In this document: in pieces, positions 1-64,000 of the stretch
How positions within the stretch are numbered: the first letter of the stretch is position 1
Layout: each line of letters begins with the position of its first letter
Origin: Mucilaginibacter gotjawali
Lineage (GTDB): Bacteria > Bacteroidota > Bacteroidia > Sphingobacteriales > Sphingobacteriaceae
Length of the DNA: 64,000 nucleotides
Reading direction: 5' to 3'
Assembly (NCBI RefSeq): GCF_002355435.1
Contig: NZ_AP017313.1
Coordinates: forward strand, 1,922,001 to 1,986,000
Made by a program: the position numbers and the translations under genes
Notes under the pieces: generated by a model
Told to the model about the DNA's origin: nothing
Databases searched by the model: none
What the model saw: the letters and a program-made list of their open reading frames with translations, nothing else

Positions 1-2660
1 GCGCCTGTTGCAAAGCGTTTCATGATGTTTTCAGCCGGTTCAACCTCCTCTAAGCTGATCGGTTCGCGGTGATGGGCAAAATCAAGCAATCCCCTGATGG
101 TGAAATGCTTTTCGCTTTGCTCATTGATGGCTTTCGCGTAATTTTTATAAATCGAATAATCGTTGGTCCTTGTAGCGTGCTGTAACAGGTGAACAGTGGT
201 CGGGTTAAACAAATGCGATTCGCCGCGACGTTTCCACTGATAGATACCACCTTCAGGCAATAAATGGGTACCTGATTTTGAACCGCCAAAACCTAAACGG
301 TGTTTGCAAAGCGATTCGCGGGCAATTTCATCCAACCCTAAACCACCGATCCGGGTTACCGCGCCGGTAAAATATTTGTCAACAACCTGTTGGTTGATGC
401 CCAATATTTCAAACACCTGCGAACCATGGTAGGATTGCAGCGTGGAGATCCCCATTTTGGAGAAGATCTTCAGCAAGCCATCATTTATTGATTTAACATA
501 GTTCTTTTGCAGTGTTTTTAAATCGAGGTTGGTCTCCATGCTGCCATTGTTTTTCAATGTTTCAATGGTAGATAGCGCCAGGTATGGGTTAATGGCTGTT
601 GCACCAAATGCCAGCAAACAGGCAAAGTGGTGAACTTCCCAGGTATCGCCTGTTTCCACAACGATACCCACAGCGCCCCTGCGGCCACTCCTGATCAGGT
701 GGTGGTGCACAGCAGATACCGCCAGCAATGATGGGATAGGCGCATGTTCAGAATCAATAGCCCGGTCAGACAGGATCAATACCTCAAAGCCGTCATCAAC
801 TGAATCCTCCGCATAGCGGCAGAGCCTGGCAATCCCTCTTTCCATAGAGCCCGGCATGCCGTCGGCATTATAATAAGTTTGCAGCGTTTTAGCGTGGAAC
901 ATTCCGGTATCAATACTCCTCAGCTTCTCGAGCTGGTGATTTTTTAATATCGGGTGCTTTAATACCACGCAATGGCAATGCATTTTATCTTCATCCAGCA
1001 AATTGCCGTTATTACCTATAAAGGTTGAAAGGCTCATTACCAAACGCTCGCGGATCGGGTCGATCGGCGGGTTGGTAACCTGTGCAAAAAACTGTTTAAA
1101 ATAACTTGAAAGGTGCTGAGGTTTATCAGAAAGTATCGCCAAAGGCACATCAGTACCCATGGAACCGATAGGTTCTTTACCATCCAGCGCCATCGGTTTA
1201 ATAATAGTATCGATGTCTTCGCGGCTGTACCCGAATACCTGCTGATAGCGGTAAACCGAATCTTCCGATAAACTGGCGAAAGCCAAACGTGGTTCGCCCA
1301 GTTCGCCCAGTTGTATTTTATAATTTTCCAGCCAGCGGCCATAAGGCTGCAGTGATGCTATCTGGTGTTTGATCTCGTCATCAGTAATAATTTTGCCTTT
1401 TTCGGTGTCTATCAGCAACATTTTGCCCGGTTGCAAACGACCTTTTTGAAGTACTAAGCTTTCATCCAGATTTAATACACCTGCTTCTGAGGCTGCTATA
1501 ACGCGGCCATCATTTGTTACCACAAAGCGCAATGGGCGAAGTCCGTTACGGTCAAGCAAAGCACCAACCAATTTACCATCGGTAAAAGTAATGGCGGCAG
1601 GGCCGTCCCATGGCTCCATTAGAGCGGCGTGGAACTCGTAAAATGCTTTTTTAAGCGGATCCATCTGCTCGTTGCCATCCCATGCTTCGGGGATCAGCAT
1701 CATCATTACATGCGGCAATGAACGGCCGCTATGCAGTAATATTTCGATGATATTATCCAAACAAGCAGAGTCAGACTGGTTATTGTCAATTACCGGCAAT
1801 AACATTTCCATTTCATCCTGTGTAAAGTAGGAGGATGCGTAGGATTTTAAACCAGAGTAAAACCAGTTTAAGTTACCTGTAAGCGTATTGATCTCGCCGT
1901 TATGCGCGATCAAACGGAAAGGCTGAGCCAGTTTCCACGATGGGAAGGTATTGGTGGAGAAACGCGAATGGATCATGGCAAAGCCTGATGCGATCCGCGG
2001 ATCGGTTAAATCAGTAAAATATTGGCGCAGCTGGTAAGTGGTAACCTGCCCTTTGTAAACAATTGTTTTACAGGATAGCGAGGTGAAATAAAAATGCTCG
2101 GCTGCAGCCGGAATGGTTTCAGTAATGGTTTTGTTGATGTAACGCCTTAATACATAAAGCTTACGCTCAAAATCCTCAGGATTGTTAATATGGTGTGGCC
2201 TTTGTATAAACAATTGTTCCACATCTGGTTCGGCCTTACGCGCTGTTTCGCCAATAACGGTTGAATTAACAATCAGCTTCCGGTAACCCAATTTATGTAA
2301 ACCCAGTTTTTCAATGGCATTGCCGATCTGTATACGGCAGGCCTTTTTTAAAGCGGATTCTTTTGGGAAAAATATCATCCCCACTCCATACTCCCCCGGT
2401 TCAGGCAAGCTGATCTCCAGGTTCGAGCATTCTTCCATTAATAACTCATGAGGTAATTGAATTAAAATACCCGCGCCGTCGCCCGATTCCGGGTCACAGC
2501 CGCAAGCGCCGCGGTGTTCCATGTTTTCGAGCATGGTGAGCGCGTCATCAATTATCTGGTTAGATTTGTGTCCGTTTATGTTTGTAATAAACCCTGTTCC
2601 GCACGAGTCGTGTTCAAATTCTGGCCTGTACAGGCCCTGTCGGCTTTCGTCTTGTTGCAT
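1..2660 (-). CDS. gltB: Glutamate synthase large subunit, N-terminal part (3' end outside window)
   Basis: This is the amide-transferring, ferredoxin/NADPH-type glutamate synthase that makes two glutamates from glutamine and 2-oxoglutarate in the cytoplasm. The frame is open from the ATG at 2660 to the left edge, about 886 codons of a usual 1500. The N-terminus carries HDSCGTGF, so removal of a 19-residue propeptide would expose Cys20 as the Ntn glutaminase nucleophile. The glutaminase domain fills roughly the first 420 residues (AHNGEINT and RNGLRPLR motifs), followed by the central domain (DKPQHLSSYFKQFFAQVTNP). The last visible residues, ENIMKRFATG, lead into the FMN-binding synthase domain. 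I checked the frame at several places across the gene and it is unbroken. gltD would be expected downstream, outside the window. Confidence 0.96.
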   Translation of the reverse strand, partial: MQQDESRQGLYRPEFEHDSCGTGFITNINGHKSNQIIDDALTMLENMEHRGACGCDPESGDGAGILIQLPHELLMEECSNLEISLPEPGEYGVGMIFFPKESALKKACRIQIGNAIEKLGLHKLGYRKLIVNSTVIGETARKAEPDVEQLFIQRPHHINNPEDFERKLYVLRRYINKTITETIPAAAEHFYFTSLSCKTIVYKGQVTTYQLRQYFTDLTDPRIASGFAMIHSRFSTNTFPSWKLAQPFRLIAHNGEINTLTGNLNWFYSGLKSYASSYFTQDEMEMLLPVIDNNQSDSACLDNIIEILLHSGRSLPHVMMMLIPEAWDGNEQMDPLKKAFYEFHAALMEPWDGPAAITFTDGKLVGALLDRNGLRPLRFVVTNDGRVIAASEAGVLNLDESLVLQKGRLQPGKMLLIDTEKGKIITDDEIKHQIASLQPYGRWLENYKIQLGELGEPRLAFASLSEDSVYRYQQVFGYSREDIDTIIKPMALDGKEPIGSMGTDVPLAILSDKPQHLSSYFKQFFAQVTNPPIDPIRERLVMSLSTFIGNNGNLLDEDKMHCHCVVLKHPILKNHQLEKLRSIDTGMFHAKTLQTYYNADGMPGSMERGIARLCRYAEDSVDDGFEVLILSDRAIDSEHAPIPSLLAVSAVHHHLIRSGRRGAVGIVVETGDTWEVHHFACLLAFGATAINPYLALSTIETLKNNGSMETNLDLKTLQKNYVKSINDGLLKIFSKMGISTLQSYHGSQVFEILGINQQVVDKYFTGAVTRIGGLGLDEIARESLCKHRLGFGGSKSGTHLLPEGGIYQWKRRGESHLFNPTTVHLLQHATRTNDYSIYKNYAKAINEQSEKHFTIRGLLDFAHHREPISLEEVEPAENIMKRFATG

Positions 2661-2998
2661 TTTAAATTATAACGTTTATAAAATGGTGCAACGACGAAGT
2701 TACTGATTGAAAATCTTAATTAAAAATATCCTAAAATTTTTGTATTTTTCTAAATAAGATCATATTTATTAAGTTTTAAATTATTAAATTGTTAATATAT
2801 TATTACGAAAATTATAAAAATGTAAATAATTTATTTGAAAAGGTATGGTTTTAGGCAATCTTTAATTCTTTCAAATCGCTGCGCATAAATTAAAATTTGG
2901 TTATTATCTGCTTTGTAAGAATTTATTTTTGATTTTTTTTACAAAAAATGTTATCCTGACAGGTCTAACTTCTCCCGGAAATTAACGTAGTTTAAAAT
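2661..2998. other. AT-rich divergent intergenic region
   Basis: A 338-bp AT-rich spacer separates the gltB start (minus) from the GNAT gene (plus). It must hold both promoters. It contains long A/T runs but no hairpin, repeat or clear TTG-N19-TAnnTTTG pair that I could assign with confidence. Confidence 0.5.
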
Positions 2999-3535
2999 AT
3001 GGAACCCCAAATTTTTATTGAAACACCCCGCCTTATCTTAAGGGAATGGTTAACTACTGATGTGCCGCCGTTTATTCTTTTAAACAATGATACAGAGGTG
3101 ATGGAATTCTTTCCGTCCATCAAAACTGCTAATGAAACGATCGAACAGATTGGCCGGATCAGCAGCCATATCAAAAAGCATGGTTATGGCTTTTTTGCTG
3201 TAGAACGGAAAGATAACCGGCAATTTATTGGTTTCACAGGTCTTGCGCACCCTGGTTTCGACGCCGGATTTACACCTTGTATTGAGATCGGCTGGCGGTT
3301 GAGCCGCGAAAACTGGGGTTATGGTTTTGCAACAGAAGCAGCAAAGGCCTGCCTCAAGTTTGGTTTTAATAATTTAGAGGTTGATGAAATATATTCTTTT
3401 ACTTCGGTACATAATATCCGATCGGAAGAGGTGATGAAAAGGATAGGCATGATAAAAAAAGGGTATTTTGAACACCCGCTGATTGAAAACGGACATTTTT
3501 TAAAGAAGCATGTGTTGTATAAGATTATTCGATAG
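2999..3535 (+). CDS. GNAT family N-acetyltransferase (RimJ/RimL-like)
   Basis: This 178-residue protein is of the Acetyltransf_3 type, which transfers acetyl from acetyl-CoA to protein N-termini or small amines. The opening IETPRLILREW is the family signature. The acetyl-CoA loop region is EIGWRLSRENWGYGFATEAA at about residues 98-117, and the C-terminal SVHNIRSEEVMKRIGM matches the family's last helix. The length is normal. It is a single gene with its own upstream spacer. The substrate cannot be read from sequence. Confidence 0.9.
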   Translation: MEPQIFIETPRLILREWLTTDVPPFILLNNDTEVMEFFPSIKTANETIEQIGRISSHIKKHGYGFFAVERKDNRQFIGFTGLAHPGFDAGFTPCIEIGWRLSRENWGYGFATEAAKACLKFGFNNLEVDEIYSFTSVHNIRSEEVMKRIGMIKKGYFEHPLIENGHFLKKHVLYKIIR

Positions 3536-3571
3536 CTTCGTATCGTGGAGGTAAATACTCCGGCATGAAAA

Positions 3572-5868
3572 ATGAAAAAAGTAATCCTCGGTTTCGTATT
3601 ATTTTTATGGTTTAACGCGGGCTATGGCCAGTCGTCTGTACACGATCTTCAATTTGATACCCTGGCAAAACGCTGGGACGAGGCCATACCATTAGGCAAT
3701 GGGATGCTTGGTGCTTTGGTTTGGCAAAAAGACGATAAACTTCGCTTTTCATTAGACAGGGCCGACCTTTGGGATTTGCGCCCCATGAAAGACCTGCACC
3801 GCAAAGAGTTTAGCTACCAGTGGGTGATTGGGCAGGTCAATAAAAAGACTATACCCCAGTACAGCAATACCTTGACGCACCCTATGATAAAGAGCCTGCG
3901 CCATCACGCATCCCCGGCGGGGCGCTTGAGTTTGACGTTAGCGGCTGGGGTAAGGTGCAATCGGTCCATTTGTTTATTAACAAGGCCATTTGCGAGGTTA
4001 AATGGGCGAATGGGACAACTTTAAAAACTTTTGTACATGCAACGAAACCTGTTGGCTGGTTTCGGTTCGAAAACATAAAGGCGGGTTTTAAACCGCAATT
4101 AATAATGCCCAAATTTCAGGGTGTAGTTAAGATATCTGGTGATCCTGTGGGCGGCGATGACCTTTCAAGACTTGGATACGCCCAGGGCACAACTAAACAA
4201 CGGGGTAACAGTATCACCTACGTGCAGCAAGGCTGGGGCGGTTTCAGGTACGAAATTAATGTGCGCTGGCGGCAAATAAACCAAAGCACGATTGAAGGGG
4301 TGTGGAGCATCTCGTCGCAATACCCGGATAAAAAAATAGCCCCAATGGCATCTGCAATAACGCAACGGGCCTTGCAGTCGCAATATTCTAATGCTTATGC
4401 GTCCCATGCTTTGTGGTGGCGTAATTTTTGGGATAGATCTGCCATTCACATACCCGACACTTTGCTGGAAAAGCAATGGTACATGGAGCAGTATAAATTT
4501 GGCTCCGCATCAAGGCAGGGAGCGCCGCCAATTTCGCTGCAGGCCGTTTGGACAGCCGATAACGGGCGCATCCCGCCCTGGAAAGGGGATTACCACCACG
4601 ACCTGAATACGCAACTCAGTTACTGGCCCTGTTACAGCGCAAATCACCTGGAGGATGGGATGGCCTATCTTGATCATCTGGATGCAAACAAGGCTAATTA
4701 TAAACGCTATACAAAAATGTATTTCGGAAAAGGTGGCTTAGCCGTCCCCGGCGTAACCACGCTGGATGGAACGGAAATGGGCGGATGGATTCAATATTCA
4801 CTTTCGCCAACTGTATCTTCATGGCTGGCGCAGCATTACTACCTTCAATGGCGTTATAGTATGGATAGGAAATTCCTTAAAAACAGGGCTTATCCGTGGA
4901 TTAAGGATGTAGCTGTTTTTCTGGAAAATATAACGATTAAAGATGAAAATGGCTTTCGTAAATTACCGATCAGCTCGAGTCCTGAAATAAATGACAATGA
5001 TTTAAGCGCCTGGTTTTTTCAGGATACAAATTATGACCAGGCATTAATGAAATCGACATTTAAAATGGCGTCAGAGTTAGCCGCTGAGCTCGGTTTAAAG
5101 AATGAAGCTGCACATTGGAAAAAAATATCAGGTGAATTTGATGGTTTTGCGTTGACACCAAACGACGAATTGATGTTTTCGCCAACTTTGGCTTATAACC
5201 AATCGCACCGGCATTTCTCGCATATGATGGCTATTCACCCTCTTGGATTGATAAGGTGGGAGGATGGACCAAAATCACAACGCATCATCAAAAACAGCAT
5301 CCATTTATTGGATAGTATTGGCCCGGATTACTGGTGTGGTTATTCATATGCATGGCTGGCAAATATGAAGGCAAGGGCAAAGGACGGAGAGGGCGCGGCA
5401 AAAGCCTTGCAGATCTTCGCAAAGGCGTTTTGCTCGGTCAATAGTTTTCATTTAAATGGCGATCAAACAAAATCAGGTTATTCAAAATTTCAATATCGCC
5501 CGTTTACGCTCGAAGGTAATTTTGCATTCGCAGCAGGTTTACAGGAAATGCTGATCCAAAGCTATGCCGGTTTTATTGCAATAATGCCAGCTTTACCGGC
5601 AACCTGGAATAATGTGTCTTTTGAAAACCTCCGGACGGACGGCGCTTTCCTGGTAAGTGCGAAGAAGGAAAATGGTATTACTTCATTCATCAAAATAAAA
5701 AGCGAAAAAGGCGGACATTGTGTCGTTCAAACAGATATTCCGGTTAATCAGGTTAAAATCCTTTGCAGGTCGCTGCCAAAAATAACCAGGGGTAAAGATG
5801 GAAAAACGTATATTGAGGTTGAAACAATTTCAGGCGAGGTTGTTAGTATTTCAAACAGCGCAGGTTAA
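3572..5868 (+). CDS. Glycoside hydrolase family 95-like enzyme (alpha-L-fucosidase type), frame broken once
   Basis: This is a secreted or periplasmic glycosidase of about 765 residues once the frame is repaired; GH95 members remove alpha-L-fucose or L-galactose from plant or host glycans. A signal peptide (MKKVILGFVLFLWFNAGYG) precedes WDEAIPLGNGMLGALVW, the family opening. The central LQAVWT...PPWKGDYHHDLNTQLSYW block, SSSPEIND (likely general-acid Glu) and HRHFSHMMAIHPLGL are GH95 hallmarks. The frame from 3572 breaks at the A5 run 3842-3846: adding one A gives VNKKDYTPVQQYLD and joins the second frame exactly. The usual N-x-N water-activating pair reads D-L-N here. The frameshift is probably a base-calling error. 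Confidence 0.85.
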
Positions 5869-5960
5869 ATTGTAAATTGTATTGCCAACTAATTTTACAT
5901 CCCCGTAAATCAAAAATACCTGCCATGTTGTATATTTGATCACCTCACTAGGAACCAACC

Positions 5961-6851
5961 ATGTTAAAACCTTTATTATTTTCGGCGGTTATTGTTTTGC
6001 TTTTGATTGCAAACTGCCCGGTACTGCAGGCTCAGCAAACAAATGGCGTTGTAATTTTCCATATTTATTCGTCGCATACCTCATTTCCTGATTCAGGACG
6101 CAATAAAGGGCACCTTTACGATAGCGTGTTATATACATCAAAGGAGCATTACAATGATAGTACCGTATTGATCATCGCCCCGAAAAATCTGGATGCCAAA
6201 AAGAAAGTCGACCTGATCTTTTGGTTCCACGGCTGGCGCAACAATGTTGACCATGCCGCGGTAGAATACGAATTAACCAAGCAATTTATTGAAAGTAAAA
6301 GAAACGCCGTATTGGTGCTGGCCGAAACGGCCCGCGATTCTCCCGATAGCTATGGCGGCAAACTGGAAAAGCCGGGTGATTTTAAAGCATTGGTAAGCGA
6401 TGTGTTGCAGGGACTAAAAGATAAACACCTGGTATCGGAAAATTGCACGTCGGGCCATATCCTGCTGGGTGGGCATAGTGGCGCGTACGAAGTAATGGCC
6501 ATGATCATTAAAAACGGTGGTATGCCTATTGACGAAGCGATGCTGTTTGATTCCCTTTACGGCAAAACTGAAATTTTTATGGATTGGATAAAGGCCGATA
6601 AAGGGCATCGTTTTATCCATTTATATACCGATGTTGGTTATGGCCCCAAAGAAGAGAGTGAAAGGATGAATAAACTGCTGGATACTGCAAAGATCAGCTA
6701 TTTTAAGGTTGAGGAAAAAGATTTAAAGCCTGGTATGTATGATAAATACCCGCTGATCTATATCCACAGCCTTAAACAGCACAATGATATTGTAAATCCC
6801 GATAATTTCCGGCTGATGCTGGAGCATACACCATTTTTGAAAACTTTGTAA
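5961..6851 (+). CDS. Secreted alpha/beta-hydrolase-like protein
   Basis: This 296-residue protein starts with a clear signal peptide (hydrophobic core residues 4-20, likely cleavage after LQA at about 25). LIFWFHGWRNN gives the HG oxyanion-type motif, and GGHSGAYEVM at about residue 170 is a nucleophile elbow with Ser as the candidate catalytic residue. The fold is therefore alpha/beta hydrolase, exported to the periplasm or outside. The late HSLKQHNDI could supply the catalytic His. The substrate is unknown; a role with the upstream glycosidase (92 bp away) is only inference. Confidence 0.7.
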   Translation: MLKPLLFSAVIVLLLIANCPVLQAQQTNGVVIFHIYSSHTSFPDSGRNKGHLYDSVLYTSKEHYNDSTVLIIAPKNLDAKKKVDLIFWFHGWRNNVDHAAVEYELTKQFIESKRNAVLVLAETARDSPDSYGGKLEKPGDFKALVSDVLQGLKDKHLVSENCTSGHILLGGHSGAYEVMAMIIKNGGMPIDEAMLFDSLYGKTEIFMDWIKADKGHRFIHLYTDVGYGPKEESERMNKLLDTAKISYFKVEEKDLKPGMYDKYPLIYIHSLKQHNDIVNPDNFRLMLEHTPFLKTL

Positions 6852-6866
6852 AACCTCCAAGGGGGC

Positions 6867-6971
6867 TTGTCATTTCTACCGTAGGGAGAAATCTTAAACG
6901 CTTTACATCCGGACTTTGCAGGGTGGTAATGCCCGGTATATAAGATTTCTCGCTCGCGCTCGAAATGACAA
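6867..6971. repeat. Imperfect palindromic repeat (REP/MITE-like) of the TTGTCATTTC...GAAATGACAA type
   Basis: The 105-bp stretch begins TTGTCATTTC and ends GAAATGACAA, a perfect 10-bp terminal inverted repeat. The inner arms GAGAAATCTT (6886 region) and AAGATTTCTC also pair, so the whole element can fold into a long interrupted hairpin. It lies just after the hydrolase stop. The outline resembles interspersed palindromic repeats seen in Sphingobacteriaceae genomes; only one copy is visible in this window. Confidence 0.65.
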
Positions 6972-7077
6972 ATTGGAATTGATCGCTCAAAATTTCACCC
7001 TTGCTGCAATCCGTTGGATAAGCTTCAAATAGATTTTCAATACTAACTGTGTTATTAATAATTTAAGCTTCTCCGAA

Positions 7078-7093
7078 TACGTAGTTTTACGTA
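7078..7093. promoter_or_regulatory. Candidate operator TACGTAGTTTTACGTA
   Basis: Two self-complementary TACGTA boxes separated by GTTT lie 82 bp upstream of the DUF3892 gene. The arrangement would suit a dimeric regulator. No regulator gene is adjacent, so the function is inferred only from symmetry and position. Confidence 0.35.
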
Positions 7094-7174
7094 AAAAATA
7101 CCGTGTTTATACTATGGTTTGATTTCAGGCATTGCCCTAATTTAGCGGCACCTGGTTAATTAAACTTTTATAAA

Positions 7175-7468
7175 ATGGCGGTACGAATAATATGCATCAA
7201 ACGGGATCAGGGTAAATATAAAAATCCATATGTAGCAATTGATTACCTGGAGTGGATAAACGAAAGGATCAATGTAAAAGGCATTACGGACAGGACCGCT
7301 ATACACGACTGGCTAAAAGAAGAAAAAGGGGAGGCCTATATCATCAATAAAAATGGCGAAAAAATTTACCTGATACCTGCTACCTGCCCTGAAGGGAATA
7401 AGTATGTAAAAACGGTGGTAGACGAGACTGTACCGGATGATCTGTTAGCGTTGCCGGATTGCGTGTAG
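7175..7468 (+). CDS. DUF3892 domain-containing protein
   Basis: This 97-residue protein consists of one DUF3892 domain. It opens with ITCIK-like IICIKRDQGKYKNPYVAI, has GEAYIINKNGEKIYL in the middle and ends GNKYVKTVVDETVPDDLL then LPDC. The family is small, soluble, widespread in bacteria and of unknown biochemical role. It is transcribed alone, convergent with the CHAD-CYTH pair, with only seven bases between the stop codons. Confidence 0.85.
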   Translation: MAVRIICIKRDQGKYKNPYVAIDYLEWINERINVKGITDRTAIHDWLKEEKGEAYIINKNGEKIYLIPATCPEGNKYVKTVVDETVPDDLLALPDCV

Positions 7469-7475
7469 AAGCCGG

Positions 7476-7949
7476 TTAATTGCCCCAATCTTTAAAAGGG
7501 TTTTTAGCGAGGTATGAATTGTAATAACGTTTATCGTCGCTCACTTCCCGGGTTATCCAATCAGGTTTTTCAAATGCCTCGTCTTCGTGCTTCAGTTCTA
7601 TTTCAGCCATGATCAAACCCTGGTTATCGCCCCAAAATTCATCCACCTCCCATAATTTACCCATAAAGGTGATCCGGTACCTGATTTTTTCAACCTCAGA
7701 TCCCGCAAAGCCATCAATTAATTGAAGTGCCTCTTCAACAGGTATTTCATATTCAAATTCCTTACGGGTAATCCCGGTAGTAGATCCTTTTATCGTGATA
7801 AAGCCCTTTTTGCCGGCCGCTCTTACCCTTATCGTTTTACTGGCCTCATCAACAAGGTAACCCTGCCGGTAGTGGGTGCCTTCGGGTTTGTCGACTTTCT
7901 TCCATTTATCATGATCAACCAAAAATTTACGTTCTATTTCAAGGCCCAT
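7476..7949 (-). CDS. CYTH domain protein (triphosphate tunnel metalloenzyme)
   Basis: This 157-residue protein begins MGLEIERKFLVDHDKW, the EIERKFLV signature of CYTH/TTM enzymes, which bind a triphosphate in a beta-barrel tunnel with metal ions. Alternating charged strands follow (KTIRVRAAGKKGFITIKG, KEFEYEIPVEEA, WEVDEFWGDNQGLIMAEIEL). Stand-alone bacterial members are often tripolyphosphatases or inorganic polyphosphate-binding enzymes. It is the second gene of an operon with the CHAD gene, four bases apart, and CHAD and CYTH domains are repeatedly linked to polyphosphate. Confidence 0.9.
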   Translation of the reverse strand: MGLEIERKFLVDHDKWKKVDKPEGTHYRQGYLVDEASKTIRVRAAGKKGFITIKGSTTGITRKEFEYEIPVEEALQLIDGFAGSEVEKIRYRITFMGKLWEVDEFWGDNQGLIMAEIELKHEDEAFEKPDWITREVSDDKRYYNSYLAKNPFKDWGN

Positions 7950-7953
7950 ATCT

Positions 7954-8740
7954 TCAGGCGTTCAATGGCTGTTCAACGGTAGTTGCCTTTTTCAAAAAGT
8001 CATCAGCCAGGTTGGTTATGCTTCGCTTTACATTCGAATTTACTTTTTTTATTTTCGCCACTATCGGTTTGTCGTTTAGCTCAGGGGTCGAAAATAGTTC
8101 CTCAGCCACCAGGTTATCGTGCCATTTTCCGATAGCCTCCTGTAATTTATCCAGGTAAGCGGTATTAAAAGGCACGGAGCCATTAAGGGCTTTTTCGGCC
8201 AGCTTATGGTTATAAACTAAAATTTTGATCAACTTTCGATTGGTGTGCATATCCTCTGTAAAGCCCGATACCGCAAGGTTGGTGGCAATATTGCTGAGCT
8301 GTTGCTTGTAGTAATCGGCTATCATGCTATCGTCAACCTTTTGCAGCTGCTTTTTGAGCCTTTTATGTGCAGTTTTTATGTTTTTAAAAAATTGAGGTCC
8401 ATTTGAGCGAAATTCAATTGTGCCTTCATCAATTATTTTTTGCTGACCTTCTTCAAATTGTTTATTTTTCAGGTGGTAGCGTTCACTTAACTGCAGGTTG
8501 GTATATGCATCGCGGATCTTGCCCGCATGTTTAAATATTTTCCGAACCGGTTTAAAGCACTTCAGCAGCCCGCTTTCTTTGGAGGTATTGTCGAATAAAA
8601 AAGCATCGCCCTCAGCTTTTTTATCTGCACCCTGAATTTGTGCAGTTCTTCCTGGTTTCCTGTTTCTAAGAAAGCGTTTAAATGGATGTTCATTTCTTCC
8701 CATCCCTTGTCCAGGTATTTTGCTTCTTCCTTTTTTTCAT
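7954..8740 (-). CDS. CHAD domain protein, reading frame broken at two homopolymers
   Basis: The CHAD (conserved histidine alpha-helical) domain binds inorganic polyphosphate. The natural N-terminus can be read on the minus strand as EEAKYLDKGWEEMNIHL, then FRVQIKKLRAM, but it sits in another frame from the rest (LFLFDNTSKE, FKPVRKIFKHAGKIRDAY). One extra T in the minus-strand T6 run (plus-strand A6 at 8597-8602) joins them as KLRAMLFLFDNTS. The ATG at 8740 needs one extra base in the A7 run (8731-8737) to read MKKKEEAKYL. With both repairs the protein is 262 residues, normal for the family. An uncorrected in-frame ATG exists at 8703, but its first 30 residues are non-homologous. It probably encodes an intact protein in vivo. 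Confidence 0.8.
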
Positions 8741-8898
8741 AACCGAAATAACTCCTGTTCTTTTTATTGAAATCGGGCTATCAAATATAAATATAGGGTT
8801 TATTTTTCACCTGCGTAAAATTAACACTAAGTAAACATCTTATTAATTTGAAATTACTCAAATATGTTTTAGTTTTAATAAACTTAAATTAACAACCA

Positions 8899-9303
8899 AT
8901 GGACTTTGTACACATTAACTGGCTGGCCGTCATCGTGGCCGCCTTATCAGCTTTTATAGTTGGCGGTATCTGGTATTCGCGGCCGCTTTTCGGGGCCGCC
9001 TGGATGGCCGACAGTAATTTGACTGAAGAACAGATCAAATCCGGTAACAAAGGGAAAATATTTGGGTTTACCTTTCTTTTTTCACTCATTATGGCTGCTA
9101 ATCTTGCCCTTTTTCTTTCAGGCCCGCAAACGGATTTTCACAGAGGTTTGGCAATTGGTTTTCACACCGGTTTATTTGCTTTTAGTGCAATTGCCATCCA
9201 CAGTCTGTTCGAACTAAAAAGCTGGCGGCACATATTTATCAATGGTTTATATAGTGTTATTTCCTTAACCTTAATGGGGGTAATAATTGGCTGCTGGCGT
9301 TAA
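8899..9303 (+). CDS. DUF1761 family membrane protein
   Basis: This 134-residue integral membrane protein has about four hydrophobic segments (residues 6-26, 53-73, 83-103 and 110-130). The opening INWLAVIVAALSAFIVGGIWYS with GxxWYS is the DUF1761 signature, and an ISLTLMGVIIG-type segment closes the protein. The family has no assigned function. It is a single gene after the divergent CHAD promoter region. Confidence 0.85.
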   Translation: MDFVHINWLAVIVAALSAFIVGGIWYSRPLFGAAWMADSNLTEEQIKSGNKGKIFGFTFLFSLIMAANLALFLSGPQTDFHRGLAIGFHTGLFAFSAIAIHSLFELKSWRHIFINGLYSVISLTLMGVIIGCWR

Positions 9304-9472
9304 ATTAACGTGGCAATCAGCGCTTTTTTGTAAAGTTATTCCGGCGGTATATTATAAATACAGGCTAATGCCTGCGTTATAATATTCCCCTATATCTATT
9401 TTTGAATTATTATTAAACTAAACTACTTTGTATTTGTCATATGATTACATTTCAATCTACGCATATAATACC

Positions 9473-11093
9473 ATGAAAAAAATATTTTACTTTGTGTTGC
9501 CGCTGTCAGCTATATTAGCAGGGTGCTCACCTATTGTCTATACAAGTACACAGCCTGTTGCTAACCAGCAGCCCCGGCAACCTCAGCCGCCTCAGCAGAC
9601 TTATGCTGATCAGCCCCAAACCGACCAGGTTTTTACGATGAATTAAGCCCATACGGAAATTGGATTAATTACCCTGATTATGGCTACGTATGGCAGCCTA
9701 ATACTGATGCCGATTTTAAACCTTATGCTACCAATGGTAATTGGGTTTACAGTGATTATGGCTGGACCTGGTCCTCAGACTATAGTTGGGGATGGGCGCC
9801 GTTTCATTACGGGAGATGGTTTTATGACAATAGTTATGGCTGGTTGTGGATGCCGGGTCATGATTGGGCGCCTGCCTGGGTAACATGGAGCCAATCCGGC
9901 GATTATTATGGATGGGCGCCTGTTCCGCCGCGCGTTGAGTTAAATAATAATTGGAGGCCACGTAATGAAGACTGGAATTTTGTTCAGGCTAATAATATTA
10001 CCTACAACAATGTGAACCGGTATGTGGTTAAAAATAATGTTACTGTTATTAACAGGATTACCATTATTAATAATGTAACCAATAATAATGTAACCAACAA
10101 TTACACTGTCAATAACAATAATACTGTAATTTATAACCGGGGGCCAAGGGTAAATGACGTGGAGAATGTTGGGCACAACAAAATCCAGCAGGTTAAAATA
10201 AATGAAGGCGCCCGGCCGGGGCAGTCATTTAAAAATAACCAGCTAATTATTTATCGCCCGCTAATTAAACAAAATGTGCAACAGGCAAATGATAAGCCTG
10301 CACCCCGGAAAGTAATGAATTATAACAATGACGGGCGGCAAAACCAAAGACCCGGTAATATGCAGGGGGGGATCAAAACAACAGACCCGGGCAGGGCAAC
10401 CAACCCGGCCAGCAAGACCGAAAACAGGGAAATCAGCAGCTAAATGATCAGAATAATAATGGCCGCCCACGCGATCCACAGAATAAGCCTGATCAAAGGC
10501 CTGTAATTGCCCAGCCTGGAGTTCAGCAGAATAACCCTGATCAAAGGCCGGTAAATGTACAGCCTGGTGTTCAGCAGAACAAGCCTGATCAAAGGCCTGT
10601 AAATGCACAACCCGGTGTTCAGCAGAACAAGCCTGATCAAATGCCTGTAAACGCACAGCCCGGAGTTCAGCAGAACAAGCCTGATCAAAGGCCTGCGAAT
10701 GCACAGCCTGGTGTTCAGCAGAACAAGCCCGATCAAAGGCCGGCAAATGTACAGCCTGGTGTTCAGCAGAATAAGCCCGATCAACGGCCGGTAAATGCAC
10801 AGCCCGGTGTTCAGCAAAACAAGCCCGATCAAAGGCCTGTAAATGCTCAGCCGGGCGGGCAGCAGCAGAATCCTCAAAAACCGGTAATGCAACCAAACCC
10901 CAATAAACAGTTTATCAGCAGGCCGGTAATTGTTCCCCCGGCTACTAATAATCCTAATCCGCCAAAACAAAACCCAGGTAACGGGCAGGGTAATAAGCCG
11001 ATCGCGCCGGGCAGACCCAATCCCAAAAAGGCGGATACATTAAAACATCAGCCCAAAAAAATTATCAGGGATACAACAAGACGTCAAAATTAA
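9473..11093 (+). CDS. DUF6600-type lipoprotein with C-terminal 16-residue repeats, frame broken twice
   Basis: With two one-base repairs this reads as a 540-residue surface lipoprotein. The N-terminal lipobox is LSAILAGC (Cys about residue 17). A Tyr/Trp-rich region follows (YDELSPYGNW, YVWQP, SWGWAPFHYGRW, YGWLWMPG), the YXWGXW/DUF6600 signature. An Asn-rich segment and a Pro/Gln-rich tail with eight 16-residue repeats follow. The frame breaks at T5 (9630-9634; one T restores QVFYDELSP) and at G7 (10365-10371; one G restores QGGDQNNRPGQ). The last frame ends TTRRQN at 11093. The protein is probably a cell-envelope structural lipoprotein; its function is unknown. Confidence 0.75.
10482..10865 (+). 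repeat. Tandem array of eight 48-bp units encoding a 16-residue repeat
   Basis: Eight contiguous 48-bp units encode variants of NKPDQRPVNAQPGVQQ, with substitutions mainly at the V/A, N/I and A/V positions and in the last unit (PGGQQ). The DNA copies differ mostly by synonymous changes, so the protein repeat is conserved under selection or the array is not newly expanded. The unit has no hydrophobic core and should form an extended, flexible spacer. Confidence 0.92.
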
Positions 11094-11110
11094 AATAGGT
11101 TGTTAAAAAG

Positions 11111-11140
11111 AAAGCGCTCCTGAATGAACAGGGGCGCTTT
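11111..11140. terminator. Bidirectional hairpin terminator
   Basis: AAAGCGCTCCTG pairs with CAGGGGCGCTTT around a six-base loop, flanked by A and T runs on both sides. It lies between the convergent DUF6600 lipoprotein and DUF6526 genes and can serve both. Confidence 0.85.
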
Positions 11141-11154
11141 TCTGTTTTAATGAA

Positions 11155-11589
11155 TTAAGCCCGGTGATGATCGGCTTTCCAATTTTTTATCGACTTTTTA
11201 ATTTCATCAGCAGTAAGGTTTTCTCTCACCGCCCTATCTGCCAGCACCAAAAATTCATCATCGTTGGCAAAACGCAGGGCAACAATCTGGCCCATGGTTA
11301 GCTTGCTATCGATCGCTTTATGAGTTAATATGTAGTACCTGATGCTCTCTTCAGCCCTGATCGCCCTGTCCTGTACGGTAACGGCAAACCGCCTTGTGTA
11401 CCAGAAGAGTAATATGCCGCATATAAATAAGGTGGTAATTAAAATCGATCCGATAACGGAATCATTTGCTTTAACCTGCAAATAAAGATTGATAATGGAG
11501 GTAATGGTGCCTATTACTAATAATGATGCTAATAAGAAATGAAAGCCCTTTACATAACGTGCGTGACTGGCATAATTTTGTACTGTCAT
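11155..11589 (-). CDS. DUF6526 family membrane protein
   Basis: This 144-residue protein opens QNYASHARYVKGFHF and has two hydrophobic segments (about residues 16-37 and 44-64), followed by a cytosolic helical tail with RAIRAEESIRYYILT and ADEIKKSIKNWKADHH. This is the pattern of the DUF6526 family, common in Bacteroidota and without known function. It is a single gene. Confidence 0.75.
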   Translation of the reverse strand: MTVQNYASHARYVKGFHFLLASLLVIGTITSIINLYLQVKANDSVIGSILITTLFICGILLFWYTRRFAVTVQDRAIRAEESIRYYILTHKAIDSKLTMGQIVALRFANDDEFLVLADRAVRENLTADEIKKSIKNWKADHHRA

Positions 11590-11720
11590 AATGGTTTATT
11601 TTTTACGCCAAGATAAATATTAATTGATCAACAGGCTTTAAAAATGGATATTTTGTTGATACGGTGAAGAACAAATATTTAAATTTTGCGTTAATGTTTT
11701 TAATCAAAAATTAACTATTT

Positions 11721-12584
11721 ATGAATAACACAACCATTTCAGTCGAAAAAACATTTGCTATTGGCGGTGAACTTACCGTTAACAGGATGGGTTACGGTGC
11801 CATGCGCATTACCGGAAAAGGAATTTGGGGCCCGCCGAAAGATGAAGATGAAGCCGTAAGAGTGTTAAAAAAGGCGGTAGAACTGGGCGTGAATTTTATT
11901 GATACTGCCGATAGTTACGGCCCTTTTATTTCAGAAGAATTGATTGCTGAAGCATTGTTTCCCTATCCTGATGACCTTGTAATTGCAACTAAAGGCGGAT
12001 TGCTCCGGACCGGGCCTGATGAATGGCCGGTAAATGCGCATCCCGCTCATCTGCAAAAGGCACTCGACGGCAGCCTTAAACGTTTAAAGCTCGACCAGAT
12101 ACCCTTGTACCAGCTTCACCGTATTGACCCGATTGTGCCGGCAGAAGACAGCTTCGAGTTTTTGCAGAAGGCACAGGATGAGGGTAAGATCAGGCATATC
12201 GGTCTTTCGGAAGTAGACGTTGAAACCATAAAAAAAGCTCAGGATTTTTTTGAGGTAGTATCGGTTCAAAACATGTACAGTGTCGACAATCGTAAATGGG
12301 AGCAGGTATTGCAATATTGTAAAGCGCATAATATTGCATTTATCCCATGGTTTCCGCTTAATGCAGGTAATGTGTCAAGCCAGTCAGTTTTAAAACAAAT
12401 TGCCGAAAAACATAGTGTAACGGTTCACCAGGTTGCCCTGAACTGGTTGCTTAACCATGCGGATAATATTCTGCTCATCCCCGGCACCTCGAAAGTTGAC
12501 CACCTGGAAGAAAATTTGCAGTCGGTGTCCCTTGAGCTTTCAGGCGAAGATGTCACCCTTTTAAACAGTATTTCACCACAGTAA
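11721..12584 (+). CDS. Aldo/keto reductase
   Basis: This 287-residue NAD(P)H-dependent oxidoreductase has a TIM-barrel fold. FIDTADSYGP carries the catalytic Asp and Tyr, and VIATKGGLLRTG, YQLHRIDP and IRHIGLSEVD follow in family order. The C-terminal LLIPGTSKVDHLEENLQS binds the cofactor phosphate. The sequence resembles the AKR13/YajO-like group that acts on small aldehydes. The substrate is not predictable. It is transcribed alone from a spacer of about 130 bp. Confidence 0.92.
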   Translation: MNNTTISVEKTFAIGGELTVNRMGYGAMRITGKGIWGPPKDEDEAVRVLKKAVELGVNFIDTADSYGPFISEELIAEALFPYPDDLVIATKGGLLRTGPDEWPVNAHPAHLQKALDGSLKRLKLDQIPLYQLHRIDPIVPAEDSFEFLQKAQDEGKIRHIGLSEVDVETIKKAQDFFEVVSVQNMYSVDNRKWEQVLQYCKAHNIAFIPWFPLNAGNVSSQSVLKQIAEKHSVTVHQVALNWLLNHADNILLIPGTSKVDHLEENLQSVSLELSGEDVTLLNSISPQ

Positions 12585-12673
12585 TATAAAAATACTTTGC
12601 GGGAGTGATTTTATTTAAACCATTTCAATTAACGGGTGTCAAATTGCAAGTCCCCTATTAAACCATGTTAATT

Positions 12674-13420
12674 ATGAAAAAAGTTCAATTAATTTTTACA
12701 GCCATGTTATTGCTGAGCGCAGTAGCTTGCAAAAAAAACAGCAGTACATCGCCTGCTATTAACGGCAATGTTTCCAACGCCGAAGCTGCCAGTATGGTTG
12801 CCGGTTCGGTTTCGCTTAACTCCAACGGTGTGGCAAGCCTTGCCGGCGATGCCACCATTGATGCCATTGCTATTGGCCGCCTGCCTGATGCCTGCGGTAC
12901 TATTAAATCAGACAGCATATCAAGGCAAAGCAGCGCCGGATCTGCGGTTACCTATAATTATAAGTTGAAATATAGTTATACGGTAAATTGTAACAGCAAC
13001 AGCCAACCCGACAGTCTTTCTAGCACGCTTACTTACAGCGGCTCATTTAACGGGCCAAAGCTATCTTCAAGCAACTCCGGAAGTTCAATTTTTACGGTAA
13101 ATGGTTTATTACCAACAGCAGCAGATTTTGTGATCAACGGGGAATTTAAACGTGCTGGTTCATTCAGCTCAAAAGTTGATACCACTCATCATGGCAATAG
13201 CAATGTCGATATTGTGATCAACTCATTAACGATCCTGAAACATTCCCGAACTATAGTAAGCGGCAATGCGGCAATTTCTGTTACCGGCGATGTGCCCAAT
13301 AAAGGGAGTTTTAGCTATACCGGGACGCTTGTGTTTAATGGCAATGGCACCGCGACTTTAACGCTTAACGGAACAGTATATATGATTAAACTGGATTCGG
13401 GCGATTGCGCAAGGGTATAA
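12674..13420 (+). CDS. Hypothetical lipoprotein
   Basis: The better start is the ATG at 12674 (MKKVQLIFTAMLL), three codons inside the longest frame; it gives a 248-residue protein with lipobox LLSAVAC and Cys about 19, followed by KKNSS. The mature part is Ser/Asn/Gly-rich with repeated beta-strand-like stretches, and has two later cysteines (DACGTI, VNCNSN) and a final DSGDCARV. I do not recognise a family. It is probably an outer-membrane-anchored beta-sandwich protein. A strong terminator follows. Confidence 0.75.
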   Translation: MKKVQLIFTAMLLLSAVACKKNSSTSPAINGNVSNAEAASMVAGSVSLNSNGVASLAGDATIDAIAIGRLPDACGTIKSDSISRQSSAGSAVTYNYKLKYSYTVNCNSNSQPDSLSSTLTYSGSFNGPKLSSSNSGSSIFTVNGLLPTAADFVINGEFKRAGSFSSKVDTTHHGNSNVDIVINSLTILKHSRTIVSGNAAISVTGDVPNKGSFSYTGTLVFNGNGTATLTLNGTVYMIKLDSGDCARV

Positions 13421-13443
13421 GTTATTAATTTAAAAATGACAGG

Positions 13444-13475
13444 AAGCCCCCGGAATTTAAAAACGGGGGCTTTTT
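13444..13475. terminator. Hairpin terminator after the lipoprotein gene
   Basis: AAGCCCCCG pairs with CGGGGGCTT, followed by a T run. It sits between two convergent genes. Confidence 0.88.
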
Positions 13476-13487
13476 GCTAAGCAAGTA

Positions 13488-13781
13488 TCATACATCCGCT
13501 AGCTTAAACGGTTTTATTTCATATGTTTCCCATATTTTTTGAGTGATATAAGGCTCAGTTTGCTTCCATTTTTCCAGTTGTTCCTCTGTTTCAAACTGCA
13601 TCACCATTACCGACCCGATCATTTTGCCATCATCATTTAATATAGCGCCCCCGAAAATAAAATTACTGGCCTTTTTAAGCTCCTTTGCACCTTCAAAATG
13701 ATCAGGCCGTACTTTCATACGGCGGTCAAGGGCGCCGGCATCAGTATAATCATAAGCAGTTATCACATATTGTTTCATCAT
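13488..13781 (-). CDS. YCII-related domain protein (YciI-like)
   Basis: This 97-residue dimeric alpha-beta protein has the YciI order: KQYVITAYDYTDAGALDRR, RPDHFEGAKEL, GGAILNDDGKMIGSVMVMQF, then W-K-EPYI. The conserved His (RPDHFEG) is the proposed active-site residue. The family includes small dechlorinase-like proteins, but most members have no known substrate. It is a single gene. Confidence 0.88.
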   Translation of the reverse strand: MMKQYVITAYDYTDAGALDRRMKVRPDHFEGAKELKKASNFIFGGAILNDDGKMIGSVMVMQFETEEQLEKWKQTEPYITQKIWETYEIKPFKLADV

Positions 13782-13889
13782 TAAATGATTTTATTGTCAT
13801 CAAATCAAATACAAATTTCATTAATTATTTAAAAATGATGTTATTTTGGGAAAGATATTTAGGTTTGGCGCCAGGAAAAATAAAAAATA

Positions 13890-13916
13890 AAATAAATGTG
13901 TAATTTACATTTATTT
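13890..13916. promoter_or_regulatory. Inverted repeat upstream of galK, candidate operator
   Basis: AAATAAATGT and ACATTTATTT form a perfect 10-bp inverted repeat with a seven-base spacer, ending 37 bp before the galK ATG. Its place over the expected promoter suggests a binding site for a sugar-responsive regulator; none is encoded nearby. Confidence 0.45.
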
Positions 13917-13952
13917 CTCTAATATTTGCCTTGCCAATCAATATAAACAACA

Positions 13953-15125
13953 ATGAAGAGCCACTTGTACAAGGAATTTAATAAACTATTTAACAAAGAA
14001 GCCGAAAATGCCTATTTCTCTCCGGGCCGGGTAAATCTTATAGGCGAGCATATCGACTATAACGGTGGCTTGGTAATGCCTTGTGCAATTACTTTTGGGA
14101 CTTATTTGCTGGTATCACCAAATAATGAGGGTGTTCTTCGTTTCAGAAGTTTAAATTTTGAAGATAAGCCCGATATCGCTTTACAAAATAATTACACTAA
14201 AACAGGCGAGAAATGGTTCAATTACCCCCTGGGTATTTTTGAATATTTTTTAAAAGACGGGCATGATTTACAAGGATTGGATATGCTTTTTTATGGCGAT
14301 ATACCCATCAGCTCGGGCCTGTCCTCCTCGGCCTCGATTGAAGTGGTTACCGCATTCGCTTTAAATGACTTGTTCGACGCAGGGTATTCCAAACTGGACC
14401 TGGTGAAACTGGCCAAATCAGTTGAAAATAATTTTATAGGGGTAAACTGCGGTATTATGGATCAGTTTGCTGTTGCCTTCGGCGAAAAGAACAAGGCGCT
14501 GATGCTGAACTGTGATACCCTTGATTACCAGGCGGTAGATAGCAACCTTGGCGATCATATCCTGGCCATTATCAACACCAACAAACCCCGCAAGCTGGCC
14601 GAGTCAAAATATAACGAACGCGTACAGGAATGCCAGGCGGCTTTAACTGCCCTGAAACAGGAACTCGATATTAATAACCTGTGTGATATTGATACAGCTA
14701 CTTTTAACCAGCATAGTTATTTAATTACCGACGGCGTTATATTAAAACGGGCGCAGCACGTGATTGAAGAAAACGATCGCGTAAAGCTGGCCGCCGTGGC
14801 GTTAAGCAATAATAACCTGGCAGAATTTGGCCGGTTGATGTACGCTTCACACGATTCGCTGCGCGATTTGTATGAAGTTAGCGGGCAGGAGCTTGATGCC
14901 ATTGTTGCATACAGTAAAAACGATGTTAATGTTGCCGGCGCCCGGATGACGGGAGCTGGTTTTGGTGGTTGCGCTATTGCATTGGTAAAAGAAAGCGCCT
15001 TTGACGATTTCAGTACAAACGTTATTGAATATTACACCAGCAAAATAGGATATGCGCCCTCTGTTTATCGCTCGCTTATTGGCGATGGGGTAGGAGAACT
15101 GGAACCATCAGTTATCAGGGGTTAA
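13953..15125 (+). CDS. galK: Galactokinase
   Basis: This 390-residue GHMP kinase phosphorylates galactose at C1 with ATP in the Leloir pathway. All three signatures are present: SPGRVNLIGEHIDYNGG at about residue 25 (galactose-binding), PISSGLSSSASIE at about 115-127 (ATP loop) and GARMTGAGFGGCAIAL at about 330. The NCGIMDQF block carries the catalytic Asp. The length is normal. galT or a mutarotase is not adjacent. Confidence 0.97.
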   Translation: MKSHLYKEFNKLFNKEAENAYFSPGRVNLIGEHIDYNGGLVMPCAITFGTYLLVSPNNEGVLRFRSLNFEDKPDIALQNNYTKTGEKWFNYPLGIFEYFLKDGHDLQGLDMLFYGDIPISSGLSSSASIEVVTAFALNDLFDAGYSKLDLVKLAKSVENNFIGVNCGIMDQFAVAFGEKNKALMLNCDTLDYQAVDSNLGDHILAIINTNKPRKLAESKYNERVQECQAALTALKQELDINNLCDIDTATFNQHSYLITDGVILKRAQHVIEENDRVKLAAVALSNNNLAEFGRLMYASHDSLRDLYEVSGQELDAIVAYSKNDVNVAGARMTGAGFGGCAIALVKESAFDDFSTNVIEYYTSKIGYAPSVYRSLIGDGVGELEPSVIRG

Positions 15126-15221
15126 TATCAGTAATATCGAAGAAAGTATATTGAATAACGAATTTCAAAGTTTATTCAGATATTGCAATTGATTTTTTGT
15201 TTCGGACTTTCGAACTAAAAA

Positions 15222-15255
15222 ACTAATCTCTAATCTCCAGCCTCTGATCTCTAAC
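15222..15255. repeat. Word-repeat tract CTAATCTCTAATCTC
   Basis: Tandem near-copies of AATCTCT fill the last 35 bp before the TrmH gene start. The same word occurs again at 56345-56370 before the HAD gene end. No inverted partner is visible here. Confidence 0.6.
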
Positions 15256-15257
15256 GC

Positions 15258-15785
15258 ATGCGTAAACTAAAACTCGACGAACTTAACCGCGCCACTATAG
15301 CTGAATTTAAAGCCGGAGAAAAACTTCCGGTGGTGGTAGTGCTGGATAATGTGCGCAGTATGCATAACATCGGCTCGATCTTCCGCACAGCCGATGGCTT
15401 TGCTGTCGAAAAAATGTGTTTATGTGGTATAACCGCCAGGCCGCCTCACCGCGAAATAGAAAAAACGGCGCTCGGTGCCACACAATCTATCATTTGGGAA
15501 TATTTTGACAGCCCGGTGCAGGCCGTTGATCAATTGCGTGCAGAAGGTTACACGATAGTTGCTGTTGAACAGGCGGAGAAAAGCACCATGCTGCAGGATT
15601 TTGAAGTTGTAAAGGGAGAAAAATACGCCCTGGTATTCGGTAATGAAGTAAATGGGGTAAGCGACGAAGTAATGGCAAAAATTGATGCCTGTATCGAGAT
15701 CCCCCAGTTTGGCACCAAACACTCTTTTAACATTGTCGTATCCGCCGGGATCGTTTTGTGGGATTTGTTTTCGAAGATGGTGTAA
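15258..15785 (+). CDS. TrmH-family RNA 2'-O-methyltransferase (SpoU class)
   Basis: This 175-residue knotted SPOUT methyltransferase uses S-adenosylmethionine to methylate a ribose 2'-OH in tRNA or rRNA. LDNVRSMHNIGSIFRTADGF (motif 1, with the catalytic Arg), FGNEVNGVSDEV (motif 2) and IPQFGTKHSFNIVVSAGIVLW (motif 3) are all present. There is no N-terminal substrate-binding domain, as in the short TrmL/TrmH-like group. The target nucleotide is not predictable. Confidence 0.93.
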   Translation: MRKLKLDELNRATIAEFKAGEKLPVVVVLDNVRSMHNIGSIFRTADGFAVEKMCLCGITARPPHREIEKTALGATQSIIWEYFDSPVQAVDQLRAEGYTIVAVEQAEKSTMLQDFEVVKGEKYALVFGNEVNGVSDEVMAKIDACIEIPQFGTKHSFNIVVSAGIVLWDLFSKMV

Positions 15786-15786
15786 A

Positions 15787-15863
15787 AGTCGATGGACCAT
15801 GGACCATAGTCCATAGCTATTTTACGCAAACAGCTATGGACCATCGACCATGGTCCATGGACT
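15787..15863. repeat. Word-repeat hairpin, word GGACCAT
   Basis: The left arm strings together ATGGACCAT copies and the right arm carries the same word in both orientations (GGTCCAT and GGACCAT), with AGCTAT and ATAGCT at the tips. The whole can fold as a long hairpin. It lies between the convergent TrmH and lpdA genes and could act as a terminator. Confidence 0.75.
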
Positions 15864-15871
15864 AAAAAGAA

Positions 15872-17260
15872 CTACAAATGTATCACCTCGCCATATGCGT
15901 CCGCAGCAGCTTCCATAACCGCTTCGCTCATGGTTGGGTGCGGATGGATCGATTTAATGATCTCGTGCCCGGTTGCTTCCAGTTTGCGCGCTGTAACTAC
16001 CTCAGCGATCAATTCGGTAACGTTATGCCCCACCATGTGAGCGCCTAAAAATTCGCCGTATTTAGCGTCAAATATCAGTTTTACAAAACCGTCTTTAGCG
16101 CCTGCCGCACTCGCCTTGCCCGAAGCAGAGTAAGGGAACTTTCCAACTTTTATTTCGTAGCCGGCTTCTTTTGCTGCTTTTTCGGTATAACCAACCGAAG
16201 CAATCTCCGGTGAGCAATAAGTACAGCCCGGGATGTTGTTATAGTTGATCGGTTCAGGGTTCAGTCCTGCTATTTTCTCAACACAGGTAATGCCTTCTGC
16301 CGATGCTACGTGCGCAAGGGCCTGTCCTTTAACAATATCGCCGATGGCGTAAACGCCTTCAATATTGGTGCGGTAATAATCGTCAACCAATACTTTTCCT
16401 TTATCAGTTTTTACGCCGGCCTCTTCAAGACCAATACCTTCCAGGTTGGTTGAAATACCTACCGCTGACAATACGATCTCTGCTTCCAGTACTTCGGTAC
16501 CGGTTGCACTTTTAACCTGTACTTTGCAAAGGTCGCCGCTGCTGTCAACCGATTCAACATTCGAGCTGGTCATGATGTTGATGCCTTGTTTTTTAAGGAT
16601 CCGGGCCATTTGTTTGGACACCTCTTCATCCTCTAAAGGCACAATATTATCTAAATACTCAACAACTGTTACTTTGGTTCCGATGCTGTTGTAAAAATAA
16701 GCAAACTCAATACCTATGGCGCCCGATCCAACCACAACCATTGATGCAGGTTTTGCCGGAAGAACCATTGCCTGGCGGTAACCAATTACTTTTTTCCCAT
16801 CCTGTTTAAGGTTTGGCAATTCGCGTGATCGCCCACCTGTAGCCAGGATAATGTGTTTTGCGGTATATTCCTTTTTTTCGCCATTTGCTGCTGTAACTTC
16901 AATAGCACCTTTGCCTTTCAGTTTCCCAAAGCCCATGATGACATCGATCTTGTTTTTGCGCATTAAAAACTGAACGCCTTTGCTCATGCCTTCGGCTACG
17001 TTACGGCTCCTTTTGATCACCGATTCAAAATCAATTTCGCTGCTGCCAACTTTTATACCGTAATCAGCAGCGTGATTGATATATTCAAAAACCTCGGCGC
17101 TTTTTAACAATGCTTTAGTTGGAATACAGCCCCAGTTAAGGCAAATCCCACCGAGTGATTCTTTTTCAACTATAGCGGTTTTTAAGCCCAACTGCGAAGC
17201 GCGGATAGCAGCTACATAACCGCCCGGACCGGAACCTATAACAATTAAATCGTAGTTCAT
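15872..17260 (-). CDS. lpdA: Dihydrolipoyl dehydrogenase (E3)
   Basis: This 462-residue FAD-dependent E3 component of 2-oxoacid dehydrogenase and glycine cleavage complexes reoxidises dihydrolipoamide with NAD. It has the N-terminal FAD motif VIGSGPGGYVAAIRA, the redox disulfide GGICLNWGCIPTKALL (CxxxxC), the NAD motif VVGSGAIGIEFAYF, the second FAD motif YAIGDI and the dimer-interface HPHPTMSEAVMEAA with the catalytic His-Glu pair. The length is normal. It is transcribed alone. Confidence 0.97.
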   Translation of the reverse strand: MNYDLIVIGSGPGGYVAAIRASQLGLKTAIVEKESLGGICLNWGCIPTKALLKSAEVFEYINHAADYGIKVGSSEIDFESVIKRSRNVAEGMSKGVQFLMRKNKIDVIMGFGKLKGKGAIEVTAANGEKKEYTAKHIILATGGRSRELPNLKQDGKKVIGYRQAMVLPAKPASMVVVGSGAIGIEFAYFYNSIGTKVTVVEYLDNIVPLEDEEVSKQMARILKKQGINIMTSSNVESVDSSGDLCKVQVKSATGTEVLEAEIVLSAVGISTNLEGIGLEEAGVKTDKGKVLVDDYYRTNIEGVYAIGDIVKGQALAHVASAEGITCVEKIAGLNPEPINYNNIPGCTYCSPEIASVGYTEKAAKEAGYEIKVGKFPYSASGKASAAGAKDGFVKLIFDAKYGEFLGAHMVGHNVTELIAEVVTARKLEATGHEIIKSIHPHPTMSEAVMEAAADAYGEVIHL

Positions 17261-17710
17261 ATTTATGGTGATATTATTTTTATTTACTGATATGCTGAAT
17301 TTTAATGCGATAACGCTTAAATGCTTTCTAATAGTTAAGCCCGGTTATCAATATTTAACAGGGTACTTTAACGTTGATCAAAAATTTTTGTTCACCAGTT
17401 ACGATAAATTAAGATTTGAACACGGCCCCAAAGCTAAGTAAAAGGTACCAAATCAGAAAATTAACAAGTTGCCGGCGATGATACTTATTGTGTCTGTTAT
17501 TTTCTCAGGAAGATATAAAATTAATCAGGGATAAATTTACGAATTTCAAATAAATTATTAACATTAGTTCGTAATAGCAGTGTAATTATTGCTAAGTGTT
17601 GAAAAAATGATAATAATTATTAACAATAACTTAACACGGGTAATAAGAGGCTTCCATATCTTTGTGCCAAATTTACATATGTATTAAACGTTTTACTTAA
17701 AAAGCATTCT
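17261..17710. promoter_or_regulatory. Divergent spacer with -7 box TATCTTTG for the TonB receptor
   Basis: The 450-bp AT-rich gap separates lpdA (minus) and the first TonB receptor (plus). TATCTTTG at 17657-17664 fits the Bacteroidota -7 consensus TAnnTTTG and would give a leader of about 40 nt. No clear -33 TTG is seen at the right spacing. The rest of the gap shows no repeats or hairpins. Confidence 0.5.
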
Positions 17711-20700
17711 ATGAGGAAGTATTTACTTTTATTATTAATCACCACCCTAACGTTTTTTGTAAATAAGAACGTTTCGGCGCAGGGTGTAACGACGGCCAGC
17801 ATTAACGGCATCGTTACCGACAGCAAAGGCCCGATACCCGGCGCAACAGTGTCGTTAACGCACCTGCCGACAGGGACCGTGTATTCGACCATTACACGTG
17901 CCGATGGTCGTTACAATTTACCCAACTTAAGAGTTGGAGGGCCTTACACCTTTAAAGTAACCTTTATTGGCTATAAGGATTTTATCCAGGAGGATATCAC
18001 GCTGAACATTGGCCAGGACCAAAGGACGGATGCCAAACTGGAGGATAATACCACCGCTCTTAAAGAGGTTGTGATTACAGGCGCCGGCGGTAAAGTGATC
18101 AACTCATCTCGCACCGGTGCGCGTGAAACCATTAACCGCCAGCAGATTGATGCATTGCCAACCATCAACCGTTCGTTAAGCGATTTTACAAAGCTTACCC
18201 CATCAGCCAATGGTTTAAGCTTTGGCGGCCGCAGCAGTCTGTACAATAACTTAACCGTTGACGGTGCATTGTTTAATAACTCTTTCGGCCTTTCAGGTAC
18301 ATTGGGCGGGCAAACCAACTCGCAGCCAATATCACTGGATGCCATTGACCAGATCCAGGTAGATATAGCGCCCTATGACGTTCGCCAGGGTAATTTTACA
18401 GGTGCAGGTATCAACACAGTAGTGAAATCAGGTACTAATACCTTAAAAGGTACCATTTATGATTTTAAACGCAGTACCTGGTTAACAGGCTACAGCGCCG
18501 GCCCTACAACCGTACCTATTACACCATTTGATTACAGGCAAACAGGTTTCAGCCTGGGTGGCCCTATCGTTAAAAATAAATTATTCTTCTTTGTGTCAGG
18601 CGAGCAGGAACGCATCAGTCAGCCGGCAACTACTTATATAGCGTCTGCTCCCGGTGTAAGTGGTGCCAACGTTTCGCAGGCGGATGCAGCCACGCTTAAT
18701 TCAATTGCCGCCTTCCTGAAAAACCCACCTTATAATTATAATGCAGGCCCGTACCAGGGTTATAATTATGAAACCCACAGCGATAAAGCAACGGTAAAAA
18801 TTGACTGGAATATCGACAAAAACAACACTTTGAGCGCTAAATACTTTTACCTGAAATCATACGGAGATCACCCTGCAAGTAACTCGGGTATAGTTAATAG
18901 TGGCGTTGGCTATGGTTCAACCCGTGCGCCAGGGCTTACAACTTTACCATTTTACGGTTCAGGTTACCGTATTAATAACAACTTTAACATCGGCATCATC
19001 GAATTAGATACCCGTATCAGCAGTACCATGTCAAACAGGCTAACCGCAGGCTATTCAGCTTTACGTGACTATCGGGCATTCCTTGGCGGCGGTAGCCTGC
19101 CAATGGTTGATATCGGTAACGGAACTTCTGATCCTACTACCGGGGCTGTGATAACCGCGGCAAGCGCGACCATGACTTCTTTCGGGTCGGAATTGTACAC
19201 GGCTAATAACCTTTTGTATACCAATATTGCCCAGTTTTCTGATGATTTCAGCATCTTTTCCGGCAAACACGAGTTTACATTCGGTACAAATGACCAGATT
19301 CAAAGCTATAAAAATGGTTTCGCACCTGATTATAACGGTTTATACACCTATAACTCAGCATCTGATTTCCTGAATGGTTTACCCGCTGCGGCTTACACTG
19401 TTCGTTATTCGGCTTTGCCGGACGGATCTTTCCCTTATGCAAAAATAAAAGCATCAATATTCAGCCTGTATGCACAGGATAAATACCATGCAACAGATAA
19501 TTTAACCTTAACCTATGGCGTCAGGGCTGATTATGATGTTTTCCCTACAACACTTGCCCAAAATTCTGTAGCAAGTTCTTTAACTTTCCAACAGGGTATC
19601 CATGTTGATCCTTCAAAATTACCGAAGAACAGGGTGCAGATTTCTCCGCGTTTTGGTTTTAACTGGGACGTAAGCGGTGATAAACAAACCCAGGTACGCG
19701 GTGGTACAGGATTATTTGCCGGTACCGTTCCTTTTGTTTGGATCTCAAACCAGGCTTCAAACAATGGCTTGTTGTTTGGGTCGACAACAATAGTAAAAGG
19801 AGCTGCAACAAATACCGCCGCCCAGAATGCCGAGTTAATATTTAACCCCAATGTTAGCGCTAATCACCCGGTTGGTGCAGCGGCGAATAGTTCTTATGAA
19901 CTGGACGTAGCCAATCCAAACCTGAAATATCCAAAGATCTGGAGAACAAACCTGGCGGTTGACCAGCGTTTGCCAGGGGGCGTTATCGCAACTCTTGAGG
20001 GCGCTTACACAAAAGATATCAACGCTATTTATCATGAAAACCTGGTGCTTTCTGACGGATACACAACTTTGGCCGGCCCTGAAGGACAGATCAGATACAC
20101 TTCAAAAAATATAACTCCTGAAAATGGCTCCACAGCAACTGCTACAAATCCTGCTATAACAGGGCTTTATTATATGACCAACACAAACAAGGGCTATTCC
20201 TATTTTGTAACTGGTCAGTTACAGAAAAGTTTCACAAACGGGTTTTACTTTAACGTGGCTTATACACACAGCGGAGCGCAGGATGTGAACGATGGTGGTT
20301 CAACAGCAAGTACAATCTGGAGTTCGCGCCAGGTTGCAGGTAATCCAAATGGTGATAACCTGTCAAATAGTTCTTATGTGCAGCCAAACCGGATCATAGC
20401 GTCTGCATCTTATAAAAAGAATACTTCAAAAATACAACCACAACTATCGGTATGATTTATGAAATGGCCAATAACGGTGCTATCTCTTACATCACCAGCG
20501 GCGACCCGAACGGCGATGGTGCAACCAATGACCTGATGTGGATACCAAGAACACAGACCGATATTGAACTGGTGCCTGATTTTGCAACTGATACCCGTAC
20601 ACCTGCTCAAATATGGGCCCAATTAAATAATTTTATCAACCAGGATGCGTATTTGAATTCTCACAGGGGACAATACGCTAAACGTAACGGCGTAATATTG

Positions 20701-21039
20701 CCTTATTTCCACAGGCTCGACCTGCACCTGGCGCAAGACTTTTACGTAAAATCGGGCAATGTAAAAAACACCATAGAGATTTCAGTTGATATCATCAACT
20801 TTGCTAACCTGATCAACAGAAGCTGGGGATTATACCAGGATTCTTACAATGGATTTAACAGCGGCAGTACAACGGTGTTGAAATACCAGGGTATTGACTC
20901 TTCCACAGGCCAGGCGAAATACTCTTTCCCTTACCTTGATAAAAATAACCTGATACCGGTTACAAAATCATTTATTTATGATACCAGCCAATTGTCACGC
21001 TACCAGGCGCAGGTTGGTATAAGGTATATATTTAACTAA
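17711..21039 (+). CDS. TonB-dependent receptor, Oar-like, with N-terminal carboxypeptidase-regulatory domain (one frameshift)
   Basis: This outer-membrane receptor of 1109 residues after repair imports an unknown ligand with TonB energy. A signal peptide (to about VSAQG) is followed by a CarboxypepD-reg-like domain (INGIVTDSKGPIPGATVSL, RADGRYNLPNLRVGGPYTF), a plug domain (NRSLSDFTKLTPSANG, YNNLTVDGALFNNSFG, PYDVRQGNFTGAGIN) and a long barrel. The barrel frame breaks at A5 (20414-20418). One extra A turns the junction into ASYKKEYFKNTTTTIGMIYE, a typical receptor strand, and joins the C-terminal segment that ends QAQVGIRYIFN with terminal Phe-Asn. The break is probably a base-calling error. 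A terminator follows. Confidence 0.88.
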
Positions 21040-21055
21040 TAATAAGCTTTTTAAT

Positions 21056-21087
21056 AAAAAAACCTGGCACAATAGCCGGGTTTTTTT
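21056..21087 (+). terminator. Hairpin terminator after the first TonB receptor
   Basis: AACCTGGC pairs with GCCGGGTT, preceded by an A run and followed by seven T. Confidence 0.88.
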
Positions 21088-21265
21088 GTTTGATCGGAAA
21101 TAATAATTTGTATATTTAGTTCCGGAGAAAGGTTTCTTCCTTTTTGCACAATTGACCATGGAAATTACCTGCACATTTTAATAATAAATTTTGTTTAAAC
21201 CCGCATATGCTGTTATATATTAAATGAGTAATTATTAACGCAGTATATTTTATTACAAAAGGTTA

Positions 21266-24200
21266 ATGGTTTGGCTACATGAAAAAAAAATATTTATGCT
21301 GTATTTTTTACTGTTTGCCGTTAGTAATGCATTGCCGCAGGGTATAGCCGGTACAATAAACGGTACCATCAGAAATTCAAAAGGTGAATTATTGGCCGGG
21401 GCTTTAATAAAAGTAACTTGTATCCCAACGGGTTTTGTGTATACCGCAGTATCACGATCAGACGGAACCTATTCGCTGGCCAATTTAAAAAATAGCGGCC
21501 CGTATCGCATGGTAGTTACTTTAAAAAGATACCAGGCCTTTTCGGCCAGCAACATTCAAGTTGATTTTAAAAGGCCTTTAAAAAAGAATGTCATATTAAA
21601 GGCAAACGCTGATGTATTGCATAAAGCCGCATCCGGCCTGTGGCGCATTCCGGCCTCAACTAATACTTACCAGGATATGGCTTTTTTTACGCCCCAGGCT
21701 ACCCCTTTGCTGGGGGCAACTGGCAGCAATCCGCTTGATTTAAGCTTTGCCGGCCAAAGTAATAAATATAACCTGTTTACCATTGATGGGGCAAAGGCGG
21801 TAAATACCTATGGCTTGTTTTTAAACTCCACCAATATCAATCCATTACCCTCTGCATCCATGAGGTCGCTAAAGGTGCTGCTTTCACCCTATGATGTAAG
21901 TTATGGCAGGTTTTTAGGAGCAGATATCAATGCCGTTTCAAATAGGGGTGGCAACGAGTTACGCGGTACCGCATATGTTTTTATACAGGAACAAAAAGCT
22001 ACCGGAAGCGGTAGCGGCAACACAGTAAAATATCCGGACTTTATAAATAAAGTGTTCGGGATAAGCATTGGAGGTCCTGTCATCAGGAACAAACTGTTCT
22101 TTTTTGTAAATGTTGATAAGAGGCAGGCGATTACACCGCTACAGTATGACCCTACCCAGGCCAATTCGGGTTCGAAATTTGATCCGGGTGTGCTGCAGGG
22201 CCTGCAAAATTATGTTAAAAATAAATATGGCTTCGATATTGGCGGCTATGCCGGTATAGAAAGGACCAATAGCACTACCTCCGCTTTCGGGCGCATCGAC
22301 TGGGATATCAACACTAAAAACAAGCTGACTTTTCGCACCAGTTATTTTGGTGGCGATAATTTCAATATTACACGGTCGCCTACAAATATCGTTTTTGATA
22401 ACAGCGCTTATACGATAAAAACGAGAACATATTCAACCGTGCTGGAATTAAACAGTTTGCTGTCAATTCATTCTTCAAACCTTTTCAGGGTATATTATAA
22501 TTATGTAAACAATGAACGGAATACGCCTGCTTTTCCTTCAGTAATTATTCCGCAGGGCAGTTTGACATACAACCTGGGCGGAGATGGTTTTTCGGACGCC
22601 AACAGTTTGGCCCAAAAGGATTTCAATATGGTTGACTATTTTACCTTAAATAAAGGGGGGCATATTATTACGTTAGGGACCGATAATGACTTTTATGTAT
22701 TGCGCAACGTGTTCCTGCAAAATTTTTACGGTTATTATTTGTATCGGAGTGTTGAGGCGTTTGAGTCGAATGCTACCCCAGCCACTTATAGTGTAGGATA
22801 TTCAACAAAAGGGGGTGCCGACCTGGCGCCCGACGTGATGCGTGTAGCACAACTTGCTGTTTTTGGCCAGGACGTGTGGCAACTCACGGCCAGGTTAAAG
22901 GTAACCTATGGTTTAAGAGTTGATAAACCATTGATTTTAAATAATCCTGAAAATAACCCGGGTTTTAATAGTTCAATATTTGCTTCTTTGTATGGCGTTG
23001 CAACCAACAAAAATCCGCAGTTGGCCCCTGTAATTTCGCCGCGGATAGGGTTTAACTATGACGTTTTTGGCGATAATCCAAGCCGGTTAAGAGGCGGTGC
23101 CGGCCTTTTTATCGCAGATATGCCTTACATCTTGCTGTCAAACCAGTATGCCAACAACGGCGTTAACTCAATTATTTTTACAGGCGTGCCTGCCGGTTTA
23201 ACACTTCGATATAACCCCAGCCAGCCGCATTTGGGTGCGTACATACCGCCTGCCGCCGCCGCCGCACCCACAGAAATAGATGTAACTGATCCCAACTTTA
23301 AGCTGCCGAAGGAGTTGCACGCTAATTTGGCGCTTGATCGTACCCTGCCGTGGGATATGATTGGAACGTTTGAAGTTTTATATTCAAAAAAGATAACAGG
23401 CATTTTATACCGCAATTTGAACCTGGCAGCAGCTGACAGCGCAGTCGCCATCGGGAATACGACGCGGCCTTTCTATAATTCCACTTATCTCAACAAAAAT
23501 TATACAGATGTTATTGAATTAACAAATACAAACAAAGGGTACTCATTTGACCTCACTGTGCAATTAAAAAAACAAATAACCGGGGGCTGGTCGGGAATGG
23601 TGGCTTACACGTTTGGCCATTCCTATTCAGTAAATGATGTGGTTGGTACGTCGTCTTTATCTAACTGGCGTACTGCTTATGCTGTAAACGGTTTGAATAA
23701 CCCGGCAGAATCAAATTCGGCTTATGATCCGGGTTCGCGTATTATCGCCTATTTCTTAAAAACACTTACCTCTAAACGCTTTGCAACAAATATACTGTTG
23801 ATATATTCCGGCCAAACCGGCCAGCGTTATTCCTATTTGTATAATTATAATATTACCGGCGATGGCACCAGTACCAGATACCTTCCTTCCAACGTGGTGT
23901 ATATACCAACCGATGCCAGCCAGTTCGTTCCTTTTAGTCGCAGTGTTAACGGCATTTCGTCAACAGTTAGCCCTGTGCAGCAGCTTGCCGACTTGCAGGC
24001 CTATATCGGTCAAAATCCGGCTCTGCAAAAGTTTGAGGGTAAAAACACTGCCCGAAACTCATTTACCATGCCTTGGGAAAATCACTTTGATTTAAAGGTG
24101 AACGAGAGAATCGCCACCATAAAAATCAGCATTTGCTCTTGGGTGTCAATCTTATAAATGTGAGCAACCTTTTATCGAAAAAATGGGGACAAGCCTATTA

Positions 24201-24372
24201 CATGGCAAACCAGGAATATAATCTTTTTAATGTGGTGGCAATTGGCGCCAGCCCGAAATTTACGTTTGATAATTCAAAATTAAATTCAGTAAACGGGCGT
24301 TTGCGGCCTTATACCATTTATGAGTATTATACAAAATGGCGTGCGCTGCTTAATATAAGCTATAACTTTTAG
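21266..24372 (+). CDS. TonB-dependent receptor paralog, Oar-like (one frameshift, start uncertain)
   Basis: This is a second outer-membrane receptor of about 1035 residues with the same architecture as its upstream neighbour: regulatory domain (INGTIRNSKGELLAGALIKV), plug (SFAGQSNKYNLFTIDGAKAV, SPYDVSYGRFLGADINAVS) and barrel (IGGPVIRNKLFFFVNVDK). The segment after the regulatory domain is shortened and carries GLWRIPASTNTYQDM in place of the usual plug-entry sequence. The frame breaks at A5 (24121-24125); one A restores ATIKNQHLLLGVNL. The listed ATG gives an odd N-terminus; ATG 21279 with one more A in the A9 run (21282-21290) would give the normal signal peptide start MKKKIFMLYFLLF. Confidence 0.82.
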
Positions 24373-24383
24373 CGCGCAAATGA

Positions 24384-25565
24384 TTAATTGTACACAAAGT
24401 CACCTTCCTCTGATCGTATTGTTACCTGCTTTTTTTCTGCTTTTTCAACATGCCCGATTACCTGCGCCTCAACCCCGAAACTTTCAGAGATCCTGATGAT
24501 TTCGCCCGCAATTTCTTCAGGCACATATAATTCCATCCGGTGGCCCATATTAAATACCTTGTACATCTCCTGCCAGCTGGTTTTGGATTCTTCCTGTATC
24601 AGCCTGAATAATGGCGGAATAGGGAACATGTTGTTTTTGATGATATGCACGTCATCAACAAAGTGAAGCACCTTGGTTTGAGCGCCCCCGCTGCAGTGCA
24701 CCATGCCGTGTATCTGTTGCCGATGGGTATCCAATATCGATTTTATAATGGGCGCATAGGTACGTGTAGGCGATAATACTAACTTACCGGCGCTAACAAA
24801 CTGGCCATTACCAATAGCTATTGGATCAGTGAGGTTTTTTGAGCCAGAGAATATCAGGTCGTAGGGGATGGCCTGGTCGTAGCTTTCCGGGTACTTTTCG
24901 GCGATGGTTTTGTTAAATACATCATGCCTGGCCGAAGTTAAACCATTTGAGCCCATACCGCCATTATATTCTTTTTCATACGTGGCCTGTCCGTAGGATG
25001 CCATGCCGACAATAACGTCGCCCGGTTGTATCCGGTGATTGGATATTACATCCTCACGTTTCATCCGGCAGGTAACCGTCGAGTCAACAATGATGGTCCG
25101 CACCAGGTCGCCAACATCAGCAGTTTCGCCGCCGGTTGAGTAAATGCCGATCCCGGCATCTCTCAATTCCGCCAAAATCTCTTCCGTGCCGTTAATGATT
25201 GCAGAGATTACTTCGCCCGGAATCAAACTTTTATTGCGGCCGATAGTTGAAGATAAAAGGATATTGTCAACAGCGCCAACGCAAAGCAAATCGTCAACAT
25301 TCATAATAATGGCGTCCTGGGCAATGCCCCGCCATACGGAGATGTCGCCGGTTTCTTTCCAGTAGGTGTATGCCAGCGATGATTTTGTTCCCGCGCCATC
25401 AGCATGCATAATATTGCAGTAAAGCGGGTCGTTTGTTAAAATATCGGGTACTATTTTGCAGAAAGCTTTTGGAAAAATCCCTTTATCGATGTTTTTTATG
25501 GCATTATGTACATCATCTTTTGATGCAGATACACCTCTCAGATCATATCTTTGCGAAGAAATCAT
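24384..25565 (-). CDS. purM: Phosphoribosylformylglycinamidine cyclo-ligase (AIR synthase, PurM type)
   Basis: PurM closes the imidazole ring in purine synthesis (FGAM + ATP to AIR). The 393-residue protein is of the longer Bacteroidota form. MHADGAGTKSSLAY, IAQDAIIMNVDDLLCVGA, STGGETADVGDLV and VIVGMASYGQATYEKEYNGG are the AIR-synthase N-terminal motifs, and MVHCSGGAQTKVL with VFNMGHRMELYVP belongs to the C-terminal domain. The chosen start is ATG 25565 (MISSQRYDLRGVSASKDDV), seven codons inside the longest frame. The box TATATTTG ends about four bases before it, so the mRNA is probably leaderless. Confidence 0.88.
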   Translation of the reverse strand: MISSQRYDLRGVSASKDDVHNAIKNIDKGIFPKAFCKIVPDILTNDPLYCNIMHADGAGTKSSLAYTYWKETGDISVWRGIAQDAIIMNVDDLLCVGAVDNILLSSTIGRNKSLIPGEVISAIINGTEEILAELRDAGIGIYSTGGETADVGDLVRTIIVDSTVTCRMKREDVISNHRIQPGDVIVGMASYGQATYEKEYNGGMGSNGLTSARHDVFNKTIAEKYPESYDQAIPYDLIFSGSKNLTDPIAIGNGQFVSAGKLVLSPTRTYAPIIKSILDTHRQQIHGMVHCSGGAQTKVLHFVDDVHIIKNNMFPIPPLFRLIQEESKTSWQEMYKVFNMGHRMELYVPEEIAGEIIRISESFGVEAQVIGHVEKAEKKQVTIRSEEGDFVYN

Positions 25566-25569
25566 GCTG

Positions 25570-25577
25570 CAAATATA
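25570..25577 (-). promoter_or_regulatory. -7 box TATATTTG for purM, leaderless start
   Basis: On the minus strand TATATTTG is followed by CAGC and then the ATG at 25565. It matches TAnnTTTG exactly. With transcription starting about 5-7 bases downstream, the message would begin at or next to the start codon. No -33 TTG is evident because the upstream 27 bp are word repeats. Confidence 0.5.
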
Positions 25578-25580
25578 GGA

Positions 25581-25669
25581 GTTCATGGTTCATGGTTGAT
25601 AGTTCACGGTAAAATCTATCAATTAAACGGCTTTTTTCTGCTATGAACCATCAACTATGAACCATTAAC
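25581..25669. repeat. Word-repeat hairpin, word GTTCATG
   Basis: The left arm (25581-25607) is GTTCATG repeated with small changes, and the right arm (25641-25669) carries the complementary words TGAACCAT and TCAACTATG. The arms pair over about 27 bp with a loop of about 33. It fills the divergent gap between purM and the ClC gene. The same word family recurs at 42176-42338. Confidence 0.75.
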
Positions 25670-25676
25670 TTTTTCA

Positions 25677-27101
25677 ATGAACATTATTATTCAGAAAATA
25701 AGGCTTCAATTAAAACGGTCATTTGACAGGATCCGAAACGAAAACTTAAAAAAGAACGCGCTCCAGGCCATCCCTTTCTGGATAGCATCTGTAATAACGG
25801 GTCTTTTTGCAGTACTATACACTAAACTTTTTGTAGGCGCCGAAGATATAACGGCAATAGTGATCAGGCACCATATGTGGATGCTGTTTATCCTGTCTCC
25901 GGTTTGTTTCTTGCTGGCCTGGTGGCTGGTGCAGCGCTTTTCTCCATTTGCGAGGGGGAGTGGTATCCCTCAGGTTATGGCTGCCATACAAGTTACCTCG
26001 CCCCGTACAAGTCATTTGGTTGATAAACTTCTTGGGTTCCGTATCATAGTAATCAAGGTATTGTCAAGCCTGGTAATGGCGATAGGCGGAGGGGCAATAG
26101 GAAGGGAAGGACCTACAATTCATATAGCCGCATCTGTTTATAAAATAGTTTACCAGTTATTGCCGAAATGGTGGCCAAAAATTGCCAAACGCAATATGAT
26201 GGTTACCGGAGCCGCCGCTGGCCTTGCCGCCGCCTTTAATACACCTTTAGGTGGAATTGTATTTGCCATTGAGGAATTGACAAAAACGCATTTCAGCTAT
26301 TATAAAACGGCCATATTTTCATCAGTAATCATCGCCGGTTTATCGGCGCAGGCTTTATTAGGGCCCTATCTATATCTTGGTTACCCTAAATTGGATGGTC
26401 TTTCCGCCTCAATATTTTTTGGTGTGGCGCTTGTAGCACTGCTTGCCGGGTTATTAGGTGCAGGCATGTCTAAACTGATCCTTTTTATTTTTGCCTGGAA
26501 GGCCAGGTTTAAAACTAAGGCCCATCACGTTTTCTTTGTTGCCGGATGCTCCTTGATGATGGTACTGCTTGCTTTTTATGTCAATAAAGAAGTGTTAGGT
26601 TCCGGAAAGGATATTATGGAAACAACTTTATTTACGGCTAATAAGTATGTTCACTGGTACACACCGCTGTTGCGAATTTGCGGCCCGCTGTTTTCATTTA
26701 CAACAGGTGCAGCGGGTGGTATATTTGCACCGGCGCTTGCTGCGGGCGCAAGTGTTGGTTCATTGGTTGCAAGCTGGTTTAATGTATCGGATATTGATAC
26801 CAATATGCTGATCTTATCAGGGATGGTGGGCTTTTTAACCGGAGTTACCCGGTCGCCCTTTACTTCGGTGATTTTAGTATTGGAAATGACGGACAGGCAT
26901 AATGTGATATTTCACCTGATTTTGGCAGGTATGATAGCCAGCCTGGTGTCTGTTTTAGTAGATAAGCACTCTCTTTATGATCATTTGAAAGTTCAATACG
27001 TAAAAGATCTGAGTACACCGGAAGAAACAGCCTTAACTGAGCAGGTGGATGAGCAAAAAACTATTAAACCCATTACAAACGATAGGGAACAAATTTCATA
27101 A
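25677..27101 (+). CDS. ClC-family chloride channel or Cl-/H+ antiporter
   Basis: This 474-residue inner-membrane protein has about a dozen hydrophobic helices. The selectivity motifs are in order: GSGIPQVM (residues about 98-105), GREGPTIHIAAS (about 143-154) and FTTGAAGGIFAPALAAGAS (about 340-358). GAAAGLAAAFNTPLGGIVFAIEEL contains the Glu-Glu-Leu end typical of the family, and the E in GREGP is the gating Glu. There is no C-terminal CBS pair, only a 40-residue hydrophilic tail. A stem overlaps its stop codon. Confidence 0.95.
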   Translation: MNIIIQKIRLQLKRSFDRIRNENLKKNALQAIPFWIASVITGLFAVLYTKLFVGAEDITAIVIRHHMWMLFILSPVCFLLAWWLVQRFSPFARGSGIPQVMAAIQVTSPRTSHLVDKLLGFRIIVIKVLSSLVMAIGGGAIGREGPTIHIAASVYKIVYQLLPKWWPKIAKRNMMVTGAAAGLAAAFNTPLGGIVFAIEELTKTHFSYYKTAIFSSVIIAGLSAQALLGPYLYLGYPKLDGLSASIFFGVALVALLAGLLGAGMSKLILFIFAWKARFKTKAHHVFFVAGCSLMMVLLAFYVNKEVLGSGKDIMETTLFTANKYVHWYTPLLRICGPLFSFTTGAAGGIFAPALAAGASVGSLVASWFNVSDIDTNMLILSGMVGFLTGVTRSPFTSVILVLEMTDRHNVIFHLILAGMIASLVSVLVDKHSLYDHLKVQYVKDLSTPEETALTEQVDEQKTIKPITNDREQIS

Positions 27102-27125
27102 ATCTGATTCGTGAAATTTGTTCCC
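27085..27125. terminator. 14-bp perfect stem spanning the ClC stop codon
   Basis: GGGAACAAATTTCA (27085-27098) is inside the last codons and pairs perfectly with 27112-27125; the TAA stop is in the loop. A second ATTCGTGAAATT word follows at once. It lies between convergent ClC and glnN and probably ends transcription, although no long T run follows. Confidence 0.6.
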
Positions 27126-27142
27126 ATTCGTGAAATTCGCGT

Positions 27143-29316
27143 CTATTTAATAAACAACAACTCCCTGAATTTTGGCAGCGGCCATTCAGAATCATCTACC
27201 AATTGTTCCAGTTTGTCTACATGATAGCGGATCGCCTGGAAAAATGGTTTTACCTTTTCATCATAAACAATGGCTTTTTCGCGCAGGTCTTCAATATTGT
27301 TCGCTTTTTTACGCTCAGCTACCATTCTGTCAATATCGCCTTTAATAAAGCTAACATGTTCGGATATTTTAACAATGATTTCTAATTGCGCCTTATAGGT
27401 TTCTTCACCCAGGCCCAGCGCTTTCAGTCCCTGTACATTTTGTACCAGTTTGCTTTGGTAGGTTACGGCTGTGGGGATAATAATATTAACACCCAGCTCG
27501 CCGATAACGCGGGCTTCGATCTGAAGCTTTTTATAAAATGCCTCCAACAGGATCTCGTGGCGTGCGTGTGCTTCTCTTTTGGTAAATACCGCTGTTTCGG
27601 AAAATAGCAGATCGGTTTTATCCGATAATAAAGCATCAAGTGCCTTTGGAGTTGTCTTTATATTCGGAAGGCCCCGTAAAGCGGCTTCTTTTTCCCAATC
27701 TTCGCTATAGCCATTTCCTTCAAAACGGATATTCTTTGATTCCTTAATATACCGTTTGATCACTATTAATAAGGCTACATCTTTCTTTTCGCCTTTTTTA
27801 TCAGTTTATCAACGTCGTATTTGAATTTCTTAAGTTGGTCAGCAACAATAACGTTTAAAACGGTCATCGGGCTGGCCGAGTTGGCTGATGACCCAACGGC
27901 GCGCAATTCAAATTTATTGCCGGTAAAGGCAAATGGCGAAGTGCGGTTCCGGTCGGTATTGTCCTTTAATATCTGTGGTATTTTTGGGATGCCCTGCCAC
28001 AGTAAGGCGTCATCCTTTATTTTTTTGCTGATACGCGAGGTCTCAATTTCATCCAGCAGGTCGCTTAACTGGCTGCCGAGGAAAATTGAAATAATGGCAG
28101 GCGGCGCTTCGTTGGCGCCAAGGCGGTGATCATTATTTACCGAAGCGATGGATGCCCTTAACAGGTCAGCGTGCTCGTAAACCGCCCTGATAGTATTTAC
28201 AAAGAATGCCAGGAACATCAGGTTGTTTTTTGGCGTTTTGCCGGGTGAAAGTAAATTTTTCCCGGTATTGGTAATCATTGACCAGTTATTGTGTTTCCCC
28301 GAACCGTTGATACCAGCATAAGGTTTTTCGTGCAGTAGTACTTTAAAATTGTGGCGTTTGGCAACCCTGTCCATCAGGTCCATCAATAGCTGGTTGTGGT
28401 CTATCGCCAGGTTAATCTCTTCATAAATGGGCGCACATTCAAATTGTGAAGGAGCAACTTCGTTGTGCCTTGTTTTAAGCGGGATGCCTAATAATAAGGC
28501 TTCGGTTTCCATATCCTGCATAAACGTGTAAACCCGCTCAGGGATAGAACCGAAGTAATGATCCTCCAGTTGCTGGTTTTTTGCAGACATATGGCCAAAA
28601 AGGGTGCGGCCTGTTAAGTATAAATCGGGGCGAGCATTAAATAAGGCAATATCCACCAAAAAATATTCCTGTTCAATACCCAGTGAGGCGTTAACCTTTT
28701 CAATGCTTTTATCAAAATAATGGCAAACGTCTACGGCAGCTTTATCTAAGGCATTTAGTGCCTTTAATAACGGTACTTTATAGTCCAGTGCTTCACCGGT
28801 GTAAGAAACAAAAACGGTAGGGATACATAAAGTGCGTGCCATAATAAAGGCAGGCGACGACGGATCCCACGCGGTATATCCCCTTGCCTCGAACGTATTC
28901 CGGATCCCGCCGCTCGGAAAACTCGAAGCGTCAGGCTCCTGTTGTGCCAGCGCGTCGCCTGAAAATCTTTCCAAAGCATTGCCGTCGGGCGTTGGTTCAA
29001 AAAAAGCATCGTGCTTTTCGGCAGTTGACCCCGTTAAGGGCTGAAACCAGTGTGTGTAATGTGTGGCGCCTTTACTGATAGCCCATGATTTCATTGCCGA
29101 AGCAACTTGCTCTGCAAGGTCCCTGGGGATTGGTTCACCTTTTTCAATTGAATTAATGATGCCCTGGTATGCTTCTGTTGAAAGAAACTCTTTCATTTTC
29201 TTTTTATCGAAAACGTTTGCAGCATAATAATCAGAAATTTTCGGGGACGGTGTTTTGATCTCGGGAATTACCCTTGTTAATACGGACTGCAACGCCTGGA
29301 ATCGGATGTTAGCCAT
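27143..29316 (-). CDS. glnN: Glutamine synthetase type III (one frameshift)
   Basis: GSIII makes glutamine from glutamate, ammonia and ATP. The long dodecameric type III form has about 725 residues, and this one has 724 after repair. Motifs include THWFQPLTGSTAEKHDAF, SFPSGGIRNTFEARGYTAWD, ASLGIEQEYFLVD, RHNEVAPSQFE, INGSGKHNNWSM and NTDRNRTSPFAFTGNKFE. The frame stops at 27775 after KLIKKAKRKM, but one extra base in the homopolymer at 27794-27799 gives KLIKKGEKKDVALLIVIKRY and enters the second frame (ESKNIRFEGNGYSEDW), which is the GSIII-specific C-terminal domain. ATG 29316 (MANIRFQAL) is the family start. It is divergent from amtB. Confidence 0.93.
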
Positions 29317-29346
29317 GAAATGGAATTTTAAAATTGGGTTTACGTT

Positions 29347-29382
29347 CAAAAATAGAATTATACTTTATATAAATGTATAATT
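29347..29382 (-). promoter_or_regulatory. glnN promoter: -7 box TATTTTTG with overlapping inverted repeat
   Basis: On the minus strand TATTTTTG (29354-29347) fits TAnnTTTG and would start transcription about 25 nt before the ATG. Just upstream AATTATAC (29356-29363) and GTATAATT (29375-29382) form a perfect 8-bp inverted repeat with an 11-bp spacer. Its position over the -33 area suggests an operator, plausibly nitrogen-responsive given the neighbours. Confidence 0.5.
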
Positions 29383-29870
29383 TTTAACAGAAATAAAAAT
29401 TGGGCTTAAATAGACTCATTTTGTTAAAATAAAGACTTAATTTAGTTATTTTGGTGGTTGTTTTAATAAAAAAAGACATTTTGAAGTGGATATTGATTGT
29501 TTTTCAACATAAATTTCGCCTAAATCATTAATTATAAAGAAAAATCAGCATAAAATCAAAAAAATAACCATCAAAAAAAAGAGCTTATGTTTTTTATTAT
29601 AAAAAATTCAAAAAATGAGCTATAAAAACGCTGAATTTTATAAATTTCATAAAAATTGTGAATTTATTGTTAAATAATTGTTTGAAAATTTGTTTTTATT
29701 AAAAAACATCCATATTTTCATGGAAATATTTATAAAATAGTTGCAATTATTAAATTATTCATAAAAAAACTCACAAAAATCCATAAAAATTATTTCCTTA
29801 ATATAATAAAAACTATTTACGTATTAAATAACTGAATCAATCAAACTAAATTAAACTAAACAAACAAACA
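29383..29870. other. Very AT-rich divergent spacer between glnN and amtB
   Basis: This spacer of about 490 bp consists almost only of A/T runs with scattered near-copies of CATAAAAATT. No open frame, hairpin or convincing second promoter box for amtB was found. Such a long, curved-looking A-tract region is compatible with regulation by DNA bending, which is inference. Confidence 0.4.
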
Positions 29871-31493
29871 ATGAAAGTAAACGTTACAAAATTCAATTTG
29901 CTCAGTTCAGTCCGACAACTGACGCGCGAGAAATGGGCCCTTGGCGGAACCATTTTGGCGGGAAAAATGATAGGCCTTGGGCTTGTTGTATTGGCCATTT
30001 TTACCTTGCCCGGATTTTTTGGTACTGCTGCTCATGCCGCGGTTACTGCCAAGGCTGATACGTCAGCGCTTGAGCATTCAATTATCAATACAGCCAAGAG
30101 TTCAATGGACTCCATTAATACTGTATGGACATTGGTTGCAGCGTTTCTGGTGTTTGCAATGCAGTCGGGTTTTACCATGCTTGAAATTGGATTTGCACGT
30201 AAACGCGAAACTGTTAACATTTTGATGGAATGTATTTTTGATACCTGTCTTTGCGGTATCTTATTCTATGCAATTGGTTATGCTTTTATGTTTAGTTATG
30301 GTAATGGTTTTATAGGCCAGCATTGGTTTTTCCTGCAGGGTACTACAGTTGGTAATCCGTCGGATACTTATTTAGGTACAGGTGTTCCTATCATTGCCCA
30401 CTGGATCTTCCAATATGCATTCGCTGATACTTGCTCTACTATCGTTTCTGGTGCGATGATCGGTCGTACCGGTTTCCGTGGGGATATCCTTTACAGCATC
30501 GGTATTACCGGTTTCATTTATCCTATCATCGGTCACTGGGCCTGGGGTCCTGACGGATGGTTAGCTTTAATGGGTACAAAAGGTAATTTCTTCGTTAGCC
30601 TGGGTCAGGGATTCCGCGATTTTGCCGGTTCAACAGTTGTACATACTATCGGTGGTATGGCGTCACTTGCGGGTGCCATGGTTTTAGGGCCACGTATCGG
30701 GCGTGTATTTGCTCGTGACGGCGGTGGTATGCCTGCAGGCCATAACCTGCCAATGGCAGCTGTAGGTGGTTTTATCTTATGGTTCGGCTGGTACGGTTTT
30801 AACCCTGGTAGTACATTGTCAGCTATGGATGCTATCGGTATTGGCCGGGTTGCAACAAATACAACGCTTGCTGCTTGCGCCGGTGGTTTTACCGCTATGG
30901 CTGCTGCTTTATGGTGGGGTTCAACCAAAGGTAAATTCGATCTTGGTTTTACTGTAAATGGGTTCCTTGCCGGCCTTGTTGCTATCACTTGTCCTTGTTA
31001 CTGGGTTAGCCCGCTGGGTGCAACCTTGTTAGGTGGTGTTGCAGGTTTCGTAGTGTTCGGTGGTGTTAAACTGTTAGAGCACTTACGTATCGACGATCCG
31101 ATTGGTGCCGTTCCGGTACACGGTTTCTGTGGTATCTGGGGTACATTATCATTAGGTTTGTTCGCTTCCGGTCAGTTCGGCGCTACCGGCCCTTATGGCG
31201 CTGATAACTCAGCTCCTGTAAAAGGCCTGTTTTACGGTGGTGATTTCAGTGTGTTGAAAGCTCAGGCTATCGGCACGTTTACCATAGCGATCGCTGTATT
31301 TGTAATTGCCTGGGTAATGATGAAACTGATCATGATGCTGCCACATCCATGGAAACTGCGCGTTGAAGCACACGGTGAAACAGGTCCTGGTGGCTTGGAT
31401 ATGTTCGACCACGGCGCTTCAGCTTACGACTACGAAGACGGTGATGTTAGCTTAACCGGTCTTTTTGAAAAAGACGGAAAAGTAACCGCTTGA
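29871..31493 (+). CDS. amtB: Ammonium transporter
   Basis: This 540-residue Amt/Mep/Rh-family trimeric inner-membrane channel takes up ammonium. After an N-terminal hydrophobic segment (residues 28-55, signal-peptide-like, ending AHAAV) the core begins at NTVWTLVAAFLVFAMQSGFTMLE. ADTCSTIVSGAMIGR, the pore His in STVVHTIGG and the second pore His in VPVHGFCGIWG are present. The extracytoplasmic loops are longer than in E. coli AmtB. Its place divergent from GSIII and before a porin forms an ammonium-assimilation block. No glnK is adjacent. Confidence 0.96.
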   Translation: MKVNVTKFNLLSSVRQLTREKWALGGTILAGKMIGLGLVVLAIFTLPGFFGTAAHAAVTAKADTSALEHSIINTAKSSMDSINTVWTLVAAFLVFAMQSGFTMLEIGFARKRETVNILMECIFDTCLCGILFYAIGYAFMFSYGNGFIGQHWFFLQGTTVGNPSDTYLGTGVPIIAHWIFQYAFADTCSTIVSGAMIGRTGFRGDILYSIGITGFIYPIIGHWAWGPDGWLALMGTKGNFFVSLGQGFRDFAGSTVVHTIGGMASLAGAMVLGPRIGRVFARDGGGMPAGHNLPMAAVGGFILWFGWYGFNPGSTLSAMDAIGIGRVATNTTLAACAGGFTAMAAALWWGSTKGKFDLGFTVNGFLAGLVAITCPCYWVSPLGATLLGGVAGFVVFGGVKLLEHLRIDDPIGAVPVHGFCGIWGTLSLGLFASGQFGATGPYGADNSAPVKGLFYGGDFSVLKAQAIGTFTIAIAVFVIAWVMMKLIMMLPHPWKLRVEAHGETGPGGLDMFDHGASAYDYEDGDVSLTGLFEKDGKVTA

Positions 31494-31508
31494 GTTTAAA
31501 ATATAATG

Positions 31509-31568
31509 CCCTTGTATGGCTGGTTGATCAATTCAATGATGAACATCCTGCAATCAGCTATACAAGGG
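31509..31568. terminator. Inverted repeat after amtB
   Basis: CCCTTGTATGGCTG and CAGCTATACAAGGG pair (one mismatch) around a loop of about 30 bases, followed by TTCTTT. It probably marks the amtB transcript end or protects it against nucleases. Confidence 0.6.
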
Positions 31569-31717
31569 TTCTTTAAAATGCTAATGTAATTTATTTAATA
31601 CATCTGCTGAATTCTAATCAAATAGGTCAGTAAGGGATGTTTTATGCTATAACTTCGCAATTCAATCAAACCAAACTATTAATAATTCAACAAAACTTAT
31701 CAATCAATTTAATTATC

Positions 31718-32806
31718 ATGAAAAAAAGATTTCTACTTTTAATACTTGCTGCATCATCCTTCGGTCTTGCTGCCAACGCGCAGGACACGATCAAGACAAC
31801 CGGGGATGCGCCCTTAGTGCTGAGCGGTTCGGTAGATACCTATTTTAAAACCGACTTTTCGGGCAAACCAAATATCCCGACCAGCTTTGCAAACGAATTG
31901 AATTCGATCTCGATCGGTATGGTCGACCTGGGATTAAAAAAATCAGTAGGCAAAGCCTCATTTGTGGGTGAACTTTCTTTCGGCCCCCGCGGACAGCAGG
32001 AATCCATCCCTAATGCCGATCCGGGTTTAGCTTATGTGGGTAATTCAACCGGTGTAGCTTATTCCAGCTACCACATCCAAAACTTGTATGTATCGTATGC
32101 ATTTACTGATAAATTCAGCATGACAGCCGGTTACATGTCAACCTTTATCGGTTATGAAGTGATCAGCCCTGCTGCAAACTTCAACTATTCAACTTCTTAC
32201 TTGTTCACCAATGGCCCGTTCCAGAATGCAGGTTTAAAAGCCACTTATGCGTTTTCGGATAAAGTAAGCTTAATGGCGGGTATATTTAATGACTACTGGA
32301 ATGTTTACCAGTCGGGCGGAAAGGTTAATACATTTGGCGCTCAGTTAACCGTAACCCCTGTAAAAAACTGGACAGCCTACCTGAACGTGGTAACCGGTTC
32401 ATCCTACGGAACAGAATTTGACCTTACAACTGCCTATCAAATTACAAGTGCTTTCAAACTGGGTTTAAATGCTGCTGATTTCTCTGCATCAAACGGGGTA
32501 ACCGGTGGATTTTCAGGCGTAGCCCTGTATCCACAATTAGCGGTATCAAAAGCGGTAACCCTGGGTTTAAGAGGAGAGTATTTTACAACCAAAACCGGAA
32601 CTTATTCAACCGGTGGCTTAGGCCCAGCAGCCGGCGAATCGGTAACTGGCATTACATTTACAGCCAATGTTAAAGCAGGCCCGTTAACGCTGATCCCTGA
32701 AGTAAGATTTGACAATACATCAAAAAGCGACATGTTTGTTGATGGTAATAACAACTTCACAACCGGTGCTTCACAATTTGTTTTGGCTGCTGTGTATGCA
32801 TTCTAA
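31718..32806 (+). CDS. Outer-membrane beta-barrel porin (BBP2/OmpL-like)
   Basis: The start ATG 31718 (MKKRFLLLILAASSFG) gives a proper signal peptide ending NAQD; the longer frame adds 27 implausible residues. The 362-residue protein consists of alternating hydrophobic strands with aromatic girdles (YSSYHIQNLYVSYAF, FSMTAGYMSTFIGYEV) and ends FVLAAVYAF, the C-terminal Phe expected for barrel assembly. Bacteroidota often place such a porin behind amtB, so ammonium entry is a reasonable inference. A terminator follows. Confidence 0.85.
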   Translation: MKKRFLLLILAASSFGLAANAQDTIKTTGDAPLVLSGSVDTYFKTDFSGKPNIPTSFANELNSISIGMVDLGLKKSVGKASFVGELSFGPRGQQESIPNADPGLAYVGNSTGVAYSSYHIQNLYVSYAFTDKFSMTAGYMSTFIGYEVISPAANFNYSTSYLFTNGPFQNAGLKATYAFSDKVSLMAGIFNDYWNVYQSGGKVNTFGAQLTVTPVKNWTAYLNVVTGSSYGTEFDLTTAYQITSAFKLGLNAADFSASNGVTGGFSGVALYPQLAVSKAVTLGLRGEYFTTKTGTYSTGGLGPAAGESVTGITFTANVKAGPLTLIPEVRFDNTSKSDMFVDGNNNFTTGASQFVLAAVYAF

Positions 32807-32830
32807 AACTTATTGTTAATAAATTATTTA

Positions 32831-32863
32831 AAAGCCGTTCCCGATTTATTGGGAGCGGCTTTT
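32831..32863. terminator. Hairpin terminator after the porin
   Basis: AAAGCCGTTCCC pairs with GGGAGCGGCTTT (one wobble) around an eight-base loop, with T residues following. Confidence 0.85.
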
Positions 32864-32874
32864 ATCTTTATGGC

Positions 32875-33453
32875 ATGAAAACATTATTAATTGGTTTGGT
32901 TGGTTTCCTGTTCGCCAGAAATGCTTTTGCGCAGCAGGCTTTGCTGTCATTTGATGAACATAATAAATATATCTATTACCAGGTGGTTAATATGCCCGCC
33001 CTGCCCGCAGATAGCCTGCGCGAACGAGGAGAATATTTTTTGAAAATGGCATATCCCAAAACTGTGGTAAAACCTGCCGGGGCTGAAAGCCTGAAGGGCG
33101 AAGGTAAATTTTTAACCTATGGCGGGATATCAGTAATGCGCCATGAAAAGGGCGAGGTAACATACGAAGTAAACATTGAATTTAAAGATCAGAAATATCG
33201 CTTTTGGTTAACCAATTTTGTATTTACACCTTACCAGCGCGACAGGTACGGAAACTTTGTGCCACAGCAAGGCGTTGATATCCCTTTAGAAACCGCTTCT
33301 TCCAGGCTTGATAAAAAGGAATTGGCCGCTTACCTGGATGAAACCGGCGCTTTTTGTAAACAGTGGGGTGACAAGCTAAAAAGCTATATGTTAAAGGTTC
33401 CTGCGCAGAAAAAGGAAGAGCCGGTTAAAAAAGTGGTTACGGATAAGTGGTAG
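32875..33453 (+). CDS. Secreted DUF4468-like protein
   Basis: This 192-residue protein has a signal peptide (MKTLLIGLVGFLFARNAFAQ). The mature part, YIYYQVVNMPALPADSLRERGEYFLKM followed by YEVNIEFKDQKYRFWLTNFVF, matches the order of the DUF4468 domain (a TBP-like fold found in Bacteroidota). A Lys-rich tail closes it. The start lies only 12 bases after the porin terminator. The role is unknown. Confidence 0.65.
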   Translation: MKTLLIGLVGFLFARNAFAQQALLSFDEHNKYIYYQVVNMPALPADSLRERGEYFLKMAYPKTVVKPAGAESLKGEGKFLTYGGISVMRHEKGEVTYEVNIEFKDQKYRFWLTNFVFTPYQRDRYGNFVPQQGVDIPLETASSRLDKKELAAYLDETGAFCKQWGDKLKSYMLKVPAQKKEEPVKKVVTDKW

Positions 33454-33631
33454 GTAAAATCCACCTTGTTGCATTTGTTTAAGAATTTCATAATTTTGAG
33501 GTTGTTATAATGATAAACTCATAAATTTTTCGGGTACGGTTGAAATGTTGCTAAATGTTACAATGTTGCAATAAATAAACAATATTTAATATTTTGATTG
33601 CGTTAAATACTAAAATTTAATTTCAATCAAA

Positions 33632-34471
33632 ATGCTTATCTCAAAATTTGATTTGTACAAGACCGAGTGGCTCGATCTTGTATTCGACAACCGCAACAAA
33701 GCGTATGGCGCTTATGATCTGAGGCAAAACTATGCTTCCAACATGCTCAGGTCCATGGGGATTACTTTTTTAGGCGTGGGTTTATTAATTGGTGTGGCTA
33801 TTGTGTTTAATTCGGCGCAGCCGCTGGTACATCACACCATTATAGATATTACGCCGCCAATTACACCTGTTTTACCTCCGCCGGTAAAAGCAATCAAAAG
33901 GGTAGATCCGCCAGCCCCTGCAAAACCTGCAAAACCGTTGCCCCCTTCACCGCAGGTAGCTACAACGAAATTGGTTACAATGGTTGTGCAATCCGATGAT
34001 AAGATAAAGGAACAGCCGGCAAAGAATGTGGATATCACCGGTGCGGTTGGACAAACAAACAGTACTGGCGTTAAAGGAACGAACGAGGGGCCGCCAGTAT
34101 CAACAACCGCCGGGACAGGTACTCCAGATGTGGATAACTCCGTACATCCGAATTTTGGATTAGATGTAATGCCCGAACCCGTAGGTGGCGATAAGGCCTG
34201 GGCGAAATTTCTGAGTAAGAATTTAAGATACCCCGGCCAGGCACAGGAAGAAGGGATAAACGGAAAAGTGGTTGTGAGTTTTATTATTGAGAAAGATGGC
34301 ACGCTGTCAAATATTACGGTGATTAAACCTGCAGGGAACGGATTTGATGAAGAAGCTATGCGGGTGCTTAAATTAGCAAAAGCCTGGAAACCCGGTATGC
34401 AAAACGGGCAGGCGGTGAGAGTGAAATATATGCTTCCCGTTAATTTTCAGCTGAATACTGACGAAAGGTGA
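33632..34471 (+). CDS. Energy transducer TonB
   Basis: This 279-residue protein passes proton-motive energy from ExbBD to outer-membrane receptors. The N-terminal cytosolic KTEWLDLVFDNRNKAYGAYDLR is the Bacteroidota TonB signature. One transmembrane helix (about residues 45-65) is followed by a Pro/Lys-rich periplasmic linker (KRVDPPAPAKPAKPLPPSP) and the C-terminal TonB domain (GKVVVSFIIEKDGTLSNITV, GFDEEAMRVLKLAKAWKPG). exbB and exbD are not adjacent. It may serve the two receptors at 17.7-24.4 kb, but this cannot be shown. Confidence 0.93.
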   Translation: MLISKFDLYKTEWLDLVFDNRNKAYGAYDLRQNYASNMLRSMGITFLGVGLLIGVAIVFNSAQPLVHHTIIDITPPITPVLPPPVKAIKRVDPPAPAKPAKPLPPSPQVATTKLVTMVVQSDDKIKEQPAKNVDITGAVGQTNSTGVKGTNEGPPVSTTAGTGTPDVDNSVHPNFGLDVMPEPVGGDKAWAKFLSKNLRYPGQAQEEGINGKVVVSFIIEKDGTLSNITVIKPAGNGFDEEAMRVLKLAKAWKPGMQNGQAVRVKYMLPVNFQLNTDER

Positions 34472-34585
34472 AATCTTAATGGCGAAAGGTAAAAGGTGTT
34501 TTGTAAAGGCACTTTTTACCTTTCATCAATTAGGTCGAACCGTTTTTTATCCTAAACCTTTCACCTTTATCCTTTTACCTTTCAG
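34464..34585. repeat. Word-repeat hairpin, word AAAGGTGAAA / TTTCACCTTT
   Basis: Left words such as GAAAGGTGAAA and CGAAAGGTAAAAGG overlap the tonB stop; right words ACCTTTCA, CCTTTCACCTTT and CTTTTACCTTTCAG are their complements. A long interrupted hairpin can form. It lies between tonB and purL on the same strand and may end the tonB transcript. Confidence 0.72.
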
Positions 34586-34594
34586 CTTTTTTCC

Positions 34595-34602
34595 TAATTT
34601 TG
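34595..34602 (+). promoter_or_regulatory. -7 box TAATTTTG for purL
   Basis: TAATTTTG matches TAnnTTTG and lies 28 bp before the chosen TTG start, giving a leader of about 22 nt. It also shows why an earlier in-frame TTG at 34600, inside this box, cannot be the real start. Confidence 0.55.
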
Positions 34603-34629
34603 TGCATCCTTTCAGAAAACGATATTACA

Positions 34630-36852
34630 TTGGAGCACCTGCAATTAACAACCGTTGAAACAGCCAAAGACCTTGGTTTACTACCCGAAGAATTTGACAG
34701 AATTATAGAAATATTGGGACGCGTGCCCAACTTTACCGAGTTATCTATATTCTCGGTAATGTGGAGTGAACATTGTTCCTATAAAAATTCTATCACCTGG
34801 CTAAAAACATTACCTAAAGATGGCCCGCGCATGCTGGCCAAGGCCGGCGAAGAAAATGCCGGTCTGGTTGATCTGGGCGGAGGCGTAGGCTGCGCATTCA
34901 AAATAGAATCACATAATCACCCGTCGGCATTGGAGCCTTACCAGGGTGCTGCAACCGGCGTGGGAGGTATCAATCGTGATATTTTTACAATGGGAGCAAG
35001 GCCAATCGCCCAATTAAATTCCCTGCGCTTCGGCGATCTTTCGCTCGACCGTACCAAATGGCTAATAAAAGGAGTTGTTAAAGGTATCAGCCATTATGGC
35101 AATGCTTTTGGCATCCCAACTGTTGGCGGCGAATTGTTTTTTGACGAATGTTATAATGTTAACCCGCTGGTTAACGCATTTTCGGCTGGTATAGTTAAAG
35201 CCGGCGAAACAGTTTCGGCAACATCTTATGGTGTTGGCAACCCGGTTTATATAGTAGGCTCGGCTACAGGTAAAGATGGGATCCACGGTGCTGCCTTCGC
35301 CTCTAAGGATATTACCGAAGATTCTGTAAACGACCTTCCGGCCGTTCAGGTAGGCGACCCTTTCCAGGAAAAGCTGTTGCTTGAAGCAACTTTGGAAGTC
35401 ATCAAAACCGGTGCTGTTGTAGGCATGCAGGATATGGGTGCGGCCGGGATCATTTGCTCCAACTCCGAAATGTCGGCAAAAGGTGAACATGGTATGAAAA
35501 TATACCTGGATAAGGTACCCATGCGCCAGGAACACATGAAACCCTACGAAATATTGCTGTCCGAATCCCAGGAACGGATGCTGATCGTGGTATATAAGGG
35601 TAGAGAAAAAGAAGTTGAAGCTGTTTTTGATAAATGGGATCTGAACTGCGCTATTATTGGCGAAGTAACCGATACCAAACGCCTGGAATACTATATGAAT
35701 GGCGAATTGGTGGCGGATGTACCAGCCGATGATTTGGTATTAGGCGGAGGAGCGCCAATTTACGAGCGCGAATACCGCGAACCTGCTTATTTTCAAAAAA
35801 ATCAGCAATTTAATATAAATGATGTGGAGGAACCTGCTGATCTTTTAGCAGTTGCAGAACATTTGATCAGTCACCCTAATATTGCATCAAAAAGATGGGT
35901 TACGGATCAATATGATTCGATGATCGGCACCTCAACCATGACTACCAATCGCCCGAGTGATGCGGCGGTTATAGCGGTTAAAGATACCGACAAAGCGATT
36001 GTGATCACTGTTGATTGCCAATCACGCTATGTATATGCCGACCCTCAAAAAGGTACTGCCATTGCAGTTGCCGAGGCAGCGCGAAACATTACCTGCGCCG
36101 GCGGCGAACCTGTAGCCATCACCAATTGCCTTAACTTTGGCAATCCATACAAACCTGAAGTTTACTGGCAATTTGTAGGTGCCATAAAAGGCATGGGAGA
36201 AGCTTGCCGTAAATTTGAAACACCGGTTACAGGTGGTAACGTGAGCTTTTATAACCAATCTTCGGATGAAGGCCCCGTTTTCCCGACACCAACTATTGGG
36301 ATGCTTGGGGTGATGGACGATCTTTCTGATTTAATGACCTCGGATTTTAAAAAACCTGGCGACCTGATCTACCTGATTGGTGAGTCGGTTAACGATATTG
36401 CTTCCTCACAATACCTGGCATCCTATCACAAAATACTGGCAGCACCTGCTCCGTATTTCGACCTGGATAAAGAATATGATATGCACCAGGTGATCAAACA
36501 ACTCATCAAGCATAGAATGATCCAATCAGCTCATGACGTTGCCGACGGTGGCTTATATGTTACGTTAGTTGAATCATCTCTGCCAAATGGCTTTGGATTT
36601 GAAATAGCATCAGACAGTTCTATCCGCAAGGATGCTTTCCTTTTCGGCGAAGCGCAGGGCAGGGTAGCAGTAAGCGTTAGCCCGGCCGATCACGAACGTT
36701 TTATTGAAATGATGGCCACCAGCGAGGTTGATTTTAGCTTGCTGGGTAGTGTTACAAACGGGGCCTTAACTATTGATGACGAATCATTTGGTCATATAAC
36801 CGATATCAAAATGGTTTATGATAATGTGCTGCATGAAATTTTAGGCGCGTAA
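34630..36852 (+). CDS. purL: Phosphoribosylformylglycinamidine synthase subunit PurL
   Basis: PurL converts FGAR and ammonia to FGAM with ATP; this 740-residue small type works with PurQ and PurS. The chosen TTG start at 34630 gives MEHLQLTTVETAKDLGL, the family N-terminus. SVMWSEHCSYKNSITWLKTLP, ESHNHPSALEPYQGAATGVG and RDIFTMGARPIA are the ATP/Mg motifs, and CAGGEPVAITNCLNFGNP and PVTGGNVSFYNQS belong to the second half. purM lies about 9 kb away on the other strand, so the pathway genes are scattered. Confidence 0.95.
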   Translation: MEHLQLTTVETAKDLGLLPEEFDRIIEILGRVPNFTELSIFSVMWSEHCSYKNSITWLKTLPKDGPRMLAKAGEENAGLVDLGGGVGCAFKIESHNHPSALEPYQGAATGVGGINRDIFTMGARPIAQLNSLRFGDLSLDRTKWLIKGVVKGISHYGNAFGIPTVGGELFFDECYNVNPLVNAFSAGIVKAGETVSATSYGVGNPVYIVGSATGKDGIHGAAFASKDITEDSVNDLPAVQVGDPFQEKLLLEATLEVIKTGAVVGMQDMGAAGIICSNSEMSAKGEHGMKIYLDKVPMRQEHMKPYEILLSESQERMLIVVYKGREKEVEAVFDKWDLNCAIIGEVTDTKRLEYYMNGELVADVPADDLVLGGGAPIYEREYREPAYFQKNQQFNINDVEEPADLLAVAEHLISHPNIASKRWVTDQYDSMIGTSTMTTNRPSDAAVIAVKDTDKAIVITVDCQSRYVYADPQKGTAIAVAEAARNITCAGGEPVAITNCLNFGNPYKPEVYWQFVGAIKGMGEACRKFETPVTGGNVSFYNQSSDEGPVFPTPTIGMLGVMDDLSDLMTSDFKKPGDLIYLIGESVNDIASSQYLASYHKILAAPAPYFDLDKEYDMHQVIKQLIKHRMIQSAHDVADGGLYVTLVESSLPNGFGFEIASDSSIRKDAFLFGEAQGRVAVSVSPADHERFIEMMATSEVDFSLLGSVTNGALTIDDESFGHITDIKMVYDNVLHEILGA

Positions 36853-36862
36853 TGCTTAAAAA

Positions 36863-37048
36863 GTGAAAGTAAAAGAAATTATCAAAATAATTGAGGCTGA
36901 CGGTTGGTTGTTTTCACGACAAACAGGAAGTCACCGTCAATTTAAGCACCCTGACAAAAAAGGCACCGTAACGGTTGCCGGGAAATTAAGTGACGACCTA
37001 GATAAAGGAACGCAAAAGAGTATTTTAAAACAAGCAGGGCTTAATTAA
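36863..37048 (+). CDS. hicA: HicA-family mRNA interferase toxin
   Basis: This 61-residue HicA protein starts at a GTG. It has the dsRBD-like fold signature MKVKEIIKIIEADGWLFSRQ followed by GSHRQFKHP with the catalytic His, then GTVTVAGK and the C-terminal ILKQAGL. HicA cleaves mRNA independently of translation. The GTG lies ten bases after purL, so weak read-through expression is possible. The antitoxin gene follows after 37 bases. Confidence 0.92.
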   Translation: MKVKEIIKIIEADGWLFSRQTGSHRQFKHPDKKGTVTVAGKLSDDLDKGTQKSILKQAGLN

Positions 37049-37073
37049 ATTTTTACCGGATTTTATTTATCGT

Positions 37074-37081
37074 TAAATTTG
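37074..37081 (+). promoter_or_regulatory. -7 box TAAATTTG for hicB
   Basis: TAAATTTG in the hicA-hicB gap matches TAnnTTTG and ends five bases before the hicB ATG, so hicB may have its own leaderless message. A separate antitoxin promoter would keep antitoxin in excess. Confidence 0.45.
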
Positions 37082-37085
37082 TGTA

Positions 37086-37370
37086 ATGGAAAAATATCTT
37101 GTGGTGATAGAAAAAGCAAAGAGCAATTATTCGGCATACTCGCCGGATGTATGGGGATGTGTGGCTACAGGTAAAACGGTTGAGGAAACAGTTTCGCAAA
37201 TAAAAGAAGCGTTGCAGTTACATCTTGAAGCCATGGTAAATGATGGTGAAGATATCCCTAAAGCAAAAGGTATTAGTCAGCATATTTCTGATGGTGTATT
37301 CAAGGAGGGCGAAATTGCAGAAGAATATTTCATAACAGAGGTGGAGGTCGCTGTTCCGCAGCATGCTTAA
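37086..37370 (+). CDS. hicB: HicB-family antitoxin
   Basis: This 94-residue protein with the HicB partial RNase-H-like fold (NYSAYSPDVWGCVATGKTVE, EALQLHLEAMVNDGEDIP) binds and blocks HicA. No clear C-terminal helix-turn-helix or ribbon-helix-helix domain is visible, so autoregulation by DNA binding is uncertain. Its last eight bases overlap the start of the next gene. Confidence 0.9.
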   Translation: MEKYLVVIEKAKSNYSAYSPDVWGCVATGKTVEETVSQIKEALQLHLEAMVNDGEDIPKAKGISQHISDGVFKEGEIAEEYFITEVEVAVPQHA

Positions 37371-37752
37371 ACTTAAGCGGGTACACCACATCGCCATCGT
37401 TTGTTCCGATTACGAAAAGTCGAAACATTTTTATAGCGACATACTCGGTTTAAAAATTATCAGCGAAGTTTACCGCGAAGCAAGAAACTCTTACAAGCTC
37501 GACCTGGAAGTGGGAAACCAATACCAGATCGAGCTTTTTTCATTTCCTGATCCTCCGGCCCGCCCTTCCCGGCCCGAGGCTGCAGGCTTGCGCCACCTGG
37601 CTTTTGAAGTGGATAATATAGGTGAAGCAATAAGCCACATGCATGCGGCCGGTATAACCGTTGAGCCTATCAGGGTTGATGAATTTACGGGCAAACGTTT
37701 TACCTTTTTTGCTGATCCGGACGGCTTGCCTATTGAGTTTTATGAGAAATAG
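37363..37752 (+). CDS. VOC family protein (glyoxalase-like, YaeR type)
   Basis: This 129-residue single-domain protein is of the vicinal oxygen chelate superfamily: KRVHHIAIVCSDYEKSKHFY, YQIELFSFPDPPARPSRPEA, GLRHLAFEVDN and FFADPDGLPIEFYE. Likely metal ligands are His (VHHIA), Glu (QIELF), His (LRHLA) and Glu (IEFYE). PxPARPSRPEA is typical of the YaeR/SMU1112c group. It overlaps hicB by eight bases, suggesting translational coupling. Confidence 0.9.
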   Translation: MLKLKRVHHIAIVCSDYEKSKHFYSDILGLKIISEVYREARNSYKLDLEVGNQYQIELFSFPDPPARPSRPEAAGLRHLAFEVDNIGEAISHMHAAGITVEPIRVDEFTGKRFTFFADPDGLPIEFYEK

Positions 37753-37774
37753 GTAGTTATTCAGGCATTTATAA

Positions 37775-38401
37775 TTACTCATTCTCCAAATCATCCATCA
37801 TTTGCTTGAGCTCAGTAATGTATTTACCGTATTGGGTTCGTATGTGGTGATTAATGCAAACATATGTTACCCCAAATGAAATTAATATTGCTACAAAAGC
37901 AATCAGCACGTTCCACGGTGATGTATAAATATCAGCGGCAAAAATATGACCTATAAATTTCAACCCATTGTTGCCGCACAACAAGGTAAACGTTACCAAA
38001 ACGGCTAAGGGTGTTACACAAAGGTTGTAGGTTTTATAGATTTCGGTATTTAACTCAAGTTCGTAGGCTAATTTGGAGATGCTTTTTTTAATGCTGAAAT
38101 CGTAATGGTTTATGGATTTATAAAAAACATAAAACCGGAAAAAGTAAATGCAATTCAGTACGAGTATGATAAAAACAAAAATGCTCGTAATATTAAAGAA
38201 AAGTGCCGACTTCATCCCGTAAAACAAGTAGGCGATTAAAAATCCATACGAAATCAGCACCCCCATAAATTCATTTTTCATGTTTCTCCGGATTTGGGCA
38301 AGAGGCGAAGCAGATTTCTTACAAAATGTAGTATTTGCAGGCAGTTCAGCGCCCTTCATATCATCATTTTTCCAGGCACCCTTTAAATCATCTATATTCA
38401 T
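37775..38401 (-). CDS. Membrane protein encoded with an ECF sigma factor
   Basis: This 208-residue protein begins MNIDDLKGAWKND, a short cytosolic motif recurrent in Bacteroidota genes following sigma factors. Four hydrophobic helices follow (about residues 47-63, 66-88, 130-148 and 164-183). It lacks a zinc anti-sigma or FecR domain. The start overlaps the sigma-factor gene by 14 bp, so the two are translated together and it may regulate the sigma factor. The family has no formal function. Confidence 0.7.
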   Translation of the reverse strand: MNIDDLKGAWKNDDMKGAELPANTTFCKKSASPLAQIRRNMKNEFMGVLISYGFLIAYLFYGMKSALFFNITSIFVFIILVLNCIYFFRFYVFYKSINHYDFSIKKSISKLAYELELNTEIYKTYNLCVTPLAVLVTFTLLCGNNGLKFIGHIFAADIYTSPWNVLIAFVAILISFGVTYVCINHHIRTQYGKYITELKQMMDDLENE

Positions 38402-38897
38402 AATTCATGTTATTAATTATCTCTCTTAATTTAGTTTTAAGGCGGTTTATTCTTACCCGCACGTTTATTGGTGTAATGCCAAGGCTGGCGGCAATATCAT
38501 CATAAGGTACATCTTCCATATACAGGTACACCAGTGCTTTTTCTACCTTATTTAATTGTTGCACAGCTTTATAGAAGATGGTCAGTTGTTCTTCTTTTTC
38601 GCCGGCTAAGGTATTTTCTTCAGCCCGATCAAACCCTGCGGGTATTTTTTCGCTATCCGGCCGGCGCTTTTGTTTCTTAAAAAATACGATAGCTGTATTA
38701 AGCGCCACGCGATACATCCAGGTACTGAATTTGCTTTCACCCCGGTACGAATCGAATGCCAGCCAAAGTTGCAATGTCATTTCCTGTAGCAGATCGTCGC
38801 GGTCCTCCGGATCATCCTGATATATTTTGCATATTTTAAACAGGATACCCTTGTTCTCTTCAATCAGTTGCAGAAAGCGAGTTTGTTTAGTATCCAC
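38388..38897 (-). CDS. ECF-type RNA polymerase sigma factor
   Basis: This 169-residue sigma-70 family factor has region 2 (DLLQEMTLQLWLAFDSYRGE, STWMYRVALNTAIVFFKKQ) at about residues 34-80 and region 4 (YMEDVPYDDIAASLGITPIN, VRVRINRLKTKL) at about 125-160. There is no region 1 or 3, as expected for ECF factors. It is co-encoded with the downstream membrane protein. The target promoters cannot be read from the window. Confidence 0.94.
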   Translation of the reverse strand: MDTKQTRFLQLIEENKGILFKICKIYQDDPEDRDDLLQEMTLQLWLAFDSYRGESKFSTWMYRVALNTAIVFFKKQKRRPDSEKIPAGFDRAEENTLAGEKEEQLTIFYKAVQQLNKVEKALVYLYMEDVPYDDIAASLGITPINVRVRINRLKTKLREIINNMNYEYR

Positions 38898-39000
38898 GTT
38901 TAAATTTGCGACTTAATTTTATTGCTTTTATACCAAATAGGTATCTTCTTTTAATATTTGTTACAGTGGTATTGCAATTTCTTTATTTTTACATTAATAC

Positions 39001-39705
39001 ATGTTTCATTTCAAACAATTCAGTGTCGACCAAAGCGGCTGCGCCATGAAGATCAATACTGATGGGGTTTTACTTGGTGCAATAACCCAGGCTGATGATC
39101 CTAAAACAATATTGGATATTGGCACCGGAACAGGGGTAATTGCATTGATGCTTGCCCAAAAATTCGCCAATGCAAAAATTGATGCGGTTGAGATTGACGA
39201 GCCGGCCGCTAAAACTGCGGGGCGAAATTTTCAAAATTCTATTTTTTACAACAGGCTTAATATTCACTTTTCAAGCATCCGCGACTTTTTGGACGAGCAT
39301 ACTGAAAATAAGTATGACCTGATCATATCCAACCCCCCGTTTTACATCAATTCACTGGAATCGCCCAAAGAAAAAAAGTCGCTCGCAAAACATAGTGAAG
39401 TAAATTTTTTTGACGAATTGGCAAAAGATGTATCCTTTTATTTGGCAGACAAGGGGTTTTGCTGGCTGGTGTTACCGTTAGATACAGCGGCTCTTGTGAC
39501 AACATTAATGGCAAAAAATGATATGCATCTGCAAAGGGAAATCAGCATTCATTCCTACCCGCATTCAGCGGCACACAGGGTTGTTTTATGTTTTGGTTTT
39601 AAGGATGTTGCGCCGGAAATGAGTAAATTAACCATTTATAAGGCAGTCGGGATTTATTCGGAAGAATATCAAAGGCTGCTACAGCCATACTTTTTAGCAT
39701 TTTGA
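39001..39705 (+). CDS. trmN6: tRNA1(Val) (adenine(37)-N6)-methyltransferase
   Basis: This 234-residue SAM-dependent N6-adenine methyltransferase of the YfiC family modifies A37 of tRNA1-Val. MFHFKQFSVDQSGCAMKINTDGVLLGA is the YfiC N-terminal signature. ILDIGTGTGVIALMLAQ is the SAM motif I and ISNPPFYINS is the catalytic NPPF/Y motif. The length is normal. It diverges from the sigma-factor gene. Confidence 0.93.
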   Translation: MFHFKQFSVDQSGCAMKINTDGVLLGAITQADDPKTILDIGTGTGVIALMLAQKFANAKIDAVEIDEPAAKTAGRNFQNSIFYNRLNIHFSSIRDFLDEHTENKYDLIISNPPFYINSLESPKEKKSLAKHSEVNFFDELAKDVSFYLADKGFCWLVLPLDTAALVTTLMAKNDMHLQREISIHSYPHSAAHRVVLCFGFKDVAPEMSKLTIYKAVGIYSEEYQRLLQPYFLAF

Positions 39706-39706
39706 T

Positions 39707-40009
39707 ATGAAAACGACATCTTTGATATTGACATTGTCACTGTTATTGCCAGTTACCTTTTCCCTTTTATATTTTTTTACTTTTTTCTCGGTAGCTATTC
39801 AAAGAGACTATGGTCATGTTGACGGAGACTTGTTAATGGCTTGGTCAAATCCATTTATAATCGAAGGATTATTTATGTCAGCAACTATCGTAATTCACCG
39901 CAATAAAAAGTATTTGATAAACTGTTTTTTATGTTCCACCCGGCTTGTCTTATTCGTCGTTAGCGCACTGTTTCATTTTTGGTCAACAGGCTATTTTCTC
40001 GCTAAATAA
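39707..40009 (+). CDS. Small membrane protein of unknown function
   Basis: This 100-residue protein starts one base after the trmN6 stop, so it is probably cotranscribed. It has three hydrophobic helices (about residues 5-28, 48-63 and 72-95). I do not recognise a family. Codon use and dense spacing support a real gene; the function is open. Confidence 0.55.
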   Translation: MKTTSLILTLSLLLPVTFSLLYFFTFFSVAIQRDYGHVDGDLLMAWSNPFIIEGLFMSATIVIHRNKKYLINCFLCSTRLVLFVVSALFHFWSTGYFLAK

Positions 40010-40045
40010 TTAGTTGATAGTTTTTAAGCATAAGAAAGCAATAAA

Positions 40046-40537
40046 ATGATAAAAATAGGCCTCATTTCAGATACCCACAGCTACCTCGACGACGCGGTGT
40101 ATAAGCATTTTGAAAACTGCGATGAGATTTGGCATGCCGGCGATTTCGGCAGTATGGAGGTTGCCGAAAGGCTGGCTGCCTTTAAACCGCTTAAAGGTGT
40201 GTACGGAAATATTGATGGGCCCGACATCAGGCAGCACTTCCCCGAAAACCTGCGGTTTAATTGCGAAAAAGTGGATGTTTGGATGACGCATATCGGCGGT
40301 TATCCTGATCATTACAGTCCGTCGGTAAGGGGTGAAATATACACTAAGCCGCCAAATTTATTTATCTGCGGGCATTCGCATATTTTAAAGGTTATATACG
40401 ATAAAAAGATCAATTGTTTGCATATAAACCCCGGCGCAGCCGGGAAACAGGGCTGGCATAAAGTACGAACTTTAGTTAGATTTTGCATTTCTGAAGAAAA
40501 AATCCATACCTTCGACCTTGTTGAAATGCAAAGATAA
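40046..40537 (+). CDS. YfcE-family metallophosphoesterase
   Basis: This 163-residue calcineurin-like phosphoesterase has the five metal motifs in order: GLISDTHSYLDD (D-x-H), IWHAGDFG (GD), GVYGNIDG (GNxD), MTHIGGYP (H) and FICGHSHI (GHxH). Two metal ions at the site hydrolyse phosphodiesters or phosphomonoesters. The physiological substrate is unknown. fbp follows after 25 bases, so the two probably form an operon. Confidence 0.93.
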   Translation: MIKIGLISDTHSYLDDAVYKHFENCDEIWHAGDFGSMEVAERLAAFKPLKGVYGNIDGPDIRQHFPENLRFNCEKVDVWMTHIGGYPDHYSPSVRGEIYTKPPNLFICGHSHILKVIYDKKINCLHINPGAAGKQGWHKVRTLVRFCISEEKIHTFDLVEMQR

Positions 40538-40562
40538 TACGTATTAAATACACTAAGTACCT

Positions 40563-41612
40563 ATGAAGATCGTAAAAACCTTAGGCCAGTTTATCATTGA
40601 AAAGCAGGCGGACTTCCCCTATGCCAAAGGAGAGCTATCCCGACTATTACGCGATATCGGCATTGCCGCCAAGATCGTTAACCGCGAAGTGAACAAAGCA
40701 GGCCTCGCCGACATTTTGGGCGAAGCCGGTACCACCAATATCCAGGGCGAGGGCCAAAAGAAACTGGACGTATATGCCAACGAACAATTTATATCAGCCT
40801 TAAAGCATGGTGGCGAATGCTGCATAGTCGCCTCCGAAGAAAACGATGAATATATCCCCATTGAATCTGATGTTTCAATTGACGCTAAATATATTGTAGC
40901 CATGGATCCCCTGGATGGCTCGTCAAATATTGATGTAAATGTGGCGGTCGGTACTATTTTTTCTATCTACCGCCGTAAATCAACCAATGGAAAAGCTACT
41001 ATTGATGATGTATTGCAGAATGGTAACGAGCAGGTAGCAGCGGGCTATGTGATCTATGGTTCATCAACTATGCTGGTTTATACAACCGGTAAAGGGGTAA
41101 ACGGCTTTACGCTCGACCCATCCATTGGCGAATTTTGCCTTTCGCACCCGGATATGAAAATTCCGAAAGATGGCACCATCTACTCCATCAATGAAGGTTA
41201 TTATAGCCACTTTCCGGATGGGGTAAAAAAATACATCAAGTATTGCCAGGTGGAGGACAAAAAGACAAACCGCCCCTATACTTCAAGATATATTGGCTCA
41301 ATGGTGGCCGATATTCACCGCAACTTAATAAAAGGCGGCATTTTTATCTACCCGGTAACAGCAGGTGCAGCAAACGGCAAACTGCGCCTTGTGTACGAAT
41401 GTAATCCCATGGCATTTATCATTGAGCAGGCAGGCGGCCTGGCCAGCAACGGCTATCAGCGAATTTTGGAACTCGATGTAAAAGAATTGCACCAGCGCTC
41501 TGCCATATTCATAGGTTCCGAAAATATGGTTAAAAAAGCCGAGGAAATGATGGCATGCTTCTCGCCACAGGTAACTAAAAAAAGCTATGAAGGGGTGGTG
41601 GAGCTGCAGTAG
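40563..41612 (+). CDS. fbp: Fructose-1,6-bisphosphatase, class I
   Basis: This 349-residue gluconeogenic enzyme hydrolyses fructose-1,6-bisphosphate to fructose-6-phosphate. EENDEYIPI and [20 protein letters not shown] contain the Mg ligands (class I motif), and [19 protein letters not shown] and [14 protein letters not shown] are the substrate-site blocks. The length matches the class. It is 25 bases after the phosphoesterase and ends before a word-repeat hairpin. Confidence 0.97.
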
Positions 41613-41622
41613 TTTGGTTTTT

Positions 41623-41702
41623 GTAATGTTGCAAGGTTGGAAAGTTGAAATGTTTTAAACTTCACGTCGCCAAGCCAACATTACAACTTTTCAACTTTAC
41701 AA
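41623..41702. repeat. Word-repeat hairpin, word AAGTTG / CAACTTT
   Basis: Left words GTTGCAAGGTTGGAAAGTTG and right words CATTACAACTTTTCAACTTT can pair around a loop of about 30 bases. It lies between the convergent fbp and rnhA genes and overlaps the rnhA stop, so it may terminate both. Confidence 0.72.
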
Positions 41703-42167
41703 CAAATTCACCTTAGCCGCCTCCATTTCGAAAACGGAATCGATCAGCAGCGGTTTTTGCTTCCCTGCCGCAACTGCCAATTCATCGCAGCGCTCGTTCT
41801 CCGGGTGGCCCGCATGGCCGCGCACCCAAACGAATTTTATTTTGTGTAATTTGCTGATATCAAGATAGCGCAACCACAGGTCTTTATTTTTTTTACCTGC
41901 AAAGCCTTTTTGAAGCCAGCCGTAAACCCATCGTTTCTCAATGGCATCTATTACATATTTCGAGTCGGAGAAAATTGTCACTTCCTGGTTGGGTGTTTTT
42001 AAAGCTTCCAGTCCCTTAATCACCGCCAGCAGTTCCATGCGGTTGTTGGTAGTTTTTCTGAAACCTTCTGAAAGTTCTTTATAATGTTTACCTGAACGCA
42101 GGATTACTCCATATCCCCCTGGTCCCGGGTTGCCGCTTGATGCACCGTCTGTAAAAATTTCGATCAT
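41697..42167 (-). CDS. rnhA: Ribonuclease HI
   Basis: This 156-residue enzyme cuts the RNA strand of RNA:DNA hybrids. The four catalytic acidic residues are visible: FTDGASSGNPGPGGYG (Asp), NNRMELLAVIKGLEAL (Glu), IFSDSKYVIDAI (Asp) and ENERCDELA (Asp), plus the conserved His in RGHAGHPEN. The length is the same as the E. coli type. It is flanked on both sides by word-repeat hairpins. Confidence 0.97.
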   Translation of the reverse strand: MIEIFTDGASSGNPGPGGYGVILRSGKHYKELSEGFRKTTNNRMELLAVIKGLEALKTPNQEVTIFSDSKYVIDAIEKRWVYGWLQKGFAGKKNKDLWLRYLDISKLHKIKFVWVRGHAGHPENERCDELAVAAGKQKPLLIDSVFEMEAAKVNLL

Positions 42168-42175
42168 TTGTTTTA

Positions 42176-42338
42176 GTTCATGGTTGATGGTTCATAGTTC
42201 GTAGTAGCTTCGCGGCAGGGGTAAAATTACAATGTTTTAGCTAATCTGGTTTAAACATTTAGCTACAAACTATTCACAGTCATCGAATATGAGCCGTAAC
42301 CTTCTGTCTATGAACCATGAACTATCAACTATGAACTC
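42176..42338. repeat. Word-repeat hairpin, word GTTCATG (second copy of this family)
   Basis: The left arm (42176-42204) strings GTTCATG, GTTGATG, GTTCATA and GTTCGTA; the right arm (42308-42338) carries TGAACCATG, AACTATC and AACTATGAAC. The 100-bp centre is ordinary sequence. It fills the rnhA-copA gap and overlaps the copA stop. It uses the same word as the tract at 25581-25669. Confidence 0.75.
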
Positions 42339-44427
42339 AGGAAAGTTTCTTCTTTTTCAATCGCAACGAATTTCCTATCACTACCACATCTGAAAACGCC
42401 ATGGCGAAAGCGCCTACCATAGGGTTTAAAAAACCCAACGCTGCAATTGGTATGGCTACAATATTGTATGCAAACGCCCAGAAAAGGTTTTGTTTGATGG
42501 TAAGCAGCGTGTGCCTGCTGATCTGTAAAAACTTAACAACCGAATTCAGATCGGTGTTTAGCAACACCACCCGCGCTGACTGTATGGCCACCTGGCTCGA
42601 ATCGTTCATAGAAACCCCGACATCAGCTTTTGTAAGAGCCGGGGCATCGTTAATCCCATCACCTATCATAATGGTTTTGCCCTTTTGACGGTAAATTTCA
42701 ATTACCACCAATTTTTCATCAGGCAATTTTTCCGAATGCACTTCGTCGATACCTATTTGTTGTGCAACTTTTAAGCAACGGCTATGTTTATCGCCGCTCA
42801 GCAAAACCGGGATGATATTCATTTTTTTTAGCTGCGCGATCAGGTTGGCAGCTTCAGGTTTAATCTCGTCATCAACCGCGATCAATGCCAGTTGCTTCTG
42901 ATTCTTATACAGCGTTAAATTAAATTCTCCTTCAACAGATGATTTGCCGGTTCCCAAAAAATAATGGTTCCCTTCAATATCCTCGGCCCGCATGCCCAGG
43001 CCTTTTTCTTCTTTAACTGATTTTAATATCAATTTGGTTTTGGGAAGTGTTTCAAGCCCTTTTACCAGCGATTTGGCAATAGGGTGGTTTGATCTTTCTT
43101 CAATGGCCGTAATTATCCCCCTTATTTGTTCAATATCGGCGCCGCCTTCAGCTTTAATATTGTTGATGCTGAATTTACCTGTAGTCAATGTGCCGGTTTT
43201 ATCGAATACGACATATTTGGCATGCGATACCGCTTCAATAGTATCACCGCCCTTTATCAGGATGCCGTTTTTTGCTGCCCTGCCAAGGCCCACCATTACC
43301 GCGGTAGGGGTAGCCAGGCCCATTGCGCAAGGGCAGGAGATCACCAGTACAGCAATCGCATTCATTAAAGAAATACGCATGCCTTCGTGGCCGGCATAGA
43401 AGGTCAGGATAAAAGTAATAATTGCGATAAGGATAACTGCGGGTACAAATATAGCCGCAACTTTATCGCCCAGCTTTTGCACGGGCGGTTTGGCGGCCTG
43501 GGCTTTTTTCATCAGTTCGATAATTTGCGCCAAAACGGTATTTGAGCCCACTTTTGTTGCGATCATCCGGATATTGCCGTGCTCCACGATGGTGCCGCCG
43601 ATCACTTTGTCATATTTTTCCTTTTCAACGGGGATACTTTCACCCGTTAGCATCGACTCGTTTATTGACGCGTTGCCTGATAATACTTCGCCATCCACCG
43701 GAACTTTATCGCCCTCATTAACCAAAAGCGTATCACCAGGCCGTACATCCCTGGCGCTGATCACTTCAATCCCGCCGTTAACTACCAGGTTGGCGTTTAC
43801 CTGCTGTATTTTCACCAGGTCCTTGACGGCCGAAGTGGTTTGGGAAACAGACCTTTTTTCAAAAACGTTACCCAGCAAAACCAATGTGATAATGGTAGCG
43901 CAGGTTTCGTAAAATTGGTAACGCTCGCCCAAGTTTTCGATGGTCCCTACGAGGCTGTAAATAAAAGCTGCCGATGAGCCCACAAATATCAATACATCCA
44001 TATTGGGCACACCGCCTTTAACCGAGTTAAATGCACTTTTGCCAAAATGCAGGCAGCCAAGGATAAAAACGGGTAAACATATGATCAATTGCACCACCGG
44101 ATTGTGAAGAAAATGCCATGGCAATACCATATGCAGCAAAAGCGGAGCAGTTAATATCGCGCTGAACAGGAATTTGTTTTCTATCTTATCATAAAATGGC
44201 GTAATCTGCAAGGCCGGGTCGTCCACAACTTTAAAACCTAAGCCCTCAATATCCTTTATAATAACCGGCAGGTCATCCGGGCTACCGCCGGAGAACTTAA
44301 CTTCCTCGCCGGCAAAATCCACCATAATATCTTTAAGTCCTTTTTTCTCCAATAGTTTATGGATGGACATGGCGCAGTTATTACAGTGCATCCCCGTTAC
44401 ATTTAATTCAACCAATTGCTCTGCCAT
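42337..44427 (-). CDS. copA: Copper-transporting P1B-type ATPase
   Basis: This 696-residue inner-membrane pump exports Cu(I) using ATP. One N-terminal HMA domain carries GMHCNNCAMS (CxxC metal ligands). The eight-helix membrane region contains the transport-site SCPCAMGLATPTAVMVGLG (CPC), the actuator TGES loop (SMLTGESIPVEK), the phosphorylation motif FDKTGTLTTGK, the SNHPIAKSL His motif and GDGINDAPAL. It has only one metal-binding domain. A start context near 44427 is clear; no chaperone or CsoR gene is adjacent. Confidence 0.96.
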   Translation of the reverse strand: MAEQLVELNVTGMHCNNCAMSIHKLLEKKGLKDIMVDFAGEEVKFSGGSPDDLPVIIKDIEGLGFKVVDDPALQITPFYDKIENKFLFSAILTAPLLLHMVLPWHFLHNPVVQLIICLPVFILGCLHFGKSAFNSVKGGVPNMDVLIFVGSSAAFIYSLVGTIENLGERYQFYETCATIITLVLLGNVFEKRSVSQTTSAVKDLVKIQQVNANLVVNGGIEVISARDVRPGDTLLVNEGDKVPVDGEVLSGNASINESMLTGESIPVEKEKYDKVIGGTIVEHGNIRMIATKVGSNTVLAQIIELMKKAQAAKPPVQKLGDKVAAIFVPAVILIAIITFILTFYAGHEGMRISLMNAIAVLVISCPCAMGLATPTAVMVGLGRAAKNGILIKGGDTIEAVSHAKYVVFDKTGTLTTGKFSINNIKAEGGADIEQIRGIITAIEERSNHPIAKSLVKGLETLPKTKLILKSVKEEKGLGMRAEDIEGNHYFLGTGKSSVEGEFNLTLYKNQKQLALIAVDDEIKPEAANLIAQLKKMNIIPVLLSGDKHSRCLKVAQQIGIDEVHSEKLPDEKLVVIEIYRQKGKTIMIGDGINDAPALTKADVGVSMNDSSQVAIQSARVVLLNTDLNSVVKFLQISRHTLLTIKQNLFWAFAYNIVAIPIAALGFLNPMVGAFAMAFSDVVVIGNSLRLKKKKLS

Positions 44428-44504
44428 AGTAATACAAATTTACGGTTTAATTGAGTGTTTGAACAGGAATTGGGTAAGCGGAGTGTAATTTTAGTGGTTA
44501 GTTT

Positions 44505-44645
44505 AAGGGGTTGTAATTGTTGTAAAGGTTGTAATGGTTATAGGTAAAGCTAAAGCCTTATTTTCAACCTATTACAACCAAAACACCCCTTCCGGCTTAT
44601 TCCAACCTTTACAACATATTCCAACCTTTACAACATATTCCAACC
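44505..44645. repeat. Word-repeat tract, word GTTGTAA / TTACAAC
   Basis: The left part repeats GTTGTAA (TTGTAATTGTTGTAAAGG, GTTGTAATGG) and the right part repeats the complementary CAACCTTTACAACATATTC unit, with two nearly identical 22-bp copies at the end. It can fold back on itself. It lies between the divergent copA gene and the tRNA-His promoter. Confidence 0.75.
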
Positions 44646-44661
44646 AAAAACAAAAAAGACT

Positions 44662-44691
44662 TTGCAAATAGCGCGAAGATTTCTATTTTTG
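44662..44691 (+). promoter_or_regulatory. Canonical Bacteroidota promoter of tRNA-His
   Basis: TTG at 44662-44664 and TATTTTTG at 44684-44691 are separated by 19 bases, an exact match to the TTG-N19-TAnnTTTG consensus. The tRNA starts 13 bases later. Confidence 0.8.
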
Positions 44692-44703
44692 CAGACCCAA
44701 CAC

Positions 44704-44778
44704 GGTAGATGTAGCTCAGTTGGTTAGAGCATCGGTTTGTGGTACCGAGGGTCGTGGGTTCGAGCCCCATCATTTACC
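44704..44778 (+). tRNA. tRNA-His (GTG)
   Basis: The cloverleaf is complete: acceptor GTAGATG pairs with CATTTAC, the D arm is AGCTCAGTTGGTTAGAGC, the anticodon loop TTGTGGT has GTG, and the T arm is GTGGGTTCGAGCCCCAT. The extra G at 44704 opposite C73 at 44778 is the G-1 identity element unique to tRNA-His. The 3' CCA is not fully encoded. Confidence 0.97.
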
Positions 44779-44780
44779 CA

Positions 44781-44813
44781 AGTGTAGCTGGCTACAAAGT
44801 AGCCAGCTACACT
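44781..44813 (+). terminator. 15-bp perfect hairpin directly after tRNA-His
   Basis: AGTGTAGCTGGCTAC pairs perfectly with GTAGCCAGCTACACT across a three-base loop, followed by TTTACTTAATT. It starts two bases after the tRNA and probably terminates it. A diverged second copy lies at 49271-49305. Confidence 0.75.
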
Positions 44814-44814
44814 T

Positions 44815-44970
44815 TACTTAATTACAATTGTTGTTGGTGATGAATCTATGTCCCAGTATTTTGAAGGGGGGATAAGATAACGGAAGTCAAGGTGAGGCTG
44901 ATGTATCCGTCGGCATTGGTGCTGCTGCATTCAGGAAAGCTGCCAACAAGAGCAATCTGGTTATTTGAAT
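44815..44970 (-). pseudogene. Possible remnant of a C-terminal coding segment
   Basis: On the minus strand NNQIALVGSFPECSSTNADG and, after a one-base shift, DFRYLIPPSKYWDIDSSPTT followed by IVIK and a stop read like the end of a protein. No start exists. It lies between the broken GNAT gene and the tRNA. It could be decayed coding DNA or chance. Confidence 0.25.
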
Positions 44971-44978
44971 GAAATTTT

Positions 44979-45500
44979 CTATCGTTTTCTGATCCTGAAA
45001 ATATTTACCCGGTTTCCATGATAAGTGGTTACTCGCTCAAATTGCAATCCATTTTTTAAAGCAACCCTTTCGGACTGCAGGTTGCTGGCAGCGATAATGG
45101 AGATCAGGGAGTCTGCCAGGTTTCTTTGGAACGCGGTTTTTATACATACCCTCACTGCCTCGGTGGCGTAGCCTTTACCCTAAAATTCCGGCAGCAAACC
45201 GTAACCGATCTCCAGTTCCTGGATTCCATCTACCTGTTGTATTAAAAGGCCGCAATGACCGATCAATTTTCCGCTTCCTTTTTCCAGTATTGCGTTCATG
45301 CCACCCTGGTCCCGATTACTTCTTGCGAATTGAGAAAGATACCAATCTTCGCAGGCAAGCTCGGGGATTTTCCTTTCAAAGAACCAATGTTCAGCCGTTT
45401 TTGGGTCACTGAAATATTCCAGCCAGGTATCATAGTCATAGGATTTCATTTCCCGGAAGAATAACCTGGGACTTTCCAGACCATAAAGTAAATAGTTCAT
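44979..45500 (-). pseudogene. GNAT acetyltransferase interrupted by an in-frame amber codon
   Basis: The frame from ATG 45500 (MNYLLYGLESPRLFFREMKS) runs through the Acetyltransf_3 motifs to GYGLLPEF, meets TAG at 45180-45182, then continues in the same frame with GKGYATEAVRVCIKTAF and ASNLQSERVALKNGLQFERV to a stop at 44979. TGG or AAG at that codon would restore the family sequence just before the acetyl-CoA loop. The full length is 173 residues. The truncated product would lack the acetyl-CoA site. Unlike the other broken genes in this window it is a substitution, not a homopolymer change. Confidence 0.85.
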
Positions 45501-45516
45501 GCCATCCTGCTCTTGA

Positions 45517-46926
45517 TTAATAAACGACAATCTCTTTGTTGTCGCTGCTTAGTTTCCCGAACGGATGATCCAGGAAATGACCGATAAATTCATCCCCGTC
45601 CCGGGAGTTCAGCAATGGGCCGTGCTGGCGCTGGCTAAACAAGATGCGCTGGCTGTTGGGCATATAGTGGTGGATCAAGTCATTGTAGATCGGCCGGCAG
45701 GAATCATCCATCCCTCCAGCGCCTAAGAGTGCCGGAATATTGGAATAGAACGGTTTCTTGGTCGAGGCTTTGATCGGCTTCACCTGCCAAACCTTGCTGA
45801 TACTCAGGTAAACATCGTTAACATGAAAACCGGCAAGCCAGGGTTGAATTTCATCCTGCTGTTTGATGATGGCAGGACTGGCATAGGCCAGCTTATCGGA
45901 GCAATAAACGGAAAAGCGCATGCCTGAAGCGCCGCCGTTTCCGCTAAACACATCATCAAAATAAGTTTTGATATAAGGTTCCTGGTGACCGCTGATTACA
46001 TCCTCAAGGAATTTGGGGATTTCTTTGATCTTGTCGTAATCTTCCGCATAACTGTGCAGGATGGCTAACAGCTCACTGCGGCCGTAATACAACCTTTCCG
46101 TTGCCATTTTACCCTTTTCGAGATAGTCGATGGTGAATTTCTTACCATCCATCGCTGTAAAATATCGGTGGAAGCGTTCCTTCAGATCCGGGCTGATTAC
46201 CTGGTCAATCACTTCATTGAAGTTCGTCAATTCCTCTTCATCGATGTTCACGAATTCAGGTAAAGGGGAATCCAGGATCAGTGAACGAATATGTTTAGGA
46301 TAACGATTCAATACCGTCATCATTAAACCGCCGCTGTAAGAAATGCCCATCAGGTTGAGGGAGTCGATTTTTAAAGCGATGCGTAGATCTTCGATGTCAG
46401 CTGCGCTTTCGTCGGTGTTATAAGCAGAAAGGTCAATTCCTTGCTTAACCAGTTTTTCCCTCCCTTTTTTAATCGCGTCCAGCGCCATGCTGTCGGTGGA
46501 CAAGTGTTCCCGGTAACCCTTTTGTGCGGCTGCCCCTATATCAGCAATATTTAAATTAGGGATGGCGTAATCAGTGCCCCGCTGTTCAAAAGCGATATAA
46601 TCCCGGTTCTTTAACAAGGAGCGGCGGGTGATCGACTTGGCATAATGTAAAGTACTTAATCCGGGGCCACCTGCAGAAAATAAAACCGGGTCTTTCTTTT
46701 TATCCGGGTTCTTACTTTCCACAATGATAAAAGGCAGTTTTATCTTCCGTCCTTGCGGTTTCGAGCGGTTTTCCGGAACAATCAAATAAGCGCATTGCGT
46801 ATGATAAGCCGTATCGGCTTTAAAGGCACAAGCGCAGGGTTCTGTTTTAGGCGTGTACCCTTTGTTTTGGGCAAACGAACTGATGGTAATAGACAACAGT
46901 AATGAGGTAATATAAACGTATTTCAT
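45517..46926 (-). CDS. Secreted alpha/beta hydrolase, S33/TAP-like
   Basis: This 469-residue protein has a signal peptide (MKYVYITSLLLSITISSFAQ). VLFSAGGPGLSTLHYAKSI carries the oxyanion-hole GGPG, and LNLMGISYSGGLMMTVLNRY is the nucleophile elbow (Ser in GISYSG). A C-terminal LLGAGGMDDSCRP and SQRQHGP likely supply the Asp and His. This is the organisation of tripeptidyl aminopeptidase or prolyl iminopeptidase-type enzymes acting outside the inner membrane. It follows the beta-lactamase-like gene after eight bases and so is in one operon. Confidence 0.85.
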   Translation of the reverse strand: MKYVYITSLLLSITISSFAQNKGYTPKTEPCACAFKADTAYHTQCAYLIVPENRSKPQGRKIKLPFIIVESKNPDKKKDPVLFSAGGPGLSTLHYAKSITRRSLLKNRDYIAFEQRGTDYAIPNLNIADIGAAAQKGYREHLSTDSMALDAIKKGREKLVKQGIDLSAYNTDESAADIEDLRIALKIDSLNLMGISYSGGLMMTVLNRYPKHIRSLILDSPLPEFVNIDEEELTNFNEVIDQVISPDLKERFHRYFTAMDGKKFTIDYLEKGKMATERLYYGRSELLAILHSYAEDYDKIKEIPKFLEDVISGHQEPYIKTYFDDVFSGNGGASGMRFSVYCSDKLAYASPAIIKQQDEIQPWLAGFHVNDVYLSISKVWQVKPIKASTKKPFYSNIPALLGAGGMDDSCRPIYNDLIHHYMPNSQRILFSQRQHGPLLNSRDGDEFIGHFLDHPFGKLSSDNKEIVVY

Positions 46927-46934
46927 GGTCTTTT

Positions 46935-47987
46935 TTAATTATAGGATTGAGCTGCATAAGTCAGCAATTTAAGGGTTGCATTAAAATTGGTATTTCTTTC
47001 GCAGTCTGATTTGGTTTTGTAAACGATGACCATATCCACAGCAGGAAAAACGGTGATGCTTTGACCCATGGAGCCCATAGCAGAATAGCCGCCTTCCAGG
47101 CGTTTATCGCTGACGTTTTGCCAAAGCCACCACAGGTAGCCATAACCAAACTGGTGCGGGTCTTTGCGGAAAATGGGGACATTCCTATTGATCTCGGCTG
47201 CGTTAGTTTTTTGGCTGACCATATCAGCAACCCATTTTGAGTCAATCAGTTGCTGGCTGCCCCATTTTCCCTTGTTGAGCATCAGCAGCCCGATCCGGGC
47301 CATATCGCGGGTAGAGAACCACATCGGGTAAGCAGGGTAAACTGACCGGGTGCTATCGCCTTCCTTTTGCTGGAGGGAGCGTTTCCAGTCCTGCATTTGT
47401 AAGGGGATGGCCAGTTGCCGTTCCACTTCGTCATAAATATTTTTGCCGGTTTCCTTCTCAAAAATATATCCGGCCACATTAAAATCCCAATTGCTGTAGA
47501 GCCAATAGGTGCCATGTTTTACGGAGCCCCGCTTGGGAGCCAACGACAAGAAATCTCCCGGATAACTAGCCAGATGATAGATGCCGGAACGTGCAGAAAT
47601 AATATCCCGTATAGACGCTTCCTTTTCAACCGCAAGCAGGCCGCCGACATCATCTAAACCAAGTTCCTTTACGGTTTTATCCAGCTTGATCTCCCCGGAC
47701 CGCACATGCGCGCCATAGATCATAGCCAATACACTTTTGCGGCAGGAGGCGATATAACTGTTTTCCACTACATCGCCGAACTGGAACACGACTTTGCCGC
47801 GCTGGATGATCATATAACCCGTAACCGGTGTGCTATCCACCAAAAATGAATGCAATGTATCCAGGCGCTTCATGTTCCAGCCAGTTTTATCCTTCAGTTC
47901 CTCCCAGTCCTTCTGCGGATTTCCCTGGGCACTCACCTTCAGAGAAAACGCCAGAAAAAAAACATATAAGTAAAAAGATAATTTCAT
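46935..47987 (-). CDS. Serine hydrolase of the beta-lactamase/penicillin-binding fold (class C-like)
   Basis: From ATG 47987 (MKLSFYLYVFFLAFSLKVSA) this is a 350-residue exported protein. SCRKSVLAMIYG contains the SxxK catalytic tetrad start, YSNWDFNVAGYIFEKETGKN the Y-x-N motif, and GGYSAMGSMGQSITVFP stands where K-T-G is usual. Such proteins are esterases, D-peptidases or beta-lactamase relatives; resistance activity cannot be assumed. It is the first gene of an operon with the S33 hydrolase. The AraC gene upstream is a candidate regulator. Confidence 0.88.
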   Translation of the reverse strand: MKLSFYLYVFFLAFSLKVSAQGNPQKDWEELKDKTGWNMKRLDTLHSFLVDSTPVTGYMIIQRGKVVFQFGDVVENSYIASCRKSVLAMIYGAHVRSGEIKLDKTVKELGLDDVGGLLAVEKEASIRDIISARSGIYHLASYPGDFLSLAPKRGSVKHGTYWLYSNWDFNVAGYIFEKETGKNIYDEVERQLAIPLQMQDWKRSLQQKEGDSTRSVYPAYPMWFSTRDMARIGLLMLNKGKWGSQQLIDSKWVADMVSQKTNAAEINRNVPIFRKDPHQFGYGYLWWLWQNVSDKRLEGGYSAMGSMGQSITVFPAVDMVIVYKTKSDCERNTNFNATLKLLTYAAQSYN

Positions 47988-48026
47988 AATTGATTTTTTT
48001 GCCAAAGAAACGGCTTTAAGTGGTTC

Positions 48027-48056
48027 AAGGATAGTAAATATCGGACTATTTGCAGG
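48027..48056 (-). promoter_or_regulatory. Repeated element ATAGTCCGA-N2-TTTACTATC, copy 1
   Basis: On the minus strand ATAGTCCGATATTTACTATC lies about 50 bp upstream of the beta-lactamase-like start. Its ends ATAGT and ACTAT are complementary. A second copy (18 of 20 identical) lies at 48207-48227 in front of the small ORF. It may be an operator for the adjacent AraC regulator. Confidence 0.45.
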
Positions 48057-48061
48057 TAATA

Positions 48062-48172
48062 TCAGAAATACAAACTACCGCAAAAAGACCATACAAGGGC
48101 GATGAACACGATAGTGACAATAATACTAAAAAGCATGATCAGGACAACGAAAATGGGGAAAGCATACTTCAT
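48062..48172 (-). CDS. Candidate 36-residue single-pass membrane peptide
   Basis: ATG 48172 opens a 36-codon frame: MKYAFPIFVVLIMLFSIIVT then IVFIALVWSFCGSLYF and TGA. Almost the whole peptide is one hydrophobic helix with a short positive N-terminus, as in small regulatory membrane proteins. It fills the gap between the AraC gene and the beta-lactamase-like gene on the same strand and is preceded by the repeated ATAGTCCGA element. There is no homology evidence. Confidence 0.4.
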   Translation of the reverse strand: MKYAFPIFVVLIMLFSIIVTIVFIALVWSFCGSLYF

Positions 48173-48219
48173 GGGGCAAATGAAGCCTTTCAAGGGAACA
48201 AAAGATAGTAAACTTCGGA

Positions 48220-49128
48220 CTATATCAACCGTTTACTAACGGTCAGTTTTTGACCGGTAAAGGCAATCACTTCTTTGTAGAAATGGCTCATGTCGTAATA
48301 GCCGAACGCTGTTGGCGTAAATAGCGGGTCACGTAACACGTAAGCGGATAGGGCTGTTCTTGCCCGGATAACGGAGAAATAATTTTTAGGCGAAGTACCA
48401 ACTACCCGGTGAAAATTGCGGTTGAAAGTTTTGGAGGAAACAAATTGCTTTTCAGCCAGTTCATTGATGCCCGGCAAAAGGTCGCCTTGCAGGTAATTGC
48501 CGATCGCTTCCCGGATAAAGTGTAAACGGTTATTGCTTTTGTTTTGGTGCTGGTTTAGTAACCAGGCCTCCAGGAGGGATACGCGCTCTTCAAAAGAGCG
48601 GGCTTCTTTCACGGATTGCAACAGCCCACGCGGCAATAGCGCAGACAGGTCAGTCACCCGGTCGATCAGGCCGCTTTGGTTGATGTTCAGGATCGTTTCC
48701 AGGCTTCCCGGATAAAACTTAACGGTAAAAATATGATCGGTTGGCGCATTATGCCTTTCGACAATGCTGTTTCTTAAAATAGCAATATCCTGGTCCTTAC
48801 TGACAGCGTAAGTACGATTGCCGACGGTAATGTGGTAGCTTGCACCCAGGTTAATATAGAAGGTAGGTGTCCAGCTGGGGAACATTTTGATGGAAAAATT
48901 TTCTTCTGAGATATATTGTCTGGTTGCATCAGGTGAGGATTCCGAAAAAAATTCAATATGATTTGCAAGGTCCTGGCAAGGTGTCTTGAATTCATATATT
49001 TTCCGGATGTTTTCAAAAATTTCTACCAAAATCTTCTTTTTGTATGGACGCACTACAAGCGAAAACGTGACAAAGTAAAGGATTGGTAGCTTTTTTTTGA
49101 TCGCAAACTTTTTATTTTTAGGGTGCAT
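48220..49128 (-). CDS. AraC-family transcriptional regulator (start uncertain)
   Basis: The C-terminal double helix-turn-helix reads INELAEKQFVSSKTFNRNFH (first HTH) and TPTAFGYYDMSHFYKEVIAF (second HTH with the Y-D-x-S-H-F pattern). The N-terminal 150 residues (MFPSWTPTFYINLGASYHIT) are a cupin-like DUF6597-type sensor. Family similarity begins at about IYEFKTPCQDLANHIEF. The ATG at 49128 adds about 38 unusual residues; a TTG at 49029 may be the true start. It is upstream of, and on the same strand as, the hydrolase operon and probably controls it. Confidence 0.85.
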   Translation of the reverse strand: MHPKNKKFAIKKKLPILYFVTFSLVVRPYKKKILVEIFENIRKIYEFKTPCQDLANHIEFFSESSPDATRQYISEENFSIKMFPSWTPTFYINLGASYHITVGNRTYAVSKDQDIAILRNSIVERHNAPTDHIFTVKFYPGSLETILNINQSGLIDRVTDLSALLPRGLLQSVKEARSFEERVSLLEAWLLNQHQNKSNNRLHFIREAIGNYLQGDLLPGINELAEKQFVSSKTFNRNFHRVVGTSPKNYFSVIRARTALSAYVLRDPLFTPTAFGYYDMSHFYKEVIAFTGQKLTVSKRLI

Positions 49129-49167
49129 GATTTGCACGTTGATTAGGAATAATCTTTCACCAACCAT

Positions 49168-49400
49168 CCTTTGGCTTGGTTCGAAACCTGTACCATAAAC
49201 GTCTTCAAATCCGTGCTATTTTCTGTAAATCCGCTATAAACTGGTTCGTAATTAGACCCATAACCGACCCAAATGTAGCTGGCTATAAAGTTGCCAGCTA
49301 CATTTATCCTCAAACAATTGATTTAAGGTATTTTCGCAATCAGGCTTTGCCTGGAAAGGTCGATCTTGTTTGACCTTCAAACAATCAGCTCAAGGAATTG
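49168..49400. other. Gap with tRNA-end-like fragments and a second copy of the tRNA-His hairpin
   Basis: GGTTCGAAACCTGTACCATAA (49171 region, 20-base core) and GGTTCGTAATTAGACCCATA (49242 region) resemble tRNA T-arm plus acceptor ends, and a similar CGTTCGGTATTTGTGCCATA occurs near 54893. At 49271-49305 AATGTAGCTGGC and GCCAGCTACATT repeat the hairpin found behind tRNA-His. These may be scars of site-specific integration. A 65-codon frame here is not convincing. Confidence 0.4.
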
Positions 49401-49545
49401 ATGTTTTTAAAAAGACACGCTGAGCTGCCACAAAGTACTTCCCAATACCATATCGCCTCCTTTGTTGGGGTGAATACGCAATAATAAGCCGTATCCGTCC
49501 AAAAATTTCTACCAATTTTGATTTGTTAACCCAGGTGCATGAATG
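49401..49545 (+). pseudogene. Decayed 3' end of a Crp/Fnr regulator gene
   Basis: This stretch aligns base by base with the last 120 bases and 3' flank of the intact Crp/Fnr gene at 50927-51066: shared landmarks are GTTTTTAAAAA, CCATAT-GC, TTTGTTGGGGT, AAGCCG-ATCCGT and TGATTTGTTAACC-AGGTGCAT. It carries stops in all relevant frames (for example TTGTTGGGGTGA). It is a relic of a duplication or recombination that left the DUF4267-NIPSNAP pair between two copies. Confidence 0.8.
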
Positions 49546-49561
49546 CCCGCTGCGGCAGGGA

Positions 49562-49569
49562 TAATTTTG
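49562..49569 (+). promoter_or_regulatory. -7 box TAATTTTG upstream of the DUF4267 gene
   Basis: TAATTTTG matches TAnnTTTG and lies 25 bp before the ATG. No -33 TTG is at the right distance. Confidence 0.5.
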
Positions 49570-49594
49570 TGTCATTATTTAAAAACAAATCATT

Positions 49595-50011
49595 ATGACA
49601 ACAAAAACCGCTTATGCAATCGCATTTTTATTGGGCCTGGGAATGGTTTTCCTGGGAGCCCGCTTTTTTTTCTCTCCTGAAGTAGCAACAGCCGCATTCG
49701 GCATCCGATTTAATGCCAACGGGGATTACTCCTTTCATCACATAAAAGGTATCAGAGATATATTTTCCGGAATCTTATTGTGTGCATTGGTCTTAATGAA
49801 AGAGCGCAGGGCACTGGGCGTAATGCTATTCGTAGCGACAATCATTCCGGTTTCCGATATGATCACTGTCCTTAGCAAAAGTTACACCAGTGTGCAGCAA
49901 GCCATACCACATATCGTAGCGACTATCATTTGTTCGGTAGTCGGCATACTGCTGCTGGCAGCTAAACCTCAAATAAAAGTGCCATTAAAACAGCGGGAAT
50001 CATTAAGCTGA
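49595..50011 (+). CDS. DUF4267 family membrane protein
   Basis: This 138-residue protein has four hydrophobic helices (about residues 6-26, 52-68, 74-92 and 104-124). GMVFLGARFFFSPEVATAAFG and KGIRDIFSGILLCALVLMKE match the DUF4267 order. The family is common as a single small gene in bacteria and fungi and has no known role. It is 36 bases before the NIPSNAP gene. Confidence 0.85.
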   Translation: MTTKTAYAIAFLLGLGMVFLGARFFFSPEVATAAFGIRFNANGDYSFHHIKGIRDIFSGILLCALVLMKERRALGVMLFVATIIPVSDMITVLSKSYTSVQQAIPHIVATIICSVVGILLLAAKPQIKVPLKQRESLS

Positions 50012-50047
50012 TCAGTCAGAATATTGTTGACAACAAAGATACACATC

Positions 50048-50353
50048 ATGGAACAATTAAGAATTTACACCCTTGCTGATAAAGAAACAGCAGAACATTA
50101 TTTTACAGAACGTTGGGACAAACATATTAGGAGCCTTCCAAAATTTGGTTTCGAAATCAAAGGGGTTTATATCGGTAATACACCCGAAATAGCGAACCAG
50201 GTAATCGTAATCATTTCCTTTCCGGACAATGCTGATCCTGATGAGATGACTGAACAATATTTCAAAAGTCCTGAGTTTGCTGATAACATGGCAGGATTTG
50301 AACGAAGCAAATTCACTAACGTAGAAACCAAAATATTGAGGTCTGCAAACTGA
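50048..50353 (+). CDS. NIPSNAP-family protein
   Basis: The ATG at 50048 gives a 101-residue dimeric alpha/beta-barrel (ferredoxin-like) protein: EQLRIYTLADKETAEHYFTE, then GNTPEIANQVIVIISFPDN and YFKSPEFADNMAGF. Such proteins often act as small oxygenase-like or dehydratase-like partners. It is probably cotranscribed with the DUF4267 gene. The substrate is unknown. Confidence 0.8.
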   Translation: MEQLRIYTLADKETAEHYFTERWDKHIRSLPKFGFEIKGVYIGNTPEIANQVIVIISFPDNADPDEMTEQYFKSPEFADNMAGFERSKFTNVETKILRSAN

Positions 50354-50468
50354 TTTACGTTCTACCTAAGGGTTAATACACAACATGTGCGCATGTTGTG
50401 TATTTTTGGCTTTAATCCGGTTCAAAATAAATACAAACGTTGTCGGCAACATTAAAAGGATACCCAAA

Positions 50469-51047
50469 ATGATAAATAGGTTATTTAACAGCATACAAAG
50501 GGTTATTCCGCTAAGCCCTGCGGAGATAGATACCGTGACCGCTTTGTTTAAGGAGAAGACTTATAAAAAGGGCGACTTTTTTTTAGAAGAAGGACGAATT
50601 TGCAAACAAGTAGGATTTGTGGCAAAGGGGTTGATGCGCTTCTATATTAATCAGGATGGGGAGGAAAAAATATATGACTTTTCCCAGGAAAATGAATTTG
50701 TATGCAACTATGAAAGTTTTCTTCCACAGGTTCCTTCTTCGAAAAACATCCAGGCTTTAGAAGACAGTGTCGTTTTTGTCATTTCACATGCTGACCTGCA
50801 ACTATTTTATGCGAACGTTCGCGGAGGTGAACGTTTTGGCAGGATAGCTATTGAGGCTGTCTTTGTAAAATTACTACAGGACATCAGTTCGTTATATGCT
50901 GAAACACCAGAACTTCGTTACGAGCGGTTTTTAAAAAACCACGCCGATCTGCAGCAAAGGATCTCCCAGTACCATATAGCGTCATTTGTTGGGGTAAAAC
51001 CGCAATCTCTAAGCCGCATCCGTAAAAGAATTTTTACTCAGTTCTGA
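50469..51047 (+). CDS. Crp/Fnr-family transcriptional regulator
   Basis: ATG 50469 (MINRLFNSIQRVIPLSPAEI) is the family start; the longer frame adds 28 residues without similarity. The 192-residue protein has a cyclic-nucleotide-like cupin (KKGDFFLEEGRICKQVGFVA, GLMRFYINQDGEEKIYDFSQ) and a shortened C-terminal HTH (ISQYHIASFVGVKPQSLSRI). No Cys cluster is present, so iron-sulfur sensing is unlikely. Such regulators often control neighbouring small membrane and NIPSNAP genes. A decayed copy of its 3' end lies at 49401-49545. Confidence 0.88.
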   Translation: MINRLFNSIQRVIPLSPAEIDTVTALFKEKTYKKGDFFLEEGRICKQVGFVAKGLMRFYINQDGEEKIYDFSQENEFVCNYESFLPQVPSSKNIQALEDSVVFVISHADLQLFYANVRGGERFGRIAIEAVFVKLLQDISSLYAETPELRYERFLKNHADLQQRISQYHIASFVGVKPQSLSRIRKRIFTQF

Positions 51048-51188
51048 TTTGTTAACCAAGGTGCATTAATCGGGGGCTATTTCATGGAATTTTGCTTTAT
51101 AAGCTTAACAAAAAAAGCAAAAAAATGATTTTAGTAGGAGTGTGCCAAGGAACCGCCTGGCCTAACCGAGAGACAGTTTCCTGATTCC

Positions 51189-51554
51189 TTACGAGCCCCG
51201 CAATATCTTCTCCATTTTCCTTCCCTTCGCTAACTCATCCACCAACTTGTCCAAATATCGAACCTGCTGCGTCAGGGGATTCTCAATTTCCTCTACGCGA
51301 TACCCGCAGATTACCCCGGTGATGAGGTATGTGTTTGGATTTAGCGAAGCTAGTTGAAAGAATGTTTCAAAAGTTGCTTTTTTGTCAATCAGGTCTTTTA
51401 GTTTCTCGTTATTGAAACCGGTTAACCATTCTATCACCTGGTTCAACTCTTCTATTGTTCTACCTTTCTTCTCTACCTTTGCGAGATACAGAGGATAGAC
51501 CGAGGCAAAGGTCATTTTTGCAATACGCTCGTTGTGTATGTCGGTGTTATTCAT
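51189..51554 (-). CDS. DUF2200 domain-containing protein
   Basis: This 121-residue soluble protein has the DUF2200 sequence pattern: HNERIAKMTFASVYPLYLAK, KGRTIEELNQVIEWLTGF, DKKATFETFFQLASLNPN and ITGVICGYRVEEIENPLTQQ, followed by YLDKLVDELAKGRKMEKIL. The length is typical. The function is unknown. It follows the VOC gene after five bases in the same operon. Confidence 0.9.
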   Translation of the reverse strand: MNNTDIHNERIAKMTFASVYPLYLAKVEKKGRTIEELNQVIEWLTGFNNEKLKDLIDKKATFETFFQLASLNPNTYLITGVICGYRVEEIENPLTQQVRYLDKLVDELAKGRKMEKILRGS

Positions 51555-51559
51555 ATTGT

Positions 51560-52060
51560 TTATTTGGTGGTGGTGCTCCCCATTTTGGCATATTCCACAT
51601 CATTGGGTTCCCACAATTCTATCTTATTGCCCTCCGGATCCATTAAGTGTACAAAATTACCATAGCTCGTTTTTTCCACGCTATCAACCGGCAGGATGCC
51701 TGCCGTTTTCATTTGGGCTAAAAGCTGATTTAAACCTTCTACGCGGTAATTGATCATGAATTGCTTTTCGGAGGGTTGAAAGTATTTGGTGGTTTCTTTA
51801 AATGGCGCCCATGCCGTAAAACCCTTTTTTGTGCTGTCCATGCCCTGGTGCCATTCAAAAGTTGCACCGTAATCACTCATACGAATGCCCAGGTTCTTGC
51901 TGTACCATGCTTTAAGCGCAGCCGGGTCTTTGGCCTTAAAAAATATACCGCCGATACCCGTAACACGCGGGCCGCTATTAACCGGGTTGGTTAAACGGCT
52001 GAAACCATAGCCCAACAAGAAGGCTGTGCAGAACATGGCTATTAACGTAAACTTTTTCAT
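51560..52060 (-). CDS. Exported VOC family protein
   Basis: This 166-residue protein has an N-terminal hydrophobic anchor or signal (MKKFTLIAMFCTAFLLGYGF) before a VOC domain: GIGGIFFKAKDPAALKAWYS, AWAPFKETTKYF, QFMINYRVEGLNQLL and FVHLMDPEGNKIELWEP. The final Glu and His could be metal ligands. Exported VOC proteins are unusual because most act in the cytoplasm. It is the first gene of the VOC-DUF2200 pair and diverges from an AraC gene. Confidence 0.85.
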   Translation of the reverse strand: MKKFTLIAMFCTAFLLGYGFSRLTNPVNSGPRVTGIGGIFFKAKDPAALKAWYSKNLGIRMSDYGATFEWHQGMDSTKKGFTAWAPFKETTKYFQPSEKQFMINYRVEGLNQLLAQMKTAGILPVDSVEKTSYGNFVHLMDPEGNKIELWEPNDVEYAKMGSTTTK

Positions 52061-52229
52061 GATGTGGGTTTTAAGCTAAAGATATGTCTTTTTTGTTTCA
52101 CGATGCCTTTTGTCCACGCAAAAAAATATCATAAACGCACAGCAAGCGTACGATTTTGTAACAACTTTATTTTTATTAAAATAAACTATGAGTCTAATAA
52201 TCAATTGCATATGGTTTTGGTATGGATAT

Positions 52230-52245
52230 TACGAATACTTTCGTA
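52230..52245. promoter_or_regulatory. Inverted repeat TACGAA-N4-TTCGTA, candidate operator
   Basis: A perfect 6-bp inverted repeat with a four-base spacer lies 16 bp before the AraC ATG at 52261. It may be bound by that regulator and affect the divergent VOC operon too. Confidence 0.4.
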
Positions 52246-52260
52246 TTAAGTATATTATAA

Positions 52261-53039
52261 TGAGGCCCTCATTTATTAAAGAAGTAGCGAAAATTACTGA
52301 TAGCCTGGATATCCGGATTTCTACCCGGTTTGGCGCGGGGAATGGCGCGGGCAAACATGAGCATGAGCATGCTAACCTGGTTTTCATATTGGATGGGGGC
52401 TGCGTTGAAAGGAGACAATACTCAACTTATGAACGGGAAGCAGCAGATATAACATTCTTGCATGCCGGCGAAGCGCATGAAACCAACTTTGCCGAAATAC
52501 CCACCCGTTATATTTCCCTTGATATTAAACCCAAGGCATTTGCTGAAAATAACCTCGCCGAAAAGGATATTTTAAACGCCATAAAAAAATCCCCTGACGC
52601 TAAATTCCTGATGTTAAAAATGTACCGTGAATTACTTTACAACGATGATTTTACAACTGACTCTGTAAAAATGTTATTTTCGGAATTTGCTTCGCTTTCG
52701 CAGGCAATTGCCCTAAAAAAGTCCCTGCCCACCTGGGTTGGTATTGTTTATCAATTGTTGAATGATAAATGGAATGAAACTATAACCCTGAAAGAGTTGT
52801 CGCAGGCATCCGGAGTAAATCCTATTACCATATCTAAACACTTTTCAACTTATTTCGCTTGTACGCTTGGTAGTTACCTGCGTAAACTAAGGGTAGAGCG
52901 TTCATTATCCCTGATAAAGAATGAGGGCGCTTCTTTAACGCATACGGCTTATGTCTGCAACTTTTCAGATCAAAGCCATTTTATCAGGAATTTCAGGACA
53001 TATACTTCACTATCACCGAAACAGTATCAAAAACTTTGA
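52261..53039 (+). CDS. AraC-family transcriptional regulator
   Basis: The start ATG 52261 (MRPSFIKEVAKITDSLDIRI) is chosen because the extra 24 upstream residues are hydrophobic and unlike the family. This gives 259 residues. The N-terminal cupin has KHEHEHANLVFILDGGCVER, a His-rich metal or ligand pocket. The C-terminal HTH pair is ITLKELSQASGVNPITISKH and LTHTAYVCNFSDQSHFIRNF. It precedes the esterase gene on the same strand by 66 bases and diverges from the VOC operon. Confidence 0.88.
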
Positions 53040-53078
53040 AGGGCAAATTTCATTCTATTTTTTAGTTTGTTCACCTGA

Positions 53079-53086
53079 TACATTTG
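53079..53086 (+). promoter_or_regulatory. -7 box TACATTTG for the esterase gene
   Basis: TACATTTG matches TAnnTTTG and ends 19 bp before the ATG at 53106. A -33 TTG at the standard distance is not evident, so activation by the adjacent AraC protein is plausible. Confidence 0.5.
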
Positions 53087-53105
53087 CTCATAAGAAAATT
53101 AAATT

Positions 53106-54566
53106 ATGAAGAATTACATCCTTATCATTTGTTCATTTTTTATGGTGATACCCCATGCTGATGCACAGAAATTTTATGTCAGCTACAAGCCGTCCGTTTA
53201 TAAAGGCCCGTTTACAGGAAATGTGATCCTATATCTTTCCACTAAAAACGAAAATCCCAAAAACGAGACCGGCTGGCCCTGTTACCGGATGAAGGTGAAA
53301 AATATCATGCCCGATCAGCAGATCGTTTTTAACGATTCGTGTTTGTCATATCCCACGCTCCTTTCACGTATACCGCGTGGCAATTATTATGTGCAGGTTG
53401 TATGGGATTTGAATATTGGTGGGCGTATTATAGGATTGAGCACCGGCAATATGTACAATGTCAGCCGGAAGGTCACCTTGAACGATCCGAAAGACGGTTT
53501 TGCGTTGGTTTGCGACCAGGCAGTTAAAGCACCGCTTTTTGTTGATAGTCATTTTGTTAAGGAAATTAAAGTCAGTTCTAAACTGCTGACTCGCTTTAAT
53601 CATAAGCCGGAGTACATGCGGGCTGCGGTGATCTTGCCCAGGCAGTATTATACTGAAACTAAAAGACGTTTCCCGGTCTATTTTATGGTAGCCGGATTCG
53701 GTGGCGGCTATATGCATTATTCCAGGTCCGAGAGTAGTGATACGCTGGCCTCGGTCCCCCTGGACACCGTTGCCTGTATAAAGGTTTATCTAGATGGTGA
53801 TTGTTCGCTGGGGCATAGTACCTACGCCAACAGTGATAATAATGGCCTGGTAGGCGATGCGTTGGCTTACGAGTTTATCCCGCAACTGGATAAACAGTAC
53901 CGGACGAACGGCGCAAGGCTGATCCGTGGGCACAGCAGCGGCGGCTGGACGGTGGTATATTTGCTTTCGCATTATCCCAGGCTTTTTGTTGCCGGGAACG
54001 CCAGCGCGCCGGATCCGGTGGACTTTCGCCGGTTTTCATCCACCAACCTGTACCAGGATAAAAAACTGAACCGATATGTCGATGGCCTGACCATGGACAG
54101 GCCGTCGATACTCGATAGCGTGGTCTATGATACCCCGAATATTACGCATAGCATTGAAGGTGTTTTTTACCGGGGGCAGCAAAATATTTCTTTTGACGCC
54201 GTTTTTGGCCCCAAAGGCACCGGCGGGCTTCCGGAACGCATGTTTGACCCGGAAACGCTGCTCATCAACTCGGCTGTGGTTAACTATTGGAAACGGTACG
54301 ACCTCACGCAATATGTCATCGCGCACTGGCCGGACTTAAAAAAAGACTTGCAGGGGAAATTACGGATCTCCGTGGGCACAGAGGATATTGAGCAGTGCCC
54401 TGCCGTGCGGTTAATGGAAGAAGAAATGAAAAAGCTCGGGGCCGGTATCACGTTTGTCTATTACCCAGGTGACCATTTTAGTGTGGTAACAGGGGAATAT
54501 AAGAAAGCATGGGATGATTTTTTGCTCAAAAGGTATGTGGAATGGCTGAAGTTACATGAAAAGTAA
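53106..54566 (+). CDS. Secreted esterase-like alpha/beta hydrolase
   Basis: This 486-residue protein has a signal peptide (MKNYILIICSFFMVIPHADA). The C-terminal two thirds form an enterochelin-esterase/esterase-D-like hydrolase: RFPVYFMVAGFGGG, the nucleophile elbow LIRGHSSGGWTVVYLLSHYP, SAPDPVDFRRFSS, GTEDIEQCPAVRLMEEEM and YYPGDHFSVVTG with the likely catalytic His. An N-terminal beta domain of about 150 residues precedes it. It could act on siderophore or sugar esters. The upstream AraC gene is the likely regulator. Confidence 0.82.
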   Translation: MKNYILIICSFFMVIPHADAQKFYVSYKPSVYKGPFTGNVILYLSTKNENPKNETGWPCYRMKVKNIMPDQQIVFNDSCLSYPTLLSRIPRGNYYVQVVWDLNIGGRIIGLSTGNMYNVSRKVTLNDPKDGFALVCDQAVKAPLFVDSHFVKEIKVSSKLLTRFNHKPEYMRAAVILPRQYYTETKRRFPVYFMVAGFGGGYMHYSRSESSDTLASVPLDTVACIKVYLDGDCSLGHSTYANSDNNGLVGDALAYEFIPQLDKQYRTNGARLIRGHSSGGWTVVYLLSHYPRLFVAGNASAPDPVDFRRFSSTNLYQDKKLNRYVDGLTMDRPSILDSVVYDTPNITHSIEGVFYRGQQNISFDAVFGPKGTGGLPERMFDPETLLINSAVVNYWKRYDLTQYVIAHWPDLKKDLQGKLRISVGTEDIEQCPAVRLMEEEMKKLGAGITFVYYPGDHFSVVTGEYKKAWDDFLLKRYVEWLKLHEK

Positions 54567-54601
54567 AATGCGTTAAATTTTTGATTAGGCGTGCAGGTCG
54601 T

Positions 54602-54816
54602 CAGGGAAATCGCGTTTAAAAAAACCGGCATATTTAATTGAGGCTAAAGCCATTTTTATTGCTTCAATTTACCCGTTGGCTAAAGCCAACGGCAATGAAT
54701 GAAAAGCCATGCTTCCAAAATTCATTGCCGTTCCTTTTAAGGAACGGAAAAAGTAAACAAAAAGATAAAGGCTTTAGCCAAATTTTGAGCGACAAGTTTT
54801 AAACGCGATTTCCCTG
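54602..54816. mobile_element. MITE-like element with 20-bp terminal inverted repeats and 10-bp target duplication
   Basis: The 215-bp element starts CAGGGAAATCGCGTTTAAAA and ends with its exact reverse complement (54797-54816). TGCAGGTCGT occurs directly before (54592-54601) and directly after (54817-54826), as a target-site duplication would. Inside, GGCTAAAGCC words, CGGCAATGAA / TTCATTGCCG and TTGGCTAAAGCC / GGCTTTAGCCAA form nested hairpins. It encodes no protein, so it must be mobilised in trans. Confidence 0.8.
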
Positions 54817-54826
54817 TGCAGGTCGT

Positions 54827-55058
54827 TAAGCAGGATTTGTTGCATCAGTAATTTCATAAATTCGCAATTTCCCCTAAAGCAGTTGTGAGCTCGTTCGGTA
54901 TTTGTGCCATAACCGACACCTAACGCTCCTAAGGAAACCATGGGCGTTTTTTAGTTTAATAAAAGACCGGCCATCCCTATTTACTATTTTAATTATTTGC
55001 TTCCTTTGGAAAGACAAATTGTAATAAATTTACATCTTAATCTAAAAATATACCGATC
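54827..55058. terminator. Gap with a terminator-like hairpin before the DUF3347 gene
   Basis: CATAACCGACAC near 54900 repeats a fragment seen near 49260. AACGCTCC at about 54921 pairs loosely with GGGCGTT before a six-T run at about 54950, giving a plausible terminator. No further features are seen up to the next ATG. Confidence 0.45.
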
Positions 55059-55556
55059 ATGAAAACTATAAAAACACTTTCAATTGCGCTTGTTTTGGCG
55101 CTTTCCTTTTCATTCGCCCGGGCGCAAAATAACATTAATGGTATTACCAGCGCTTATTTTACGGTAAAGAACGCCCTGGTTGCGGGTAAGCCAAATGACG
55201 CAAGTAATGGCGCTAAAGGTCTTTTGGCTGCGTTGTCGGCCCCTGAAACCGGCTTGAAGCCTGACCAGGCAAAGTTGTTTAACAGTTATGCCGAAAAATT
55301 AAAATATGATAGCCGCCATATCCTCGAATCAACTGACGTGGCGCACCAGCGCGAGCATTTTGCCAGCTTATCAAAAAACCTGTATGAAGTGTTGAAAGGC
55401 CTTAAATTAAACACCTCGACCGTTTATATGGATTATTGCCCCATGAAAAAAGCTTATTGGCTGAGTGAAAGCGCCCCGATTAAAAATCCATATTACAGCG
55501 ACAAAGCGATGGCAACATGCGGAAAAACCACCGCCACTTTAGCTGCTGTTAAGTAG
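55059..55556 (+). CDS. DUF3347 domain-containing secreted protein
   Basis: This 165-residue protein has a signal peptide (to ARAQ). DUF3347 is a helical domain found in CusB-like and copper-linked periplasmic proteins. The diagnostic block YMDYCPMKKAYWLSESAPIK, then NPYYSDKAMATCGK, is complete with both Cys and the Met residues that would bind a metal. The length is typical of the free-standing type. It is followed by a perfect terminator and a diverged paralog. Confidence 0.9.
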   Translation: MKTIKTLSIALVLALSFSFARAQNNINGITSAYFTVKNALVAGKPNDASNGAKGLLAALSAPETGLKPDQAKLFNSYAEKLKYDSRHILESTDVAHQREHFASLSKNLYEVLKGLKLNTSTVYMDYCPMKKAYWLSESAPIKNPYYSDKAMATCGKTTATLAAVK

Positions 55557-55580
55557 TTAATTAAAAAATAATAATATTAA

Positions 55581-55615
55581 AAAATAGCCGGGCAATTTAT
55601 TTTGCCCGGCTATTT
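55581..55615 (+). terminator. Perfect 14-bp hairpin terminator after the first DUF3347 gene
   Basis: AAATAGCCGGGCAA pairs with TTGCCCGGCTATTT around a short loop and is followed by T residues. The two DUF3347 genes are therefore separate transcription units. Confidence 0.92.
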
Positions 55616-55776
55616 TTGTTTTAATAATATTTATCTTTAATTTTAAGCTTATAATAAGTATTTGATAATAAATTGATTGTGTTTGTTTTAATGCCCCCTT
55701 CATTAAAGCTAAATAATATAGATTTTTAAACCCCGGGGATAAACAGCCTGCCCTTATTAACGCGAAACCCATAGTT

Positions 55777-56292
55777 ATGAAAGCATTTAAAACTTGCCCC
55801 TTAATAATTGTATTTACATTAATAACCTGTTCTTTGTTCGCTCAGAAAGGGAACCCTGGTAATAATATTAACCAGATGATGAGCTTATATTTCGATATGA
55901 AAAATGCGCTTGTAAATAACGACGGGACAACGGTAAAAATAAAAGCGAATAAGTTATTTCACCTGTTAGCCACCGACCCGGGAAGGGGGCTGGATCGCGA
56001 TCAAATGCTTTTTCTGGCTGATCACCTGGAAGATTTGATGAATAACTGCCAGGAAATGTGTTATACCATTGATAGAAGTGAACAGCGGCCATATTTTGCC
56101 AGGCTTACAAAAACCCTGTACGACCTGGTAAAAGGGCTTAAAATTAATACCACTACCATTTATATGCAGTATAGTCCGGCAAATAATGCCTATTGGATGA
56201 GCGAAACCCTGGCTATTAAAAACCCTTATTATACCTATAAAGATTGGGCAACTGATGGTAAAACTACTGAGATCCTGGCTGCTAATAAATAG
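55777..56292 (+). CDS. DUF3347 paralog lacking the metal-ligand residues
   Basis: This 171-residue secreted protein (signal peptide ending SLFAQ) is a clear paralog of its neighbour: the same N-terminal ITSAYFTVKNALV-type helix (MMSLYFDMKNALV) and the same end block, here YMQYSPANNAYWMSETLAIK then NPYYTYKDWATDGK. The CPM of the neighbour has become SPA and the final TCG has become TDG, so both candidate copper Cys and the Met are gone, while the structural Tyr-Trp pattern remains. It may have a new ligand or only a scaffold role. Confidence 0.88.
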   Translation: MKAFKTCPLIIVFTLITCSLFAQKGNPGNNINQMMSLYFDMKNALVNNDGTTVKIKANKLFHLLATDPGRGLDRDQMLFLADHLEDLMNNCQEMCYTIDRSEQRPYFARLTKTLYDLVKGLKINTTTIYMQYSPANNAYWMSETLAIKNPYYTYKDWATDGKTTEILAANK

Positions 56293-56344
56293 GCGCAGGG
56301 AATTATTTTTATAAATATAATTCCGGATAATAAACCCATAATCT

Positions 56345-56371
56345 TACCCCAATCTCTAATCTCTAACCCCT
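56345..56371. repeat. Word-repeat tract AATCTCTAATCTCTAAC
   Basis: Tandem AATCTCT copies next to the HAD gene stop repeat the tract found at 15222-15255. Confidence 0.55.
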
Positions 56372-57143
56372 ACCACCATTTCAGCGGAAACTGGATCTCC
56401 TCAACGGATCCAACGATCATGTCCGGTTTAAAAGCATAATGGCTGAGATGCTCCTTTTGGGCAATACCCGAAAGCACCAGGATTGTTTTATAACCCATTT
56501 GTACGCCACCCTGGATATCGGTTTCCATCGTATCGCCCACCACGGTAGTCTCGGCTGTTTCCAGCCCCAGGAATTTGCGTGCCGAACGCATCATTACGGG
56601 GCTTGGTTTGCCGGTAACAAATGCTTTGCGTCCGGATGCTTCTTCAATCATCGCGGTAGTTGCCGCTATGCCCAAATTATTCCAGCCGGGCTTCTTTGGG
56701 GATGGGTCGCGGTTGGTCGTAATAAATTTGGCGCCGCCTAATATCATATCCACTGCGCGTTGCACCATTTCTAATGTAAAGTTCCTTCCCTCGCCCAAAA
56801 CCACAAATTCCGGGTCAGTATCAACTAAGGTGATCCCATTTTCATGCAAGCTGGATAATAAACCGCCTTCGCCCAAAACATAAGCTGTTCCGCCGGGACC
56901 CTGGTCTCCCAGGAATTTACCGGTAGCCATTGCGCTGGTGTAAATATGATCTTCGGTAACCTCCATCCCAAGCCCTTTTAATTTGCGCGTAACCTCCAAA
57001 GGGGTACGCTGGCTGTTATTGGTCATAAAGGTAAATGGTATATCGTTTTCAAGCAGGTGGGCTATAAATTTATCAGCGCCATGTATCAGGGTATCGCCGC
57101 TGTAAATTACGCCATCCATGTCTATTAAGAGTCCTTGTTTCAT
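56370..57143 (-). CDS. HAD-IIA family sugar-phosphatase (NagD-like)
   Basis: ATG 57143 (MKQGLLIDMDGVIYSGDTLI) is the family start. The 257-residue protein has HAD motif I DMDGVIYSG, motif II FMTNNSQRTP, motif III Lys in FVTGKPSPVMM and motif IV VVGDTMETDIQGG, with the IIA cap in between. It dephosphorylates nucleotides or sugar phosphates in the cytoplasm. The substrate is not determinable. It is a single gene. Confidence 0.92.
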   Translation of the reverse strand: MKQGLLIDMDGVIYSGDTLIHGADKFIAHLLENDIPFTFMTNNSQRTPLEVTRKLKGLGMEVTEDHIYTSAMATGKFLGDQGPGGTAYVLGEGGLLSSLHENGITLVDTDPEFVVLGEGRNFTLEMVQRAVDMILGGAKFITTNRDPSPKKPGWNNLGIAATTAMIEEASGRKAFVTGKPSPVMMRSARKFLGLETAETTVVGDTMETDIQGGVQMGYKTILVLSGIAQKEHLSHYAFKPDMIVGSVEEIQFPLKWW

Positions 57144-57315
57144 CGCAAAATTGTTTTTAAATATAGAAAAATAGCTCAAATAGTAAGCCTTTTTTCCTGC
57201 GCAAAGATACGTATGAAATTTAAAAAATATTAATATTTTAACGTAAATGATAATATATTGATATTTTAATAAAAAATTATCATTAATATTAAATTATTGT
57301 TAATTGCACATATTG
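57144..57315. other. AT-rich spacer with weak inverted repeats
   Basis: A run of A/T sequence holds AATGATAAT and ATTATCATT about 25 bases apart (57247-57285 region). It is the upstream region of the HAD gene and the 3' end of the FAD gene. No other feature is seen. Confidence 0.35.
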
Positions 57316-58731
57316 CTACATTTGTTGCGGATGCAGTTCCATACGGCAGTTTTCAATCAGGTGCGTTGCCAGTTTTCTTGCCTGTAGTCTTAATTCGGGC
57401 ACGGCGGTAGTTTCCATTAGTATCCCTTTTAAATTACTACCTGTTACAAATAAATTGGGGATATGATCTCCGCCTGCGCCGATAACCATCCCGTTTTCAG
57501 GGTCAGCATTAATACCCATCCCTAAAGCGTCGGCACAAACAAGGCCATTTACTGCAAGATTTTGTAATAGCTCATTCTGCGAAAATTTAAGGTCGCCGGC
57601 GGGGCCGGTGCAGTTGATCGACCGTTGTACACTAATGGTTTTAATTTCGCCGCCGCAGTTTAGGGTAACAAGCAGCTTATTATTGGTTTCAGTAATGGCT
57701 TTGATTTTCCCTTTTATGTTAAGCAGTTTGCCGTTTGCCCGCAGTGTTTCCATCAAATCAAACATAGGTACCGGGAGCCGGTGCCGCGTGGTATTCCACA
57801 TATTAGCAAAGTGCTTGATGAAACTCTTCTTTTCCCCCGTGGTGAATGACCGCCATATTTGTTGGTTATAAGGCCTTAAGTCATCCAGCACCTTAAAAAA
57901 TGACTGATCTTTTAGTTTAGCTGCCTTGCGGTGCCTGTTGATATATTTCACTATTGTCAGCAACGAGGGGCTATTCTTCATCAACTCCTTTGGATCTGCA
58001 TCCCCGTAAATTGGTTTTGTCTCCGCTGATGGCTTAAGCTGGTAACCATTTGGCGAAATGGTGTAAATTTTTCCTTTAAAGTCTTTTTCAACCAGGCCAA
58101 TCACCGTGTCTACCATTGTCAACCCGTTTCCTATGATCAAAAGATCAGCCTTCGGATCTAAATTTTCCAGGCAATCTTTTTTCCATGGATTGCCGGCATA
58201 TCGTTTGCTGTTGCCAAATGCGGCAGGGACGCCGCCAGGCAAACGCGGAACTTCGTTCCCCGTAGCGAGCACCACAACATCAGCCGTAATCATTGGATGA
58301 TGCCTCAAAAAAAGGTGAAAACGCCCGTCCTCTTTTTGCAGATCGTAAGCTTCATCTTCGTAGGTAGTTATGGTTACAGTGCCGGGTCTGTTTTTCAATG
58401 CCTCATTCCACAGGCAGGTGAGGTATCGCCCGTATTGCTGGCGGGTGGCAAACATGCATTCCAGGTTGGCTATGCCGGCAAGTTGTGGCTGGTCGTTTAT
58501 AAGCCAGTTCAAAAAATGTGAGGGTTCGTTTTCCAACGCGCTGATCTTTCCGTTCGGCACGTTTAAAAGCAGGCTGGCCGTGTGGGGATTATACGCAACG
58601 CCCCTGGCCAACGGGTTATCTTTATTGATTAAATGGATATCAAGCGCGATGTCATGATTTTGCATAAGGTGAATTGCCGTCATGATGCCACAGAAGCCGC
58701 CACCTATAATAGTAATTTGTGTTGCGTGCAT
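57316..58731 (-). CDS. FAD/NAD(P)-binding protein (FAD_NAD_binding_9 type)
   Basis: This 471-residue protein has the N-terminal FAD motif ITIIGGGFCGIMTAIHLMQN, the family feature ARGVAYNPHTASLLLNVPNG, an ATGNEVPRLPGG turn, a second dinucleotide motif LLIIGNGLTMVDTVIGLVEK and the late GLVCADALGMGINADPENGM. The family contains hydroxyacylglutathione hydrolase-like and lysine/ornithine monooxygenase-like flavoproteins. The substrate is unknown. It is a single gene, divergent from the LOG gene. Confidence 0.88.
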   Translation of the reverse strand: MHATQITIIGGGFCGIMTAIHLMQNHDIALDIHLINKDNPLARGVAYNPHTASLLLNVPNGKISALENEPSHFLNWLINDQPQLAGIANLECMFATRQQYGRYLTCLWNEALKNRPGTVTITTYEDEAYDLQKEDGRFHLFLRHHPMITADVVVLATGNEVPRLPGGVPAAFGNSKRYAGNPWKKDCLENLDPKADLLIIGNGLTMVDTVIGLVEKDFKGKIYTISPNGYQLKPSAETKPIYGDADPKELMKNSPSLLTIVKYINRHRKAAKLKDQSFFKVLDDLRPYNQQIWRSFTTGEKKSFIKHFANMWNTTRHRLPVPMFDLMETLRANGKLLNIKGKIKAITETNNKLLVTLNCGGEIKTISVQRSINCTGPAGDLKFSQNELLQNLAVNGLVCADALGMGINADPENGMVIGAGGDHIPNLFVTGSNLKGILMETTAVPELRLQARKLATHLIENCRMELHPQQM

Positions 58732-59026
58732 AATTACAAGTTATTTAATATCATATTAATCCGATAGGATTTAAGCCGCTAAAGTAACACAATATTTTCT
58801 TTTTGTAATATTATTTTAATAAATAAGAGTAAAATTTAACCTATAAAATATATAAGGTCTATTATTTAGGTAGAATATATCGTATAGTGCGTAATGGAAA
58901 AGACGGGATTTATAACGAAATACATTGATTTGTTTATACAACTTTAAGAAGGATCTTTTTAAAGATTTCGTAATTTTCCGGCGGGAGTAATCAATAATGA
59001 TTTACTAACTAATTCAATACTTAATC
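58732..59026. other. Divergent AT-rich spacer
   Basis: A 295-bp gap between the FAD gene and the LOG gene. ATATAAGGTCTATTATTTAG and nearby A/T tracts are present, but I could not identify a confident promoter pair, hairpin or repeat. Confidence 0.35.
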
Positions 59027-59611
59027 ATGAGATCCATCTGCGTTTTTTGCGGCGCTAATTTTAACGGCGACCCTTTATTAAAACATGCTGTTGAGGAGTT
59101 AGCTGAAGTTTTGGTGAACCGTAACATTACCCTGGTATTTGGCGGTGGCAAGGTTGGCGTAATGGGTATTTTGGCTGATGCAATTTTAAACAACGGCGGT
59201 AAAGCAATAGGAGTAATCCCGCAGTTTTTAATGGATAAAGAAGTTGGTCATCCCGGCCTTACCGAACTTCATATTGTAGATAACATGCACCAGCGGAAAC
59301 AAATGATGAACGACCTTTGCGAGGGCATTATCATGCTGCCCGGTGGTTTTGGCACTTTGGAAGAATTTTTTGAGGTGCTTACCTGGCTGCAATTAGGTTT
59401 GCATAATCACCCGGTCGGGATATTAAATATTAACGGGTTTTACGACCTTTTGCTGCAGCAAATGGACCTAATGGTTGAACAAAGATTTTTGAAGCCGGCT
59501 AACCGCCAGTTGGTAATCACGGCAGGTGACGCTATTGAGTTGGTTAACCTGATGGAAAATTGTAAAGTTAACCCGGATGAAGTTTGGTTCAGGGATAGAA
59601 ATTTGACGTAA
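59027..59611 (+). CDS. LOG family protein (nucleotide 5'-monophosphate phosphoribohydrolase)
   Basis: This 194-residue Rossmann-fold protein of the TIGR00730 type has CVFCGANFNGDP, VFGGGKVGVMGILADAIL, the Arg in HQRKQMMNDLCEG and the hallmark PGGFGTLEEFFEVLTW at about residues 104-119. LOG proteins release free base from cytokinin riboside or purine nucleotide monophosphates. The bacterial role outside plants is unsettled. Confidence 0.94.
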   Translation: MRSICVFCGANFNGDPLLKHAVEELAEVLVNRNITLVFGGGKVGVMGILADAILNNGGKAIGVIPQFLMDKEVGHPGLTELHIVDNMHQRKQMMNDLCEGIIMLPGGFGTLEEFFEVLTWLQLGLHNHPVGILNINGFYDLLLQQMDLMVEQRFLKPANRQLVITAGDAIELVNLMENCKVNPDEVWFRDRNLT

Positions 59612-59669
59612 AGGCCGCAGCCCATGCAACGTGACCTGCCGCGTTAAACATTATCAACGTATTGCTTAT

Positions 59670-60884
59670 CTACAAATTTGCCCTGGCAATCGACCTGTAC
59701 ATAAAGAAATACCCCGTGCCCGATATAAAACTTAACCCGGCGAAGATCCACCATAATAAACTGAACCCGCCAAGGGCGATGATCAATCCGCCCAAAGTAG
59801 GGGCGATGATCATTGCCGCAGACCACGCCATACTGTATAGCCCTGCGTACTGTCCCCTGTTATGATCTGTTGAACGCAGGATCCAAAAGGAGTTCATAAA
59901 GGGCATACTGAGCATTTCGCTTAAAGTAATCAACACAACGATTAGGGTAGCAGCAATAGCCGATGGTGGAACAATATTGATTAAAACAAAACCCAGCCCG
60001 CCCATAAAAACACCGGTATAAATATAAACAAGCCCCGGCCGGCGCCCTTCCAGGTTATGGATCAGCACCATTTCAACAATGGCTATCAGGATGCCGTTTA
60101 AAGCCATCAGGAAGCCAATAAAAGGCAGGCTAAAATGCCATGCGATTTTATAGAAGGCAGGTTCAATGATCATGAATTCATAAAAACAAGTAAAAAACAG
60201 CAGCCCAAAACCAATAAACAACAAATAGGTTTTGTCGCGGTAAGCTGAGGCCCTGATTTCAGGAACGCCGGCCTTTTTATAGCTTTTCACGATGCCGGAC
60301 TTCGGCATCAGGATCACCAGGAATATTGCCGCAAGGATATTAGTGCCCCCATCAACCCAAAAAAGCAAATGGTAATTTATTGCCGCTAAAAAGCCCCCCA
60401 GGCCACCGCCCAGCGCCCAGCCGATGTTTATAGCAAGCCGGTTAAGTGAAATGGACCTGGTTTTGTTTTCGGGGCTGCTGTAATGGGCTATAGCGCTCGA
60501 ATTTGCCGGCCGTACCGACTCATTGCAAAGGCTGAGCACAAAAGCGCCAATACACATACTTAAAAAAGTATGCTGGTAGCCTAAAACAATAAAGAGGATG
60601 CCCCCGCTCATCATGGCGCCAACCTGGAGGTCGTAAAACCCGATTTTATCGGTTATTTTACCGCCGAAAAATCCGCCGCAGATGGAGCCTGCACCAAATA
60701 TGGTCATTACAATACCGGCCTGCTCAATGGTAAAATGCAATTGTTTAACGCAGTAAACGCTCATAAACGCCACCACCATGGTGCCGCTCCGGTTAATGAG
60801 CATCACTATACTTAAAAACCAACTGTTTCGGGAAAGGCCTTTAAACGCCTGACGGTATAATTGGAAAAAGGAGGCCAACATCAC
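59670..60884 (-). CDS. MFS transporter
   Basis: This 404-residue inner-membrane protein has twelve hydrophobic helices. The N-half carries DKIGFYDLQVGAM (motif A-like loop between helices 2 and 3) and NESVRPANSSAIAHY. The fold fits the major facilitator superfamily drug or metabolite exporter branch (YfmO/MdtH-like). The substrate is unknown. It diverges from crtI and shares the region with the 28-bp palindrome. Confidence 0.88.
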   Translation of the reverse strand: MMLASFFQLYRQAFKGLSRNSWFLSIVMLINRSGTMVVAFMSVYCVKQLHFTIEQAGIVMTIFGAGSICGGFFGGKITDKIGFYDLQVGAMMSGGILFIVLGYQHTFLSMCIGAFVLSLCNESVRPANSSAIAHYSSPENKTRSISLNRLAINIGWALGGGLGGFLAAINYHLLFWVDGGTNILAAIFLVILMPKSGIVKSYKKAGVPEIRASAYRDKTYLLFIGFGLLFFTCFYEFMIIEPAFYKIAWHFSLPFIGFLMALNGILIAIVEMVLIHNLEGRRPGLVYIYTGVFMGGLGFVLINIVPPSAIAATLIVVLITLSEMLSMPFMNSFWILRSTDHNRGQYAGLYSMAWSAAMIIAPTLGGLIIALGGFSLLWWIFAGLSFISGTGYFFMYRSIARANL

Positions 60885-60975
60885 ACAAATATAGGTGAAT
60901 GTGAAATGTAAAAGTGTTCCACCTATCCTGTTTATACAATAAATTCATTTTAATGCAATAATATACTAATTATAT

Positions 60976-61003
60976 AATTATAATACAATATTGTATTATA
61001 ATT
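60976..61003. promoter_or_regulatory. 28-bp perfect palindrome in front of the carotenoid operon
   Basis: AATTATAATACAAT is followed directly by its exact reverse complement ATTGTATTATAATT. The centre TACAATATTGTA resembles MerR-family type operators. It lies 43 bp before the crtI ATG, over the expected promoter region, and about 90 bp from the MFS start. No regulator is encoded in the window; it is probably a light- or ligand-controlled operator. Confidence 0.65.
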
Positions 61004-61046
61004 GCAATTCAATTTAACAGGGTAGCAACCCAATTCAAATCTATCA

Positions 61047-62567
61047 ATGTCAAAACGCCTAGTCAGTAATCCCGGGTTACCTGTTGTCGAAAAGCCCTCA
61101 GTAGCAGTAATCGGTTCGGGCTTTTCAGGTTTAAGTGCGGCAGCGTATTTAGCCAAAGCTGGCTGCAGCGTAAATATTTACGAAAAGAACGCGGAAACAG
61201 GAGGCCGTGCCCGTCAATTAATAAGCAACGGCTATACTTTTGATATGGGACCCAGCTGGTATTGGATGCCGGAAGTATTTGAAAATTTCTTTAATGAATT
61301 CGGGTATTCAGCTGCTGATTATTACGAACTTGAACAACTTGATCCCGGTTTTACTATTGTTTTTGGAGACCAGGATGTTTTACGTATCCCGGCAAACTAC
61401 CAGGCCTTAGAGGAATTATTCGAATCCATTGAACCGGGCAGCGCAAAGCAGTTGGCCCTTTTTTTAGACGAAGCAGCCTATAAATACCATACAGGAATGA
61501 ATAAACTGGTTCAACAACCAGGGCTGTCGTTACTTGAATTTGCTGACTGGGACTTGGTCCGCGGTGTGTTTAAGCTGCAGGTATTTACCTCATTCAGTAA
61601 ACACGTCAGGCGTTTTTTTAAAGACCAGCGCCTGATCACGTTGATGGAATTCCCGGTATTATTCCTGGGAGCGATGCCTGAAGAAACCCCTGCATTGTAT
61701 AGCCTGATGAATTATGCCGGCCTGAAACTTGGTACCTGGTATCCCAAAGGCGGCTTTGGTAAAGTGATAGAGGGAATGCAGAAAGTTTGCGAAGCGCAGG
61801 GTGTTATTTTTAACCACGATTCAGCCGTTACCCGTCTTAATGTCGTTAATGGTAAGGTAACAGCGCTTAACACTAAAGGCAGTACAACTAATTACGAAGG
61901 TGTTATCGCTGCTGCAGACTATCACCATGTGGAGGAAAAACTTATTGACCGGGGCCTTAGGAATTATGGCGAAGCTTATTGGAATAAAAGGGTGATGGCC
62001 CCTTCCAGCCTGATTTTTTACCTTGGTGTTACCCGAAAAATTGAAAAGCTGGGACACCATACCTTATTTTTCGATGCTGACTTAAAGGTACACGCCAGGG
62101 AGATCTATAAAGAACCGCAGTGGCCCACTAAACCACTTTTTTACGTTTGTTGCCCATCGGCGTCAGACGATAGCGTTGCACCGGCAGGGCATGAAAATTT
62201 ATTTATACTGATGCCGCTGGCGCCCGGTATTGAAGATACTGAAGCCTTGCGGGAAGAATATTTCGAAATGATCATGCAACGCCTGGAAAACTATACCGGC
62301 GTAGCGATCAGAACCGTGCTGGATTACAAAAAGAGTTATTGCGTAAACGATTTCAAATCTGATTACAATTCTTTTAAAGGAAACGCGTACGGCCTCGCAA
62401 ATACGCTGATGCAGACTGCACATTTAAAGCCTTCTATCAAAAACAACAAGATCAGGAATCTTTTTTATGCCGGGCAACTCACTGTTCCTGGTCCCGGGGT
62501 TCCGCCTTCAATTATTTCAGGCAAGGTTTCGGCTCAATTGCTCATAAAATACCTCAATACTAAATGA
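61047..62567 (+). CDS. crtI: Phytoene desaturase family protein
   Basis: This 506-residue FAD-dependent carotenoid desaturase converts phytoene to lycopene-type products at the membrane. The N-terminal dinucleotide motif is VAVIGSGFSGLSAAAYLA, with ENAETGGRARQLISNGY and FDMGPSWYWMPEVFENFF, and the C-terminal FAD motif is NLFYAGQLTVPGPGVPPSII. Length and order match bacterial CrtI. Its last four bases ATGA are shared with the crtB start, so the genes are translationally coupled. Confidence 0.95.
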   Translation: MSKRLVSNPGLPVVEKPSVAVIGSGFSGLSAAAYLAKAGCSVNIYEKNAETGGRARQLISNGYTFDMGPSWYWMPEVFENFFNEFGYSAADYYELEQLDPGFTIVFGDQDVLRIPANYQALEELFESIEPGSAKQLALFLDEAAYKYHTGMNKLVQQPGLSLLEFADWDLVRGVFKLQVFTSFSKHVRRFFKDQRLITLMEFPVLFLGAMPEETPALYSLMNYAGLKLGTWYPKGGFGKVIEGMQKVCEAQGVIFNHDSAVTRLNVVNGKVTALNTKGSTTNYEGVIAAADYHHVEEKLIDRGLRNYGEAYWNKRVMAPSSLIFYLGVTRKIEKLGHHTLFFDADLKVHAREIYKEPQWPTKPLFYVCCPSASDDSVAPAGHENLFILMPLAPGIEDTEALREEYFEMIMQRLENYTGVAIRTVLDYKKSYCVNDFKSDYNSFKGNAYGLANTLMQTAHLKPSIKNNKIRNLFYAGQLTVPGPGVPPSIISGKVSAQLLIKYLNTK

Positions 62568-63400
62568 AAGAAAGATTTGATACTTTATCTGCCATATGCA
62601 GCAGGGAAACCACCCGGCATTATAGCACCAGTTTTTCCCTGGGGATACTTTTTTTAAAGAAGGAAGTTCGTGACCCTATACATGCCATATATGGTTTTGT
62701 GAGGCTGGCCGACGAAATAGTAGATAGCTTCCATGGTTATCCGAAGTCATTAATGCTGGCTGAATTAAAACGGGATTGTTTTATGGCTATTGAACGGGGC
62801 ATCAGTATAAACCCGGTGATCAATTCGTTTCAGCAGGTGGTTAATAAATTCGGCATCCGGCACGACCTAATCAACCAGTTCCTCAACAGCATGGAAATGG
62901 ACCTGCACGATCAGTCGTATACCGCCGAAAAATATGAGGAATATATTATGGGTTCTGCTCAGGTTGTCGGCCTGATGTGCCTGCATGTGTTTATTAACGG
63001 CAAGGACGAAGAATTTGAAAGGTTACGAATACCTGCAATGAAATTGGGCTCAGCTTTTCAAAAAGTGAATTTCCTGCGGGACATCAACGCTGATTACCAG
63101 GAATTAAACCGCACGTATTTCCCGGGGGTTAATTTATCTGCCTTCTCAGAAGAAAATAAAAGAGCTATTGAAGCCGATATTTTAAGGGAATTAAACGAGG
63201 CCTTAAACGGGATCAGGCTGTTGCCGTGTTCATGCCGTAAAGGGGTTTACCTGGCTTATGTGTATTACAGGCAGCTTTTCCGCAAGATCACAAAGATCCC
63301 CGCAGAGAAAGTGATGTCGCAACGGATCAGGGTTTCAAACGGCCACAAGTTTTTGCTGATGTTTGATTCATTGGTGAGGTATAAATTAAATGTGTTATGA
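62564..63400 (+). CDS. crtB: Phytoene synthase (squalene/phytoene synthase family)
   Basis: This 278-residue prenyltransferase joins two geranylgeranyl diphosphates to phytoene. The first aspartate-rich motif is VRLADEIVDSFHGY (DxxxD), preceded by HYSTSFSLGILFL, and the second is VNFLRDINADYQELNRTYFP (RDxxxD). GSAQVVGLMCLHVF separates them. It starts on the crtI stop and ends on an ATGA overlap with the next gene. Confidence 0.95.
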   Translation: MKERFDTLSAICSRETTRHYSTSFSLGILFLKKEVRDPIHAIYGFVRLADEIVDSFHGYPKSLMLAELKRDCFMAIERGISINPVINSFQQVVNKFGIRHDLINQFLNSMEMDLHDQSYTAEKYEEYIMGSAQVVGLMCLHVFINGKDEEFERLRIPAMKLGSAFQKVNFLRDINADYQELNRTYFPGVNLSAFSEENKRAIEADILRELNEALNGIRLLPCSCRKGVYLAYVYYRQLFRKITKIPAEKVMSQRIRVSNGHKFLLMFDSLVRYKLNVL

Positions 63401-63882
63401 CGGTTATATTATGGCTTACCCTGTTGCAGATAAAAATACCGGGTGTACAAACGATTGATCTCAGTACGGTCAGGCATCTTTATCAACGTGCTCCGGTAGT
63501 TAAACAGGACGCCGGGCAACTAAACCGGCTCATGCTGCAGGTTGACAGTGATACGGATGCGCCGGTATTGTTATGCTATAAAGGCGCCAATGAAATGATA
63601 CAGGCAAAATATACATTGAACCCAATAATAAAGCTTCAAAAATTTAACAAGGGTAAAAAACTGATAATAAACGCGGTAAACCGCGATTCCCTCAGCCTGG
63701 AAATACGTTTTATTCGTTATTCTATACAGAGCAATCTGCCGGATTTTTTAGGTTTTCATGATGAACTGTACACTGACAAACGTTTTATAGACGATAACAT
63801 CAATAACAGCAAAGACGCGCAATTAAAAGAAATGATCTTTAACTATTTATCGGCGGCTAAGCCGGACAAATTCAAATTATAG
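63397..63882 (+). CDS. Conserved unknown protein in the carotenoid operon
   Basis: This 161-residue protein starts on the ATGA that ends crtB. A short hydrophobic N-terminus (about residues 2-10) suggests export or membrane association. The recognisable stretches are DAPVLLCYKGANEMIQAKYT, NPIIKLQKFNKGKKL and RFIRYSIQSNLPDFLGFHDE. No catalytic motif is visible. Strict coupling between crtB and idi suggests a role in isoprenoid or carotenoid synthesis, but the neighbourhood is the only evidence. Confidence 0.75.
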   Translation: MTVILWLTLLQIKIPGVQTIDLSTVRHLYQRAPVVKQDAGQLNRLMLQVDSDTDAPVLLCYKGANEMIQAKYTLNPIIKLQKFNKGKKLIINAVNRDSLSLEIRFIRYSIQSNLPDFLGFHDELYTDKRFIDDNINNSKDAQLKEMIFNYLSAAKPDKFKL

Positions 63883-63887
63883 AAAAA

Positions 63888-64000
63888 TTGAAAGAAAGTG
63901 TAATGCTCGTAAACGCCAAAGGCCAGGCGATTGGGACAATGGATAAAATGGCTGCTCATACTTCAGGAACGCTGCACCGAGCGTTCTCTGTATTTATTTT
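63888..64000 (+). CDS. idi: Isopentenyl-diphosphate delta-isomerase, N-terminal part (continues beyond window)
   Basis: The visible 37 residues, VMLVNAKGQAIGTMDKMAAH then TSGTLHRAFSVFIF, match the start of type I (Nudix-fold) IDI, which isomerises IPP and DMAPP and so feeds the crtB substrate pathway. The His in MAAH and in TLHRAF are metal-site His residues. The start could be TTG 63888 or ATG 63903, both in frame; the gene follows the upstream stop by five bases. Confidence 0.85.
   Translation, partial: MKESVMLVNAKGQAIGTMDKMAAHTSGTLHRAFSVFI

Follow-up and report, generated by a model that had tools for sequence, protein, structure and literature searches.

The 215-bp element at positions 54602-54816 of the window, this being the whole 64,000-nucleotide stretch of the Mucilaginibacter gotjawali genome that was analysed, is bounded by an exact 10-bp duplication and is considered, at a probability of roughly 0.8, to be a non-autonomous cut-and-paste transposon (MITE) with ISAs1-type ends and a REP-type doublet as its cargo. 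Judged from comparison of the ends, ISAs1 is the most likely parent family, and REP-type cargo within a MITE whose ends are those of a known IS family would represent a new combination of known kinds. No description of REP doublets inside ISAs1 MITEs was found in the open-licence literature searched, and a term search of a review of prokaryotic MITEs (PMC10969869) did not find ISAs1.

Structure and genomic setting

A preliminary description of this DNA had reported a MITE with 20-bp exact ends and a 10-bp duplication, and this is borne out by ends that agree at 20/20 positions, a duplication that agrees at 10/10 and the existence of nine full-length copies (Table 1 and below). The terminal 20-mer occurs twice in the window at up to 3 mismatches, compared with 0.03 occurrences expected from shuffles, and no ORF of 80 aa or more in the ORF listing overlaps 54602-54816. 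Bacterial MITEs in general are likewise noncoding, with a length of 70-300 bp and inverted ends of 15-30 bp (as defined in PMC3733652). The present element differs from them in that its interior comes from another dispersed-repeat family and in that unrelated interiors share one set of ends.

The interior has the order GGCTAAAGCC, spacer, hairpin CCGTTGGCTAAAGCCAACGG, CAATGAAT, spacer, ATTCATTG, hairpin CCGTTCCTTTTAAGGAACGG, spacer and GGCTTTAGCC. The palindrome GGCTAAAGCC is found at 54642, 54678 and 54770 (reverse strand), all three of its occurrences in the window being within the element, against 0.18 expected. When folded as a single strand, the element reaches -56.8 kcal/mol compared with -24 (sd 3.21) for 200 shuffles (z -10.2). 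The nested hairpins which the preliminary description noted in the interior are present, while the identity of this interior as a separate REP-type doublet was missing from it.

The element begins 35 bp after the stop of a putative esterase gene (54566), and with its strong hairpins it may now serve this gene as a downstream intergenic terminator or as an mRNA-stabilising structure. An Rfam scan (E-value mode) of 53500-56000 gave nine matches, every one under its gathering score; these include a match to MIR837 over the element, which was read as chance. On the other side of the element two DUF3347 genes lie side by side (55059-55556 and 55777-56292) and look like a tandem duplication.

Table 1. 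Features of the element, its neighbour genes and the loci of a second type of shell.
Feature	Position or locus	Strand	Evidence or remark
Target duplication, left copy, TGCAGGTCGT	54592..54601		Direct sequence and repeat finding; 10-bp spacing is the peak across the family
Target duplication, right copy, TGCAGGTCGT	54817..54826		10/10 identical to left copy
Left terminal inverted repeat, CAGGGAAATCGCGTTTAAAA, most likely ISAs1-type	54602..54621	+	Repeat finding, shuffles, comparison with L106 and L143 ends
Right terminal inverted repeat, exact reverse complement of CAGGGAAATCGCGTTTAAAA, 20/20	54797..54816	-	Repeat finding, shuffles
Interior REP-type doublet (REPIN-like), palindrome family A	54642..54779		Repeat finding, BLAST, doublet downstream of Y1 gene
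Small outer palindrome, GGCTAAAGCC	54642..54651	+	Repeat finding, shuffles
Hairpin CCGTTGGCTAAAGCCAACGG of first REP unit, then CAATGAAT	54673..54692	+	Direct sequence, repeat finding
Hairpin CCGTTCCTTTTAAGGAACGG of inverted second REP unit, ATTCATTG before it	54728..54747	-	Direct sequence, repeat finding
Small outer palindrome, GGCTTTAGCC	54770..54779	-	Repeat finding, shuffles
Upstream neighbour gene, 486 aa, putative esterase (PF00756); context, outside element	53106..54566	+	ORF listing, domain search
Downstream neighbour gene, 165 aa, DUF3347; context, outside element	55059..55556	+	ORF listing, domain search
Second-shell loci (GGGTGCAAWTCAAATTGTCGC ends)	L318, L319, L323, L326, L330, L332, L335, L337, L066		

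Copies in the genome and in the genus

The M. gotjawali genome (G000) is a single contig of 6.34 Mb. The 20-mer end, at up to 3 mismatches, has 42 occurrences in it (19 + 23), compared with 1 + 0 for the reversed control. BLAST with the whole element identified nine full-length copies including that of the window, with identities of 100 (the window copy), 99, 98, 94, 88, 87, 87, 83 and 78%, plus one half copy. The element belongs to a transposed family. The earlier view that its insertion was recent is supported by the perfect ends, the perfect duplication and the copies at 99% and 98% in the same genome. Within the genus, the first 19 bases of the end are present at up to 1 mismatch in 50/149 genomes.

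For the pairing of ends, 24 stretches from M. gotjawali and 89 from other genomes were used, all selected for bearing such an end, the latter being one per genome and 60 hand-picked from G014, G017, G047, G061 and G066. This resulted in 96 paired elements (21 from M. gotjawali and 75 from other genomes), some of which are doubtful since one end was allowed as many as 6 mismatches, with a limit of 8 for the two ends together; 19 stretches had no pair, and the 78% class-A copy at 6256592 was left unpaired. Across spacings of 5 to 14 bp, the flank identity of the 96 elements peaks at 10 bp alone, with a mean of 0.62 in M. gotjawali (n=21) compared with 0.20-0.32 at 5-9 and 11-14 bp, and 0.70 in the other genomes (n=75) compared with 0.25-0.35. 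An exact 10-bp duplication flanks 5/21 and 20/75 of the elements respectively, and one matching at 8/10 positions or more flanks 10/21 and 42/75. The elements that fall under 8/10 (11/21 and 33/75) are decayed or mispaired.

It had been suggested that an empty site in a relative would prove the insertion. For the window copy no exact site was found among the 149 genomes, and the best three matches (G136, G120 and G017) keep one flank each. Nor was an exact empty site found for the copies at 5463033 and 515521. At the former, G136 and G127 have the neighbour genes in close proximity with no such element between them, their intergenic DNA being too diverged for an exact site, and by their coordinates the genes are also close in G016, G043, G111 and G130. 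In the orthologous stretch G120:C54:69588-71046 the neighbour genes are 1.5 kb apart, and another insertion is possible there. Around the copy at 515521, only the left flank is matched in G136 and in G066, the latter having a different MITE-like element in this place. When 13 M. gotjawali sites were joined over the element, ORF continuity gave no clear interrupted gene; two of the sites lie just before an ORF.

Parent family of the ends

The ends and the duplication length of the element resembled those of ISAs1, and that family was tested for this reason. PF13808 is present in 10/149 genomes of the genus, in 9 of them above its cut-off. One of these ten (contig CAIWRU010000149.1, locus L106) has an intact 383-aa transposase (NF033564, E 5.8e-116) in a 1,235-bp ISAs1 element, which terminates in CAGGAAAATCGCTTTTAACT and CAGGGAAATCGCTTTTAACT and is flanked by an exact 10-bp duplication (TGAAGTTACC). 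The window end agrees with these two ends at 17/20 and 16/20 positions. A relative at 53% identity, 1,238 bp in length, was identified in a Paludibacter MAG (L183); its ends are CAGGGAAAACGCTTTTAAGA and CAGGGAAAACGCTTTTAGAT, and its duplication, TGATTCATAA, is exact. The window end agrees with its left end at 17/20 positions, and a T-variant of the end found in M. gotjawali reaches 18/20 in the comparison with ISAs1 ends. The earlier suggestion that the ends and the long duplication might point to a transposase family is therefore supported, that family being most likely ISAs1.

Only these two complete elements, and a third, partial case at a contig edge (L112), were found to combine an ISAs1 transposase with AAATCGC-type ends. 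CAGGGC ends together with exact 10-bp duplications are present in four further ISAs1 elements of the genus (L101, L103, L108 and L109). The majority of the ISAs1 loci in the genus were rejected as the parent because their CAGGGC ends are of another sequence, and are regarded as relatives of the parent instead. As regards the other loci, L104 fits a 9-bp duplication, L105 has a pair of ends with no duplication, and no CAGG...CCTG pair was detected by the end scan in L102 and L107. The window element thus resembles the ISAs1-family insertion sequences (NCBIfam NF033564), which in this genus are about 1.16-1.28 kb in length, in its CAGGG ends and 10-bp target duplication, and differs from them in having no transposase gene and a palindromic, unrelated interior.

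The 96 paired elements provide 192 ends, 176 of which are nearer to the L106 ends, 4 nearer to those of an IS4-type element (L143) and 12 tied; for the M. gotjawali ends these numbers are 32, 2 and 8. Some elements match L106 further inward, over 23/23 bases in L083 and at 96% over 25 in L227. In the window element the alignment is limited to the terminal 18 bases, and because of this "ISAs1-ended MITE" is a safer name than ISAs1-derived. One end-paired stretch from another genome (L093, 1114-1489), whose first 58 bases are 78% identical to the left end of the L106 element, is apparently a true deletion remnant of an ISAs1 element.

The L143 element leads to another reading, judged improbable, in which the MITE has the ends of an IS4-family element and is mobilised by a transposase of that family. 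L143 (747-2746) lies in G061, a genome rich in these MITEs, and encodes a 444-aa IS4-family transposase (NF033592, 1.4e-46) between the ends CAGGGCAAACGCATTCAAAA and CACGGCAAACGCATTGAAAT, which are 2,000 bp apart and agree with each other at 17/20 positions, with 7/10 flanking bases agreeing at 10-bp spacing. The window end matches the L143 ends at 16/20 (the nearer) and 14/20 positions, so that on its own it leaves ISAs1 and IS4 nearly tied (17/20 vs 16/20, a difference of one). DDE transposases of such kinds also exist in M. gotjawali. PF01609 (DDE_Tnp_1), which was searched in ten genomes as a hunt for the parent that did not assume ISAs1, has 16 hits there, each of which was scanned together with roughly 1.5 to 2 kb of DNA per side. 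However, none of the 16 has a facing pair of MITE-type or L143-type ends better than 5 and 6 mismatches, and the few pairs at that level were taken as chance. Of three PF01609 loci in other genomes with one MITE end nearby, L150 and L152 were also rejected, their partner end being missing (best 13/20 and 12/20); the third is L143. The duplication of L143 is inexact whereas those of L106 and L183 are exact, and although L143 shares with the MITE family the CAGGGCAAACGC ends and a flank similarity of about 10 bp, as IS4-family insertion sequences (NCBIfam NF033592), its ends are less like those of the family overall. ISAs1 was therefore kept as the parent over L143, at lowered confidence, because of the 176/192 ends nearer to L106 and the several matches that continue past the 18th base. 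The likeness between the IS4-family ends of L143 and ISAs1 ends (CAGGGCAAACGC) means that two transposase families with similar ends occur in one genus.

A search of the genome with the end had been proposed as a way to reveal a full-length parent element. It recovered the 42 ends and the other copies; no full-length parent was found in the M. gotjawali genome, and the candidate parent is that of L106. PF13808 gave 0 hits in M. gotjawali, as did the L106 protein at E up to 1, and since no ISAs1 transposase is detectable in this genome, a helper in the same cell is not supported. Helper transposases can be lost, and a helper in the same genome is not a strict requirement for a MITE. The family is recent enough for perfect copies, yet is without a visible helper in its own genome. 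No relative of the L106 transposase was found in viral contigs; among plasmids, 862 records match it, all at under 60% identity. An ISAs1 transposase, either lost from the M. gotjawali genome since or supplied externally, would have bound the ends of the element, moved the entire 215 bp and created the 10-bp duplication.

The interior and its link to Y1 genes

The interior of the element is a separate REP-type repeat and not a remnant of ISAs1. It consists of two REP units in inverted orientation, which are dispersed in the M. gotjawali genome, and repeats of the same family (A) are found elsewhere in it without ISAs1-type ends in the 70 bases displayed per side. Directly downstream of one Y1 gene (G000:6066479-6066904) the doublet is present in the same order, with a single degenerate unit upstream of the gene. 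In the BLAST search with the window interior this locus matches over about 65 bases at 79% (54 bits, rank 20) and is the only one of the 11 Y1 loci of M. gotjawali among the matches listed, the higher-ranking listed stretches being those that had been selected for MITE or REP copies. Other interiors have other partners in such searches. For two class-B interiors the first-ranked Y1 locus is 1872464, for a class-D interior the top Y1 loci are 1091195 and 4608818, and a class-C interior (4149916) has only low-scoring Y1 matches.

These matches bear on whether the interior could be ordinary MITE filler, with the element as an ISAs1 copy that underwent internal deletion and then drifted into palindromes in its middle. 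MITEs are commonly held to be deletion derivatives (for example in PMC5896051), and L093 indicates that such derivatives exist. Against this stand the alignment with L106 over the terminal 18 bases only, the likeness of the interior to DNA adjoining a Y1 gene and its recurrence in the genome without these ends, as well as the unrelated palindrome families that are enclosed by the same ends; taken together, these make filler of this origin very improbable.

The opposite assignment, in which the ends too belong to the Y1 (HUH) system and a Y1 enzyme moves the whole unit, has in its favour that both the REP doublet and a Y1 gene exist in M. gotjawali while an ISAs1 transposase does not. It is nevertheless hardly credible, given the sharp 10-bp duplication of these elements and the complete ISAs1 elements that possess these ends together with duplications. 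To our knowledge, IS200/IS605-type Y1 enzymes generate no target duplication. In addition, the ends are absent within 1.5 kb of the 11 Y1 loci at up to 5 mismatches, bar one 5-mismatch hit in L175.

Four of the Y1 genes of M. gotjawali have in common the signature Y---Q--HH, which defines subclass 1.2 in PMC6006769. According to the same source, members of this subclass are low-copy, occur mostly in Cyanobacteria and Bacteroidetes and are generally without IS200-type terminal structures. With a model built from the four genes, relatives were detected in 102/149 genomes, with 1 to 7 matches per listed genome. Three longer Y1 genes of M. gotjawali (L175, L179 and L181; 173-181 aa) are flanked by other palindromes, for example CCACAAGCCGGGAGGCTTG and GTCCAAGCGGCACGCTTGGAC.

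The surroundings of 73 Y1 loci were examined, these being the 4 from M. gotjawali, 29 best matches and 40 hand-picked loci, and not a random sample. An intact ORF is present in 70/73 (L208, L315 and L316 were dropped), and clades were assigned by best BLAST match to three M. gotjawali proteins, with no tree. The family-A motif lies beside 12/12 clade-A Y1 genes (L172 of M. gotjawali included) compared with 1/58 others (Fisher 1.2e-12, kinship ignored), and the family-B motif beside 10/10 clade-B genes compared with 4/60 others (2.5e-9, kinship likewise ignored). For family D the link between motif and Y1 gene is partial, the strict motif being found beside 13/48 clade-D genes and absent beside the M. 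gotjawali gene L171. As a control, 396 stretches of 1,400 bases from M. gotjawali, biased to those with MITEs or REPs, contain the motifs of A in 29, B in 21 and D in 6 cases.

The interior is comparable to the REPINs and REPtrons associated with TnpAREP/RAYT in that it is a dispersed inverted REP-type doublet tied to one Y1 clade. It differs from them in that both strands of 54602-54816 lack GTAG and GTGG, and it is because this GT[AG]G guide is absent that the interior was filed as REP-type and not as a canonical REP. The Y1 genes also differ from canonical RAYTs, as they are of the short IS200-like kind with Y---Q--HH (subclass 1.2 in PMC6006769). The four M. gotjawali genes score 25.8-32.6 bits against NCBIfam REP_Tyr_transpos, below its cut-off of 80, and pass the IS200 model with 69.1-87 against a cut-off of 55.

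Shells and cargoes

The paired ISAs1-type ends enclose palindromes of family A in 8 elements from M. gotjawali and 11 from other genomes, of family B in 9 and 18, and of family D in 0 and 12. One of the remaining paired elements scored both A and D, and 4 from M. gotjawali and 33 from other genomes are unclassified. As the classes were set by short motifs, L052 of M. gotjawali is unclassified though it reads as B, and L094 was counted under D with no palindrome evident in it. Many unclassified elements, among them many from G061, are by eye D variants, others have other palindromes, and a few are without an evident palindrome. Two class-D elements of M. gotjawali (841424 and 1477527) have one clear end each.

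Family-A repeats also occur in other surroundings. From the matches covering mainly the interior, 28 such repeats were chosen, 3 of which (L059, L064 and L052) were wrongly delimited by the motif. A flanking inverted repeat scoring 9 or more is present in 14/28, compared with 22% of randomly re-paired flanks, and one scoring 11 or more in 11/28, compared with 12%. A second shell with the ends GGGTGCAAWTCAAATTGTCGC surrounds the family-A doublet at 9/24 loci scanned (Table 1). Its duplications are mostly of 8 bp, with four exact, two at 7/8 and one at 5/8, while two are better at 9 bp (8/9). A further two of the 28 repeats (L324 and L333) have decayed ISAs1-like ends, and L346 is, by eye, a second shell with yet another palindrome family. 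Shells and cargoes therefore combine freely: many cargoes share one set of ends, and one cargo is not confined to a single shell.

Several ISAs1-ended elements have a more elaborate structure. L266, L270, L271, L091, L245 and L248 appear by eye as "nested dolls" with inner inverted repeats that include CCCTCTTGAGAGGG and CCTCTTTCCGCC types. In many of the G061 elements L250-L265, AGCGAATGCCCC directly follows the end, so that a short palindrome (TTCGCTTTTTAAACGCGA) is formed where end and cargo meet. L250, L254 and L256 are elements of 350 to 538 bp with several GCCCTTTCAGGGC-type palindromes in a class-D-like cargo.

An arrangement related to that of the window element is described in PMC3733652, a section of which reports REP dimers within longer palindromes in Anabaena variabilis (GTAG-15) and others. 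As in the window element, a REP doublet lies in the middle of another inverted repeat. The outer palindromes are unassigned to a transposon in that section, whereas the outer ends of the window element are tied to an IS family and have a duplication. Empty outer palindromes, according to the same section, were not found in A. variabilis and H. neapolitanus and are abundant in T. roseum.

Possible assembly and implications

For the subfamily of the window, the REP doublet may have entered an ISAs1-ended shell once, possibly via a Y1 enzyme, and would afterwards have spread along with its shell. That shell and cargo were united not by a Y1-mediated insertion but through recombination, or slippage during replication, between dispersed palindromes is quite possible, with the odds leaning against it. 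The free combination is consistent with it, as ISAs1-type ends are found with A, B, D and other families, family A is found in the shell with the 8-bp duplication, and L346 adds a further pairing; on the other hand, the borders of the doublet are by eye fairly constant, often with TTTT before and AAA after, which favours a defined insertion.

In its widest form, Y1-mediated insertion would be part of a relay between two enzymes, in which HUH/Y1 proteins of subclass 1.2 place REP-type doublets of their own in the central loop of a MITE shell, and the shells are then spread by DDE transposases, namely that of ISAs1 and one or more others that make an 8-bp duplication. This relay is put forward tentatively and is rather unlikely as it stands. 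If it is true, each shell would be a reusable carrier, and several REP-type families in the genus would have gained copy number partly by riding in shells and not by their own transposition alone. Subclass 1.2, described as generally lacking IS200-type terminal structures, would in that case be provided with its missing DNA partners.

An otherwise anonymous repeat, present in a third of the genus genomes examined (50/149), has now been assigned a likely parent. The palindrome families are linked to specific Y1 clades, well supported for two of them by 12 and 10 loci and partly for the third, and this link opens the role of a little-understood HUH subclass to testing. That two classes of dispersed DNA are paired in this modular way is relevant to the spread of REP-type repeats despite the small number of Y1 genes.
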